Of a stretch of DNA of 48,978 nt, positions 1 to 48,978 are shown piece after piece. The DNA comes from an uncultured Bacillota bacterium (GTDB taxonomy: Bacteria > Bacillota_I > Bacilli_A > Erysipelotrichales > Coprobacillaceae): positions 1 to 48,978 of the forward strand of contig CASETM010000008.1 of assembly GCA_949290865.1 (NCBI GenBank), written 5' to 3'. The notes beneath the pieces were generated by a model. The model was not told the origin of the DNA and made no database searches. It saw only the letters and a program-made list of their open reading frames with translations. Numbering within the stretch: the first letter of the stretch is position 1; the number at the start of each line of letters is the position of its first letter. The translations under genes and the position numbers were made by a program.

Positions 1-161
1 CCTTTTTTGTATAGAAAAAATGGTTAAGTTTATAGATTAATTTCAGGGGAAATTAAACAAAATATATAAAAAACCAAGGTAGAATGGGGTTTTATGGTTA
101 AAAATTATAAAAAATAATTAACTGTTTTTGACACTACCATGATAGTTAAGGGGAGAGTATT

Positions 162-1727
162 ATGGATAAAAAAGAGTTTTCGTTAACGGATTATTTTAAA
201 TCAAAGCCTCATTTTAATAATATACTGCTTATGGAAGGGCTGCTGGTTGGTGCTTTTGCTGGGCTGATAGCCTGTCTGTATCGTTATTTGCTGGCACATG
301 GCGAAGAAATCTGTTTTAAGATTGCTGCTTTTGTGCAAAATAATCATATATACATCATTGCCTTGTTTGTTTTATTAATGTGTCTGGGCTTTGTCATTGC
401 TTTGTTTTTAAGGTATGAACCATTTATCTCAGGAAGCGGGATTCCGCAGGTTGAAGCAGAAATGATTGATAAAATTGATGAAAAATGGTGGCGTGTAATT
501 ATAGCGAAGATGGCTGCGGGCACACTGGCTATTGTTGGTGGTTTGTCACTGGGAAGAGAAGGACCGAGCATTCAGCTGGGAGCGATGGTCGGAAAAGGCA
601 TAGCTCAGCTGTTCCACCGTATAAAAATTGAAGAAAAGTTTTTGCTGACCTGTGGGGCAGCAGCAGGATTATCAGCGGCTTTTAATGCTCCATTAGCTGG
701 GGTGCTTTTTGCTTTGGAAGAAATTCATAAGAATTTTTCACCTTTAGCACTTGCTTCGGTAATGGTGGCTTCTCTGACAGGAGATTTTATCAGTAAAAAT
801 CTCTTTGACATGACGCCATCACTTTATTTTCCTTTGGTAGAGAGTCTGCCATTGCAGCAGTATGGTTATCTGATCATTTTGGGAGTTGTGACTGGCTTGC
901 TGGCAGTTGTCTATAATAAGATGACGATGCTGTTTTTAAAAGGATTTGACAGGATCCGATGTCTGAAAAAAGAATATAAGATTTTTATTCCATTATTTGT
1001 ATCAGGACTGGTCATGATTATTTATCCACAGATTTTGTGTGGTGGACATCATATTGTTGATATGATTCATGATGGTCATCTTGTCATTTCGACGGTTTTA
1101 TTATTGCTGGTATGCAAGTTTGCCTTTTCGGTCTTATCGTTTGCTTCAGGGGCACCAGGAGGAATCTTTTTTCCGTTGCTGGTACTTGGAAGTCTGATTG
1201 GCAGTGGCTATGCTCTGATCGTCACTGGATACTGCGGTGTCGATGCCATTTATTTCAATAATTACATCGTTGTAGCGATGGCAGGCCTGTTTGCGGGAAT
1301 TGTCAGAGCACCTATTACAGGAATTGTTTTGATTGCAGAAATGTGTGGCAGTCTGTCACAGTTTCTGGCAATTTCTGTCTGTGCGTTCGTTGGTTATGTT
1401 GTTGCCAATTTGTTGAGATGTGAACCAATTTATCATAGTTTGCTGCAAAGAATGGTTAAAGATGAAAACGATGATGTTTTAGAGAGTAAGATTATTCTTC
1501 ATTATTCGCTAGAGTTAGGATCATGTTGCCTTGATCTGCCTATCAAGGATATTGGTTTGCCCAAAGAATGTCTGATTATTAATATTACTAGAGGGATAGA
1601 TGACATTGTTCCTCGTGGTGATACGGTTCTTCATCTGGGGGATCATCTGACAATTTTGGCCGATAAGGAAAATATTGAAGTAACGAAAGATATTCTTCAT
1701 AAGTTTTTTTCGATAGAATATGAATAA
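162..1727 (+). CDS. CLC-family chloride channel or H+/Cl- antiporter with C-terminal RCK/TrkA-C domain
   Basis: A 521-residue membrane protein. The CLC selectivity-filter motifs appear in the right order: GSGIPQ near residue 90, GREGPSIQLG near 130, an AFNAPLAG segment near 170 and a GAPGGIFFP segment near 330. The last ~75 residues resemble a TrkA-C/RCK_C regulatory domain, as in many Firmicute CLC proteins. It probably exchanges chloride for protons across the membrane, for example in acid resistance. I did not resolve the gating glutamate well enough to separate channel from antiporter. The start is supported by an AGGGGAG ribosome binding site just upstream. No fluoride riboswitch is visible in the leader, so a fluoride-specific CLC-F role is not supported. 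Confidence 0.93.
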   Translation: MDKKEFSLTDYFKSKPHFNNILLMEGLLVGAFAGLIACLYRYLLAHGEEICFKIAAFVQNNHIYIIALFVLLMCLGFVIALFLRYEPFISGSGIPQVEAEMIDKIDEKWWRVIIAKMAAGTLAIVGGLSLGREGPSIQLGAMVGKGIAQLFHRIKIEEKFLLTCGAAAGLSAAFNAPLAGVLFALEEIHKNFSPLALASVMVASLTGDFISKNLFDMTPSLYFPLVESLPLQQYGYLIILGVVTGLLAVVYNKMTMLFLKGFDRIRCLKKEYKIFIPLFVSGLVMIIYPQILCGGHHIVDMIHDGHLVISTVLLLLVCKFAFSVLSFASGAPGGIFFPLLVLGSLIGSGYALIVTGYCGVDAIYFNNYIVVAMAGLFAGIVRAPITGIVLIAEMCGSLSQFLAISVCAFVGYVVANLLRCEPIYHSLLQRMVKDENDDVLESKIILHYSLELGSCCLDLPIKDIGLPKECLIINITRGIDDIVPRGDTVLHLGDHLTILADKENIEVTKDILHKFFSIEYE

Positions 1728-1747
1728 AAAGATTTTTCATATTAAAG

Positions 1748-1775
1748 TTGAAAAATATGAAAATAGATGTATAAT
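1748..1775 (+). promoter_or_regulatory. Sigma-A promoter of the symporter gene
   Basis: TTGAAA (1748-1753), a 16-nt spacer and a perfect TATAAT (1770-1775). The upstream in-frame ATG at 1767 falls inside this -10 box, so it would not be in the transcript. Confidence 0.7.
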
Positions 1776-1814
1776 GTTGATAATTTGGGGATTTTTTGTT
1801 GGGAGGTTTTTAAT

Positions 1815-3158
1815 TTGAAAAAGAAGAATGATGGAAAAAAACTGGCCAAGAAAATGATTATTGCTTTGATATGCGGAATTGTTGTGGGGTTGGGATGTAT
1901 TTTTCTAAGAGAGAATCTTATTGAAAGTGGTCAAAGTGATACCTGGACATTTATCAACAACATCTTTTTTCAGGATATTACTGCTGAAGGAGCTAATCAG
2001 GCTATTGGCATCTTTTATATCGTTGGACAGCTGTTTATCAATGCTTTGCAGCTGATCATTGTACCGATGGTTTTTGTTTCGATCTGTTTAGCAATAACGG
2101 TAATCACGGATACAAAAAAACTGGGGAGAATTTCATCACGAACAATAGCGACGTTTTTTAAAACAACGGTAGTGGCATTGATTTTTGCTGGATTGATTGG
2201 AACTTTTGTTTATCAGATGGGAGCTTTTCAGTCAGTGAATGCAACAGATATCGCCATTCAGGAAGGGGCAACAGGAAGTAATCCACTGACGATCGTATTG
2301 TCGATTATACCTAATAATTTTGTCTCTGCATTTACAAACAATGGAGGGGTTCTGGCAATTGTTTTCTTGGCTGTAGCTGTGGGACTGGCCATGAATACGT
2401 TGAAAAATAAAGCATCGACAGTACAGAAACTGCTAGTTGAAATCAGTGAAATTATTTCTGTCTGCCTGTCTTTTGTTATTAATAAATTTGCACCATATGC
2501 TATCTTCTGTCTGTTAACCAGAACTTTTGCAGCTTATGGAATCAATTATCTGTTACCGGCACTGGCTTATGTGGTGACGGTGCTGTTTGCCTTGCTGCTG
2601 TATCTGGTCATGGCATATCCGCTTTATCTGATGACGATGGCCAAGCTTGATCCAAGACCATTTATGAGAAAAATCGTTAAAGTTGTTTTATTTGGATTTT
2701 CAACTTCTTCCAGTGCGGCAACCCTGCCTTTGAATAAAGAAACAACGGTCAAGGAAATGGGTGTCAGTGAACAGATTGCTTCGTTTGTTCTGCCACTGGG
2801 AATGACGATCAATATGGATGGAACAGCCATCATGCAGGTTATTGCAGCGATTTTCATTGCTGCCAGCTCAGGATATGATGTGAATTTTGTTTCGATGACG
2901 ATCATTGCAGTTCTAGCATTGATTGCATCGATAGGAACACCAGCTGCACCAGGAGCAGGAGCAATCATTCTCTTTACGATCTTAACAGGAATGGGCTATA
3001 CCAATGATGCGGCCTTGCTGGCTTATTCTTTGATTCTATCAATCAACAGACCAATTGAAATGCTGGTGACTTCTTTAAATGTTACCGGAGATTCGGTAAC
3101 TTCTATTGTTGTTGCCAAGAAAGAAAAAATGTTTGATGAAAAAATATATAAAGCATAA
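1815..3158 (+). CDS. Dicarboxylate/amino acid:cation symporter (DAACS family)
   Basis: About 447 residues with the DAACS/GltPh architecture: many membrane segments, a serine-rich FSTSSSAATLPL hairpin motif, NMDGTAIMQ in TM7 and a second hairpin near AAPGAGAI. It imports an anionic substrate (glutamate, aspartate, C4-dicarboxylate or cystine) with Na+ or H+. The substrate cannot be read from sequence. The start is taken as TTG at 1815, 8 nt after a GGGAGG ribosome binding site. The longer ATG frame at 1767 overlaps the -10 box and lacks a binding site. The gene is monocistronic and ends at a hairpin shared with the convergent PHP gene. Confidence 0.9.
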   Translation: MKKKNDGKKLAKKMIIALICGIVVGLGCIFLRENLIESGQSDTWTFINNIFFQDITAEGANQAIGIFYIVGQLFINALQLIIVPMVFVSICLAITVITDTKKLGRISSRTIATFFKTTVVALIFAGLIGTFVYQMGAFQSVNATDIAIQEGATGSNPLTIVLSIIPNNFVSAFTNNGGVLAIVFLAVAVGLAMNTLKNKASTVQKLLVEISEIISVCLSFVINKFAPYAIFCLLTRTFAAYGINYLLPALAYVVTVLFALLLYLVMAYPLYLMTMAKLDPRPFMRKIVKVVLFGFSTSSSAATLPLNKETTVKEMGVSEQIASFVLPLGMTINMDGTAIMQVIAAIFIAASSGYDVNFVSMTIIAVLALIASIGTPAAPGAGAIILFTILTGMGYTNDAALLAYSLILSINRPIEMLVTSLNVTGDSVTSIVVAKKEKMFDEKIYKA

Positions 3159-3183
3159 AAGACGCTCATTTGAGCGTCTTTAC
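3158..3183. terminator. Bidirectional intrinsic terminator
   Basis: An 8-bp stem AGACGCTC-ATTT-GAGCGTCT (3160-3179) with A-rich sequence on the left and T-rich sequence on the right. It lies between convergent genes, and the stop codon of the minus-strand PHP gene is within the stem. Confidence 0.8.
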
Positions 3184-3927
3184 TGTTTCTACGATTTCAA
3201 GATTCAACTGCTGCAGATAATCTTTGGCTTGCTGATAAGCTTGATGAGCGAGCAGACTTTCAGGAGTATGAGCATCAAAACCAATAATCACTTTATTGCC
3301 GTTTTCACTGGCAATTTCCCAGAATTTTTGAGCAGGGTAATGCCTTCCGGAAACAAAACCAAGAAGATTGAATTCTAGAGGAACATCGTGCTTTTTGGCA
3401 TACTGACAGAGTTTGGTCATTTCTTGTCTGTAAAACTGGGGATCTTCATCATAATATACCAGATCAGGATGTGCGATATAACTGTACAGACCCGTATCGA
3501 TAGCTTTCAAACACTGTTCGATATAGCTTTGAAAGAGTTTTCTGGTTACCGGTGTTCCAAAGTAAATATGTGTTTCATCGCTTTGATAATAATGATTCCC
3601 TAAAATGATATAATCAATATTTTTTTCTTTGATCGTTTTTTTAAGCCAGGGAATATACTTTTCAAAGTATTCGCACTCCAGACCGATAAGAATATCAATC
3701 TGATTTTTGTATTTGTTTTTGAGGGTAGAAATGCTTTCAATATATTCGTCGAGCTGATTTTCATTCATGCGCATCGTTGGCTGAAAATGAGAATGGTAAT
3801 GCCAGGGAGTATGATCAGAAAAGCCCAGTTGTTTTATTCCTGCGCGAATGGCACATTGAACATATTCTTCATCGCTGCCATAGGCATGGTGACAGCGGTA
3901 TGTGTGAGTATGAAAATTTGATATCAT
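3166..3927 (-). CDS. PHP-domain phosphatase, histidinol-phosphatase (HisK/HisJ) type
   Basis: A 253-residue PHP-domain metalloenzyme. It begins with an NFHTHTYRCHH metal-binding motif and continues with GFSDHTPWH near residue 36, an E-C-E cluster near 105, HPD near 157 and GFDAH near 219. These are the metal ligands of the trinuclear PHP site. The closest family is histidinol-phosphate phosphatase, the penultimate step of histidine synthesis. No other his gene is nearby, so a different phosphoester substrate is possible. An AAGGAGG ribosome binding site precedes the ATG, and a TATAAT box lies at 3948-3953 on the same strand. Confidence 0.85.
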   Translation of the reverse strand: MISNFHTHTYRCHHAYGSDEEYVQCAIRAGIKQLGFSDHTPWHYHSHFQPTMRMNENQLDEYIESISTLKNKYKNQIDILIGLECEYFEKYIPWLKKTIKEKNIDYIILGNHYYQSDETHIYFGTPVTRKLFQSYIEQCLKAIDTGLYSYIAHPDLVYYDEDPQFYRQEMTKLCQYAKKHDVPLEFNLLGFVSGRHYPAQKFWEIASENGNKVIIGFDAHTPESLLAHQAYQQAKDYLQQLNLEIVETVKTLK

Positions 3928-3961
3928 GAAATTCCTCCTTCGCAGTGATTATACTGCATAG

Positions 3962-4010
3962 AAAAAAGTTTATCCAGTAAGAATAGAATTCTTAAGATAA
4001 ACTTTAAAAA
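3962..4010 (-). terminator. Terminator of the ferritin gene
   Basis: On the minus strand, AAAGTTTATC (4005-3996) pairs with GATAAACTTT (3974-3965). A second inner stem TAAGAAT/ATTCTTA lies within, and a T tract follows at 3967-3962. Confidence 0.75.
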
Positions 4011-4013
4011 CCT

Positions 4014-4532
4014 TTATTCACTGGCTAAAATTGAAGCCGTCGTATATGTTCTGGTTGCCAGTTCGCTGTTTAATTGATATAAAGCTTTAGGATCATGACC
4101 AAATAATGAGAATTTTGTCAGCAGGTCATTAGCATTCTTTTCTTCTTCGCCCTGTTCTTCAACATACCAGTCTAAAAATTTCATTGTACGATAGTCGTGC
4201 AGCTGATGAGCTTCATGATAAATATGATGAATCAGTTCAGTAACATACTGTTCATGTTCAAGAGCATATTTCAGTGGGTCATCCAGATTTTTCAGTTCTT
4301 TATCAGGTTTGGCAATGGCTGATAAAGTGACAACATAATCATTATCCTGTAGATAGTTTAAAATACCAATCGCATGATCCATTTCTTCTTTGGCCTGGAT
4401 CCTGTACCAGTTAGCAAAGCCATCTAAACCTTTTGCAGTATAGAAATTCGCAAAATCCAGGTACAGATAAGCAGAATACATTTCTTTATTAATTTGATCA
4501 TTCAGTAAATTTGCGACATTATTATTCAACAT
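4014..4532 (-). CDS. ftnA: Non-heme ferritin, iron-storage protein
   Basis: 172 residues, the usual length for bacterial ferritin. The four-helix pattern carries ferroxidase-type acidic residues: a glutamate in the NKEMYSAYLYL helix, QAKEEMDHA in helix B and EQGEEEKNA in helix C. It oxidises Fe2+ and stores iron in a 24-mer shell in the cytoplasm. The start is the ATG at 4532. An upstream in-frame ATG at 4547 is rejected because its first codons are themselves the GGAGGTG ribosome binding site. A TTGTCA-N16-TATAAT promoter precedes it, overlapped by an inverted repeat. It pairs logically with the nearby feo iron-uptake island. Confidence 0.94.
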   Translation of the reverse strand: MLNNNVANLLNDQINKEMYSAYLYLDFANFYTAKGLDGFANWYRIQAKEEMDHAIGILNYLQDNDYVVTLSAIAKPDKELKNLDDPLKYALEHEQYVTELIHHIYHEAHQLHDYRTMKFLDWYVEEQGEEEKNANDLLTKFSLFGHDPKALYQLNSELATRTYTTASILASE

Positions 4533-4557
4533 TTTTCGCACCTCCATCTTTCTTTTT

Positions 4558-4592
4558 ATTATATGCTTTTTTTTACAAATGACAAAGCATAT
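4558..4592 (-). promoter_or_regulatory. Ferritin promoter with overlapping inverted repeat
   Basis: On the minus strand, TTGTCA (4585-4580), a 16-nt spacer and TATAAT (4563-4558). An inverted repeat ATATGCTTT (4561-4569) / AAAGCATAT (4584-4592) covers both boxes. Its 14-nt spacing does not match a Fur/PerR 7-1-7 box, so the regulator is unknown. Confidence 0.6.
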
Positions 4593-4652
4593 GAACTTTT
4601 TTTATAAATATTATTTTGTTAGAATAAAAATAACGAAGCAGGAGAGATGATC

Positions 4653-5894
4653 ATGAAAAAAGTAAAATTTACATTAAAAAGTCAGGAATTAAAAGAAAAG
4701 AAAGTCTTTCGCGATGCAATCCACAATTATATCCATGTTGATCATGATGTTGTTTTAAAACTGATCAATTCAGCAGCGATGCAACGACTGAAAAGGATCA
4801 AACAGCTTGGCGGGATTCATCAGGTTTTTCAAAGTGCAGAACACTCACGTTTTACACATTCTTTAGGTGTCTATGCCGTAGTAAGAAGAATGCTGGAAGA
4901 AAGCGTTATTGGTGATTATTTAAATGATTACGAAAAGCTGACCGTGATGATTGCCGGTTTGCTTCATGATTTGGGTCACGGTCCATTTTCCCATTGCTTT
5001 GAAAATATTTTCCAGCAGAAACATGAAGCATATACAGTCAGAATTATTAAAGAAGATCAGGAAATTCATCATATTCTCGAAGACTGTGTCAAAGGTTTAA
5101 GTCATGACGTTGCCAGTGTTATTGATAAGACGCATCCTAATCATATCCTGATTCAGATGATCTCCAGTCAGCTCGATGCCGACAGAATGGATTATCTCCT
5201 TCGCGACAGCTATTTTACTGGAACAACATACGGCCAGTTTGATCTATCAAGGATCCTGCGGGTCATGCAGGTCAGACAGGGAAAGATCGTTTATAAATAT
5301 TCGGGAGTTCAGGCCATCGAAAATTATATACTGGCTCGTTATCATATGTACTGGCAGGTTTACTATCACCCAACAACACGCTGTTATGAGCAGATTCTTA
5401 TCAGTATTTTTAGAAGAATCAGTGATTTGTATAAACAGAAAAAGATTAACTGTGATTTGGAATATCTTTTGCCTTTTATTAATCATGATGTGAGTATTCA
5501 GGATTATCTGAATTTAGATGAATATATCTGTTTTTATTATTTTAGAAAACTCAGTCAGCATCCCGATACGATTTTAAGTGATCTCTGCCAGCGACTGTTA
5601 AATAGAAAACTTTTTGTTTATGAAGATTATAAATCGGCAAAGCAGAAATCATTGATCGAAACCCAATGTTTAAAAGCAGGGTACGATCCTCGTTACTATG
5701 TGTTTGGAGATGATCAGATGCAGATACCTTATCTGCATTATGGCAATAAAGATGATATTAGAGAAATAGAAATTATCAAGGGTCATCAGCTTACTTCTCT
5801 GCCGGATGTTTCAGAAATCGTAGGAGCGATTATCAAGGCTAAAGAAAATAAGACCGATTCGAAAATTTATTATCCAGAAACTATTGACAAATAA
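4653..5894 (+). CDS. HD-domain phosphohydrolase, dGTPase-like (YwfO family)
   Basis: About 413 residues. The HD metal site is clear: HSRFTHSLGVY near residue 65, GLLHDLGHGPFSH near 109 and a downstream QLDADRMDYLLRD segment near 173. The family includes dNTP triphosphohydrolases such as B. subtilis YwfO, which hydrolyse dNTPs to nucleosides and triphosphate. The start at 4653 is preferred over the ATG at 4647 because AGGAG at 4640-4644 would sit only 2 nt before 4647 but 8 nt before 4653. An extended -10 (TGTTAGAAT, 4617-4625) lies upstream. Its 3' end overlaps the -35 box of the following small gene. Confidence 0.88.
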   Translation: MKKVKFTLKSQELKEKKVFRDAIHNYIHVDHDVVLKLINSAAMQRLKRIKQLGGIHQVFQSAEHSRFTHSLGVYAVVRRMLEESVIGDYLNDYEKLTVMIAGLLHDLGHGPFSHCFENIFQQKHEAYTVRIIKEDQEIHHILEDCVKGLSHDVASVIDKTHPNHILIQMISSQLDADRMDYLLRDSYFTGTTYGQFDLSRILRVMQVRQGKIVYKYSGVQAIENYILARYHMYWQVYYHPTTRCYEQILISIFRRISDLYKQKKINCDLEYLLPFINHDVSIQDYLNLDEYICFYYFRKLSQHPDTILSDLCQRLLNRKLFVYEDYKSAKQKSLIETQCLKAGYDPRYYVFGDDQMQIPYLHYGNKDDIREIEIIKGHQLTSLPDVSEIVGAIIKAKENKTDSKIYYPETIDK

Positions 5895-5912
5895 GTTAGC
5901 TAATGCTAACAT
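5884..5912 (+). promoter_or_regulatory. Promoter of the 26-residue peptide gene
   Basis: TTGACA (5884-5889), a 17-nt spacer and TAACAT (5907-5912) with an extended TGC. The -35 box lies within the last codons of the HD-domain gene. Confidence 0.7.
5895..5910. promoter_or_regulatory. DtxR-type operator, site 1
   Basis: GTTAGCTAATGCTAAC is a perfect 6-4-6 palindrome. It lies between the -35 and -10 boxes of the peptide promoter and overlaps the -10, so a bound repressor would block RNA polymerase. It shares the GTTAG-N6-CTAAC pattern with the sites upstream of feoA. Confidence 0.7.
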
Positions 5913-5921
5913 ATAACCATA

Positions 5922-5937
5922 GTTAGCAAAGTATAAC
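5922..5937. promoter_or_regulatory. DtxR-type operator, site 2 (imperfect)
   Basis: GTTAGCAAAGTATAAC has the same 16-nt span with one weak half-site. It lies 27 bp downstream of site 1, near the likely transcription start. Confidence 0.45.
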
Positions 5938-5957
5938 TAAAGAGGCAGGTGAAGACT

Positions 5958-6038
5958 ATGAACAGAAAACTAAAAAGCAGTCTCATAGCCTTGGTGTTAG
6001 ATATCATGGTTGTAATCGGAGCTATCTTTTTCATTTAA
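5958..6038 (+). CDS. 26-residue hydrophobic membrane peptide, iron-regulated (unrecognised)
   Basis: A very short reading frame with complete expression signals: an extended -10 promoter, two repressor-like operators, an AGGTGA ribosome binding site 5 nt before the ATG, a TAA stop and an intrinsic terminator 85 nt downstream. The peptide starts MNRKLKSS and continues as one hydrophobic stretch, LIALVLDIMVVIGAIFFI, with a single Asp in the middle. A single membrane span with a positive cytoplasmic N-terminus is likely. I do not recognise a family. Because the operators match those of the feo operon, it is probably induced with iron uptake. A role as a small partner or regulator of a transporter is only a guess. 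Confidence 0.6.
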   Translation: MNRKLKSSLIALVLDIMVVIGAIFFI

Positions 6039-6122
6039 TTTTCTTGTGGATAACGTTCATACAATAAATTTAGCCTTATTCCTTTTTCCTTTTTTCCATA
6101 AGATAATTAAAGAAACAAAGCA

Positions 6123-6147
6123 AGGTAAGGAAACTTACCTTTTTTTG
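6123..6147 (+). terminator. Terminator of the small peptide transcript
   Basis: AGGTAAG-GAAA-CTTACCT, a 7-bp stem with a GAAA loop, followed by a run of T. Confidence 0.85.
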
Positions 6148-6189
6148 TAAAATAAAAGAACTTATTTATTCATAAGTTCTTTTATTTTA
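6148..6189 (-). terminator. Long hairpin ending the DtxR-type gene
   Basis: A perfect 18-bp inverted repeat (6148-6165 with 6172-6189) and a 6-nt loop. It contains the stop codon and last codons of the repressor gene. T-rich sequence follows on the minus strand, so it probably terminates that transcript. Confidence 0.65.
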
Positions 6190-6524
6190 TTCATTGTTTC
6201 GTCAGAAATAACATGTTCGATCCGACAGGCATCTTGAGCAGCGGTTTCTTTGCTTACACCAATGCTTTCAAAAAATGCAGACAGAGAACTGTGACGATCA
6301 TAAATCATGTCGGCAGTCTGTTTTCCTTTTTCTGTTAATGTTATGTAGCCTTTACTGTCGACAACGACATATTCATCTTTTTTTAAAAGACTGATGGCAC
6401 GTGAGACACTTGGTTTTGAATAATTAAGATATCTGGCGATATCGATAGATCGAACATCTTTATTCTTATTTGATAAAACAAGAATTGTTTCTAAATACAT
6501 TTCTCCGGATTCCTGTAAGTTCAT
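6162..6524 (-). CDS. DtxR/MntR-family metal-dependent repressor, probable feo regulator
   Basis: 120 residues: an N-terminal winged helix (about 1-65) and a short dimerisation/metal domain, without the SH3 tail of DtxR. Candidate metal ligands match DtxR/IdeR rather than MntR: Met9, His78, Cys100, Glu103 and His104 (the ACRIEHVIS segment resembles ACRWEHVMS in DtxR). This favours Fe2+ sensing. The start is the ATG at 6524. A GTG at 6533 is part of the AGAGGTG ribosome binding site. It is transcribed away from feoA, and six matching operators lie around the neighbouring iron genes. It probably represses feoAAB and the 26-residue peptide when iron is plentiful. Confidence 0.88.
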   Translation of the reverse strand: MNLQESGEMYLETILVLSNKNKDVRSIDIARYLNYSKPSVSRAISLLKKDEYVVVDSKGYITLTEKGKQTADMIYDRHSSLSAFFESIGVSKETAAQDACRIEHVISDETMNKIKELMNK

Positions 6525-6545
6525 GATTTTCACCTCTTAAACGAC

Positions 6546-6574
6546 ATTTTATCATTTTTTATATTTTTAAGCAA
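6546..6574 (-). promoter_or_regulatory. Promoter of the DtxR-type gene
   Basis: On the minus strand, TTGCTT (6574-6569), a 17-nt spacer and TAAAAT (6551-6546). No operator copy is seen here, so strong autorepression is not indicated. Confidence 0.5.
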
Positions 6575-6593
6575 TTTTAATGCTGAAACAACC

Positions 6594-6622
6594 TTGACAT
6601 CGTTATAAAAAAGAAGTATATT
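6594..6622 (+). promoter_or_regulatory. Promoter of the feo operon
   Basis: TTGACA (6594-6599), a 17-nt spacer and TATATT (6617-6622), close to consensus. Three repressor-like sites follow directly. Confidence 0.8.
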
Positions 6623-6630
6623 TTAATTGA

Positions 6631-6646
6631 GTTAGATAAATCTAAC
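6631..6646. promoter_or_regulatory. DtxR-type operator, site 3
   Basis: GTTAGATAAATCTAAC is a perfect 7-2-7 palindrome. It starts 8 nt after the feo -10 box and covers the expected transcription start. Confidence 0.75.
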
Positions 6647-6664
6647 TATATTTTATGGATTATG

Positions 6665-6680
6665 GTTAGCATAAACTAAT
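6665..6680. promoter_or_regulatory. DtxR-type operator, site 4
   Basis: GTTAGCATAAACTAAT: RTTAG-N6-CTAAY with 5-bp half-sites, in the feoA leader. Confidence 0.6.
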
Positions 6681-6683
6681 ATG

Positions 6684-6699
6684 ATTAGCATTAACTAAT
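6684..6699. promoter_or_regulatory. DtxR-type operator, site 5
   Basis: ATTAGCATTAACTAAT: RTTAG-N6-CTAAY, 19 bp from site 4. It ends just before the feoA ribosome binding site. Confidence 0.6.
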
Positions 6700-6716
6700 T
6701 AACAGGAGGAAGTATG

Positions 6717-6926
6717 ATGCCTTTAACATTTGCTGGAATCGATGAAGTCAATACTATTAAAAAAGTTGGTGGAAAACCAGATACAAAACATCATCTGGAA
6801 AATCTGGGATTTGTGCCTGGGACAAGTGTTGTTGTTTTGCATAAGGTTAGTGGCAACATTATTGTCGGGATCAAAGATACGCGTATTGCTTTAAATGAAG
6901 AACTGGCAAAAAAAATTATGATATAG
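6717..6926 (+). CDS. feoA: FeoA domain protein, first copy
   Basis: A 69-residue SH3-like FeoA protein: a KKVGGKPDTKHHLENLGFVPGT core and a C-terminal strand ending in AKKIMI. FeoA proteins are small cytoplasmic partners of the FeoB ferrous-iron transporter. ATGs at 6714 and 6717 are both possible. 6717 gives the better 7-nt distance from AGGAGG (6704-6709). It is the first gene of a feoA-feoA-feoB operon and lies behind three repressor-like sites. Confidence 0.93.
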   Translation: MPLTFAGIDEVNTIKKVGGKPDTKHHLENLGFVPGTSVVVLHKVSGNIIVGIKDTRIALNEELAKKIMI

Positions 6927-6937
6927 GGGGGGATATT

Positions 6938-7156
6938 ATGACGCTAAAAGATGTAAAGATTGGCCAAACTGTAACAGTAGTTAAACTGACAGGGAAAGGC
7001 GCTGTCAAACGCCGGATCATGGATATGGGTATTACCAAAGGGGTCAGTATTTATGTCAGAAAAGTGGCACCATTAGGTGATCCAGTAGAAGTCACAGTAC
7101 GTGGCTATGAATTATCATTAAGAAAAGAAGATGCTGCGATGATCGAAGTTGCATAA
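6938..7156 (+). CDS. feoA: FeoA domain protein, second copy
   Basis: A 72-residue FeoA protein with the more canonical sequence: GQTVTVVKLTGKG, then RRIMDMGITKG and APLGDPVEVTVRGYELSLRK. This is the conserved FeoA pattern of strand, LGhxxG-type turn and PlGdPxxhxhrG motif. It begins 11 nt after the first feoA with an AGGGGGG binding site and is cotranscribed. Two separate, divergent FeoA proteins before one FeoB is common in Firmicutes. They may form a heteromeric complex with FeoB. Confidence 0.95.
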   Translation: MTLKDVKIGQTVTVVKLTGKGAVKRRIMDMGITKGVSIYVRKVAPLGDPVEVTVRGYELSLRKEDAAMIEVA

Positions 7157-7179
7157 GCAGCAATTTATTTTGGTTTTGA

Positions 7180-7195
7180 GTTAGCAAAAGGTAAC
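7180..7195. promoter_or_regulatory. DtxR-type operator, site 6 (before feoB)
   Basis: GTTAGCAAAAGGTAAC, a 16-nt element of the same pattern with a weak right half. It sits in the feoA-feoB gap, 5 nt before the AGGAGG of feoB. It may mark a secondary regulated start. Confidence 0.45.
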
Positions 7196-7210
7196 ATATA
7201 GGAGGATATT

Positions 7211-9334
7211 ATGACTATTCAAGTGGCATTAGCAGGAAATCCCAATAGTGGAAAAACAACCTTGTTTAATCATTTAACTGGCGCTACACAATTTGTAGGA
7301 AACTGGCCAGGAGTAACTGTTGAAAAAAAAGAAGGGGTTTATCGAAAAGATAAGGAAATCAAGATCACAGATCTACCAGGGATTTATTCTTTATCTCCAT
7401 ATACATTAGAAGAGGTCGTATCGCGACAGTTTCTATTGAATGAAAAAGTCGATGTAGTTTTAAATATAGTTGATGGATCCAATCTGGAACGAAATCTGTA
7501 TTTGACAACACAGCTGCTGGAATTAGGTATACCTGTTGTTGTGGCAGTTAATATGCTGGATATCATTGAAAAAAGAGGAGATCATATTGATTATCAGCGA
7601 CTTTCAAGAGAATTAGACTGTCCAGTAGTGCCAATTTCTGCTTTGAAAGCGAAAGGTATCAAAGAACTGATGGCAGCAGTTAAAGCAGCAGCCGGGACGG
7701 TTTCATCAGCAAAAAACATTTATCATAAAGATATCAGTGATGTGCTTGATTTGCTGGCACAGGATCTGCCAGAAACTGTACCAGCAGGTAAAAGACTGTT
7801 TTATGCGGTAAAACTTTTTGAAAGAGATGAAAAAATAGTAGAAACTTTATCTATACAGATCAATGAAAAGGTAATTGCTGCAACGGAAGAAAAAATGGAT
7901 GATGACAGTGAATCGATCATTACCGATGCAAGGTACACATATATTACGGCAATAATTAAAGATTGCTATCAAAAAGCCAATCAGGGGGCGTTAACAGTTT
8001 CAGATAAGATCGACAGAATTGTGACCAACCGTGTTTTGGCATTACCGATTTTTGCGGTTGTTATGTGGTTTGTTTATTATATTTCTGTAACGACAGTTGG
8101 AACGTTTGTGACTGACTGGACCAATGATATTTTATTTGGTGAAATTATTCCACCAATGATTGAAAATTTTCTGGTTTCAATTCATTGTGCAGGATGGTTA
8201 TCAGCGCTGATTCTTGATGGAATCGTTGCTGGGGTTGGAGCAGTATTAGGTTTTGTTCCACAGATGTTTGTTTTATTTTTCTTCCTGGCTATTTTGGAAG
8301 ACTGTGGCTATATGGCCAGAGTGGCATTTATCATGGATCGTATTTTCAGAAAATTTGGTTTATCGGGAAAATCTTTTATTCCTATGCTGATTGGAACTGG
8401 ATGTGGAATCCCTGGAGTTATGGCCAGTCGTACGATTGAAAGTGATCGTGACCGTAAAATGACGATCATGACAACAACGTTTATTCCTTGTGGAGCGAAA
8501 CTGCCAATTATTGCTTTGATTGCTGGCGCGATATTCAATGGTGCTGCCTGGGTTAGCCCATCAGCGTATTTTCTGGGCATGGGAGCAATCATCATTTCGG
8601 GAATTATCTTAAAGAAAACGAAACTGTTTGTTGGTGATCCAGCGCCGTTTGTTATGGAAATGCCTTCTTATCATTTACCAGTAGCAGGAAATGTATTAAG
8701 AAGTATGTGGGAAAGAGGATGGTCTTTTATCAAAAAAGCTGGTACGATTATTCTGTTATCAACGATCGTCTTATGGTTCCTGCAGGCTTATGGCTTTGAA
8801 AATGGAAGTTTCGGTATGGTTGAAGAACTGAATAACAGTTTATTGTCATCAATCGGTAAAACATTTGCCTGGATCTTTGCACCACTGGGCTGGGGTGACT
8901 GGAAAGCAGCGGTGGCAACGATCACAGGTCTGATTGCTAAAGAAAATGTAGTAGCAACGTTTGGTCAGTTGTATGGCTTTGGTGAAGTAGCTGAAGATGG
9001 TGCAGAAATCTGGGGAACGATGGCAATGGAATTTACTGCAGTATCGGCTTATTCATTTTTAGCTTTCAATCTGTTGTGTGCACCATGTTTTGCAGCCATC
9101 GGTGCTATAAAAAGAGAAATGAACAATACCAAATGGACGATTTTTGCGATATCATATCAATGTGTATTTGCCTATGCCATTGCACTGATCATTTATCAGT
9201 TAGGCAATCTGTTTATCTATGGAACGTTTGGAGCAGGTACGATCGTAGCGATAGGTGTTGTAGCAATCCTGCTGTATCTGCTGTTTAGACCAGCAAAAAA
9301 AACACAGCACTTAAAAATGAATTTTAATGCCTAG
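7211..9334 (+). CDS. feoB: Ferrous iron transport protein B
   Basis: 707 residues. The N-terminal GTPase domain shows G1 GNPNSGKTT (9-17), G3 DLPG (54-57), G4 NMLD (114-117) and G5 SA near 143. A helical linker region follows, then a membrane core with two gate (nucleoside-recognition-like) repeats and the LEDCGYMARVAFIMD and GTGCGIPGVMASRT segments. It moves Fe2+ inward across the membrane under anoxic conditions, with GTP/nucleotide control. A good AGGAGG precedes the ATG. Four genes follow the same transcription direction, including two Cys-rich FeoB accessory proteins. Confidence 0.98.
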   Translation: MTIQVALAGNPNSGKTTLFNHLTGATQFVGNWPGVTVEKKEGVYRKDKEIKITDLPGIYSLSPYTLEEVVSRQFLLNEKVDVVLNIVDGSNLERNLYLTTQLLELGIPVVVAVNMLDIIEKRGDHIDYQRLSRELDCPVVPISALKAKGIKELMAAVKAAAGTVSSAKNIYHKDISDVLDLLAQDLPETVPAGKRLFYAVKLFERDEKIVETLSIQINEKVIAATEEKMDDDSESIITDARYTYITAIIKDCYQKANQGALTVSDKIDRIVTNRVLALPIFAVVMWFVYYISVTTVGTFVTDWTNDILFGEIIPPMIENFLVSIHCAGWLSALILDGIVAGVGAVLGFVPQMFVLFFFLAILEDCGYMARVAFIMDRIFRKFGLSGKSFIPMLIGTGCGIPGVMASRTIESDRDRKMTIMTTTFIPCGAKLPIIALIAGAIFNGAAWVSPSAYFLGMGAIIISGIILKKTKLFVGDPAPFVMEMPSYHLPVAGNVLRSMWERGWSFIKKAGTIILLSTIVLWFLQAYGFENGSFGMVEELNNSLLSSIGKTFAWIFAPLGWGDWKAAVATITGLIAKENVVATFGQLYGFGEVAEDGAEIWGTMAMEFTAVSAYSFLAFNLLCAPCFAAIGAIKREMNNTKWTIFAISYQCVFAYAIALIIYQLGNLFIYGTFGAGTIVAIGVVAILLYLLFRPAKKTQHLKMNFNA

Positions 9335-9349
9335 AAGGAGGTGACGGCG

Positions 9350-9538
9350 ATGAATCTACCAACATTAGCAGTATTGCTGATCGTTATCGCAATTGCTGTA
9401 CTGGCTGTACGCTCAATCAGAAATGATAGAAAAAAAGGAAAGTCATCGTGTGGTGGCAATTGTGGAGCGTGTGGTGGGCAGTCGCTATGTCACAGTTCAT
9501 TATTTGATGAATATAAAAAAGATCATCACTGTCAGTAA
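9350..9538 (+). CDS. FeoB-associated Cys-rich membrane protein
   Basis: 62 residues: one N-terminal membrane helix (about 5-22), a basic RNDRKKGK stop-transfer segment and a cysteine/glycine tail with Cys34, 38, 41, 47 and 61 (CGGNCGACGG core). This is the layout of the FeoB-associated Cys-rich family (PF12669), found directly after feoB in many Firmicutes. It may bind Fe2+ near the transporter. The start is ATG 9350. A GTG at 9341 is part of the AAGGAGGTG ribosome binding site. Confidence 0.88.
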   Translation: MNLPTLAVLLIVIAIAVLAVRSIRNDRKKGKSSCGGNCGACGGQSLCHSSLFDEYKKDHHCQ

Positions 9539-9549
9539 AGGAGATTACA

Positions 9550-9903
9550 ATGGGAACAGTTTTGGTTTTGTTGATTCTGACTGTAGCGGTGATCGTTGCT
9601 TTAAAAAGTTCACGAAAACATTTAAAAGGTGAAGGTGACTGCTGTGGTGGAGGAACTGACTCGTGTTCTGTCAAGTATCTTAATCAGATCGTTGACAGGA
9701 GAAAAGTAGAAATTGAAGGTATTCGCTGTCAGCATTGTAAGATACAAATTCAAACAATAATTAATCAGGTTCCTTATTTGGCCTGTGGAGAAATCGATGA
9801 TCATATGGCTGTTATCGAAGCTAATAGGATGATTGATGAGCAGGAAATTATCAGGATCATTGAAAAAGCAGGATATCGAGTAAAAAAAATGGAAAAGATT
9901 TAA
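9550..9903 (+). CDS. Membrane-anchored Cys-rich protein fused to an HMA-like metal-binding domain
   Basis: 117 residues in three parts: an N-terminal membrane helix (about 3-19), a short Cys-rich linker with Cys31, 32 and 39, and an HMA-like ferredoxin-fold domain (about 52-115) whose GIRCQHCK motif carries the CxxC pair Cys60/Cys63. HMA domains usually bind soft metals such as Cu+ or Zn2+. Here the linker resembles the preceding FeoB-associated protein, so the gene looks like a fusion of that protein with an HMA domain. It lies 11 nt after the previous gene with an AAAGGAG binding site and is the last gene of the feo operon. Its metal is unknown. Confidence 0.82.
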   Translation: MGTVLVLLILTVAVIVALKSSRKHLKGEGDCCGGGTDSCSVKYLNQIVDRRKVEIEGIRCQHCKIQIQTIINQVPYLACGEIDDHMAVIEANRMIDEQEIIRIIEKAGYRVKKMEKI

Positions 9904-9917
9904 TTCTTTTCCATTTT
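9886..9917. terminator. Bidirectional terminator after the feo operon
   Basis: A 13-bp perfect stem (9886-9898 with 9905-9917) and a 6-nt loop containing the stop of the HMA-like gene. A-rich and T-rich arms serve both convergent genes. Confidence 0.8.
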
Positions 9918-10308
9918 AAAATTCAAAAACTTTTGGTTCTTCAGTAAAAGATGAGATCGTAGCTTTTACATCCTGCAGATAGAAAACAGCGGTATTATTA
10001 TCACCTGGCTGATACATTGCCTGTAATGAAGGATACTGATCAAGCATGTGTTTTTGAGCTTCGATGTTTTCATCAAGATAGGCATTGGCCTGCACTCTGA
10101 TCCATCTGTCTTTATCCATTGCACATATTTCGATTCTTGGATCTTTGATCATCTGTTTGGCGCAGTCTTTACATAGCCCCGTCTGGATGTATAGTTTATC
10201 ATTGAATAGATCAATCGTTCCAAATGGTCTGTTTCTTGGTTGACCGTCATCATTCGTTGCCAGAAAATATGTATTGGCATTTTTTAAAAATTCAAAAACT
10301 TCATTCAT
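9916..10308 (-). CDS. Pyridoxamine 5'-phosphate oxidase-fold (PPOX) flavin protein
   Basis: 130 residues resembling the short PPOX family: TYFLATNDDGQPRNRPFG at the N-terminus, KLYIQTGLCKDCAKQM in the middle and RWIRVQANAYL near residue 72. Such split-barrel proteins bind FMN or F420-like cofactors and often act as nitroreductase-type or heavy-metal-related reductases. The true substrate is unknown and PdxH activity is unlikely at this length. The start is ATG 10308 with AGGAG 8 nt upstream; a TTG at 10314 is rejected. The promoter is TTCAAA (10362-10357)-N16-TATAAT (10340-10335) on the minus strand. Confidence 0.82.
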   Translation of the reverse strand: MNEVFEFLKNANTYFLATNDDGQPRNRPFGTIDLFNDKLYIQTGLCKDCAKQMIKDPRIEICAMDKDRWIRVQANAYLDENIEAQKHMLDQYPSLQAMYQPGDNNTAVFYLQDVKATISSFTEEPKVFEF

Positions 10309-10362
10309 AAACAACGCTCCTTTCTTTTATTTATATTATAATACATAAATCATTATTTTGAA

Positions 10363-10388
10363 TAAAAAAGAAGTCACAAAGGACTTCT
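10363..10388 (-). terminator. Terminator of the DUF4240 gene
   Basis: On the minus strand, AGAAGTC-CTTTGT-GACTTCT followed by a T run (10368-10363). Confidence 0.8.
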
Positions 10389-10821
10389 ACGACCAGTATT
10401 TCTGGTTGTTTTTTGATTTGATTTCATATTTGGGAGTATGTGGATATTTCATCATCGACTGTTTATTTCTTTTGGCCCAGGCCTGGCGCGGTACATTAAG
10501 CAAAGGCTTAAACTGTAGATCACCGTCAAGCCGTTTGATACCATGAATAATATCATGATAAAATTTATTGCCAGTGGTCAATGCGTAACAGCGCTGATAG
10601 AGAAAATCATCATCGTTATAAATTCCTTTTTCAATCAATGGTTTGGCAATTTCTTCACGATCAAGATTATACAGGAGTTCTGACATTGTATCATGAAACG
10701 AAAAGATATATTTATCGCTATGCATTGACAGAAATTCGATGATAGGTTCTAATATTTTATGACTATCTTCATAATCCCATTCCGCTTTTTTCATAATTCC
10801 CCAAAAAGAATTCTTCAACAT
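10387..10821 (-). CDS. DUF4240-like protein of unknown function
   Basis: 144 residues. The N-terminal ~90 residues (FWGIMKKAEWD, then a helical FHDTMSELLYNL segment, ending FLYQRCYALT) match the DUF4240 pattern of a starting FW and a helix that ends with a residue-rich aromatic block. The C-terminal part is basic. No catalytic motif is evident and no function is claimed. The start is uncertain: ATG 10821 has a GGTGA-type site upstream, and an ATG at 10833 overlaps it. It lies 30-40 nt after the penicillin-binding protein gene and could be cotranscribed with it. Confidence 0.6.
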   Translation of the reverse strand: MLKNSFWGIMKKAEWDYEDSHKILEPIIEFLSMHSDKYIFSFHDTMSELLYNLDREEIAKPLIEKGIYNDDDFLYQRCYALTTGNKFYHDIIHGIKRLDGDLQFKPLLNVPRQAWAKRNKQSMMKYPHTPKYEIKSKNNQKYWS

Positions 10822-10863
10822 ATTTATCACCATGTCATATCATAAGCTATCTTTTATCAATTA

Positions 10864-12756
10864 TCAAGCACTGAGATGATAATCTTCTTTTTTGAACCAG
10901 TAGATGATGCCGTTTTCATCATTTTCACCGGTGAGAGGATTAATGGCAATCGCCATCAGGTCATTATCGGGCTCATACCAGTTCATGCCGTTTTCTTCAT
11001 TTTCATATTCCAGTAAAGCAACCACGATTTCTTTTGCAAAAGCTTTTTCGTTGCTGCTTTCCATTTTTCGATTATCATCATAGCCGGTCCATCCAGCTAC
11101 AAGGATGTCTGGTGTATAGGCAACTGCCAGATTATCATAGTCGGTACTGCCGGTTTTGCAGGCAACAGTGAAATCCAGATCATATGAGGCCATGGTGGCT
11201 GATAAATATGTGGAAAACTGGCTGTTGAAGGTGCCTGTTAAAAGCTGTGACAGTTCTAGACATGTTGCTTCGTTTAAGGTTTGTTTGGTTTCGCTTTGAT
11301 GTTCATAGATGATGTTGCCCTGGTCATCTTCGATTCTTTGGATGGTATAAAGATGATCATAGCGACCTTGAGCAGCGATATTGGTGTAGATGTTAGCCAG
11401 TTCATAAACATTAGTATTGACAGTACCGAGTGCTAAAGAAGCATTGTTTTTGACGTCCAGGTCGTATTCATTTAAAAACTGATAAAGGAGATCTGTGCCT
11501 AGGAACAGATGTGTTTTCATGGCGTAGATATTATCACTGACAGCAATGGCTTGAGCCAAAGTAACATTTTTATAGGCATACTTATTATGGAAGTTCTGTG
11601 GGGAATATGATGAACCATCACCGAGCTGAAAGGTTGTTGGTTCAGAAACAAATTGCGTGGTTGCATCAAAACCGTTTTCCAAGGCTAAATAATAAAGCAG
11701 CGGTTTGACGGTACTGCCGATCTGTCGGTTGGCTTTGGTGGCGCGGTTATACTGTGAAGAAGAGTAGTCCATGCCACCGACTACGGCTTGCAGGCTGCTG
11801 GTTTGAGGATCAGTAACGACAAAGGCACATTGCAGTTCACTGTCGCTCTTGTTTTCTTTGATAGCCTGATTGAGCTGATTCTGGTATTCGGCATGAAAGG
11901 TTGTATAGATATTGAGTCCTTTGTTTAAATACTGATTGTTATAATAACCTAAGCTTTCCAGTTCTTCGATAACAGTATCTTTATAGTAGAATGTTGACAT
12001 GTTTTCCTGGATTTCATGGCTGTCAGAGAGGATCATCTCTTCCTTTTTGACTTTCTGCAGCTGCTTTTCGCTGATATAGTCATTATCAAGCATTGCCTGG
12101 AGGACGATGCTTTGCCTTTCTCGAGCCTGTTTTTCATCGATCAGCGGGGAAAAGTACTGTGGCCCATTGACGACACCAGCCAGCATGCTTGCTTCGTTTA
12201 ATGACAGGTCTTTGGCTGATTTATTATAGAAATACTTTGCGGCGTTTTCGATGCCATAGATACCATGACCAAAATAAACATTGTTGATATAGCCTTCTAG
12301 AATCTCATCTTTGCTTAAATGCGTTTCCAGCTGCATGGTATAAAAAGCTTCTTTGATTTTCCTTGACCATGTTTTTTCATTGGTCAGATAGAGCAGACGG
12401 GCATACTGCTGGGTAATGGTGCTGGCTCCCTGAGATGTGCTTCCTTCGGTCAGATTGGCTTTCACCGCACGGGTGATACCGATGATATCAAAACCATGAT
12501 GCTGATAAAAACGCTTGTCTTCGATGGCAACGATTGCATCCTTGAAATACTGACTGACATCTTCAAGGGCAACATACTGCCCACTGTAATTGTTGATGCT
12601 TTGATAGAATAATTCGTCCTGGTCATCATAAAGCTTAAGATAACGGTCTTTATTCAAGTCGGGTTCACCGATCAGAAATGCCGTCAGATATAAGAGAAAA
12701 ATAGCACTGCAGCCTAAGATCATGATGGTCAGGATGAACTTCCCTGCTTTCTTCAT
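10864..12756 (-). CDS. Class A penicillin-binding protein (transglycosylase plus transpeptidase)
   Basis: 630 residues. An N-terminal membrane anchor (about 7-29) is followed by a GT51 transglycosylase with EDKRFYQHHG (catalytic Glu79), GASTITQQ (110-117), the KIKEAF segment with Glu136, and ILEGYINNVYFG (about 152-163). The transpeptidase domain has STVK (active Ser348), SDN (407-409) and KTGS (534-537). It polymerises glycan strands and crosslinks stem peptides outside the membrane, as PBP1a/PonA does. It is shorter than typical PBP1a and has no C-terminal extra domain. It is divergent from the DUF1934 gene with a GGTGAT-type binding site. Confidence 0.96.
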   Translation of the reverse strand: MKKAGKFILTIMILGCSAIFLLYLTAFLIGEPDLNKDRYLKLYDDQDELFYQSINNYSGQYVALEDVSQYFKDAIVAIEDKRFYQHHGFDIIGITRAVKANLTEGSTSQGASTITQQYARLLYLTNEKTWSRKIKEAFYTMQLETHLSKDEILEGYINNVYFGHGIYGIENAAKYFYNKSAKDLSLNEASMLAGVVNGPQYFSPLIDEKQARERQSIVLQAMLDNDYISEKQLQKVKKEEMILSDSHEIQENMSTFYYKDTVIEELESLGYYNNQYLNKGLNIYTTFHAEYQNQLNQAIKENKSDSELQCAFVVTDPQTSSLQAVVGGMDYSSSQYNRATKANRQIGSTVKPLLYYLALENGFDATTQFVSEPTTFQLGDGSSYSPQNFHNKYAYKNVTLAQAIAVSDNIYAMKTHLFLGTDLLYQFLNEYDLDVKNNASLALGTVNTNVYELANIYTNIAAQGRYDHLYTIQRIEDDQGNIIYEHQSETKQTLNEATCLELSQLLTGTFNSQFSTYLSATMASYDLDFTVACKTGSTDYDNLAVAYTPDILVAGWTGYDDNRKMESSNEKAFAKEIVVALLEYENEENGMNWYEPDNDLMAIAINPLTGENDENGIIYWFKKEDYHLSA

Positions 12757-12786
12757 ATAATCACCAATATCATTTTTACCATTTTA

Positions 12787-12795
12787 TGTTATAAT
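12787..12795 (+). promoter_or_regulatory. Extended -10 promoter of the DUF1934 gene
   Basis: TGTTATAAT, a perfect extended -10. No strong -35 is seen. The ATG at 12796 lies directly after it and would be outside the transcript. Confidence 0.6.
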
Positions 12796-12810
12796 ATGCA
12801 CGGTGATAAA

Positions 12811-13191
12811 ATGAAAAAAACAATACAGCTGAACTATAAAAGCATTTTTAAATATACAGATCATCATGAAACTGTGCAGTATAAGGTCAGAGGAACTTAT
12901 CTGCAGGATGAAACAAAAGAAAGAATTTCTTTTTTTCATGATGATAAAAAAATAGAGATAACGATTAGAGGTCAGGATGTTATTTTGACTCATGGAAGTT
13001 CCATGCTGAATCTATCTTATCATCGTCGTGTTTTTAATCATTATCAGACACCTTATGGGATGATAGATCTCTATAGTGAACTGGTATTGTTAGAAAAAGG
13101 ACATCATATCAAGATGAAGTATATTTTAAGTGATCAGAAAGAAAAAATAAGTGAGGTTTATATGATGGTGAATTATGAGGTGATTGGATGA
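12811..13191 (+). CDS. DUF1934 (YwiB-like) beta-barrel protein
   Basis: 126 residues, strand-rich, with the lipocalin-like DUF1934 pattern. In Bacillus the homologue ywiB lies directly before argS. Here cls lies between it and argS. Function is unknown. The start is ATG 12811 behind a GGTGAT site. The longer frame from 12796 begins at the end of the -10 box. Its stop overlaps the cls start (ATGA). Confidence 0.75.
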   Translation: MKKTIQLNYKSIFKYTDHHETVQYKVRGTYLQDETKERISFFHDDKKIEITIRGQDVILTHGSSMLNLSYHRRVFNHYQTPYGMIDLYSELVLLEKGHHIKMKYILSDQKEKISEVYMMVNYEVIG

Positions 13192-14705
13192 GCGTAGCGG
13201 AATCAAAAAAACTGCTGATGAATAAACTGCTGGTATCAGCGATTCTTATTGCCTTACAGATTCTGCTCGTTTCTCTTGCTTATTTTTATCTGAAATCTTC
13301 ATTCATTTTTAAAATAATGTTTAGAGTGATTGGTGTGGCGGTCGTTATTTTTCTGGTAGCTAAAGAAGAAGCCAGTAGCTATAAGATCATTTGGATCGTG
13401 CTGATATTTTTCTTTCCGTTTGTTGGAGGAATGCTTTATATTTTTCTTGGCAATAAAAAACCGGCTAAGAAATTGCGTCAGGCTTTTGATTGCCAGATGC
13501 AGCAGATCAGAAATAATCGCATTGAAAACGATCTGATTGGCAGAATTGATGATGAAAATATCCAAGGACAGCTGACTTATTTGAAAAATCAGGGATTTTC
13601 TCCTTTCTATGGTCAGAATGTCACATATTTTTCTTCTGGTGAAGAAGCGTTTGCACCATTGCTTAAAGCCCTGAAAAATGCCAGAAAATATATTTTTATG
13701 GAGTTTTTTATTGTTGAAGAAGGCTATATGTTCCATATGATCTTAGATATTCTCAAACAAAAAGCCAGTGAAGGCGTGGAAGTCAGGTTCATGTATGATG
13801 ATGTTGGTTCTCTGACCAAACTGCCCCGTAAGTATTATCTTGAACTGGAAAAATACGGAATTAAAAGTATTGCCTTTAATCCTTTTGTGCCCGTTATTTC
13901 CCTGGCCATGAATAGTCGAGATCATAAAAAAATAGTTGTTATTGATGGTGTTGTTGGGTTTAGCGGTGGTTTTAATCTCGCTGATGAATACATCAATAAA
14001 GTAGAAAGATTTGGATACTGGAAAGATTCTGGAATCATGCTGGAGGGGCAGGCGGTGTGGAGTCTGACAATGATGTTTCTGTCTTCGTGGAATGCAACGC
14101 GGAATACACAGGAAGATTACAGTCAGTATTTGCCACAGTATCATGGTCTTGATCAAAGAGATGGATATGTTGTCGCCTATACCGATTCACCATTAGACAG
14201 TGAACAGGTTGGAGAAATTGTCTATCTGAATATGATCAATCAGGCTCATCATTATGTTTATATTACAACCCCATATCTGATTTTGGATGATCTTTTGCAG
14301 AACGCTTTGATCAATGCGGCGACACGAGGGGTTGATGTCAGAATAGTGACACCAGCTATTCCTGATAAAAAGATCGTATTTAAGGTAACACGTTCTTATT
14401 ATCGTGAACTGATCGAACATGGTATTCATATTTATGAATATACACCTGGATTTGTTCATGCCAAGAATTTTCTGGTTGATGACTGCTGTGCAACGGTTGG
14501 AACGATCAACCTTGATTATCGCAGTCTTTATCTTCATTTTGAAAATGGGGTTTATCTTTATAACTGCAGCTGTCTGAAGGATATGAAGAAGGATTTTATG
14601 GATGTTTTCCAGAAATCCCATGAAATGACCGAAGAGGAAGTTGTTTCTAAAAAGTTTAAAGGCTTTTTTGAGGTTCTGTTAAGGGTGATTGCGCCACTGC
14701 TTTAA
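13188..14705 (+). CDS. cls: Cardiolipin synthase
   Basis: 505 residues. Two N-terminal membrane helices (about 12-60 and 66-88) are followed by two phospholipase-D domains, each with an HKD motif: HKKIVVID near residue 246 and HAKNFLVD near 424. It joins two phosphatidylglycerol molecules to make cardiolipin at the membrane. Length and layout match Firmicute ClsA. The start overlaps the upstream gene by 4 nt with GAGGTGATT just before, suggesting translational coupling. Confidence 0.96.
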   Translation: MSVAESKKLLMNKLLVSAILIALQILLVSLAYFYLKSSFIFKIMFRVIGVAVVIFLVAKEEASSYKIIWIVLIFFFPFVGGMLYIFLGNKKPAKKLRQAFDCQMQQIRNNRIENDLIGRIDDENIQGQLTYLKNQGFSPFYGQNVTYFSSGEEAFAPLLKALKNARKYIFMEFFIVEEGYMFHMILDILKQKASEGVEVRFMYDDVGSLTKLPRKYYLELEKYGIKSIAFNPFVPVISLAMNSRDHKKIVVIDGVVGFSGGFNLADEYINKVERFGYWKDSGIMLEGQAVWSLTMMFLSSWNATRNTQEDYSQYLPQYHGLDQRDGYVVAYTDSPLDSEQVGEIVYLNMINQAHHYVYITTPYLILDDLLQNALINAATRGVDVRIVTPAIPDKKIVFKVTRSYYRELIEHGIHIYEYTPGFVHAKNFLVDDCCATVGTINLDYRSLYLHFENGVYLYNCSCLKDMKKDFMDVFQKSHEMTEEEVVSKKFKGFFEVLLRVIAPLL

Positions 14706-14727
14706 AAAGAAAGCTTGCTGAAAAACA

Positions 14728-14756
14728 TTGACTTTATATAGTCTAAATGGTAACTT
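14728..14756 (+). promoter_or_regulatory. Promoter of argS
   Basis: TTGACT (14728-14733), a 17-nt spacer and TAACTT (14751-14756), weak at the -10. The leader of about 30 nt is too short for a T-box. Confidence 0.45.
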
Positions 14757-14794
14757 ATAAACGATTGGATATCTTTAGGATAAGGGGGATGTAT

Positions 14795-16456
14795 ATGGCT
14801 GTAAATAAGATAGAAATGGCGCTGAAAAAAGCGTTTAAAGATGCAATTATCGCGAGCGGTTTTTGCGACGATTATGATGAAACAAAGATTACAATAGAAA
14901 TTCCTAAAGAAAAAGCGCATGGTGACTATGCAACAAATATTGCTATGCAGTTGACAAAAGTATTAAAGAAAAATCCAAGGATCATTGCCCAAGAGCTGAT
15001 TGCTAATGTGGATAAAGAAAAAGCAAATATTGAATCCATTGAGATTGCAGGACCAGGATTTATCAATATGTTTATGAAAAAAGATGTCATGACATCAATC
15101 ATCAACGAAGTTCTTAAAGAAAAAGATGATTATGGGAAAAGCAATGCTGGACAGGGAATCAGATATAATGTTGAATTTGTTTCAGCCAATCCGACTGGTG
15201 ATCTGCATTTGGGTCATGCTAAAGGAGCAGCTGTAGGTGACAGTATCTGCAGGATCATGGCCGCTGCTGGCTATGATGTCACCAGAGAATATTATATCAA
15301 TGATGCCGGAAATCAGATTTATAATCTGTCGCTTTCCCTGATTGCGAGATACCGTGAAGCTTTTGGCCTGGATTTTGATTTGCCTGAAGATGGTTATCAT
15401 GGGCAGGATATCAAAGATATTGCTTTAAGGATCAAGGAAGAACAGGGTGATAAATATTTAAATGCACCAGAAGAAGAAGTGATTTCGTTCTTCAGAAAAG
15501 AAGGAACTGCATATGAACTGCAGAAAATCAAAGATATCTTAAAAGAATTTAGAGTCTCTTTTGATGTCTGGTTCTCAGAAACATCATTATATGAAGAAAA
15601 CAAGGTTGTGCCAACGATTGAAAAGCTGACAGCGAAAGGATACACTTATGAAAGTGATGGTGCTTTATGGTTTAAATCAACAGAATTTGGCGATGATAAA
15701 GACCGTGTTCTGATTAAAACAGACGGCAGCTACACATATCTGACACCAGATATTGCTTATCATCTGAATAAACTTGACAGAGGATATGAATATTTGGTGG
15801 ATTTATTAGGAGCCGATCATCATGGCTATATCAATCGTATGAAAGCAGCGATTCAGGCGTTGGGATATAACAGCGATCAGTTGAATATTGATATCATGCA
15901 GATGGTGAGAATGATGGAAAACGGAGAAGTTGTTAAAATGTCAAAACGTACTGGAAATGCGATTACGATCAAAGATCTGATCGAAGATATCGGTGTTGAT
16001 GCTGCGCGTTATTTCTTCGCTGCCAAAGCAGCTAACACACCTTATGATTTTGATTTGACTTTGGCTAAATCTAAATCTAATGAAAATCCGGTTTATTATG
16101 CGCAATATGCTCATGCCAGAATGTGTTCGATCATGAAACAGGCAAAAGAAAATGATCTGACCATGGCTGATCATTACGAACTGCTGGTTAATGATAAGGA
16201 AATTGATTTGCTGAAACATATCAATGAATTTAGAAATGAAATCATTGACAGTGCAAAATCAAGAAGTCCTCATAAGATTGCCAATTATATTCAAAGACTT
16301 GCGCAACTGTTCCACAGCTTTTACAATGACTGTTATGTTATTGATAAAAATAATATGGCTTTATCCAGCCAGAGACTGGCGCTGGTTGAAGCAACAAGAA
16401 TTACTTTGAGAAATGCATTAAATTTAATTGGTGTCAGTGCACCAGAAGAAATGTAA
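14795..16456 (+). CDS. argS: Arginyl-tRNA synthetase
   Basis: 553 residues, class I. It contains an N-terminal Add-1 domain, an HLGH signature (ANPTGDLHLGH near residue 130), the KMSKR loop near 380 and a C-terminal DALR anticodon domain. It charges tRNA-Arg. The start at 14795 (MAVNKIEMALKK) lies 6 nt after AAGGGGG. The longer frame at 14747 precedes the ribosome binding site and falls next to the predicted -10. It is followed closely by rpoE, the same order as in Bacillus. Confidence 0.97.
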   Translation: MAVNKIEMALKKAFKDAIIASGFCDDYDETKITIEIPKEKAHGDYATNIAMQLTKVLKKNPRIIAQELIANVDKEKANIESIEIAGPGFINMFMKKDVMTSIINEVLKEKDDYGKSNAGQGIRYNVEFVSANPTGDLHLGHAKGAAVGDSICRIMAAAGYDVTREYYINDAGNQIYNLSLSLIARYREAFGLDFDLPEDGYHGQDIKDIALRIKEEQGDKYLNAPEEEVISFFRKEGTAYELQKIKDILKEFRVSFDVWFSETSLYEENKVVPTIEKLTAKGYTYESDGALWFKSTEFGDDKDRVLIKTDGSYTYLTPDIAYHLNKLDRGYEYLVDLLGADHHGYINRMKAAIQALGYNSDQLNIDIMQMVRMMENGEVVKMSKRTGNAITIKDLIEDIGVDAARYFFAAKAANTPYDFDLTLAKSKSNENPVYYAQYAHARMCSIMKQAKENDLTMADHYELLVNDKEIDLLKHINEFRNEIIDSAKSRSPHKIANYIQRLAQLFHSFYNDCYVIDKNNMALSSQRLALVEATRITLRNALNLIGVSAPEEM

Positions 16457-16467
16457 GGAGAAGAACA

Positions 16468-16797
16468 ATGGATAAAAACAGATCAATGGTAGATGTAGCA
16501 TATGAATTGATGCTGAAAAAGAAAAAAGCAGTGAATTTTTATAAATTATGGCAGGAAGTCAGTGAAGTCAAAGGTTTTGAAGATGAAGAAAAAGAAGAAA
16601 AAGAATCTTTATTCTATACCAATATTACTTTAGATGGACGTTTTATTACTGTTGGAGAAAATAACTGGGATCTGCGTTCTCGTCATAAATTTGAAGAAGT
16701 ACACATTGATATGAATGATATCTATAATGAAGAAGAGGAAGAATCCGAAATCGAAGACGATGTCGACAGCACAATTGAAGATGACTATAACAACTAA
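16468..16797 (+). CDS. rpoE: RNA polymerase delta subunit
   Basis: 109 residues: an N-terminal HARE-HTH domain (about 1-75, MVDVAYELMLKKKKAVNFYKL at the start) and a short, strongly acidic tail of Glu and Asp (about 85-109). This is the delta subunit found only in Firmicutes. It helps RNA polymerase recycle and affects promoter choice. The tail is shorter than in B. subtilis. It lies 11 nt after argS and ends at a strong terminator. Confidence 0.93.
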   Translation: MDKNRSMVDVAYELMLKKKKAVNFYKLWQEVSEVKGFEDEEKEEKESLFYTNITLDGRFITVGENNWDLRSRHKFEEVHIDMNDIYNEEEEESEIEDDVDSTIEDDYNN

Positions 16798-16803
16798 GAA
16801 AAG

Positions 16804-16828
16804 AAGATAGGTAACTATCTTTTTTTTA
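16804..16828 (+). terminator. Terminator of argS-rpoE
   Basis: AAGATAG-GTAA-CTATCTT, a 7-bp stem followed by a long T run. Confidence 0.9.
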
Positions 16829-16864
16829 TGCCTGAATAATTAAGGAAACCAGAGGCTATATTTT

Positions 16865-16932
16865 ATTATGATAATAATTGTTGTTTATTTTTTATCAAGA
16901 TGATAAAATAAAAATATAATTATTATCGTAAT
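16865..16932. promoter_or_regulatory. Nested dyad and promoter of the YheO-type regulator
   Basis: Outer arms 16865-16879 and 16918-16932 are inverted repeats (14 of 15 match). An inner dyad TTTTATC-AAGAT-GATAAAA lies at 16890-16908, with nearly the same centre (about 16899). A promoter TTATCA-N17-TATAAT (16892-16920) lies within, so the -35 is in the inner dyad and the -10 meets the outer right arm. This suggests an operator for a multimeric repressor, perhaps the downstream gene itself. Confidence 0.5.
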
Positions 16933-16949
16933 AAAAAAAGGAGAGCAGT

Positions 16950-17615
16950 ATGTACAAGTATTTAGAACCTTATGCAAAGATGGTGGATTTTTTAGGAAAA
17001 GCTTTAGGGGATAATTGTGAAATAGCTTTGCATGATTTAACGAGTGAAGAACAGGAAATTGTAGCTATTGCGAATAATCAGTTATCGGGCCGCGAAGTTG
17101 GTGCGAAGCTGTCTAATTTATCTTTACACTATCTTGATACGAAACAGTATCTTCATAATGATTTTGTTATGAATTACAAAACCGTTGGACCGGATGGGAA
17201 GCTGATGAGAGCGGCAACTTATTTTATCAAAGAAGATGGTAAAGAAATGCCGGTAGGCATGTTATGCATCAATGTCAATATTTCTGATTTGGAATATTTG
17301 ACTGCGACAATTAAAAAAATATTAGGGGTCAAAGAAGAAAAAGAAATTGAATTTAAAATGGATAATCCTGTAGAAATACTGTCATCGCCATTAGATGAGA
17401 TGATTGATATGTACATAAAGGAATGTTTGGAAAAAATGGGCTTCCCAAGCTATTTTCTGGCTGAACGATTAAATGTTGATGAAAAGATCAAAGTCGTCAA
17501 ATATCTTCAGGAAAAAGGAACTTTTAAAGTGAAAGGAGCCATTGTTCTGGTTGCTGAAAAATTAGCTGTTTCGGAACCAACAGTATATCGCTATTTAAAG
17601 AAAATGGATAAATAG
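16950..17615 (+). CDS. YheO/DauR-type transcriptional regulator (PAS-like plus HTH)
   Basis: 221 residues. The N-terminal part (about 1-120) resembles the YheO PAS-like domain (YAKMVDFLGKALGDNCEIALHDL at the start). The C-terminal part holds a HTH_22-type motif (FKVKGAIVLVAEKLAVSEPTVYRYL near 190-218). Relatives include DauR, a D-arginine catabolism regulator, but the ligand here is unknown. An AGGAGAG site precedes the ATG. It lies 12 nt before the pyrophosphatase gene and is likely cotranscribed. The dyad upstream may be its own operator. Confidence 0.85.
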   Translation: MYKYLEPYAKMVDFLGKALGDNCEIALHDLTSEEQEIVAIANNQLSGREVGAKLSNLSLHYLDTKQYLHNDFVMNYKTVGPDGKLMRAATYFIKEDGKEMPVGMLCINVNISDLEYLTATIKKILGVKEEKEIEFKMDNPVEILSSPLDEMIDMYIKECLEKMGFPSYFLAERLNVDEKIKVVKYLQEKGTFKVKGAIVLVAEKLAVSEPTVYRYLKKMDK

Positions 17616-17627
17616 GAGGATAGGAGC

Positions 17628-19268
17628 ATGAGTGATATCGTATATGTCAGCGGACATAGAAATCCAGATACAGACAGTATCTGTTCGGCAATTGCTTACA
17701 GTCATTTGTTGAATGTAACCCATAAGTATAATGCTGTAGCGGTCAGACTGGGAGAGGTCAACCGAGAAACAGAATATGTATTAAAACGCTTCAATGTGGA
17801 AATTCCAATGCTGTTAAAAACTGTAAAACAGAAAGTTGAAGACTTAAATTATGATAAAGTTACAGTTTTTTCTAAAGAACTGACACTAAAAACCGCATGG
17901 TTTTTGCTTAAACAGCAGAATTTGAAATCAGCACCAATTTTAGATGACCATGGTCAGCTGCTGGGACTGCTGTCAACATCAAATATTATCGAGGGATATA
18001 TGGATCGTTGGGATTCAAGTATTTTGAAGGAATCAAAAACCCCAGTAGAAAATATCATTGATACTTTGGAGGCCAGTGTGCTATATCTCAATGAAAATCT
18101 CAAAACCATTCAGGGAGATATTCAGATTGCGGCCATGACTGGTGAAGAAGCAAAAAAACATGTCAAGAAAAATGATGTTGTCGTTGTTGGCGGTGACAGA
18201 CATGAGGATCTTGATGTGATTATTGACTGTGATCCATCACTGGTCATTTTGACGGGTTCGCATACTCTGCATGATGATATGCTGGCAAAAATGAAAGCAC
18301 GTGGTATTTCTATTATTTCAACACCATTCAATACTTACCAGACATCACAGCAGATCATCCAGGCGATTCCAGTTGAATATGTCATGATCAAAGGAGACAT
18401 CAAATCCTTTACAACTGATGATACATTGGACTATGTTAAAGACGTTATGTCAGAAACCAGATATCGTGGTTATCCGGTTGTTGATCTTAACAATCGCTGC
18501 GTAGGAAGTATTTCACGTTTTGCTTTATTGAAAGGTCTGAGAAAAAAAGTTATTTTAGTGGATCATAATGAAAGAGGGCAGTCGATACCAGGAATAGAAG
18601 AAGCGGATATCGTTGAAATCGTTGATCATCACAGGGTTGCTGATATTCAGACGGTAGGACCGTTGATGTTTAGAGGTGAACCTCTAGGGTCTACAGCTTC
18701 GATCGTGACGAGAATGTATGAAGAACAGGATGTAGAAATTCCTGCCTATATTGCTGGAATTCTATTAGGAGCGGTTATTTCCGATACCTTGCTGTTTAAA
18801 TCACCAACCTGTACACCATTAGATACGAAGATTGCCAAGAAACTGGCAGCGATTGCCGGTGTGGATATTCAGGAATTCGCGATGGATATGTTCAAGGCAG
18901 GAACTTCTCTGGCAGGAAAAACTGTGGAAGAAATATTCAATCAGGATTACAAGAAATTTAATTTTGATCAGCAGAAAGTTGGCGTTGCTCAGGTCAATAC
19001 GATGGATATTGAAGGGTTCATGGCATATAAAGATGAAATGCTGGATTACATGAACAGGTTTGCATCTGATAATAATCTGGAATTTACTTTGTTGCTGTTG
19101 ACTGATATCATCAATGCTAACAGTGAAATTTTTGTTGGTGGACCACGTCCAGAACTTGTTGAAAGAGCATTTAATATTAAACTGGTTAATCGTCAGGGAA
19201 CATTAAATGGTGTTATTTCCCGTAAGAAACAGGTTGTTCCTGCGATTACCAGTATTATGAGTGAATAA
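17628..19268 (+). CDS. ppaC: Manganese-dependent family II inorganic pyrophosphatase with CBS domains
   Basis: 546 residues. A DHH phosphoesterase domain begins with SGHRNPDTDSICSA. A regulatory insert follows with two CBS domains (near 70-125 and 250-300) around a DRTGG-like region (about 130-245). The DHH core resumes with VDHHRVAD, and the DHHA2 end has the SRKKQVVP signature. It hydrolyses pyrophosphate, and the CBS pair normally binds adenine nucleotides or ApnA to control activity. The length fits the CBS-PPase subgroup. An AGGAGGA-type site precedes the ATG. Confidence 0.93.
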   Translation: MSDIVYVSGHRNPDTDSICSAIAYSHLLNVTHKYNAVAVRLGEVNRETEYVLKRFNVEIPMLLKTVKQKVEDLNYDKVTVFSKELTLKTAWFLLKQQNLKSAPILDDHGQLLGLLSTSNIIEGYMDRWDSSILKESKTPVENIIDTLEASVLYLNENLKTIQGDIQIAAMTGEEAKKHVKKNDVVVVGGDRHEDLDVIIDCDPSLVILTGSHTLHDDMLAKMKARGISIISTPFNTYQTSQQIIQAIPVEYVMIKGDIKSFTTDDTLDYVKDVMSETRYRGYPVVDLNNRCVGSISRFALLKGLRKKVILVDHNERGQSIPGIEEADIVEIVDHHRVADIQTVGPLMFRGEPLGSTASIVTRMYEEQDVEIPAYIAGILLGAVISDTLLFKSPTCTPLDTKIAKKLAAIAGVDIQEFAMDMFKAGTSLAGKTVEEIFNQDYKKFNFDQQKVGVAQVNTMDIEGFMAYKDEMLDYMNRFASDNNLEFTLLLLTDIINANSEIFVGGPRPELVERAFNIKLVNRQGTLNGVISRKKQVVPAITSIMSE

Positions 19269-19269
19269 T

Positions 19270-19530
19270 ATGAGATTAGATAAATTTTTAAAGGTTTCAA
19301 GAATTATCAAAAGGCGTACTTTATCTAAAGAAATATCGCAAAGTGACAGGGTCAAGGTCAATGGCAGAGTGGCGAAGCCTTCTACGCAACTGAAGGTTGG
19401 TGACCTGATTGAAATTGAATTTGGACGAACGATCCTGACTGTTAAAGTTAAAGCGTTGAAAGAACATGTTTTAAAGGATGAAAGTACGATGCTTTATGAA
19501 ATTGTTGATGAAAAGCGAAAAGAGGACTGA
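19270..19530 (+). CDS. rqcP: RqcP, S4-domain ribosome-rescue protein (YabO)
   Basis: 86 residues. An S4 RNA-binding domain (MRLDKFLKVSRIIKRRTLSKE, then VKVNGRVAKPSTQLKVGD) covers most of it. RqcP works with RqcH to add alanine tails to stalled nascent chains on the 50S subunit. The start is ATG 19270. A GTG at 19261 would overlap the pyrophosphatase end. It is the first gene of the conserved rqcP-yabP-yabQ-divIC order known in Bacillus. Confidence 0.9.
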   Translation: MRLDKFLKVSRIIKRRTLSKEISQSDRVKVNGRVAKPSTQLKVGDLIEIEFGRTILTVKVKALKEHVLKDESTMLYEIVDEKRKED

Positions 19531-19543
19531 TTGTTCTCTTTTT
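19520..19543 (+). terminator. Terminator after rqcP
   Basis: AAGAGGAC-TGATT-GTTCTCTT, an 8-bp stem with one G-U pair, then a T-rich stretch. It separates rqcP from yabP. Confidence 0.65.
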
Positions 19544-19564
19544 GTTCTTTTTTTCTTGTTTTTT

Positions 19565-19572
19565 CATATGAT
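19565..19572 (+). promoter_or_regulatory. Possible sigma-E-type -10 of yabP
   Basis: CATATGAT resembles the sigma-E -10 (CATAnnAT), 19 nt before the yabP ATG. The matching -35 region is poor. Sigma-E control of yabP in Bacillus is the only other support. Confidence 0.25.
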
Positions 19573-19591
19573 TTAATGGAAGGAGAATCAT

Positions 19592-19885
19592 ATGGATAAT
19601 CAAATACATTTTGAACAGACACCATATCATCATGTTTATTTAAAAGACAGAAAAAACATAGAGCTGACAGGAGTCAAAAAAATTGAAAGCTTTGATTCTT
19701 TAGAGTTTCTGATTGAAACATCGTTAGGCTATCTGAATATCAAGGGATCTGATCTGTCTTTGATTAGATTAGACCAGGAAAAAAATGAAGTGACGATTAA
19801 GGGAAATATTGACTCGTTTTCTTATCTTTCAAATAAGAAGTTTACAAAAAATAAGGAAACGGTATTTAATAAACTATTAAAATAA
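19592..19885 (+). CDS. yabP: Sporulation protein YabP
   Basis: 97 residues of the YabP family: a start of repeated polar strands, then ELTGVKKIESFDSLEFLIETSLGYLNIKG, ending in a lysine-rich tail. In Bacillus it is a mother-cell protein needed for the spore cortex. The synteny rqcP-yabP-yabQ-divIC supports the call. GGAGAATC upstream is a fair binding site. Stop and yabQ start overlap (TAATG). Confidence 0.85.
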   Translation: MDNQIHFEQTPYHHVYLKDRKNIELTGVKKIESFDSLEFLIETSLGYLNIKGSDLSLIRLDQEKNEVTIKGNIDSFSYLSNKKFTKNKETVFNKLLK

Positions 19886-20304
19886 TGAATCTTATTACAC
19901 AACTCCAGGGAGTTGGTTATTCTTTTGTTTGTGGACTTATCTTTACTTTTTGCTATCATCTTACTGGTTTTTATATCTTTAAGATCAAATATTGTATACT
20001 TAGACTTACTTTGCAGGTTGTTGCTGGTATTGTGTTTGCTGGCGGGTATTATTCTGGTTTGCTGATCATCAATGATGGTATCCTCAGATTATATTTTCTG
20101 ATGATGTTTGTTTTTGGCTATATTGTTTATCAGAACTTTTTCAGTGAAAAATGCTATGGTGTAATTGTTGGTATTGATAAAAGCATAAGTCTTTTATTGT
20201 TACCGATAAAGATTGTTTTTTGTAAGATAAATGGTATAATAAAACACACGAAGAAGGTGATAAGATGGCGAAAACAAGAATCAGAAAAACGATCAAGCCA
20301 ATGA
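19885..20304 (+). CDS. yabQ: Spore cortex biosynthesis protein YabQ
   Basis: 139 residues with about four membrane helices and a basic C-terminal tail, the YabQ layout. YabQ is a mother-cell membrane protein needed for the cortex. It overlaps yabP by TAATG and its 3' end overlaps divIC by 40 nt in another frame. The divIC promoter lies in this coding sequence. Confidence 0.82.
   Translation: MNLITQLQGVGYSFVCGLIFTFCYHLTGFYIFKIKYCILRLTLQVVAGIVFAGGYYSGLLIINDGILRLYFLMMFVFGYIVYQNFFSEKCYGVIVGIDKSISLLLLPIKIVFCKINGIIKHTKKVIRWRKQESEKRSSQ
20213..20240 (+). promoter_or_regulatory. Vegetative promoter of divIC inside yabQ
   Basis: TTGTTT (20213-20218), a 16-nt spacer and TATAAT (20235-20240) with an extended TGG. 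It lets divIC be expressed during growth although yabP-yabQ are sporulation genes. Confidence 0.7.
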
Positions 20305-20558
20305 TCTTTATGATAATTGGATGTACTTTGATGTGGGTGTTATTTAGCAGTGCGATGACAACGTTTTCCAGACAGGATGATATTGCACAGTTAGAAAAAG
20401 AAGTATCAGCAGTCAAAAAAGAGAAAGAAGAACTGGAAAATCAGGTGGAACTGCTTAATGATGACGATTATGTCACACGTTACGCTAGAGAAAACTATGT
20501 TTTTACCAGAGATGGTGAAAAAGTTGCTATCTTACCAGATGTAGATGATTCAAAATAA
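20265..20558 (+). CDS. divIC: Cell division protein DivIC (FtsB-like)
   Basis: 97 residues: a short basic N-terminus, one membrane helix (about 12-31), a coiled coil (about 36-65, rich in Glu and Lys) and a C-terminal segment ending RYARENYVFTRDGEKV, the DivIC/FtsB signature. It acts in the divisome with FtsL and DivIB. The start has an AAGGTGAT site. The overlap with yabQ and the promoter in yabQ keep its expression independent. Confidence 0.92.
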   Translation: MAKTRIRKTIKPMIFMIIGCTLMWVLFSSAMTTFSRQDDIAQLEKEVSAVKKEKEELENQVELLNDDDYVTRYARENYVFTRDGEKVAILPDVDDSK

Positions 20559-20578
20559 GCACATTGTGCTTATTTTTT
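20554..20578 (+). terminator. Terminator after divIC
   Basis: AATAAGCAC-ATT-GTGCTTATT, a 9-bp stem, then TTTT. It contains the divIC stop and ends 5 nt before the binding site of the next gene. Confidence 0.8.
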
Positions 20579-20594
20579 GGTTGAGGTGAAAAAA

Positions 20595-21344
20595 ATGGTA
20601 ATAAGAGAAAAAATATATATGAAAGCATTGAAAAGGAAAAGAGAAATAGTAATTTATTTGCCTGATGATTTTGAAATGAGTGGGAAACGTTATCCGGTGC
20701 TGTTTATTAATGATGGACAGAACGCTTTTTATGATGAAGAATCCTATCTGGGGGTAAGCTGGAAATTTATTGAAAGTGTAGAAGCAATGGGCATAGATTT
20801 GATTATGGTCGCGATCCCATGCAATTATAAACCTCTCAAAAGAGAAGATGAGTATGGACCTTGGGTCATTTCCAGGGAAATAGCGAAAGAGTTTGGGACT
20901 GATCATAAATTAGGTGGCGAAGGCAAACGATATGTTTCTTTCCTGGTCAAACAACTTAAGCCGTATCTTGATAGTCAATTGCCAACGGATCCAGATGACT
21001 ATGGTATTGTTGGCAGTTCCATGGGCGGATTGATTTCTTTTTATGCGTTTTTAAAATATCCACATGTATTCAAACGCTGTGCGATTCTATCTACTGCGTT
21101 TTGGATTTATGAAAAAGAATTCAAAAAAATGCTGCGTTTTGCCAGAATTAAAAATAATTCTCTGTATATGGATGTAGGTGGACAGGAAGATGATGAACGA
21201 TATGTTCCTAGCAACGAAATGATTAAAAATGCTCTAAAGAAAAAAATCAGGCATTTTGAATATCACTATTTTGCCTATGACGATCATAGTGAGTCTTCAT
21301 GGGCAAGAAGGGTACCGTATTTTTTAAAAATGTTTTATCGTTAA
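20595..21344 (+). CDS. Alpha/beta hydrolase, putative esterase (esterase D family)
   Basis: 249 residues. The nucleophile elbow GSSMGG lies near residue 142. A candidate acid occurs in MDVGGQEDDE near 196 and the histidine in YDDHSESSW near 233, completing a Ser-Asp-His triad. The family (PF00756) includes enterochelin esterases and S-formylglutathione hydrolases. The substrate here is unknown. The start is ATG 20595 behind GAGGTG. A TTG frame at 20577 begins within the terminator region. No promoter is visible between the divIC terminator and this gene. Confidence 0.85.
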   Translation: MVIREKIYMKALKRKREIVIYLPDDFEMSGKRYPVLFINDGQNAFYDEESYLGVSWKFIESVEAMGIDLIMVAIPCNYKPLKREDEYGPWVISREIAKEFGTDHKLGGEGKRYVSFLVKQLKPYLDSQLPTDPDDYGIVGSSMGGLISFYAFLKYPHVFKRCAILSTAFWIYEKEFKKMLRFARIKNNSLYMDVGGQEDDERYVPSNEMIKNALKKKIRHFEYHYFAYDDHSESSWARRVPYFLKMFYR

Positions 21345-21353
21345 TGAGAGAAC

Positions 21354-21362
21354 TGTTATAAT
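21354..21362 (+). promoter_or_regulatory. Extended -10 promoter of the HAD/ung/folC group
   Basis: TGTTATAAT, a perfect extended -10 at the end of the esterase gene. The -35 is weak. Confidence 0.55.
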
Positions 21363-21380
21363 GTAAATGAGGTGAAAGAA

Positions 21381-22205
21381 ATGTATCGTATTATGTTTTC
21401 AGATTTAGATGAAACTTTATTGGTTAAGCACCATGTTCCGGAATTTAACCGTGAAGCAGTTATCAAGGCACGTCAGAATGGGTTAAAGTTTGTACCTTGT
21501 ACAGGTCGACCTTTTAATATGATTCCTGAGATTTTACAGGAACTTGATGCTTATGATAAAGAAGGGGAATATTCACTTTGTTTTAATGGTGGACTGATTG
21601 TTGAAAATAAAGGTGGGAAAGTTTTACATTTTAAAGGCTTAACATACAGTAAAACTAAAGAGGTTTTTGACTTTGCAAAGGATTTAGATGTCTGTGTCAT
21701 GGTCTTTACTTTAGATTGCTGTTATCTGTTTCATGCTGATGAAGGAGAAATTCAAAGAAAGACAGAACAGAAAGCGCCGTTTAAAGTTGTTGATAAATAT
21801 GATATGAGTTTTCTGGAAAATGATCATATTGCCAAAATTCTGTTAGAAAAAAATGATATGGATTATCTTAAGGAAATTGAAAAACAGCTGCCTGAAACTG
21901 TGGTAGAATGCTGTTCAATTGGTTTTTCCAGTGGCCGTTATCTGGAAATCAATGCATTAGGTGTTGATAAGGGTTATGGTATTCGCTGGCTTGTTGATTA
22001 TTTGGGATACAGTCTTGATGAAACGATTGGTATCGGTGATAACTACAATGATGTTGAAATGATCAAAACGGCGAAACTGGGAGTTGCGGTTGCCTGTGCT
22101 GAAGATGATATCAAGGCACTGGCGCAGTATGTCACGACACTTGACTATGATCAAGGTGCTGTTAAAGAGGTTATCGAAAAATTTGTTTTGGATGATCAGG
22201 GTTGA
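21381..22205 (+). CDS. HAD-superfamily IIB (Cof-like) phosphatase
   Basis: 274 residues. HAD motif I FSDLDETLL near residue 8, motif II in a VPCTGRP segment near 38, a C2B cap and motif III/IV GIGDNYNDVEMI near 217. It is a Cof-type sugar-phosphate or cofactor phosphatase with unknown substrate. It is one of three such genes in the window. The start is ATG 21381 behind a GAGGTG site; a GTG at 21372 is part of that site. Confidence 0.92.
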   Translation: MYRIMFSDLDETLLVKHHVPEFNREAVIKARQNGLKFVPCTGRPFNMIPEILQELDAYDKEGEYSLCFNGGLIVENKGGKVLHFKGLTYSKTKEVFDFAKDLDVCVMVFTLDCCYLFHADEGEIQRKTEQKAPFKVVDKYDMSFLENDHIAKILLEKNDMDYLKEIEKQLPETVVECCSIGFSSGRYLEINALGVDKGYGIRWLVDYLGYSLDETIGIGDNYNDVEMIKTAKLGVAVACAEDDIKALAQYVTTLDYDQGAVKEVIEKFVLDDQG

Positions 22206-22211
22206 AAGAAG

Positions 22212-22871
22212 ATGAGAAAATTTAAACAAATTGTTGAAAAAGAATTTCAGAAAGACTATTATATAAAACTTCATGAATACATAGAAAAAGAATATCAGAC
22301 AAAAACAATTTATCCTCCAAAACAACAAATTTTCAGAGCGTTAAATTTGTGTGATTTTGATGATATAAAAGTGGTTATATTAGGGCAGGATCCTTACCAT
22401 GAACCTCATCAGGCCAATGGTCTGGCTTTTTCTGTGACCAAAGATGTGAAGATTCCGCCTAGCCTGGTCAATATTTATAAAGAATTGCATGATGATCTAG
22501 GTGTTGACATTCCTCATCATGGGGATCTGACATCCTGGGCCAGACAAGGCGTGTTATTGCTCAATAACGTGTTAACGGTAGAGCGTGGTAAAGCTAACTC
22601 TCATCGAGGTCTGGGCTGGGAAATTTTTACATTAAATATTGTCAGATATTTGAATCTAAGAGAAAAACCTTTGGTTTTTATTCTGTGGGGAAGAAATGCG
22701 ATTGAAAAAAAACGCTATATAGATTCTCGTCATTTGGTATTAACGAGTGCGCATCCATCACCGCTGTCTGCGTATCGTGGTTTTTTTGGATCACGTCCTT
22801 TTTCGAAAGCCAATGATTTTCTAATAAAAAATGGAATTGAACCTGTTGACTGGAGAATAGACGATGTTTGA
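22212..22871 (+). CDS. ung: Uracil-DNA glycosylase
   Basis: 219 residues of family 1 UDG: water-activating GQDPYH near 58, and HPSPLSAYRGF near 182. It removes uracil from DNA at the start of base-excision repair. The length matches the family. It lies 6 nt after the HAD gene with a weak binding site, and its stop overlaps the folC start, so the genes are probably cotranscribed. Confidence 0.96.
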   Translation: MRKFKQIVEKEFQKDYYIKLHEYIEKEYQTKTIYPPKQQIFRALNLCDFDDIKVVILGQDPYHEPHQANGLAFSVTKDVKIPPSLVNIYKELHDDLGVDIPHHGDLTSWARQGVLLLNNVLTVERGKANSHRGLGWEIFTLNIVRYLNLREKPLVFILWGRNAIEKKRYIDSRHLVLTSAHPSPLSAYRGFFGSRPFSKANDFLIKNGIEPVDWRIDDV

Positions 22872-24012
22872 TCGTGTTGATGAAGCTGTTGCTTATATTG
22901 AAGCAAAACGTACGAAACGTACGTTTTTCGATTTTCAGAAGATCATAACTAAATATCAGCTGAATACGAATTTGAAAAATATTATTCATGTGGCGGGAAC
23001 AAATGGCAAAGGCAGTACAACGGTCTTTATGCGCGATCTGTTAATGAAACAGGGGTATCATGTAGGAACTTTTACATCACCTTATATTATTAATCATAAT
23101 GAGCGAATAAGTGTTGATGGAAAGCCGATCAGCGATGAAGATCTTCTGCGGATCATTAATCAGCTTTATAAGATGATCGAGGTAGAACAGCTTTCGATGT
23201 TTGAAATCGATGTCTGTATCATGCTGGTTTATTTTTCCAGATTACAGCTGGATTATCACATTATTGAATGCGGAATTGGTGGTTTGTATGATAAAACCAA
23301 TGTACTTGACTGCGAAGTGGCGGTTATTACCAATATTGGCATGGATCATCAGTTTATGCTAGGTAATACTCTGCTGGAAATTGCCCAACATAAAGCAGGA
23401 ATCATCAAAAAAGAGAAACCACTTTTTACAGCAGAAACTGATGCAGAGATCTTAGCATATTTTCAAGGAGTGTGTCAGAATAAAAACAGTGCATTCTTTC
23501 CTGTGGATACTGCTCATGGTGGGGAATATCCTTATTGTATTAATTTAAAAGGGAAAGAATATTTCATGGCATTTCCTGAATATCAGGTTTATAATTTTCT
23601 TTTGGCATATCATGTTATTAATTATTTTCATGAAGTTCAAGATGACTGTGTTCGTGATGTTCTGAAACATTTTTTCTGGCCATGTCGCTTTGAAAAAATC
23701 GGACACTGTTATCTTGATGGGGCGCATAATGTTCCTGGCATGAAAGCTTTGTTGCAGACGCTCAACAGTCAAAAACTAGATGATATAGGAATAGTTTTTA
23801 GTGCTTTGAATGATAAAGATGTTGGTAAGATGCTTGATATGCTTAAAGATTATGATGTTATTTTTGCCAGCTTTACGGATGAGCGCAGTGATCAAAAACA
23901 TATGTCTTTTATCAGGGCGATCGCATTGATGGAAAAAAAGCATCGTAATGTTGTTATTACTGGTTCCTTGCATTTTGTATCGGCTGTAAGAAAATATTTA
24001 CTGACACGATAA
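22864..24012 (+). CDS. folC: Folylpolyglutamate synthase / dihydrofolate synthase
   Basis: 382 residues. The ATP-binding P-loop HVAGTNGKGST lies near residue 40, and the family SPYIINHNERISVDG segment near 75. A Mur-ligase-like C-terminal domain includes an YLDGAHNVPGM segment near 285. It adds glutamate to folates (and may act on dihydropteroate). It is shorter than the Bacillus enzyme, mainly at the C-terminal end. It overlaps ung by 8 nt. Confidence 0.92.
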   Translation: MFDRVDEAVAYIEAKRTKRTFFDFQKIITKYQLNTNLKNIIHVAGTNGKGSTTVFMRDLLMKQGYHVGTFTSPYIINHNERISVDGKPISDEDLLRIINQLYKMIEVEQLSMFEIDVCIMLVYFSRLQLDYHIIECGIGGLYDKTNVLDCEVAVITNIGMDHQFMLGNTLLEIAQHKAGIIKKEKPLFTAETDAEILAYFQGVCQNKNSAFFPVDTAHGGEYPYCINLKGKEYFMAFPEYQVYNFLLAYHVINYFHEVQDDCVRDVLKHFFWPCRFEKIGHCYLDGAHNVPGMKALLQTLNSQKLDDIGIVFSALNDKDVGKMLDMLKDYDVIFASFTDERSDQKHMSFIRAIALMEKKHRNVVITGSLHFVSAVRKYLLTR

Positions 24013-24072
24013 AAAGGATCATAATGGAATGAACCGTCATAATTGGGGTTCATTCCAGTGTGGTCCTTTTTA
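24012..24072. terminator. Large bidirectional terminator between folC and gerQ
   Basis: An 11-bp stem (24011-24021 region with 24060-24070 region, one G-U pair), a 3x3 internal loop, an 11-bp inner stem TGGAATGAACC/GGTTCATTCCA and an 11-nt loop. A- and T-rich ends serve both convergent transcripts. Confidence 0.8.
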
Positions 24073-24390
24073 TTTTGGCTTGTACTTATAATTCAAGGGT
24101 TCATTAAAAGTTGCCCAAAGCAAATAAACATACAGCAAAACAATTCTTTGTCCAGCTTCATTCTGGATGATCAGATGATCACGCCCAGCCTGTTCAATGA
24201 TACCGGTATAAGACATATCGGTCCATTTTTTTGAACCGGAATACGTATAGTAAAACGTTCCTTTTTTACCGATGTTTACGCGAAAGATATTTTCGATATA
24301 AGTCTGTTCGACAGGTATGGCAGCTGCTTCAGATACTGATGAATCATCCTGCCTTACTAGATATGGATTTAAATCTTCAAAATATGTCAT
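24070..24390 (-). CDS. gerQ: Spore coat/germination protein GerQ
   Basis: 106 residues with the GerQ signature in the C-terminal two thirds: EQTYIENIFRVNIGKKG, then GIIEQAGRDHLIIQNEAGQRIVLL and a TFNEPLNY end. GerQ is a mother-cell protein crosslinked into the spore coat and required for CwlJ localisation. The partner cwlJ lies directly upstream in the same operon, as in B. subtilis, which supports the call. Confidence 0.9.
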   Translation of the reverse strand: MTYFEDLNPYLVRQDDSSVSEAAAIPVEQTYIENIFRVNIGKKGTFYYTYSGSKKWTDMSYTGIIEQAGRDHLIIQNEAGQRIVLLYVYLLWATFNEPLNYKYKPK

Positions 24391-24398
24391 AATTCCTC

Positions 24399-24818
24399 CT
24401 ATAAGTCACAATTGTCATTGAGTCCAGGATTGTAAAAACAATGTTTTTTGTAACGGCCTGAAAATCTTCCAAAAAAAGTTTCAGGACAGCTGACATTTGT
24501 TCCTGGATTTTTAAACCATAAGGCGTTAGTGGCTGGTTCGTTGCGATAGCCTTTGATACATCTTAAGGCAATATTTTTTTCATTTTCGTTGACTGGTTCT
24601 TCAAAAAGTGGGGTACCGACTCCGGCAAACTGGTTTTTCTGATAAATGACTTCTGTCAGGGTACGGGCATTGCGAAAGATGTCACAGTTTGCAACAACGC
24701 GATTAACAACGACATTTCCAACTAACAGCATTCCTTCTTCACCTTCGCCCAGGGCTTCAGCTTTGATGAGTTTTGCTAAAAGTTCGACTTCTTTTTCGCT
24801 ATATGATATTCTAGCCAT
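24399..24818 (-). CDS. cwlJ: Spore cortex-lytic enzyme CwlJ (cell wall hydrolase)
   Basis: 139 residues of the SleB/CwlJ hydrolase_2 family, without a SleB peptidoglycan-binding domain. The likely catalytic Glu is Glu21 in KLIKAEALGEGEEG. The GNVVVNRV segment and FFGRFSGRYKKHCFYNP end match CwlJ. It degrades cortex muramic-delta-lactam peptidoglycan in germination. The cwlJ-gerQ pair is well known. A GAGGTGAT binding site precedes the ATG. The gene implies a sporulating organism. Confidence 0.93.
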   Translation of the reverse strand: MARISYSEKEVELLAKLIKAEALGEGEEGMLLVGNVVVNRVVANCDIFRNARTLTEVIYQKNQFAGVGTPLFEEPVNENEKNIALRCIKGYRNEPATNALWFKNPGTNVSCPETFFGRFSGRYKKHCFYNPGLNDNCDL

Positions 24819-24834
24819 TTGATCACCTCAAAAT

Positions 24835-24862
24835 AATTTATGTTTTCTCTTCCAAAATATGA
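24835..24862 (-). promoter_or_regulatory. Sigma-E-like promoter of cwlJ-gerQ
   Basis: On the minus strand, TCATATT (24862-24856), a 13-nt spacer and CATAAATT (24842-24835), close to the sigma-E consensus. The leader would be only about 10 nt, so a second candidate CATATTTT (24860-24853) is also possible. Confidence 0.4.
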
Positions 24863-24969
24863 TGAGTTAGGTGTACAATTATATATATTCTGTAAAATGC
24901 TTAAAAGAGGAAAACATTATGATATTTTTAGTGAATTCTTTATATAATTATGATAAAATGTAATTATAG

Positions 24970-24984
24970 ATTAAGCGCTTACAT
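24970..24984. promoter_or_regulatory. cre-like site in the glgC leader
   Basis: On the minus strand ATGTAAGCGCTTAAT, one mismatch to the CcpA consensus WTGNAANCGNWNNCW. It lies between the likely promoter (TATAAT at 24943-24948) and the glgC ribosome binding site, the usual place for repression. Confidence 0.55.
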
Positions 24985-25004
24985 TTTTTATAGGAGGAGA
25001 TAAA

Positions 25005-26132
25005 ATGGGAAAAGAAATGATCGCAATGATTTTAGCTGGAGGACGTGGTACACGTTTAAAAGAATTAACAGCTAAAGTTGCTAAACCTGCGGTACACTTT
25101 GGTGGAAAATATCGTATTATCGATTTTCCGTTATCTAACTGTGCAAACTCAGGTATCGATGTTGTAGGATTGCCTACTCAATATGAATCAGTATTATTAG
25201 GAAGCTATGTTGGATCTGGAGTTAACTGGGGTCTTGAAGGAAGCCAGTCTGCAGCAACAATCTTACCTGCTCGTGAAAGAGATGAAGTAGGTTTTACTGC
25301 TTATGCAGGAACTGCAGATGCTATATATCAAAATATCAATTTTATGGATCAGTATTCTCCTGAATATGTTTTGATTTTGTCTGGAGATCACATTTATAAA
25401 ATGGATTATGCAAAGATGTTAGCTGCTCATAAAGAAAGAAAAGCAGACTTAACAGTTGCAGTTTTAAATGTTTCTTTAAAAGAAGCTAGCCGTTTTGGAA
25501 TCATGAATACCAATCCAGATGGATCTATTTATGAATTTGAAGAAAAACCAGAAAATCCAAAATCTACTTTGGCTTCAATGGGTATTTATATTTTCACTTA
25601 TAAACAGTTACGTAAATATCTGATTGCTGATGCCAAAAAAGCTGACAGTAAACATGACTTTGGTATGAATATCATTCCAGATATGTTAGCTGATGGTAAA
25701 AAACTGTTTGCCTATGAATTCGATGGTTACTGGAAAGATGTTGGAACTGTTGAAAGTTTATGGGAAGCAAATATGGATTTAATTAATGATAAAGAATTAG
25801 ATTTATATAATATTAAAAATGATTGGAAGATTTATACTGAAGATGCTATCGCTCAACCTCAAATGTTAGGAGAAACTGCTGATGTTACAAACTCTTTAGT
25901 GACTCAAGGGTGCTTTGTCAATGGTAAAGTAGACAATTCTGTCTTATTTAATCATGTATACATTGGTGAAGGTGCTAAAATTATTGATTCAGTATTAATG
26001 CCAGGTGTTTTAGTTGAAGAAGGTGCTGAAGTTTATAAAGCAATCATCGATGAAAATGTAGTTATCAAAGCTGGAACAGTTATCAATAAAGATGCTAAAG
26101 AAGTAGCATTGATCAGTGATAATAATAGATAG
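25005..26132 (+). CDS. glgC: Glucose-1-phosphate adenylyltransferase, catalytic subunit
   Basis: 375 residues. The catalytic nucleotidyl-transferase motif GGRGTRLKELT near residue 12, then FPLSNCANSGI and a left-handed beta-helix at the C-terminus (about 280-370). It makes ADP-glucose from ATP and glucose-1-phosphate, the committed step of glycogen synthesis. The next gene is a GlgD-type subunit. An AGGAGGAG site precedes the ATG. Codon use is more biased towards A/T-ending optimal codons than in neighbouring genes, suggesting high expression. Confidence 0.97.
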   Translation: MGKEMIAMILAGGRGTRLKELTAKVAKPAVHFGGKYRIIDFPLSNCANSGIDVVGLPTQYESVLLGSYVGSGVNWGLEGSQSAATILPARERDEVGFTAYAGTADAIYQNINFMDQYSPEYVLILSGDHIYKMDYAKMLAAHKERKADLTVAVLNVSLKEASRFGIMNTNPDGSIYEFEEKPENPKSTLASMGIYIFTYKQLRKYLIADAKKADSKHDFGMNIIPDMLADGKKLFAYEFDGYWKDVGTVESLWEANMDLINDKELDLYNIKNDWKIYTEDAIAQPQMLGETADVTNSLVTQGCFVNGKVDNSVLFNHVYIGEGAKIIDSVLMPGVLVEEGAEVYKAIIDENVVIKAGTVINKDAKEVALISDNNR

Positions 26133-26144
26133 GAGGAAACGATA

Positions 26145-27254
26145 ATGGCAAAAGTTATAGGATTAGTTAATTTACATTCAGATGTTACTTTCTCACAATT
26201 AACAGAAAGAAGACCGGTTGCTTCAGTAAGTTTCCTTGGTCGTTATGCAATCATTGACATGGTTTTATCAAATATGTCAAATTCAGGAATTGATAAAGTT
26301 GGGGTTTTGATCCAGGAAAAACCTAGATCATTATTTAAACACTTAGAAGGTGGAACTTCTTGGAATTTCAACTCTAAGGTAGGTGGAGTATCATATCTTT
26401 ATGATGAAAAATATGCAAATAACCCTAAATACAATCATGATATCAACAATTTGGTTGAAAATATCAGCTATATTGAAGGAAGTCAGGCAGATTATGTCGT
26501 AATCGCTCCTGCACATATCATTACAACTATGGATTATAGAGATGTTATTGAAGCTCATGAAAAATCAGGAGCAGCTATCACTATGGTTTATAAGAAAATC
26601 AAAGATGCAAAAGAAGCGTATGTTGGCTGTGATGTCTTAAAAGTTGAAGATGGTATGGTTGTTGGTACAGAAGTAAACAAAGGTACACGTAAGAACCAGG
26701 TCATTTCACTGGAAACTTATGTTATCAATAAAAAAGAATTGCTTGCTATTTTGAAAAAAGCAACTAAAATTTCAGCATTCTATTCATTGAAAGATATGCT
26801 TGGATATCTGTGTGATGAAAAACAGATTTATGCTTATGAATATCGAGGATTTGCAAGATGCCTAGATTCATTTGAAGCTTACTTCAAATATTCATTGGAA
26901 ATGCTGGATATCGATATTACGTCACAGGTATTCAAATCTAACTGGCCAATTTATACAAGTACAAATGATACACCACCTACAAAATATTTAGCTAATGCAA
27001 AAGTAACAAAATCATTTGTTGCTAATGGTGCTGTTATCGATGGTACTGTTAATAACAGTATTATTGGACGTGGTGTTATTGTTGGAAAAGACGCAGTTAT
27101 TAAAAACTGTGTAATCTTCTCTGGTTCAAAAATTGCTCCAGGGGCAGTGTTAGAAAACGTTATTATGGATAAACGTGCAAAAGTAGAAAAACAATTAGAT
27201 TTAAGTGGTAACGAAAAAACTCCACTTTATATTAAAGAAGGAGATCAAGTTTAA
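26145..27254 (+). CDS. glgD: Glucose-1-phosphate adenylyltransferase, GlgD subunit
   Basis: 369 residues, related to GlgC but with the catalytic GGRGTRL loop lost at the N-terminus (MAKVIGLVNLHSDVTF instead). The FLGRYAIIDMVLSNMSNSGI segment and the beta-helix are kept. In Firmicutes GlgC-GlgD heteromers form the active or regulated ADP-glucose pyrophosphorylase. It lies 12 nt after glgC and its stop overlaps the glgA start (TAATG). Confidence 0.95.
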   Translation: MAKVIGLVNLHSDVTFSQLTERRPVASVSFLGRYAIIDMVLSNMSNSGIDKVGVLIQEKPRSLFKHLEGGTSWNFNSKVGGVSYLYDEKYANNPKYNHDINNLVENISYIEGSQADYVVIAPAHIITTMDYRDVIEAHEKSGAAITMVYKKIKDAKEAYVGCDVLKVEDGMVVGTEVNKGTRKNQVISLETYVINKKELLAILKKATKISAFYSLKDMLGYLCDEKQIYAYEYRGFARCLDSFEAYFKYSLEMLDIDITSQVFKSNWPIYTSTNDTPPTKYLANAKVTKSFVANGAVIDGTVNNSIIGRGVIVGKDAVIKNCVIFSGSKIAPGAVLENVIMDKRAKVEKQLDLSGNEKTPLYIKEGDQV

Positions 27255-28681
27255 TGAGAGTAATGTATGTCTCTAGCGAAGCAACTCCATTTATCAAATC
27301 GGGTGGCTTAGCTGACGTGCTTGGTTCTCTGCCAAAAGAAACCGCTAAAAAAGGTGTGGAAAGTATCGTTGTCATCCCTAAATATAAAGATATGAAAATG
27401 GCTGATGAAATCGAATATGTAACTCATTTTGATATATATATGGGATGGAGAAAACGCTATTGTGGTATTTTTAAAACAGTTGTTGATGATGTAACTTTCT
27501 ATTTCATTGACAACGAACAGTATTTTGGCAGACCAGGATTATATGGGTATGATGATGACTATGAAAGATTTGCATTCTTTGATTTTGCGGTTCTTGAACT
27601 GATCAGTCATTTAAACATCAGACCAGATATTTTACAGCTGAATGATTGGCAGACTGCCATGATTGCGATGTTATATAAAGAAAGATACTGTTATTATGAT
27701 TATTATCAGAATATCAAGATCGTCTTTACGATTCATAACATCTTATTCCAGGGGAAAGCGGATCCAAAACTGCTGGAAGAATTCTTTGCCTTGGACAGCT
27801 ATCTGTATTATAACGGAAACTGTAGAAATGATGGCTGCATGAATATGATGAAAGCAGCAATCTTCTACAGTGATATCATTACAACTGTATCACCAACTTA
27901 TGCCAAGGAAATCCTGACAGATCAGTATGGTGAAGGTTTACAGCAGATTCTGGAAATGAGAAAACACGATCTGTATGGAATACTAAACGGTGTAGATTAT
28001 GACGTTGTCAATCCTAAAAATGACGATATGATCGTTAGAAAATATACTCCTCGTTCTGTGAAAAAAGGAAAAGCTGATAACAAACAGGCTTTACAGAAAG
28101 AAGTTGGTTTACCAGAAGATCCAGATGTTGCTTTGATTGGCGTTGTCACCAGATTAACACAGCAAAAAGGATTGGATCTGATCATTAATCAGTTTGAAAC
28201 ATTATGTTCAAGAAATGTTCAGGTTGTTATTCTGGGATCAGGTGATCGTATCTATGAAGATGCATTGAAAGGTGCTGCATATCAGCATCAGGATAAAGTA
28301 TCAATGCAATGTAAATATGATTTTGGTTTATCTCAACGTATTTATGCCGGATGCGATATGTTTTTGATGCCTTCTTTATTTGAACCGTGTGGTCTGTCAC
28401 AAATGATGGCTTTGAAATACGGAACGATTCCAATTGTCAGAGAAACTGGTGGTTTGGCAGACAGCGTTGAACCTTACAATGAATTTGAACAGACAGGAAC
28501 AGGATTTAGTTTTTCAAATTACAATGCTCATGAAATGATGGATACAATTGATTATGCGTTAAATACGTATTATAAGGATCCAGAAAGCTGGGATGCTATG
28601 ATACAAAGAGCGATGAAAACTAAACTTGACTGGGATGCAAGCGCTGATCAATATATAAAATTATTTAATTCTTTATTGTAG
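27254..28681 (+). CDS. glgA: Glycogen synthase (ADP-glucose, GT5)
   Basis: 475 residues. The ADP-glucose binding motif KSGGLADVLG near residue 15 and the C-terminal GT-B signature with MPSLFEPCGLSQMMALKYG (about 374-392) and TGGLADSV. It extends alpha-1,4-glucan from ADP-glucose. It overlaps glgD by TAATG and completes glgCDA. No branching enzyme (glgB) or phosphorylase gene is in the window. Confidence 0.97.
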   Translation: MRVMYVSSEATPFIKSGGLADVLGSLPKETAKKGVESIVVIPKYKDMKMADEIEYVTHFDIYMGWRKRYCGIFKTVVDDVTFYFIDNEQYFGRPGLYGYDDDYERFAFFDFAVLELISHLNIRPDILQLNDWQTAMIAMLYKERYCYYDYYQNIKIVFTIHNILFQGKADPKLLEEFFALDSYLYYNGNCRNDGCMNMMKAAIFYSDIITTVSPTYAKEILTDQYGEGLQQILEMRKHDLYGILNGVDYDVVNPKNDDMIVRKYTPRSVKKGKADNKQALQKEVGLPEDPDVALIGVVTRLTQQKGLDLIINQFETLCSRNVQVVILGSGDRIYEDALKGAAYQHQDKVSMQCKYDFGLSQRIYAGCDMFLMPSLFEPCGLSQMMALKYGTIPIVRETGGLADSVEPYNEFEQTGTGFSFSNYNAHEMMDTIDYALNTYYKDPESWDAMIQRAMKTKLDWDASADQYIKLFNSLL

Positions 28682-28686
28682 AAGGA

Positions 28687-28715
28687 AGGGAGTCCATTGT
28701 GGACTCCTTTTTATA
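28687..28715 (+). terminator. Terminator after glgA
   Basis: GGAGTCCA-TTG-TGGACTCC (28689-28707) with a TTTTT tail. It ends immediately before the binding site of the next gene. Confidence 0.8.
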
Positions 28716-28728
28716 AAAGGAGATGATT

Positions 28729-29502
28729 ATGATGATTAAAGCAATATTTTTTGATATCGATGGGACTTTGATTTCACAAAAACATCCACGAATGAAACCT
28801 GACACGATTCAAACTTTAAAAAGACTGAGAAATAAAGGTATCAGACTCTTTGTGGCATCAGGCAGACATACTTTAGAAATTGAGGAGTTAAAGCTGGATG
28901 AAGACTTCCATTTCGATGGCTATCTGCTTTTAAATGGCGGATATTGTTTTAATGATGATGAGCTGATCTATGAAAATAAAATTGACAGTGACGATGTTAA
29001 AGAGATATGTCGTGTTATTGATAAAAATCAGTATGCGACACTGTTTATTGAAAAAGAGGATATGTATGTTAATTTTATCAATGAAAAAGTAATTTGCGCT
29101 CAAAATTCAATCAATACTTCGATTCCGCGAGTTTCGTCCAAAATCAACTATGATGCTATCATTCAAATTGATCCTTATGTCTGTGAAAATGATCTTAAAG
29201 AAATTGTTAGAAATACGCATCACTGTAAATGGACGAAGTGGCATGATGAAGCCTATGATATTATTTCGGCAACCGGTGGGAAAAAAGCAGGAATTGAAGC
29301 GATGATGAAATATTATGGCCTGCAGAAAGAAGAACTGGCAGCTTTTGGTGATGGCGAGAATGATATTGAAATGTTTGCGGCAGTAGGTGTTGCCATTGCC
29401 ATGGGTAATGCGAGTGAAAAGGTCAAAGCAAAGGCAACACGGGTCTGTGATGATGTGGATGGTGGCGGTATTTCCAGTATAATGGAACAACTTGGGCTAT
29501 AA
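28729..29502 (+). CDS. HAD-superfamily IIB (Cof-like) phosphatase
   Basis: 257 residues with HAD motifs FFDIDGTLI near residue 6, VASGRHT near 43, a C2 cap and AFGDGENDIEMF near 203. The substrate is unknown. The exact start is uncertain: ATGs at 28723, 28729 and 28732. 28729 gives 6 nt from AAAGGAG. The glgA terminator lies directly upstream and leaves no room for a separate promoter. Confidence 0.9.
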   Translation: MMIKAIFFDIDGTLISQKHPRMKPDTIQTLKRLRNKGIRLFVASGRHTLEIEELKLDEDFHFDGYLLLNGGYCFNDDELIYENKIDSDDVKEICRVIDKNQYATLFIEKEDMYVNFINEKVICAQNSINTSIPRVSSKINYDAIIQIDPYVCENDLKEIVRNTHHCKWTKWHDEAYDIISATGGKKAGIEAMMKYYGLQKEELAAFGDGENDIEMFAAVGVAIAMGNASEKVKAKATRVCDDVDGGGISSIMEQLGL

Positions 29503-29507
29503 GGGAG

Positions 29508-29536
29508 TTGTAAAAAAAGAGGATGTCATGTAAAAT
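29508..29536 (+). promoter_or_regulatory. Promoter of the lipoprotein gene
   Basis: TTGTAA (29508-29513), a 17-nt spacer and TAAAAT (29531-29536). Confidence 0.6.
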
Positions 29537-29554
29537 ACATAATGAGGTGGTCAA

Positions 29555-30085
29555 ATGAACAGAATTGTAAAATTACTGATAGTGATGTGCTGTTACATTT
29601 CTTTGGTTGCCTGTGGAAAAAGAGATGAAGGTGTTCAGGTCAATAAAAATGGCACGCTCTATGAAATAGGGAAAGATGTTTCTTTTTATTATCCTGATGA
29701 TTTTAAACTGGCTTCTACAGTTGAAAGTGAAACGAATGATAATACTGTGTTCTTTAAAAAAGAAAATCAGGTTTTCTTTTATAAAGTTGAATTTGATGAA
29801 AGCGATAATGAACTAAGCCAGAAAATAGAGCTTTATCGTGGTGAACTGGAAGAAGCAGGAGCAAAGATCACCGAGGTGAAGGAACCGGTTCTGGAAAGTG
29901 GTCTGAAATGTTATGAATATATTGGGGAATATTCGCAAACTGGTCTGAGATTTATTCATCTGGTATATTTTGAAGAGCATGATACATATATATACGGATA
30001 TGAAGCAAATGAAAAAGAATATAAAGAAAATATTGACGAAATGATTGTTTATCTGGAATCTTTCAGTAAATCAACAGGATTGTAA
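29555..30085 (+). CDS. Putative lipoprotein of unknown function
   Basis: 176 residues with a type II signal peptide: basic start, hydrophobic core and lipobox LVAC, so Cys20 would be lipidated and the protein anchored outside the membrane. The mature part is acidic and strand-rich, with a VSFYYPDDFKLAS segment that recalls PsbP/Mog1-like surface lipoproteins. No enzyme motif is seen. A GAGGTGG site precedes the ATG. Confidence 0.8.
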   Translation: MNRIVKLLIVMCCYISLVACGKRDEGVQVNKNGTLYEIGKDVSFYYPDDFKLASTVESETNDNTVFFKKENQVFFYKVEFDESDNELSQKIELYRGELEEAGAKITEVKEPVLESGLKCYEYIGEYSQTGLRFIHLVYFEEHDTYIYGYEANEKEYKENIDEMIVYLESFSKSTGL

Positions 30086-30107
30086 TATATGATAGATATG
30101 TTACAAT
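30080..30107 (+). promoter_or_regulatory. Promoter of the cysS operon
   Basis: TTGTAA (30080-30085), a 16-nt spacer and TACAAT (30102-30107) with an extended TGT. It overlaps the end of the lipoprotein gene and starts a leader of about 110 nt. Confidence 0.65.
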
Positions 30108-30128
30108 AAAAAAACATAAGTGCGTATC

Positions 30129-30213
30129 GTCAAGCCAAATGCATGGATGACAAGAAGCATCAGCTATCTGATGAGTAATTATCAAATATCTGGATAGTTT
30201 ATGCTTTTTTTAT
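30129..30213 (+). promoter_or_regulatory. cysS leader: hairpin and terminator, possible attenuator
   Basis: A first hairpin GTCA-CCA/TGG-TGAC (30129-30151) is followed by a terminator: AAGCAT and CTATC (30155-30168) pair with GATAG and ATGCTT (30193-30206) and a T7 tract follows. A competing 6-bp hairpin CATCAG-CTAT-CTGATG (30158-30173) would break the terminator's 5' arm. The T tract touches the cysS binding site, so all transcripts of cysS pass through this structure. No T-box core sequence is present. Confidence 0.5.
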
Positions 30214-30226
30214 AAGGAGAGAAATG

Positions 30227-31564
30227 ATGAAATTATTTAATACTTTAACAAATAAAAAAGAAGAGTTTAAACCGCTTAAAGAAGGAGAAGTCAGCATCTA
30301 CGTCTGTGGACCAACTGTTTACAACTATGTTCATATTGGCAATACCCGTCCAATGATCGTTTTTGATGTACTAAGAAGAACGTTTGAATATCTGGGATAT
30401 AAAGTTACATTTGTCTCAAATTATACTGATGTTGATGACAAGATCATCAAGGCAGCCAAACAGGAAGGAATTACAGAAAAAGAACTGACAGATAAATATA
30501 TTAAAGCGTATGAAGATGTCAGACGTGATTTGCATCTGGAATTTCCAACTTATGCGCCAAGAGTGACAGAAACGATGGATCAGATCATTGCGTTTATTGC
30601 AAAACTGATCGATCTGGGTTATGCCTATGAAGCTGATGGAGACGTTTATTTCAGGGTGTCTAAAGTGAAAGAATATGGACAGCTGTCAGGAATCAGAATT
30701 GAAGATCTGTTGGCAGGAGCCAGTGAACGCGTTGAGGATAAAGGTGTCAAAGAGGAATCAACTGATTTTGCCTTATGGAAAAAGACGGGTGAAGGAATTC
30801 AGTTTGACAGTCCATGGTCAAAGGGAAGACCGGGATGGCATACTGAATGTGTTGTCATGATCAATGATATTTTTGATCAGGGGAAAATCGATATTCATGG
30901 GGGAGGACAGGATTTGAAATTCCCACATCATGAAAATGAAATTGCGCAGTCATGTGCATTGAATGGACACGCTATTGCTCATACCTGGATGCATAATCAG
31001 ATGATCAATATCAATAATGAAAAGATGTCAAAATCTTTAGGAAATGTTGTCTGGGCCAAAGATCTGATCAAAGATCTGGGATGCAATGTTTATAAATGGT
31101 TTATGTTGTCAAGTCATTACCGTAATCCATTGAATATGACCGATGATATTATTCAAGGTGTGAAAAAAGAAGTGGCAAAAGTGGATAATGTGATCAGACA
31201 GGCTTCACTGTATCTGCAGGTAGAAGGAATTGATCAGAGTGATTATCATCGCGAAAAAGTAGATGAAATGGTTGATGCTCTGGCAGATGATCTGAATACT
31301 TCTTTAGCGCTTACGCTGATTTTAAAAGAAGTGAAGAATCTAAATCAGCTGATGCGAACAAAAGATAAAGATAATCAGGAAATTGCATCAAGCTATCAGA
31401 CACTGCTGAAAATGTGTGATGTCATAGGTTTTGTTTTTGAACCAAAACAGCTTTCGGCAGATGAACTGAAACTGTATAAAAAATGGAATGAAGCGAAAGC
31501 ACAGAAAAACTTTGCTGAAGCAGATAAGTATCGTGCTGATCTAATTGCAAAGGGGATCATTTAA
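30227..31564 (+). CDS. cysS: Cysteinyl-tRNA synthetase
   Basis: 445 residues, class I. It shows CGPTVYNYVHIGN (HIGH region and zinc Cys), ECVVM, the HHENEIAQS zinc segment and KMSKSLGN. It charges tRNA-Cys with cysteine. ATGs at 30224 and 30227 are both possible behind AAGGAGA; 30227 gives 7-nt spacing. It begins the cysS-mrnC-rlmB-sigH order that is conserved in Firmicutes. It lies behind a probable attenuator. Confidence 0.97.
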   Translation: MKLFNTLTNKKEEFKPLKEGEVSIYVCGPTVYNYVHIGNTRPMIVFDVLRRTFEYLGYKVTFVSNYTDVDDKIIKAAKQEGITEKELTDKYIKAYEDVRRDLHLEFPTYAPRVTETMDQIIAFIAKLIDLGYAYEADGDVYFRVSKVKEYGQLSGIRIEDLLAGASERVEDKGVKEESTDFALWKKTGEGIQFDSPWSKGRPGWHTECVVMINDIFDQGKIDIHGGGQDLKFPHHENEIAQSCALNGHAIAHTWMHNQMININNEKMSKSLGNVVWAKDLIKDLGCNVYKWFMLSSHYRNPLNMTDDIIQGVKKEVAKVDNVIRQASLYLQVEGIDQSDYHREKVDEMVDALADDLNTSLALTLILKEVKNLNQLMRTKDKDNQEIASSYQTLLKMCDVIGFVFEPKQLSADELKLYKKWNEAKAQKNFAEADKYRADLIAKGII

Positions 31565-31950
31565 TGAATCCAGAATTTGTGAATTCTCTGGTTCTAGCAT
31601 ATCTGGGAGATAGTGTTATTGAACTGATGGCAAGAGAATTTCTGATTCGAACAAGTGATAAAAAGAAGGTCAATGAGCTTTATCAGCAGGCAACACATTT
31701 TGTCAGCAGTAAAGCTCATGCTGACTTTATTCATCATTGCCTTGATGTTTCTTTTCTTACGGATGATGAAATCACTATTTATAAACGAGGCAGAAATACG
31801 AAAAATCATAAAAATGAAACAGCGGAGCATCGCTGTTCAACAGGCTTTGAAGCATTGATTGGTTATCTGTATTTGCAGCAGAATCAGACACGAATTAATG
31901 AGATCTTTTCTGAGTTTGTTAAATATGTCAATGAAACAGAATTAAGATAA
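31564..31950 (+). CDS. mrnC: Mini-ribonuclease III
   Basis: 128 residues, the RNase III catalytic domain only, with no double-strand RNA-binding domain. The LAYLGDSVIE signature lies near residue 11 (Asp16), with a second acidic segment (HRCSTGFEALIGYLY) near 90. Mini-III matures 23S rRNA in Bacillus. It overlaps cysS by TAATG and keeps the cysS-mrnC-rlmB order. Confidence 0.93.
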   Translation: MNPEFVNSLVLAYLGDSVIELMAREFLIRTSDKKKVNELYQQATHFVSSKAHADFIHHCLDVSFLTDDEITIYKRGRNTKNHKNETAEHRCSTGFEALIGYLYLQQNQTRINEIFSEFVKYVNETELR

Positions 31951-31976
31951 AATCAGGACGAAAAATGGTGGAAAAT

Positions 31977-32702
31977 ATGAAACAATATATATATGGAAAA
32001 AATCCAATTATTGAAGCATTAAAGGGTGCAGGCGTTTATAAGGTTTATATGCTGGAAGGGAACAGAGATCATACAATTTTCCAGCTTTGTAAAAAAAAGC
32101 AGATTCCTGTAGAATTTGTCAATAAAAAAGAATTTGACAAAAAAGCAGGAAAAGCAGTCCATCAGGGTGTGATGGCCTGCGTTGAACAATATCGCTATTA
32201 TTCGCTGGACGAAATTCTTGACGCTATTCCTGCCGACAGGCAGCCGTTGCTGCTGATGCTTGATGGACTGGAAGATCCGCACAATTTGGGAGCGATTTTA
32301 AGAACGTGTGATGCTGTTGGTGTTGATGGGGTCATTATTGGCAAAAATCGCAGCGTTGGTCTTAATGCAACTGTAGCAAAGGTGTCAACAGGAGCAATCC
32401 ATCATGTCAAGGTTGCTCAGGTGACCAATCTCACCAGAACTCTAGAAGAGTTGAAAAAGCGTTCTTTCTGGGTTGTTGGCTGTGAACTGGAAAATAGTCA
32501 GGATTATCGGGCAGTTGACTATAATATGCCGACAGTGCTGGTTATTGGTTCTGAAGGAGCAGGGATTTCCCGATTAGTGAAAAAAAGCTGTGATATCAAT
32601 GTTGTCTTGCCGATGACAGGGCATGTAAATTCGCTAAATGCGTCGGTTGCTGCAGCAGTTTTGCTATATCAGGTTTATAATTCGCGTCATCCTTTATCGT
32701 AA
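31977..32702 (+). CDS. rlmB: 23S rRNA 2'-O-methyltransferase RlmB (SPOUT/TrmH family)
   Basis: 241 residues: an N-terminal substrate-binding domain (about 1-75) and a SpoU/TrmH knot domain with DGLEDPHNLGAILRTCDA, VIGSEGAGIS and LPMTGHVNSLNASVA motifs. It methylates a ribose of 23S rRNA (G2251 in E. coli numbering). The start is ATG 31977 behind GGTGG; an ATG at 31965 precedes this site. The context between mrnC and sigH matches Bacillus yacO. Confidence 0.92.
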   Translation: MKQYIYGKNPIIEALKGAGVYKVYMLEGNRDHTIFQLCKKKQIPVEFVNKKEFDKKAGKAVHQGVMACVEQYRYYSLDEILDAIPADRQPLLLMLDGLEDPHNLGAILRTCDAVGVDGVIIGKNRSVGLNATVAKVSTGAIHHVKVAQVTNLTRTLEELKKRSFWVVGCELENSQDYRAVDYNMPTVLVIGSEGAGISRLVKKSCDINVVLPMTGHVNSLNASVAAAVLLYQVYNSRHPLS

Positions 32703-32713
32703 GGAGAACAATA

Positions 32714-33292
32714 ATGTGCCATGAACAGGAACTGATTTATCTATATCATCTGGGATCACAGCAGGCATATGACTGTCTGCTGGAAAAATATAAGAAAATT
32801 ATTGAAAAATATTTTGTAGTAAAATATACAGGACGCTTTGAAGGAACGCAAGATGATTATGTTCAGCTGGCTTTGATTGCCTTTAACAAGACACTTGATC
32901 ATTATCGTGATGATATGAATGCTAGTATGTCAACATATTTTTCTTATGCTATCAAGGATGCAATGCGTTCCGCAGTGAGAAATACGCGAACCCAAAAACA
33001 TATTCCTTATGACAAACTTGTTGCTTTAAGTGACCAGGTGCAGGGATATGTTATCAGTGAGCGGATCGAAGCCTATAAGCCAGATGTGCAGATGAAACGC
33101 AAAGAAGAAATAAAAGCCTGCCGACAGTTTATCAATGAATGTGGCTCGACTTTTGAAAGAACGGTTTTTGATTATCTTGTTTATGGGTATCATTTTGATG
33201 AAATTGCTGAGATTCTCGATGTTGAGGTCAAAAAGGTTTATAATGCGAAATATCGTATTTTAAAGAAACTGGAAAAGTTGAAAAATATATAG
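32714..33292 (+). CDS. sigH: Sigma-70 family factor, SigH (Spo0H) type
   Basis: 192 residues with sigma region 2 (about 45-100, DDYVQLALIAFNKTLDHYR then an ISYFSYAIKDA-like helix) and region 4 (about 145-190, FDEIAEILDVEVKKVYNAKYRILKKL). Position before rpmG-secE-nusG is that of sigH in Bacillus, where the factor drives early sporulation and transition-state genes. The sequence is divergent, so the assignment rests partly on synteny. It is shorter than the 218-residue B. subtilis protein. Confidence 0.75.
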   Translation: MCHEQELIYLYHLGSQQAYDCLLEKYKKIIEKYFVVKYTGRFEGTQDDYVQLALIAFNKTLDHYRDDMNASMSTYFSYAIKDAMRSAVRNTRTQKHIPYDKLVALSDQVQGYVISERIEAYKPDVQMKRKEEIKACRQFINECGSTFERTVFDYLVYGYHFDEIAEILDVEVKKVYNAKYRILKKLEKLKNI

Positions 33293-33331
33293 ATGGATGA
33301 TATATTTGATGTTTTGTAAAAATGATATGGG

Positions 33332-33347
33332 ACGCTATGATTAGCGT
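33332..33347 (+). other. Short hairpin without T tract after sigH
   Basis: ACGCTA-TGAT-TAGCGT, 6-bp stem. No U run follows, so a terminator is doubtful; it may only protect the mRNA end. Confidence 0.35.
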
Positions 33348-33365
33348 GACATGATGGAAATAACA

Positions 33366-33394
33366 TTGACTATAAGTTTCTTTTATGCTAAATT
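33366..33394 (+). promoter_or_regulatory. Promoter of rpmG-secE-nusG
   Basis: TTGACT (33366-33371), a 17-nt spacer and TAAATT (33389-33394) with an extended TGC. Upstream ATGs at 33385 and 33409 are excluded or lack a binding site. Confidence 0.65.
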
Positions 33395-33420
33395 ATAATG
33401 GCATAGAAATGAGTGATTAT

Positions 33421-33570
33421 ATGAAGCAAAAAGTAATTTTGGTGTGTAGTGAATGTTTATCACGAAACTACACGATTACTAAAAATAAAAGAGTAAATGT
33501 AGAAAGATTAGAATTAAGAAAGTACTGTAAGCGTTGTGGTAAACATACTTTGCATAAGGAAACAAAATAA
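33421..33570 (+). CDS. rpmG: Ribosomal protein L33
   Basis: 49 residues with two CxxC pairs (CSEC and CKRC), the zinc-binding C+ form. The basic core and [16 protein letters not shown] end match L33. It is part of the 50S subunit. The start is ATG 33421 with a weak GAGTGAT site. It lies in the conserved rpmG-secE-nusG order. Confidence 0.95.
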
Positions 33571-33582
33571 GGAGGCTTGTTC

Positions 33583-33828
33583 ATGTTTGGGAAAAAAGCT
33601 AAAGAAAAAGAAGTAGAAGTAGAAAATAATGAACAGGAACTAAAGTTTAGAGACTGGTTCAATTTAAAAGGAATCAGAGAAGAAATTAAGAATGTTCATT
33701 GGCTGACAAAAAGAGAATTATTTAATAATTCTGCAACTGTATTATTGTTTACATTTATTATGGGGTTATTCTTCTTTGGTGGAGATGCCATCATTGCATT
33801 TATTTTGAAAGCATTGGGGATGAATTAA
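33583..33828 (+). CDS. secE: Protein translocase subunit SecE
   Basis: 81 residues: a charged N-terminus, then the conserved IREEIKNVHWLTKRELFNNS amphipathic segment and one membrane helix (about 55-78). SecE clamps SecY in the translocon. The start is ATG 33583 with GGAGG 7 nt upstream; a TTG at 33577 is rejected. It lies between rpmG and nusG. Confidence 0.92.
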   Translation: MFGKKAKEKEVEVENNEQELKFRDWFNLKGIREEIKNVHWLTKRELFNNSATVLLFTFIMGLFFFGGDAIIAFILKALGMN

Positions 33829-33829
33829 T

Positions 33830-34381
33830 ATGGCAGGAATGAATGATGAAGGAAGACAATGGTATGTTGTTAATACATACTCTGGTCATGAAAATAAAGT
33901 TAAAGAAAATCTTGAAAAACGTGTAGAATCGATGGGACTGCAGGATTGTTTGTTTAATATTGTGATCCCTGAACATGTTGAAACAGTTATTAAAGATGGA
34001 AAGAAAATCAATAAAGTAACAAATATGTTTCCTGGTTATGTTTTAGTTGAAATGATCATGACAGATGAAGCATGGTATGTTGTTCGTAATACATCTGGAG
34101 TAACTGGGTTCATTGGTTCTTCAGGAGGAGGAGCAAAACCTTTTCCACTGCAGAAACATGAATTGGATCCAATCTTAAAGAAAATGGGTATTAGTACAGC
34201 TGTTGAAGTTGATTATGCAAAAGGTGATGAAGTCAATGTTATTTCTGGGCCATTTGCTGGAAAAACAGGAACGGTTGAATCTATTGATGTGGAAAAAGAA
34301 ACCGCAAAGGTTCTCATTAACTTTTTAGGTAATTTAACACCAATGGAAATAGAATTAACAGCTTTAGAAAAAGCCGTATAA
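33830..34381 (+). CDS. nusG: Transcription termination/antitermination protein NusG
   Basis: 183 residues: an NGN domain (about 10-115, WYVVNTYSGHENKVKENLEKR at the start) and a KOW domain (about 130-183, GDEVNVISGPFAGKTG). It binds RNA polymerase and Rho or ribosomes. In most Firmicutes rplK-rplA follow; here a strong terminator and a HAD gene follow instead. Confidence 0.97.
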   Translation: MAGMNDEGRQWYVVNTYSGHENKVKENLEKRVESMGLQDCLFNIVIPEHVETVIKDGKKINKVTNMFPGYVLVEMIMTDEAWYVVRNTSGVTGFIGSSGGGAKPFPLQKHELDPILKKMGISTAVEVDYAKGDEVNVISGPFAGKTGTVESIDVEKETAKVLINFLGNLTPMEIELTALEKAV

Positions 34382-34407
34382 GACAAATGAATGTTCATTT
34401 GTCTTTT
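34381..34407 (+). terminator. Terminator after nusG
   Basis: AGACAAATGA-ATGT-TCATTTGTCT, a 10-bp stem then TTTT. It ends 6 nt before the GGAGG of the next gene. Confidence 0.85.
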
Positions 34408-34426
34408 ATCTTATGGAGGATTAAAA

Positions 34427-35218
34427 ATGGGGAAATTATTGTTTTTTGATATTGATGGAACACTGATTGACTGTAATAAAAATATCTATGAGATTTCTAA
34501 AACAAATAGAGAATCTTTGGATCTTTTAAAAAGAAATGGTAATGATGTTTTTCTGGCAACAGGCCGTTGTCAGTGTTTTATTGTTGATGGAGTCTATTCT
34601 TATCCTTTTAGTGGCTATGTTACCTGTAATGGGGGATATGTTGAATATAAAAAGAAAGCAATTTTTAAAGCTGTCGTTCCTGCAGAAGCTATTAAGGCGA
34701 CTATGAAGGTTGCTGAAGATCTGGATCTGAATTATTATTTTGAAGCCTGTGATAAAATATATGTAGGTGATAAAAATAATCCTCGACATATTGCTTTTGC
34801 GAATAACTGGGGCATGAAACCAGAGACGATCGTTGATGATTTTGATCCAGAAGCAATTGAAACGTATATAGGAATGATTGTTGTCAAAGATAAAAAGGAT
34901 ATTCCAGAAATGATTAGAAGACTGTCACCCTATTTCGATGTTCAAAGACATCAAAGTGAATATTCATTTGACCTGACTTTACGCGGTGTATCAAAAGCGT
35001 TGGGAATCAAAAAAATCGTAGAAGCTTTAAATCGTGATATCAGTGATACGATTGCTTTTGGGGATGGCCGTAATGATGTAGAAATGCTGGAAACGGTTGG
35101 TATTGGTGTGGCTATGGCGGGAGCGATGGAAGAAGCTTTGGCTGCGGCTGATGAAGTATGTGACAGTGTTGAAAATAATGGTATTACATCATGGCTGAAA
35201 AACCGTAATATGATATAG
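34427..35218 (+). CDS. HAD-superfamily IIB (Cof-like) phosphatase
   Basis: 263 residues with LFFDIDGTLI near residue 4, LATGRCQ near 39 and AFGDGRNDVEML near 210. The closest grouping is Cof/YkrA-like. The substrate is unknown. The start is ATG 34427 behind GGAGG. An ATG at 34391 lies in the preceding terminator stem and is rejected. Confidence 0.91.
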   Translation: MGKLLFFDIDGTLIDCNKNIYEISKTNRESLDLLKRNGNDVFLATGRCQCFIVDGVYSYPFSGYVTCNGGYVEYKKKAIFKAVVPAEAIKATMKVAEDLDLNYYFEACDKIYVGDKNNPRHIAFANNWGMKPETIVDDFDPEAIETYIGMIVVKDKKDIPEMIRRLSPYFDVQRHQSEYSFDLTLRGVSKALGIKKIVEALNRDISDTIAFGDGRNDVEMLETVGIGVAMAGAMEEALAAADEVCDSVENNGITSWLKNRNMI

Positions 35219-35251
35219 AATAATACTGAAAAATATTGAATACATATATAT

Positions 35252-35294
35252 AAAAGACAAGTTTGATATTCGTTGAATAGAACTTGTCTTTTTT
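35252..35294 (+). terminator. Terminator after the HAD gene
   Basis: A 12-bp stem AAAAGACAAGTT/AACTTGTCTTTT (35252-35263 with 35281-35292) and a 17-nt loop, then TT. It ends about 5 nt before the next binding site. Confidence 0.75.
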
Positions 35295-35308
35295 GATAAG
35301 GAGGTTAC

Positions 35309-36232
35309 ATGGGATTCAATATTTTTCTACTGCTTTTTGGCTTTTTGTGCCTGATCAAAGGAGCTGATTATTTTGTTGAAGGAGCGAGTCATTTGGCCAT
35401 GCGCTTTCACATTCCTCAGCTTGTCATTGGCTTAACGATCGTTGCTTTTGGAACCAGTGCTCCAGAAGCAGCAATTTCGATCACATCTGCTTTTGTTAAC
35501 AGCTCTGATCTGGCAATAGGAAATATTATTGGCAGCAATATTATTAATGTCTTGCTGATTCTAGGCATTGTAGGAATACTTTCCTCATTAAAGGTGAAAG
35601 AAACAACATACCGCTATGAAATACCATTTGTCCTGATAATTACGTTAGTATTGCTTATATTAGGAAAAATCGGGAATCGTTTAAATAGAGAGGATGGAAT
35701 GATCCTGCTGGCTTTTTTTGGTTTATTTTTTATTTATCTGATCATGCTTTCAAAAAAGGAAGAAATTGCTGAAGAAGCTGTTAATGTCCATTCTTTGGGA
35801 AAGACCATATGGCTTCTGATTCTAGGAATCGGTGGGATCATTCTCGGCAGTCAGTTTACGATTAAAGGTGCTGGGCAGATTGCTTTAAGTTTAGGTGTAT
35901 CAAAAAGAGTCATTGGATTGACGGTTGTTGCTTTTGGTACATCATTACCGGAACTGATGACGTCCGTCATGGCAGCGTTAAAACATAATGATGATTTGAG
36001 TGTTGGCAACATCATTGGCAGCAATATTTTTAATATTCTCTTTATTCTTGGTTTTTCTGCGTTGGTATGTGGTTCGATTGGTTTTGCTGATCGATTTATT
36101 ATCGATGGCATTGTTGCTATTGTGGCAATGATGGTTTTGTATGCGTTTATCAGCAAGGATAATCGTTTAAGAAGATGTGGTGCATTTTTAATGCTGGTTC
36201 TTTATATTGTCTATTTTATCTTTATTATGTAG
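35309..36232 (+). CDS. Calcium/sodium antiporter (CaCA family, YrbG-like)
   Basis: 307 residues, about ten membrane helices. It has two inverted alpha repeats, both with GLTIVAFGTSAPE / GLTVVAFGTSLPE and NIIGSNIINVLLILG / NIIGSNIFNILFILG, the CaCA ion-binding motifs. It exports Ca2+ in exchange for Na+ (or H+). The binding site AAGGAGG precedes the ATG. The HAD terminator touches this leader. Confidence 0.94.
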   Translation: MGFNIFLLLFGFLCLIKGADYFVEGASHLAMRFHIPQLVIGLTIVAFGTSAPEAAISITSAFVNSSDLAIGNIIGSNIINVLLILGIVGILSSLKVKETTYRYEIPFVLIITLVLLILGKIGNRLNREDGMILLAFFGLFFIYLIMLSKKEEIAEEAVNVHSLGKTIWLLILGIGGIILGSQFTIKGAGQIALSLGVSKRVIGLTVVAFGTSLPELMTSVMAALKHNDDLSVGNIIGSNIFNILFILGFSALVCGSIGFADRFIIDGIVAIVAMMVLYAFISKDNRLRRCGAFLMLVLYIVYFIFIM

Positions 36233-36282
36233 TTTTCATTACTTATTTTTTTTAGTAGAATAAGGTAAAGGAGGACATGGTC

Positions 36283-36996
36283 GTGTTATTGCTTGGACAT
36301 AGAGGTTATAGTGAAAAATTTCCGGAAAATACGATGCTGGCTTTTGAACAGGCGATTGCTGCAGGATTTGATGGAATTGAGACTGATGTGCATAAAACGA
36401 AGGATGGAAAACTCATCTTATGTCATGATGAAAAGATTGATCGTACCAGCAATGGGAAAGGATGGATCAAAGATTATACTTATGAAGAACTGCTACAGTT
36501 TGATTTTGGCTGTAAAAGTCGCTATAAAGGGCAGAAGATTCCTTTACTGAAAGAATTGCTGGAACTTTGTCAAGGAAAAAACGTCATGATCAATATCGAA
36601 GTCAAAACCAATAAGATACAATATCAGAATATTGAAATGGAAATCTATCAGATGGTAAAGGCGATGAATATGCTGGAACAGACAATATTTTCCAGTTTCT
36701 GTCTAGAATCATTATTCCGGCTTAGAGAAATTGATGATCAGTTGTATCTGGGTTATCTTTTTGAAGAAAATTATGAAGAAAACAGACAGATCTGTCTGGA
36801 TCACCATTTTCATGTTCATGTCAAAGAATGCTTTCTTGATGAAGATGAAATCAGCTTGTTTCATCAGCATCATCTGGATATTAATACATGGGATGTGAAG
36901 AACAGATTTCGTTATGGGTATTTTGAAAAAAAGGGGATTCATATGGTTATTGCCAATAAAAATTTTAAAGCACTGAAATTTGAAAAAATAGGTTAA
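36283..36996 (+). CDS. Glycerophosphodiester phosphodiesterase
   Basis: 237 residues of the GDPD family: HRGYSEKFPENTMLAFEQAI near residue 6 (catalytic His), GIETDVHKTKDGKLILCHDE and EVKT near 108. It cleaves glycerophosphodiesters to glycerol-3-phosphate and an alcohol. No signal peptide is seen, so it is cytoplasmic. The start is uncertain: GTG 36283 is 8 nt from GAGG, while ATG 36277 is only 2 nt away. Confidence 0.9.
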   Translation: MLLLGHRGYSEKFPENTMLAFEQAIAAGFDGIETDVHKTKDGKLILCHDEKIDRTSNGKGWIKDYTYEELLQFDFGCKSRYKGQKIPLLKELLELCQGKNVMINIEVKTNKIQYQNIEMEIYQMVKAMNMLEQTIFSSFCLESLFRLREIDDQLYLGYLFEENYEENRQICLDHHFHVHVKECFLDEDEISLFHQHHLDINTWDVKNRFRYGYFEKKGIHMVIANKNFKALKFEKIG

Positions 36997-36999
36997 AAC

Positions 37000-37035
37000 A
37001 TGAAAACGCTTACGGAATAAATGAAAACGTTTGCA
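37000..37035. promoter_or_regulatory. Two cre-like sites upstream of adhE
   Basis: 37000-37014 ATGAAAACGCTTACG has one mismatch to WTGNAANCGNWNNCW. 37021-37035 ATGAAAACGTTTGCA matches it fully. The two are 21 bp apart (two helical turns) and lie upstream of the -35, where CcpA usually activates. Confidence 0.7.
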
Positions 37036-37043
37036 TAAAAAAT

Positions 37044-37061
37044 ATGTTATTTTTTTCACAA
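37044..37061. promoter_or_regulatory. Weak Rex-like site upstream of adhE
   Basis: An 18-nt element ending TTCACAA matches 11 of 14 specified bases of TTGTGAA-N4-TTCACAA. The left half is degenerate. adhE is a common Rex target, which raises plausibility only slightly. Confidence 0.25.
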
Positions 37062-37078
37062 AAATAATGCAATATCGC

Positions 37079-37107
37079 TTGTTTTTTGTGTGCGTTTCAT
37101 GTAGTAT
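37079..37107 (+). promoter_or_regulatory. Promoter of adhE
   Basis: TTGTTT (37079-37084), a 17-nt spacer and TAGTAT (37102-37107). The upstream ATG at 37108 abuts the -10 and is not used. Confidence 0.6.
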
Positions 37108-37152
37108 ATGGCTGTACAAATTAAAAAATTCACAAAAAACGGAGGAACAAAA

Positions 37153-39798
37153 ATGGCAGAAAAAAAACCTGTACAACAAGTAGCACCAACTGAAGCAGAA
37201 ACAGATGCTCATGTTGATGATCTTGTCAATAAAGCGTTAAAAGCTTTAGAAGAATTTGAAGACTTTACTCAAGAACAAGTAGACTACATCGTCGCTAAAT
37301 GTTCGGTTGCTGGATTAGACCATCATGGTATTTTAGCAGAAGCAGCAGTGAACGAAACTGGTCGTGGAGTTTTTGAAGATAAAGCTGTGAAAAACTTATT
37401 CGCATGTGAATATGTTACAAACAATTTACGTCATTTAAAAACAGTAGGAATCATCAATGAAGATCCTTTGACAGGTATTACTGAAATCGCTGAACCTGTT
37501 GGTGTTGTTTGTGGTATCGTACCAACAACTAACCCAACTTCAACAGTTATTTTTAAATCACTGATTGCATTAAAAACAAGAAACCCTATTATTTTCTCAT
37601 TCCACCCAAGCGCACACGAATGCTCAAAACAGGCAGCAATCGTTATGAGAGATGCAGCAATTGCCGCAGGGGCTCCTGAAAATTGTATTCAATGGTTAAC
37701 TATTAAATCTATGTATGCAACAAGTGCATTAATGAAACATCCTGGTGTTGCAACAATCCTGGCAACAGGTGGTAATGCCATGGTTGCAGCTGCATACTCA
37801 TGTGGAAAACCTGCATTAGGTGTAGGTGCTGGTAACGTTCCTGCATATGTAGAAAAAACATGTGTATTACCAAGAGCAGTTAACGATATCGTGTTGTCAA
37901 AATCATTTGATAATGGTATGATCTGTGCTTCAGAACAGGCCGCAATCGTTGACCATGAAATCTATAATGACTTTATTAAAGAAATCAAGAGATTCCATGT
38001 TTATTTCGTTAATAAAGAAGAAAAAGCAAAACTTGAAAAATTCATGTTTGGAGCAGAAGCTTACAGTGAAAAAATCAATGAAGCAAAACTGAATCCAAAT
38101 GTCGTTGGTAAACCAGCAACATGGATCGCTCAGCAGGCAGGATTCAACGTTCCAGAAGAAACACAGATCATCTGTGCTGAATGTCAGGAAGTTGGACCAA
38201 ATGAACCATTAACAAGAGAAAAATTATCTCCAGTATTAGCTGTATTAAAAGCAAAAAGTACAGAAGATGGTATTGCTAAATCAGCTGCGATGGTTGAATT
38301 TAACGGTTTAGGACATTCTGCAGCTATCCATACTCAAGATCATGAAATCTCAAAAGTATTTGGACATGCTGTTAAAGCTATTCGTATTATCGAAAATGCG
38401 CCATCTACATTCGGTGGTATTGGATCAGTTTACAATGCATTCATTCCATCGTTAACATTAGGTTGTGGTTCTTATGGTCACAACTCAGTATCTAATAACG
38501 TAAGTGCTGTCAACTTAATCAATATCAAGAGAATAGGGAGACGTAATAATAATATGCAATGGGTTAAACTTCCTCCAAAGATCTACTTTGAAAGAAATTC
38601 AATTAGATACTTAAGAGATATGAAAGAAATGGAAAAAGTCATGATCGTTACAGACAGAGGAATGTACAATCTTGGCTATGTAGAAAAAATTGAAAATGTT
38701 ATTAGAAGAAGACGTAACGAAGTTGATATCGAATTATTCTTCGATGTTGAACCAGATCCATCATTAAATACAGTTAAAGCTGGTTTAGCATTAATGAATA
38801 AATTCCAGCCAGATGTTATCATCGCTTTAGGTGGTGGATCATCAATGGATGCTGCTAAAGTTATGTGGCTGATGTATGAAAATCCAGAAGTTAACTTTGA
38901 TGATATCAAACAGAAATTCATGGACATCAGAAAACGTGCTTTCAAATTCCCTGAATTAGGAAAGAAAGCAAAAATGATCTGTATCCCAACAACTTCAGGA
39001 ACAGGTTCAGAAGTTACACCATTCGCGGTTATCACTGATACTTCATGCAACAAAAAATATCCATTAACTGACTATGCATTAACACCAACAGTAGCGATCG
39101 TTGACCCAGAATTCGTTATGACATTACCAGGTGCCATCGCAGCAGATACAGGAATTGACGTATTAACTCATGCTGTTGAAGCTTATGTTTCAATTCTGGC
39201 TTCAGACTTTACTGATGGATGGGCTAAACAAGCGGTTAAACTGGTATTCGATTACTTAGAAGAATCAGTTACAAAAGGTACACCATTGGCAAGAGAAAAA
39301 ATGCATAATGCGGCTACAATTGCAGGTATGGCATTCGCTAATGCTTTCTTAGGTATGAACCACTCTATGGCTCATAAGATTGGTGGAGAATGGCATATTC
39401 CTCATGGTAGAACAAATGGTATTTTATTACCACATGTTATTAGATATAACGGAACAATTCCAACTAAATTAAATATTTGGCCAAAAATTGAAAACTATAA
39501 AGCAGATGTAAAATACATGGAATTAGCACAACTGATTGGATTAAATCCAAAAACTCCTGCAGAAGGTGTTCAGATGTTCGCTGACGCATGTGAAGAATTA
39601 TGCTATAAAGTTGGTGTGGCTTCTAACGTTCAGTCTCAAGGTATTGATAAAGCAGCTTGGGAAGAATCAATTCATAGAATTGCTATGAACGCTTATGAAG
39701 ATCAATGTACTCCAGCAAACCCTAGAATGCCTATGGTTAAAGATATGGAACAGATCTTACACACTATCTATGATTACAAAAATAAATTTGAAAAATAA
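37153..39798 (+). CDS. adhE: Bifunctional acetaldehyde/alcohol dehydrogenase
   Basis: 881 residues. The N-terminal CoA-acylating aldehyde dehydrogenase (about 1-440) has its catalytic Cys in DNGMICASEQ. The C-terminal iron-dependent alcohol dehydrogenase has GGGSSMDAAKVMW near 560, LTHAVEAY and MNHSMAHKIGGEWHIPHGRTNG near 720-740 (metal ligands). It turns acetyl-CoA to ethanol using two NADH and forms spirosomes. The start is ATG 37153 behind GGAGG; an upstream ATG at 37108 abuts the -10 box. Two cre-like sites lie upstream. Codon bias is strong, fitting a highly expressed fermentation enzyme. Confidence 0.98.
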   Translation: MAEKKPVQQVAPTEAETDAHVDDLVNKALKALEEFEDFTQEQVDYIVAKCSVAGLDHHGILAEAAVNETGRGVFEDKAVKNLFACEYVTNNLRHLKTVGIINEDPLTGITEIAEPVGVVCGIVPTTNPTSTVIFKSLIALKTRNPIIFSFHPSAHECSKQAAIVMRDAAIAAGAPENCIQWLTIKSMYATSALMKHPGVATILATGGNAMVAAAYSCGKPALGVGAGNVPAYVEKTCVLPRAVNDIVLSKSFDNGMICASEQAAIVDHEIYNDFIKEIKRFHVYFVNKEEKAKLEKFMFGAEAYSEKINEAKLNPNVVGKPATWIAQQAGFNVPEETQIICAECQEVGPNEPLTREKLSPVLAVLKAKSTEDGIAKSAAMVEFNGLGHSAAIHTQDHEISKVFGHAVKAIRIIENAPSTFGGIGSVYNAFIPSLTLGCGSYGHNSVSNNVSAVNLINIKRIGRRNNNMQWVKLPPKIYFERNSIRYLRDMKEMEKVMIVTDRGMYNLGYVEKIENVIRRRRNEVDIELFFDVEPDPSLNTVKAGLALMNKFQPDVIIALGGGSSMDAAKVMWLMYENPEVNFDDIKQKFMDIRKRAFKFPELGKKAKMICIPTTSGTGSEVTPFAVITDTSCNKKYPLTDYALTPTVAIVDPEFVMTLPGAIAADTGIDVLTHAVEAYVSILASDFTDGWAKQAVKLVFDYLEESVTKGTPLAREKMHNAATIAGMAFANAFLGMNHSMAHKIGGEWHIPHGRTNGILLPHVIRYNGTIPTKLNIWPKIENYKADVKYMELAQLIGLNPKTPAEGVQMFADACEELCYKVGVASNVQSQGIDKAAWEESIHRIAMNAYEDQCTPANPRMPMVKDMEQILHTIYDYKNKFEK

Positions 39799-39820
39799 TT
39801 ATTGATGTCAGATTTGTTTT

Positions 39821-39850
39821 AAGGTATCAGTCGCAAGATTGATACCTTTT
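39821..39850 (+). terminator. Terminator after adhE
   Basis: AAGGTATCA (39821-39829) pairs with TGATACCTT (39840-39848) and a short T run follows. Confidence 0.65.
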
Positions 39851-40055
39851 GTGTATAAAGAAAAAAGTATAATAGTAATTTGAATCTGAAAAGTGATAAT
39901 GATATAGGGGGCAGGAGCAGGTGATTACAATGTTTATTTTTTTGATATGCAAATGAAGTGATGGAATATGTTTTAATCTTTGTTGTTTTTTTTTTACATT
40001 AATGTGATTTTTTTTGCATTTAAAGTTCACAATTAATTCATAATATAATTGTATA
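39851..40055. other. Non-coding stretch between adhE and the candidate small RNA
   Basis: No convincing gene. It holds an 8-codon frame at 39930 (MFIFLICK) behind a good AGGTGA site, a TATAAT-like box at 39868-39873, a palindrome ACATTAATGT near 39995 and an A/T-rich TATAAT-like stretch at 40044-40049 that may serve the small RNA downstream. Confidence 0.3.
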
Positions 40056-40144
40056 TTAACATTGTCAGATGAAGACAAGTATAAGTGTCCCCTCTCCCAA
40101 AATATTCACTTATACTATAAAAAGAAGCGAAAGCTTCTTTTTTT
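40056..40144 (+). ncRNA. Candidate small RNA with a C-rich loop and intrinsic terminator
   Basis: Three stems in series: TTGTC-AGATGAA-GACAA (40062-40078); a 10-bp stem AGTATAAGTG/CACTTATACT (40078-40087 with 40107-40116) whose 19-nt loop shows TCCCCTCTCCC (40088-40098); and a terminator AAAGAAGC-GAAA-GCTTCTTT followed by T4 (40121-40144). The loop is complementary to Shine-Dalgarno sequences, as in RsaE-like sRNAs of Gram-positives. The 5' end is uncertain and the promoter is weak. No coding frame explains the structure. Confidence 0.5.
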
Positions 40145-40217
40145 CTTTTTATGCTTATAATTTATTGATTAATGCTCAATGATAAATATATAGATTTGTG
40201 AAAAAATAAAATTATTA

Positions 40218-41920
<1,703 letters not shown>

Positions 41921-41921
<1 letters not shown>

Positions 41922-41948
41922 AAAATAGCACGATAAGTGCTATTTTTT
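41921..41948. terminator. Bidirectional terminator between pyrG and glnS
   Basis: AAAAATAGCAC-GATAA-GTGCTATTTTT, an 11-bp stem with A and T flanks for convergent genes. Confidence 0.85.
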
Positions 41949-43610
41949 TGGCAGTTTAAATGAACTTTTTAAAGATACGATACGATTGAAAACAGGATCG
42001 TAATCAGTTGAATCTTTAGTATCAATACAGAAGTATCCATTTCTGACAAACTGGAATGAGTCACCAGCATGATACTGTTCAATAAATGGTTCAATATAAC
42101 ATTGATCAACAACAGTCAGTGAATTTGGATTCAGATTTAATGAACCATCATCATTATAAACACCTTTTTCTTCGTCAACCAGATTTTCATATAATCTTAC
42201 TGTTACTTTTTTGCAATGACTGGCAGGAACCCAATGGATCGTTCCTTTGACTTTTCTGCCGGTAAATCCAGTTCCGCTTTTTGTTTCTGGATCATATGTG
42301 CAGTGAACAGCAGTAACATTACCATTTTCATCTTTTTCAAAGCCGGTACATTTGACAAAATAGGCATTCATGAGACGAACTTCATTTCCTGGGAAGAGCC
42401 TGAAATATTTTTTAGGCGGTTCTTCCATAAAGTCTTCTCTTTCGATCCACAATTCTTTTTCAAATGCAATCTGATGATGTCCTAATTCTGGGTTTTCCAT
42501 GTTGTTTAATGCATCCAGATACTCGACTTCTCCTTCTGGATAGTTATCAATAATCAATTTAATTGGATCCAGTACGGCCATGACACGTGGTGCTTTTGGT
42601 TTCAGATCATTTCTGATGCAGTATTCCAGCATAGCATAGTCATTTGATGAATTGCTTTTTGTTACACCGACAAGATCCATAAAATCTCTGATTGACTGTG
42701 GGGTGAAACCTCTTCTTCTTAAAGCGGCAATAGTCACCAGACGAGGATCGTCCCAACCATCAACAATTCCTTCATCAACCAGACGTTTGATATATCTTTT
42801 TCCAGTAATAACGTTTGTCAGATAAAGTTTAGCAAATTCAATCTGTTTTGGTGGATGTTCATAGCCAACTTCGTGTACGACCCAGTCGTATAAAGGACGA
42901 TGGTCTTCGAATTCCAGTGTACAGATAGAATGGGTTATACCTTCAATAGCATCTTCAATAGGATGAGCAAAATCATACATTGGATAGATGCACCACTGAT
43001 CACCAGTGTTGTGATGTGTCATTCTGGCAACTCTGTAGATAACAGGATCACGCATATTGATATTTGATGAGGCCATATCGATTTTAGCACGTAAAACTTT
43101 AGAACCATCTGGGAATTCACCGTTTTTCATTCTCTCGAATAAATCCAAATTTTCTTCAATGGTACGAGAGCGATATGGTGATTCTTTACCAGGTTCGGTC
43201 AATGTACCACGATATTCTCTGATCTGTTCTGCGGAAAGATCATCAACATAGGCTTTTCCTTTTTTGATCAGCAGGACCGCTGCTTCATACATATCCTGAA
43301 AATAATTGGATGCAAATTTGACTTCACCATCATATTTGGCTCCAAGCCATTCCACATCGGCGATAATACTTTCTACGAATTCTGTTTTTTCTTTGGTTGG
43401 ATTGGTATCATCAAAACGCAGATTGAATGTTCCATTGTATTTTTTTGCAAGTCCATAATTCAATAAGATCGATTTTGCATGACCAATATGTAGATAGCCA
43501 TTTGGTTCAGGAGGAAAACGTGTTGCAATTTTTTCGTATTTTCCTTCTTCTAAATCTGTATCTATAATTTTTTCAATAAAATTTTTACTTACAATTTCTT
43601 CTTTGTTCAT
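41940..43610 (-). CDS. glnS: Glutaminyl-tRNA synthetase
   Basis: 556 residues, class I. It shows [18 protein letters not shown], the GlnRS form of the HIGH region, and a catalytic core related to GluRS with a C-terminal beta-barrel anticodon domain. It charges tRNA-Gln directly. Most Firmicutes lack GlnRS and use GatCAB, so this gene marks lineages such as Erysipelotrichia and some Clostridia or an early transfer. The start follows AGAGGTTGACCCT. It is divergent from ispF. Confidence 0.97.
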
Positions 43611-43632
43611 AGGGTCAACCTCTCATAAATTT

Positions 43633-43653
43633 ATATGGTATAGTTTACCATAT
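43633..43653. promoter_or_regulatory. Palindromic element in the glnS leader
   Basis: ATATGGTA-TAGTT-TACCATAT, an 8-5-8 inverted repeat just upstream of the glnS binding site. It may be an operator or mRNA hairpin. No T-box core is present. Confidence 0.45.
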
Positions 43654-43680
43654 TTTCATGGATTATAAAACAACCAACTC

Positions 43681-43709
43681 TTCATTATTTTTATAAATTA
43701 TGCTAGAAT
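43681..43709 (+). promoter_or_regulatory. Promoter of ispF-gltX
   Basis: TTCATT (43681-43686), a 17-nt spacer and TAGAAT (43704-43709) with an extended TGC. The ATG at 43708 overlaps the -10 and is not used. Confidence 0.6.
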
Positions 43710-43728
43710 GAAGCAGGAAGGTGATCGC

Positions 43729-44211
43729 ATGTTAAGAATCGGACAGTCAATAGATATCCATCAATTGTGTACAGGAAGAGATTTGATCATTGGTGGAGTG
43801 AAGATAGATCATGATAAAGGATTATTAGGTCATAGCGATGCTGATGTACTGTTGCATGCTATCATTGAAAGTATCATTGGTGCTATGGGATTAGGTGATA
43901 TTGGGAAGCATTTTCCTGATACTGATCCTCAGTATAAAGATATTTCTTCAATGATTTTGCTGGAAAAATGCTATCAGCTGATGGATGATCATGGTTATGA
44001 GATCAATAATCTGGACAGCATCATTCTATGTGAGCAGCCTAAAATGGCGCCTCATATTCAGAAAATGAAAGAAAACGTTGCCAAAACACTGCATTGTGAC
44101 GTATCACAGATCAATATCAAAGCAACCAGAGGAGAAAAGATGGGCTTTGTTGGACGTCAGGAAGGGATTGTTGCTCAGGCAGTGGTACTATTAAAAGGAA
44201 AAGGAGAATAA
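43729..44211 (+). CDS. ispF: 2-C-methyl-D-erythritol 2,4-cyclodiphosphate synthase
   Basis: 160 residues. Metal-binding DIHQL near residue 9, GHSDADVLLHAI near 34 and DIGKHFPD near 56 match IspF. It makes MEcPP in the MEP isoprenoid pathway. The start is ATG 43729 behind AGGAAGGTGAT. It lies 2 nt before gltX, and in Firmicutes the two often cluster. Confidence 0.96.
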   Translation: MLRIGQSIDIHQLCTGRDLIIGGVKIDHDKGLLGHSDADVLLHAIIESIIGAMGLGDIGKHFPDTDPQYKDISSMILLEKCYQLMDDHGYEINNLDSIILCEQPKMAPHIQKMKENVAKTLHCDVSQINIKATRGEKMGFVGRQEGIVAQAVVLLKGKGE

Positions 44212-44213
44212 GC

Positions 44214-45635
44214 ATGACAAAAGTAAGAACAAGATTTGCACCGAGTCCTACCGGATATATGCATATTGGAAATTTAAGAACAGCTTTATATGAATATCTG
44301 ATAGCCAAACATGCCGGTGGAGATTTTATTTTAAGAATAGAAGATACTGATCAGGAAAGAGAAGTTGAAGGCGCAACAGATATGATTTATAACGTAATGA
44401 ATCAGACAGGTCTTAGCTATGATGAAGGACCTGATAAACCAGGAAATGTGGGGCCTTATATTCAGTCAGAAAGACTGCCAATTTATAAGGAATACGCTGA
44501 TAAACTGGTTGAACTGGGAGGAGCGCATTACTGTTTTTGTGATGAAGAAACGATCAGTAAAGCCAGAGAAGAATCGGATAATGAAGAGCTTGGCTATATT
44601 GATCCTTGTAAACAACTGACACTGGAGGAAGCAAAAAAACGTATTGCGGCGGGAGAAAAGTATGTTGTCAGACAGACCATTCCCGCAACTGGGATCACAT
44701 CTTTTGAAGATGAAGTTTATGGACATATTGAAGTAGAAAATGCTGGGCTGGCTGAAGGTGTTTTATTAAAAAGTGATGGTTATCCAACGTATAACTTTGC
44801 CAATATCGTTGATGATCATCTGATGAATATTACGCATGTTGTCCGTGGTAATGAATATTTGTCATCAACACCAAAATATAATCTGATTTATCAGACTTTT
44901 GGCTGGGATATTCCAGTTTATATTCATTGTCCACCAGTAATGAAGGATGAAAAGCATAAACTGTCTAAACGTAATGGGGATGCATCTTATCAGGATCTGA
45001 TCAATAAGGGTTATTTGAATGAAGCCATCCTGAATTATATTGCTTTATTGGGATGGTCACCTGAAGGTGAAAAAGAGCTGTTTACTTTAGAAGAACTGAC
45101 AGAAGCGTTTGATATCAAACGTATTTCAAAATCAGGTGCAATCTTTGATATCAATAAACTGAAATGGATCAACAGTCAGTATATGAAAAATCTGACAACT
45201 TCACAGCTGGTAGATTTGTGTAAACCGTTCCTGGAAAAAGCTTATGATCTTTCAAATAAGGATGATCAATGGATTGCATCGCTGGTAGAAGTGCATAAAG
45301 AACATATTTCCTATGGGGAAGAAATTGTTGAACAGGTCAAACTGTTCTTTGAAGATGAAATTATATTGGATGATGAAGCAAAAGAATTTATGAAAGATGA
45401 AGCTATTCCTCATACATTAGCGGTTTTTAAGGCAAAATTGGCAGAAGTGCCAGAAGCAGAGTTTACTCAGGATAATATTTTTGCCTGTATCAAAGCAACA
45501 CAAAAAGAAGCAAAAGCCAGAGGTAAGATGCTTTACATGCCTATAAGAATTGCGACAACTGGAATCATGCATGGACCTGATCTGGCAGCATCGATCATGT
45601 TGCTGGGAAAAGAAAAAGTATTAAGCAGACTATAA
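44214..45635 (+). CDS. gltX: Glutamyl-tRNA synthetase
   Basis: 473 residues, class I. FAPSPTGYMHIGNLRTALYEYLIAK shows the HIGH region and the KHKLSKRNG loop replaces KMSKR, as in bacterial GluRS. It charges tRNA-Glu. With GlnRS present it need not be non-discriminating. It lies 2 nt after ispF with AAGGAGAATAAGC before the ATG and ends at a long stem terminator. Confidence 0.97.
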   Translation: MTKVRTRFAPSPTGYMHIGNLRTALYEYLIAKHAGGDFILRIEDTDQEREVEGATDMIYNVMNQTGLSYDEGPDKPGNVGPYIQSERLPIYKEYADKLVELGGAHYCFCDEETISKAREESDNEELGYIDPCKQLTLEEAKKRIAAGEKYVVRQTIPATGITSFEDEVYGHIEVENAGLAEGVLLKSDGYPTYNFANIVDDHLMNITHVVRGNEYLSSTPKYNLIYQTFGWDIPVYIHCPPVMKDEKHKLSKRNGDASYQDLINKGYLNEAILNYIALLGWSPEGEKELFTLEELTEAFDIKRISKSGAIFDINKLKWINSQYMKNLTTSQLVDLCKPFLEKAYDLSNKDDQWIASLVEVHKEHISYGEEIVEQVKLFFEDEIILDDEAKEFMKDEAIPHTLAVFKAKLAEVPEAEFTQDNIFACIKATQKEAKARGKMLYMPIRIATTGIMHGPDLAASIMLLGKEKVLSRL

Positions 45636-45663
45636 AAATCATTGTTTAACAATGATTTTTTTT
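45634..45663 (+). terminator. Terminator after gltX
   Basis: AAAAATCATTGT-TTA-ACAATGATTTTT, a 12-bp stem followed by T. Confidence 0.85.
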
Positions 45664-45795
45664 CGTCTGAAACAGGCTTGTATTTCCTTTATTAAACTTT
45701 AGAAAAGTATCAGATATTTTTGTTGCTTTTTTTAATATAAAGGAATAAGATATTGCTAAAAGTATGGTACTTTTCACACATTAGTCATCATACCA

Positions 45796-45804
45796 TGATA
45801 TAAT
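45796..45804 (+). promoter_or_regulatory. Extended -10 promoter of the Ig-like protein gene
   Basis: TGATATAAT; the -35 region is poor. Short inverted repeats ATGGTA/TACCAT lie around it (45764-45796). Confidence 0.5.
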
Positions 45805-45823
45805 AGAAACTGGAGGTGATAGG

Positions 45824-46624
45824 ATGAAAGAAAAAATAACGCAGGCAATTTTTGTTTTCTTTATTGTTGTTTCAGTATTAACAGTTTTTTTATCATTAAG
45901 AATAACACCTATCACATTAAAAAGAACAACTTTTATCTATGAATATGGAACTCCGGTTTCTACGGATGCAGATTATTATGTTAATGGCAATGAAAAAATC
46001 ATGAAAGATGTAGTATTGAATCTAAAGGATGTAAAAAATGAAATTGGTTTGTATAAAGCTTCAGCGTCATATGCTAATGTGACTTTGGATTTTTATATTA
46101 AAATACAGGATACAACGAAACCGAAAGTAACCTTAAAACAGGTTGTGTTTAATGTTAATGTTGGAGAAAAAATAACGGCATTAGATCTTCTTGATGAAAT
46201 AGAAGATAATTCTGATATTATTGCTTATTTTCTGGTAGATGATGAAAAACATGAATCATTGACTTTTTATGAAAAAGGATCATATATTAGAAATATTATT
46301 GTGGAAGACGCAGCAGGAAATCAGGCTTCAAAATTAAGGGTGAAAATTGTTGTTGGACATATGGGAAATTATCCAACACTGACAGGAATCAATAATATTG
46401 AAATTGTTAAAGGCAACAAGTTTGATCCGATGGATGGTGTCAAAGCTAGTGATGGTAATGGTAATGATATTACATCCAAAATCAAAATTCTTAAAAATAA
46501 TGTTGATGTTAAAGAAGTGGGAACTTATGAAGTCATTTATTCAGTGACAAATAATGATGGTAATAATATACAAAGAACAAGAAAAGTAGAAGTTATTAAA
46601 GATGAAAGTGAGAAGTTGTCATGA
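45824..46624 (+). CDS. Membrane-anchored protein with DUF5011/bacterial Ig-like domain
   Basis: 266 residues. An N-terminal hydrophobic segment (about 6-27) probably anchors it outside the cell. Two strand-rich domains follow: one near 85-190 with a DTTKPKV start typical of Ig-like repeats, and a DUF5011-like C-terminal domain near 185-255 with an EIVKGNKFDPMDGVKASDGNG segment. A binding or structural surface role is likely, but nothing specific can be claimed. It is cotranscribed with a rhomboid protease that may process membrane proteins. Confidence 0.75.
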   Translation: MKEKITQAIFVFFIVVSVLTVFLSLRITPITLKRTTFIYEYGTPVSTDADYYVNGNEKIMKDVVLNLKDVKNEIGLYKASASYANVTLDFYIKIQDTTKPKVTLKQVVFNVNVGEKITALDLLDEIEDNSDIIAYFLVDDEKHESLTFYEKGSYIRNIIVEDAAGNQASKLRVKIVVGHMGNYPTLTGINNIEIVKGNKFDPMDGVKASDGNGNDITSKIKILKNNVDVKEVGTYEVIYSVTNNDGNNIQRTRKVEVIKDESEKLS

Positions 46625-47205
46625 TTGTTACATTAAGCATGATTGTTATCTGCGTTGTTATTTTTCTGTTAATTAATTTTGTTGATAAAACAGATTCAAA
46701 AAATGCTTTGGCCATTAAGTATGGTGCATTCTATGTGCCTAAAATAGAATTAAAAAAAGAATACTGGCGTTTTTTGACAGCAAACTTTGTTCACATTGAC
46801 ATCGCGCATTTGTTTATGAATTGCTATGGAATCTATTATTTAGGTGGTACATTTTTTGAACCGTATTTAGGTGTAGCGGCTTATCTTTATCTAGTAGTGG
46901 TATCAGCGATCATGACCAATGTTATTACGTATATTTATACTTTTTATCATCGTCAGTACGAAAATGTGATCACCTTAGGGGCAAGTGGTATTTTCTACGG
47001 TTTTTTAGGAGCAATCCTGACTTTAGGATTGGTTTTTCAAGGACCGTTTCTGATGATTTTGCAGCAGTTTGTGATTGTTATTGTTATTAATGTTGGCTAT
47101 ACTTTGTTGAATAAAAATGTTTCTAAAACAGGACATCTGGGAGGTTTTATCGGTGGTGTTCTGGCAATGGTCATTTTGATAGGAACAGGTTTATGCGTTT
47201 ACTGA
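46621..47205 (+). CDS. Rhomboid family intramembrane serine protease
   Basis: 194 residues, six predicted helices. The catalytic Ser lies in GASGIFYGFLGA near residue 124 and the His in GHLGGFIGG near 174. A HIDIAHLFMN segment near 60 contains the conserved His and Asn. It cuts membrane proteins inside the bilayer. The start overlaps the previous stop (ATGA), implying translational coupling. Confidence 0.9.
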   Translation: MIVTLSMIVICVVIFLLINFVDKTDSKNALAIKYGAFYVPKIELKKEYWRFLTANFVHIDIAHLFMNCYGIYYLGGTFFEPYLGVAAYLYLVVVSAIMTNVITYIYTFYHRQYENVITLGASGIFYGFLGAILTLGLVFQGPFLMILQQFVIVIVINVGYTLLNKNVSKTGHLGGFIGGVLAMVILIGTGLCVY

Positions 47206-47660
47206 TTGATGGAGATGGTTGTCCTGACAGAAAGGAAGTCATTGATTTAGCGTGTCATTATGGGATAGAGACGATTTTGTTTATAGATTTTGCTCATCTG
47301 ATTCTAGATAACAGGATTCAGATTGTTTCGTGTGATGTTGGGAAAGACAGTGTTGATCAGCAGATTATTGCTTGTGTTCAAGCGGAGGATGTTGTCATTA
47401 CTCAGGATTATGGACTTGCCGGTTTGTGTTTGATGAAAGATGCGGTTGTTTTGCATGTATCGGGAAAAAGAATCACTGAAAGTAATATGAATAACCTATT
47501 GGAGTATCGTTATCTTGGCTATATGTCGAGAAAAAATGATAAACATATAAAAGGTCTAAAGAAAAGATCAAAAAAAGAAAGTCTTTATTTTCTAAGAGAG
47601 CTGGAAAAGATACTGGTTGAACAGAAAATGAATGTAAGTGATATTTGTCAAAACGAATAA
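47193..47660 (+). CDS. YaiI/YqxD family protein (DUF188)
   Basis: 155 residues starting MRLLIDGDGCPDRKEVIDLA, with VVITQDYGLAGLCL in the middle and RITESNMNNLL near 90. These match DUF188/UPF0178, a NYN/PIN-like fold, so a nuclease-type role is possible but unproven. It overlaps the rhomboid 3' end by 13 nt and probably uses an internal binding site. Confidence 0.85.
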   Translation: MRLLIDGDGCPDRKEVIDLACHYGIETILFIDFAHLILDNRIQIVSCDVGKDSVDQQIIACVQAEDVVITQDYGLAGLCLMKDAVVLHVSGKRITESNMNNLLEYRYLGYMSRKNDKHIKGLKKRSKKESLYFLRELEKILVEQKMNVSDICQNE

Positions 47661-47668
47661 AATTCGTT
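47652..47668 (+). terminator. Weak terminator-like hairpin after the DUF188 gene
   Basis: AACGAAT-AAA-ATTCGTT, a 7-bp stem. The following sequence ATACTT is not a strong U tract. Confidence 0.35.
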
Positions 47669-47696
47669 ATACTTATAAATGGAGAGGGGGATTTAT

Positions 47697-48272
47697 ATGG
47701 CGTTTTGTCAATCTTGCGGTAGAGAAATACCAAATGATTCTAAATTTTGTCCGCATTGTGGAGCAACACAAACAACAGCTCAAAATGGATTTCAGCCAAA
47801 TATGAATTTTAACCAGACATTTACAACTGCTAATAATTTGCCAATGAACTGGTATAAATTTCTTATTTATGTTGCGTTGTTTTTAGGAGCTATTTCTAAT
47901 GCATACGCAGGAATTCAATTGGTAACAGGTGGTCAATATCAAGATATGGCCTCATGGGTATATTTATATTATCCATCATTAAAAATGATTGATGTGGTTA
48001 TTGGTATTGTATCTATTGCCTTAGCGATTTTTGCAATTGTTGTTAGACAGAAACTGGCAAATTTTCAAAGTGATGGACCTAAAATGTTGTTGATGCTTTA
48101 TATTGGATCTATTGCTATGTCTGTTATTTATCTGATTTTGTTTATGGGAGTTGTTGGCAGAGATGCTGATATTAACTCATCAACAATTTTAGCATCACTG
48201 TCAGTCAGTGTTGTCATGGCTATTGTTAATAAGATATATTTTGATAAAAGACAGCATTTATTTATTTATTAA
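47697..48272 (+). CDS. Zinc-ribbon membrane protein of unknown function
   Basis: 191 residues: an N-terminal zinc ribbon (Cys4, Cys7, Cys18 and Cys21, CQSCG and CPHCG), a glutamine/asparagine-rich linker and about four membrane helices. Such proteins are common in Firmicutes and often have no known role. The start is ATG 47697 behind GAGAGGGGGA; an ATG at 47679 is upstream of it. The purine-rich binding site is complementary to the loop of the candidate small RNA at 40088-40098. Confidence 0.75.
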   Translation: MAFCQSCGREIPNDSKFCPHCGATQTTAQNGFQPNMNFNQTFTTANNLPMNWYKFLIYVALFLGAISNAYAGIQLVTGGQYQDMASWVYLYYPSLKMIDVVIGIVSIALAIFAIVVRQKLANFQSDGPKMLLMLYIGSIAMSVIYLILFMGVVGRDADINSSTILASLSVSVVMAIVNKIYFDKRQHLFIY

Positions 48273-48280
48273 AATAAAAA

Positions 48281-48300
48281 GGCTCTGTGTCAAGAGTGGA
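48281..48300. repeat. Possible remnant inverted-repeat end of an ISL3-type element
   Basis: GGCTCTGTGTCAAGAGTGG resembles the GGCTCTTTGTCAA ends of ISL3 elements. No partner end or transposase is seen in the window. Confidence 0.25.
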
Positions 48301-48302
48301 GG

Positions 48303-48332
48303 GGGAGTAACTGAACAAGTTACTTCCTTTTT
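48303..48332 (+). terminator. Terminator after the zinc-ribbon gene
   Basis: GGGAGTAACT-GAACA-AGTTACTTCC with one G-T pair, followed by TTTTT. Confidence 0.5.
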
Positions 48333-48817
48333 GTATACGAAAACCCTCAGATAGTCTGAGGGTTGGATAGAGCTTTAGCGATGAATAAAAATCTCCTTGT
48401 ACTATATTGTAATTGCGGCCTGGAAAACTGCAAATAAAATATAGACAAGGAGAGATGGAAAAAAATCATATAAACGACTATAATTCCATACATACTTTAT
48501 CACATACAACATGGAATTGTAAGTATCATATTGTATTTGCACCAAAATACAGAAGAAAAGTATTCTACGGAGAAAAAAGAGAAGAAATAGGAAAGATACT
48601 GAGAGAACTGTGTGAATGGGAGGGAGTCAGGCTGCTCAATGCAGAAGCGTGTCCTGATCATATCCATATGCTGGTGGAAATACCGCCAAAGATAAGCGTA
48701 TCAAATTTTATGGGATTTCTTAAGTGGAAAAGCAGCGTAATCATCTACCAGAAATGGGGCAATCTCAAATATCAGTACAGAAGCAGATCATTCTGGTGCA
48801 GAGGATATTATGTTGAT
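48333..48817 (+). mobile_element. Truncated IS200-type insertion element
   Basis: A left-end hairpin AACCCTCAGA-TAG-TCTGAGGGTT (48342-48364), a leader with a ribosome-binding-site blocking stem, and a Y1/HUH transposase reading frame. No right end or right-end hairpin is seen. Homology to IS200 transposases stops at about 48816, where a short palindrome begins. Confidence 0.7.
48392..48453 (+). promoter_or_regulatory. Ribosome-binding-site sequestering stem of tnpA
   Basis: TCTCCTTGT and CTATAT (48392-48407) pair with ATATAG and ACAAGGAGA (48439-48453), 15 bp with one bulged A. The AAGGAGA binding site is fully in the stem. Similar RNA structures keep IS200 transposase translation low. Confidence 0.7.
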
Positions 48818-48883
48818 TTATGCCGATATCGGCATAAGCTGACTTATACCGATAAAACAATTATGCCGATTAAATTGAGATAA
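48455..48883 (+). pseudogene. tnpA: IS200 transposase TnpA, 3'-replaced and probably inactive
   Basis: 142 codons from ATG 48455 (the frame can be read from 48413, but that start lies before the binding site). Residues 1-121 match IS200 Y1 transposases: HTTWNCKYHIVFAPKYRRKVF, the HUH motif His69-Ile-His71 in CPDHIHMLVEIPP, and SFWCRGYYVD. After Asp121 the normal TVG...YIxxQ helix is replaced by an unrelated tail ending MPIKLR, which has no counterpart of the catalytic Tyr in its expected helix. The gene is therefore a remnant. Confidence 0.75.
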
Positions 48884-48925
48884 TCATTGTATTATCATTA
48901 GTTTTTTATTGATTTATCGGCATAA
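48818..48925. repeat. Cluster of TTATGCCGAT repeats with a 20-bp palindrome
   Basis: A perfect palindrome built from TTATGCCGAT and its complement (48818-48837), a variant TTATACCGAT (48844-48853), another TTATGCCGAT (48861-48870) and an inverted copy ATCGGCATAA (48916-48925). Confidence 0.5.
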
Positions 48926-48978
48926 AACATTTTATTGAGTCTGTCTTTTTCTTCTTCAGATAAATTTTCATAATCATC
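48898..48978 (-). CDS. 3' end of a minus-strand gene (partial, unrecognised)
   Basis: A frame open from the window edge ends at TAA 48898-48900. Its 26 visible residues begin DDYENLSEEEKDRLNKMF and end DKSIKN, acidic and helix-prone like a real C-terminus. Too short to identify. The last codons contain one of the TTATGCCGAT repeats. Confidence 0.4.
   Translation of the reverse strand, partial: DDYENLSEEEKDRLNKMFYADKSIKN

Follow-up and report, generated by a model that had tools for sequence, protein, structure and literature searches.

The locus

The window, a stretch of 48,978 nucleotides from a Faecalibacillus-type genome (Coprobacillaceae), contains a predicted small RNA gene with its own promoter in the gap between adhE and pyrG. 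The features there are as follows.

40025 to 40042, plus strand: 11-bp direct repeat GTTCACA-N4-ATTCATA, reading GTTCACAATTAATTCATA, recognised by its conservation; presumed site of an OmpR-family response regulator
40052 to 40057, plus strand: -10 element TATATT, nine bases after the repeat
40062 to 40145, plus strand: small RNA gene, its start estimated from the -10 box and its end from the terminator
40062 to 40078, plus strand: 5' hairpin UUGUC-AGAUGAA-GACAA, with a weak stem of 4-5 bp
40078 to 40116, plus strand: loop hairpin, with a 10-bp stem (40078-40087 with 40107-40116) in which nine of ten pairs have changed on both sides among relatives
40088 to 40098, plus strand: CU-rich seed UCCCCUCUCCC, presumed Shine-Dalgarno-binding loop, unpaired in predicted folds
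40119 to 40142, plus strand: intrinsic terminator with a GAAA loop, found by terminator scan

Three hairpins fold within 40056-40144 on the plus strand: the short 5' hairpin, the loop hairpin, whose 19-nt loop (40088-40106) opens with the seed, and the GAAA-capped terminator, followed by T. The free energy of this interval is -24.1 kcal/mol, compared with -8.0 for shuffles (z -7.0; 0 of 200 shuffles as good), and the loop hairpin alone reaches a fold z of -7.7. The three stacked hairpins described in the initial annotation, the last a GAAA-capped terminator, are thus upheld by both the fold z-score and the terminator scan. Its start at 40056 is not: the -10 box occupies 40052-40057, and the RNA therefore probably begins at about 40061-40064, with a length of about 80 nt. 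The regulatory direct repeat at 40025-40042 had been missed altogether. No plausible protein gene lies over the RNA in the adhE-pyrG gap, the listed 83-aa frame being antisense to it, and ARAGORN and Rfam, run on the window, gave no match.

Close to the predicted 5' end, 31 of 42 copies of the RNA have a GTC-N3-9-GAC arrangement. The 5' leaders of pstS in several genomes (L074-L085) begin with a GTGTC...GAC hairpin like that of the RNA; a 5' hairpin of this type is perhaps a common 5'-end stabiliser in Coprobacillaceae. In the leader of the neighbouring pyrG gene (40250-40290 in the window), a GAGGGC start region precedes a short terminator, ATGTCTTCC ATA GGAAGACAT TTTTTT; we take this to resemble the CTP-sensing reiterative-transcription attenuator of Firmicutes.

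Conservation and covariation

In a DNA search, four species of the window's genus gave close copies, and so did one species outside that genus, whose copy has matched changes in the stem and an unchanged loop. Aligned by sequence alone, this small set has changes on both sides in 4 of 11 pairs. A covariance model built from six sequences detected copies in 27 of 43 family genomes at E up to 0.01; after refinement it detected them in 29 of the 43, plus one genome of another family, whose copy is nearly identical to a main-family copy and may reflect transfer or contamination. With a further genome (G014) added by a pattern search, the carriers number 30 of 43 Coprobacillaceae genomes. Fitted to the model, 96% of cells pair, 65 cells have changes on both sides and 9 of 10 pairs are so changed, a level reached by 0 of 500 shuffles, in an alignment that leans towards structure. 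Because of this leaning, and because MAFFT misplaced the 3' arms of divergent hairpins, an alignment-free test was applied in which the stem arms of 17 copies were exchanged: pairing of a copy's own arms averages -14.3 kcal/mol versus -6.1 for swapped arms, and 0 of 20000 permutations equal it. Compensatory changes in the stems of relatives, proposed in the initial annotation as a check, are therefore present.

The CTCTCCC loop core is identical across the 17 aligned hairpins. A pattern scan of 84,980 species, combining repeat and loop, gave matches mostly in Coprobacillaceae (Faecalibacillus, Massilimicrobiota, Stoquefichus, Longibaculum, Beduini, Thomasclavelia and CHKCI006). The CHKCI006 copy has the same loop on a wholly different stem (GGCATGG/CCATGCC), and its sequence also occurs in G014. 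Since the loop is constant while the stem covaries across genera, the element is not a product of chance, and on these comparative grounds 40062-40145 is almost certainly a real small RNA gene.

Carrier genomes have one to four copies, the window's genome one; many have two to four, often in tandem and 150-190 nt apart. Alongside the constant CTCTCCC core there is a second loop class, CTTCTTCCCC, and the surrounding stem varies in a fully compensatory way. The loop forms among the copies are CCCCUCUCCC, CCCCCUUCUUCCCC and UUCCCUCUCCC. A further CCCC lies in the terminator region of 25 of 42 copies, often as a UUCCCCA loop; the window's copy lacks it. At the gathering score, Rfam gave no match at the RNA in the window or at 13 homologous loci, and at E up to 5 the window region gave only weak, chance-level matches to unrelated families, LhrC not among them. 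Covariation and the lack of an Rfam match thus support the proposal that the RNA, with its terminator and Shine-Dalgarno-complementary loop, represents a new sRNA family.

Promoter and putative regulator

An RTTCAYA-N4-RTTCAYA repeat lies directly upstream of 35 of 48 copies (33 exact, two with a one-base departure). Its distance to the -10 box is nine bases in 32 of these 35, and A2 and T6 of the box are present in all 35, the box having been picked as the best hexamer 5-13 bases past the repeat, with ties resolved towards nine. Massilimicrobiota copies have up to four repeats, in register. Where two copies sit beside pyrG in Thomasclavelia-type genomes, the downstream one has the repeat and the upstream one an ordinary TTGACA promoter instead. 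A stricter form, GTTCAYANNNAATTCAYA, occurs eight times in six genomes: seven times before the sRNAs and once in a truncated duplicate of the sRNA promoter. The reversed control has no match in the same six genomes, and the window's own genome contains no second exact match to its promoter repeat. This layout, with an 11-bp direct repeat immediately before the -10 box in place of a -35, matches that of OmpR-family activators, and the sRNA is likely to be under the control of a regulator of this type. HssR-type repeats, which we take to read GTTCATATT-NN-GTTCATATT, bear some resemblance to it; no paper in the literature searched gives that sequence.

Two genomes of one genus have a divergent copy, with loop AACUCUCUCUCCC, directly upstream of an OmpR-type response regulator/histidine kinase operon.

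L107, 2640 to 2870, and L131, about 4480 to 4700 (minus strand in L131): divergent copy upstream of the response regulator/histidine kinase operon

The response regulator beside these g8 copies was considered as a universal regulator of the family and rejected: close orthologues (at least 66% identity) occur only in g8 and G061, too few of the carriers for a general regulator, and a 57% orthologue is present in G018, a genome without the sRNA.

Two loci have related promoter sequences. In the window's genome a related repeat, GTTCATTTTCAGTTCATA, precedes the -10 box of the groES-groEL operon (L023 1501; G000:C20:2283). At L066 1501 (G036:C1:1562599) there is a duplicated sRNA promoter with the RNA body lost or replaced, and a second copy nearby in the genome.

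Candidate targets

Two sites complementary to the loop, before a zinc-ribbon gene and a clc gene, had been named as possible targets in the window, and both are present.

47681 to 47689, plus strand: candidate target, Shine-Dalgarno of a zinc-ribbon membrane protein gene (47697-48272), -20.7 kcal/mol
150 to 157, plus strand: weaker candidate target, before a chloride-channel (clc) type gene (162-1727), -15.1 kcal/mol

The zinc-ribbon site (GGAGAGGGG) ranks first among 412 sampled starts, and G005, alone among the close relatives in having the gene, retains it; the clc site (GGGGAGAG) stands at about rank 15 of the 412. Over these 412 translation starts, from a sample of about 400 kb of the genome used as background, the loop pairs no more strongly than composition-shuffled loops do. 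Complementarity alone is therefore no evidence for targets, and target calling on that basis was rejected; the caution in the initial annotation that such complementarity is expected by chance was well placed. The zinc-ribbon gene, with its first rank and its retention in G005 on one side and a pairing that is not significant by itself on the other, is a plausible target, as is the clc gene.

A third candidate, a Polysacc_synt_2 polysaccharide-biosynthesis gene outside the window, was picked from the same genome by its exact GGGAGAGGG ribosome site; the other exact sites in the genome are one in a tRNA gene and one at the 3' end of a gene for a small lysine-rich protein. Across 19 other carriers, which as related genomes are not phylogenetically independent, the loop pairs with the start of the polysaccharide gene at a mean of -16.2 kcal/mol; the corresponding value for 139 other genes from carriers is -9.2 (Mann-Whitney p about 2e-10), and shuffled loops equal the result in only 0.6% of cases. 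Homologues in four genomes without a clear sRNA copy give -7.0 to -10.2 kcal/mol, and the ribosome site is unusually G-rich in the 19 carriers and not in these four, which are also more distant (42-54% identity), the RNA of G006 being doubtful. One genome with the G-rich site, G014, seemed at first to be without the RNA and was then found to carry a divergent copy. Long G runs are present at the gene in G010 and G026, and a run of ten G lies within its ribosome-binding site in L168 and L169. Such a run is likely a phase-variable tract, and G-rich ribosome sites may therefore have causes other than the sRNA. Overall the polysaccharide gene is the best supported of the candidates, with about an even chance of being a real target; that the sRNA acts by antisense pairing at ribosome sites in general seems likely.

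The small lysine-rich gene, upstream of lysS, carries at its 3' end, just before the terminator, an 11-nt perfect complement of the loop, UUGGGAGAGGG. This is seen in G000 and G005 (L152, about 1500; L149, minus strand, about 1500). Possibly it acts as a sponge for the sRNA.

Alternative explanations

The position of the RNA invites explanations based on its neighbours, but these vary. The adhE gene lies upstream in the window and in G002-G004, a DUF308-like gene takes its place, with pyrG still alongside, in G005 and Thomasclavelia-type genomes, and in other genera the neighbours are pyrG, an ABC transporter, a HAD-type hydrolase, prfA and a polysaccharide flippase (names read from translations). 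This variation argues for action in trans, with no cis role for pyrG and no special tie to adhE. A leader or attenuator whose hairpins and terminator set read-through into pyrG would fit the Faecalibacillus-type and several Thomasclavelia-type genomes, where pyrG is downstream; it is nevertheless extremely improbable, given that pyrG has a promoter-like site and a short terminator (40264-40284) of its own, that each sRNA copy has a separate promoter and terminator, and that in other genera the RNA adjoins unrelated genes, sometimes in the opposite direction to its neighbour. The connection to central metabolism through adhE made in the initial annotation is not supported in view of the same variation, adhE being no conserved neighbour. 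A redox or central-metabolism sRNA of the RoxS/RsaE type, for which UCCC-type loops with a terminator and the upstream adhE of the window could be cited, is very improbable: there is no Rfam family match, and two of the better candidate targets encode polysaccharide biosynthesis and a small membrane protein.

Two further possibilities concern what controls the RNA and what it binds. It could be an ordinary member of the PhoP regulon, made in phosphate starvation: the broad PhoP consensus is TT(A/T/C)A(C/T)A with 11-bp spacing, which the TTCAYA repeats, up to four of them in Massilimicrobiota copies, would fit. The pstS promoters examined in the same genomes, however, use TTTACA/TTAACA repeats and never TTCAYA, so that the regulator is probably not PhoP and the Pho-box idea was dropped; the stricter sRNA box is also absent elsewhere in the six genomes scanned. 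Phosphate control in this form is unlikely. The CU-rich loops might instead act by titrating an RNA-binding protein, and not by pairing with mRNA, in the manner of RsmY and RsmZ, which are titrating RNAs of comparable design. A nearly invariant loop in multiple, tandem copies, often repeated in the terminator loop, would suit such a role, but what the second loop form CCCCCUUCUUCCCC retains is its anti-Shine-Dalgarno character and not a fixed protein motif, and the ribosome site of the polysaccharide gene tracks the RNA. We know of no CU-binding regulator of this titrated type in these bacteria, and consider titration quite unlikely.

Proposed mechanism and significance

The explanation we favour, and regard as reasonably probable, is that of a standalone antisense sRNA acting in trans, of the same kind as LhrC and the csRNAs: a two-component system would induce it, and its loop would pair with Shine-Dalgarno sites. 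The sequence supports the early steps of this scheme: transcription would start from the RNA's own promoter (a -10 box with the 11-bp direct repeat nine bases upstream), yield an RNA of about 80 nt ending at the intrinsic terminator, and present the CU-rich loop unpaired on a stem that is conserved and covaries. The repeat would be bound by an OmpR-type response regulator in its phosphorylated form, which would recruit polymerase, the RNA being made on an external or envelope signal. The loop would then pair with G-rich Shine-Dalgarno sites and block ribosomes. Its main target would be the Polysacc_synt_2 gene, so that the signal would lower surface polysaccharide; the zinc-ribbon gene and others encoding membrane proteins may be further targets.

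A more far-reaching version, which we offer tentatively, is a family-wide Coprobacillaceae circuit in which one dedicated response regulator would act mainly or only through CU-rich RNAs and turn surface-polysaccharide synthesis off. A dedicated regulator of this kind is suggested by the stricter box, which in the six genomes scanned occurs only at sRNA loci. That the copies would be modular parts of this circuit, differing in loop and promoter, is a possibility we hold just as loosely.

Coprobacillaceae are common gut commensals (Faecalibacillus, Thomasclavelia, Massilimicrobiota, Longibaculum), and no paper on their regulatory small RNAs was found in the literature searched. In the sRNA family described here both the RNA and its operator are defined, and there is a target that can be tested. 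Should the polysaccharide target be a true one, an external signal would be linked to how much capsule or exopolysaccharide gut bacteria make.

Comparison with known systems

The unpaired C-rich motif and intrinsic terminator place the RNA, by functional kind, among the C-rich sRNAs of low-GC Gram-positives. Kinship with RsaE had been suggested for it. RsaE/RoxS and FsrA (Staphylococcus, Bacillus) are indeed alike in having a C-rich unpaired motif covering Shine-Dalgarno sites in low-GC Gram-positives, but no homology was found and promoter, structure and neighbours differ; RsaE is not the nearest analogue, and the multicopy, two-component-controlled LhrC and csRNAs fit better.

LhrC1-5 of Listeria monocytogenes comprise several copies with UCCC motifs in loops and in the terminator loop, pair with Shine-Dalgarno sequences and are controlled by LisRK (PMC4132741). 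The Coprobacillaceae RNA is likewise multicopy (in many relatives), with a C-rich, Shine-Dalgarno-complementary loop and a promoter presumed to be of two-component type. It differs in having no sequence match to LhrC, a longer core (CCCCUCUCCC) within a 19-nt loop whose stem covaries, an RTTCAYA-N4-RTTCAYA promoter repeat and, in some genomes including the window's, only one copy. The streptococcal csRNAs of the CiaRH regulon are short, terminator-ended, several per genome and able to pair with Shine-Dalgarno sites, and in CiaR promoters the sequence TTTAAG-N5-TTTAAG, likewise a direct repeat of 11 bp, lies about 10 nt upstream of the -10 box (PMC3091779). The N5 repeat and nine-base spacing of the sRNA promoter mirror these, although the repeat is TTCAYA-N5-TTCAYA rather than TTTAAG and no sequence is shared; the pairing part is inside a hairpin loop, whereas that of the csRNAs is mainly between two hairpins. 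The sRNA would work like LhrC and the csRNAs, but is a separate family, a member of neither.

A short RNA gene of the same design is also present on Aquificota/Persephonella contigs (L114, L115, L118, L121), where TTTCACA-N4-TTTCACA is followed after nine bases by a TATAAT-like box and an invariant CU-rich TTTTCTCCTAAACCTCCTCCCCTCTCCCTCCTTTCCCCC leads into a CCCCC/GGGGG terminator. This RNA has no Rfam match and is probably independent of the Coprobacillaceae sRNA, the same design seeming to have arisen separately in Persephonella. The combination known from LhrC and the csRNAs, a direct-repeat promoter with a CU-rich anti-Shine-Dalgarno loop, would extend to other lineages as well, a point relevant to the frequency with which circuits of this sort arise in evolution.
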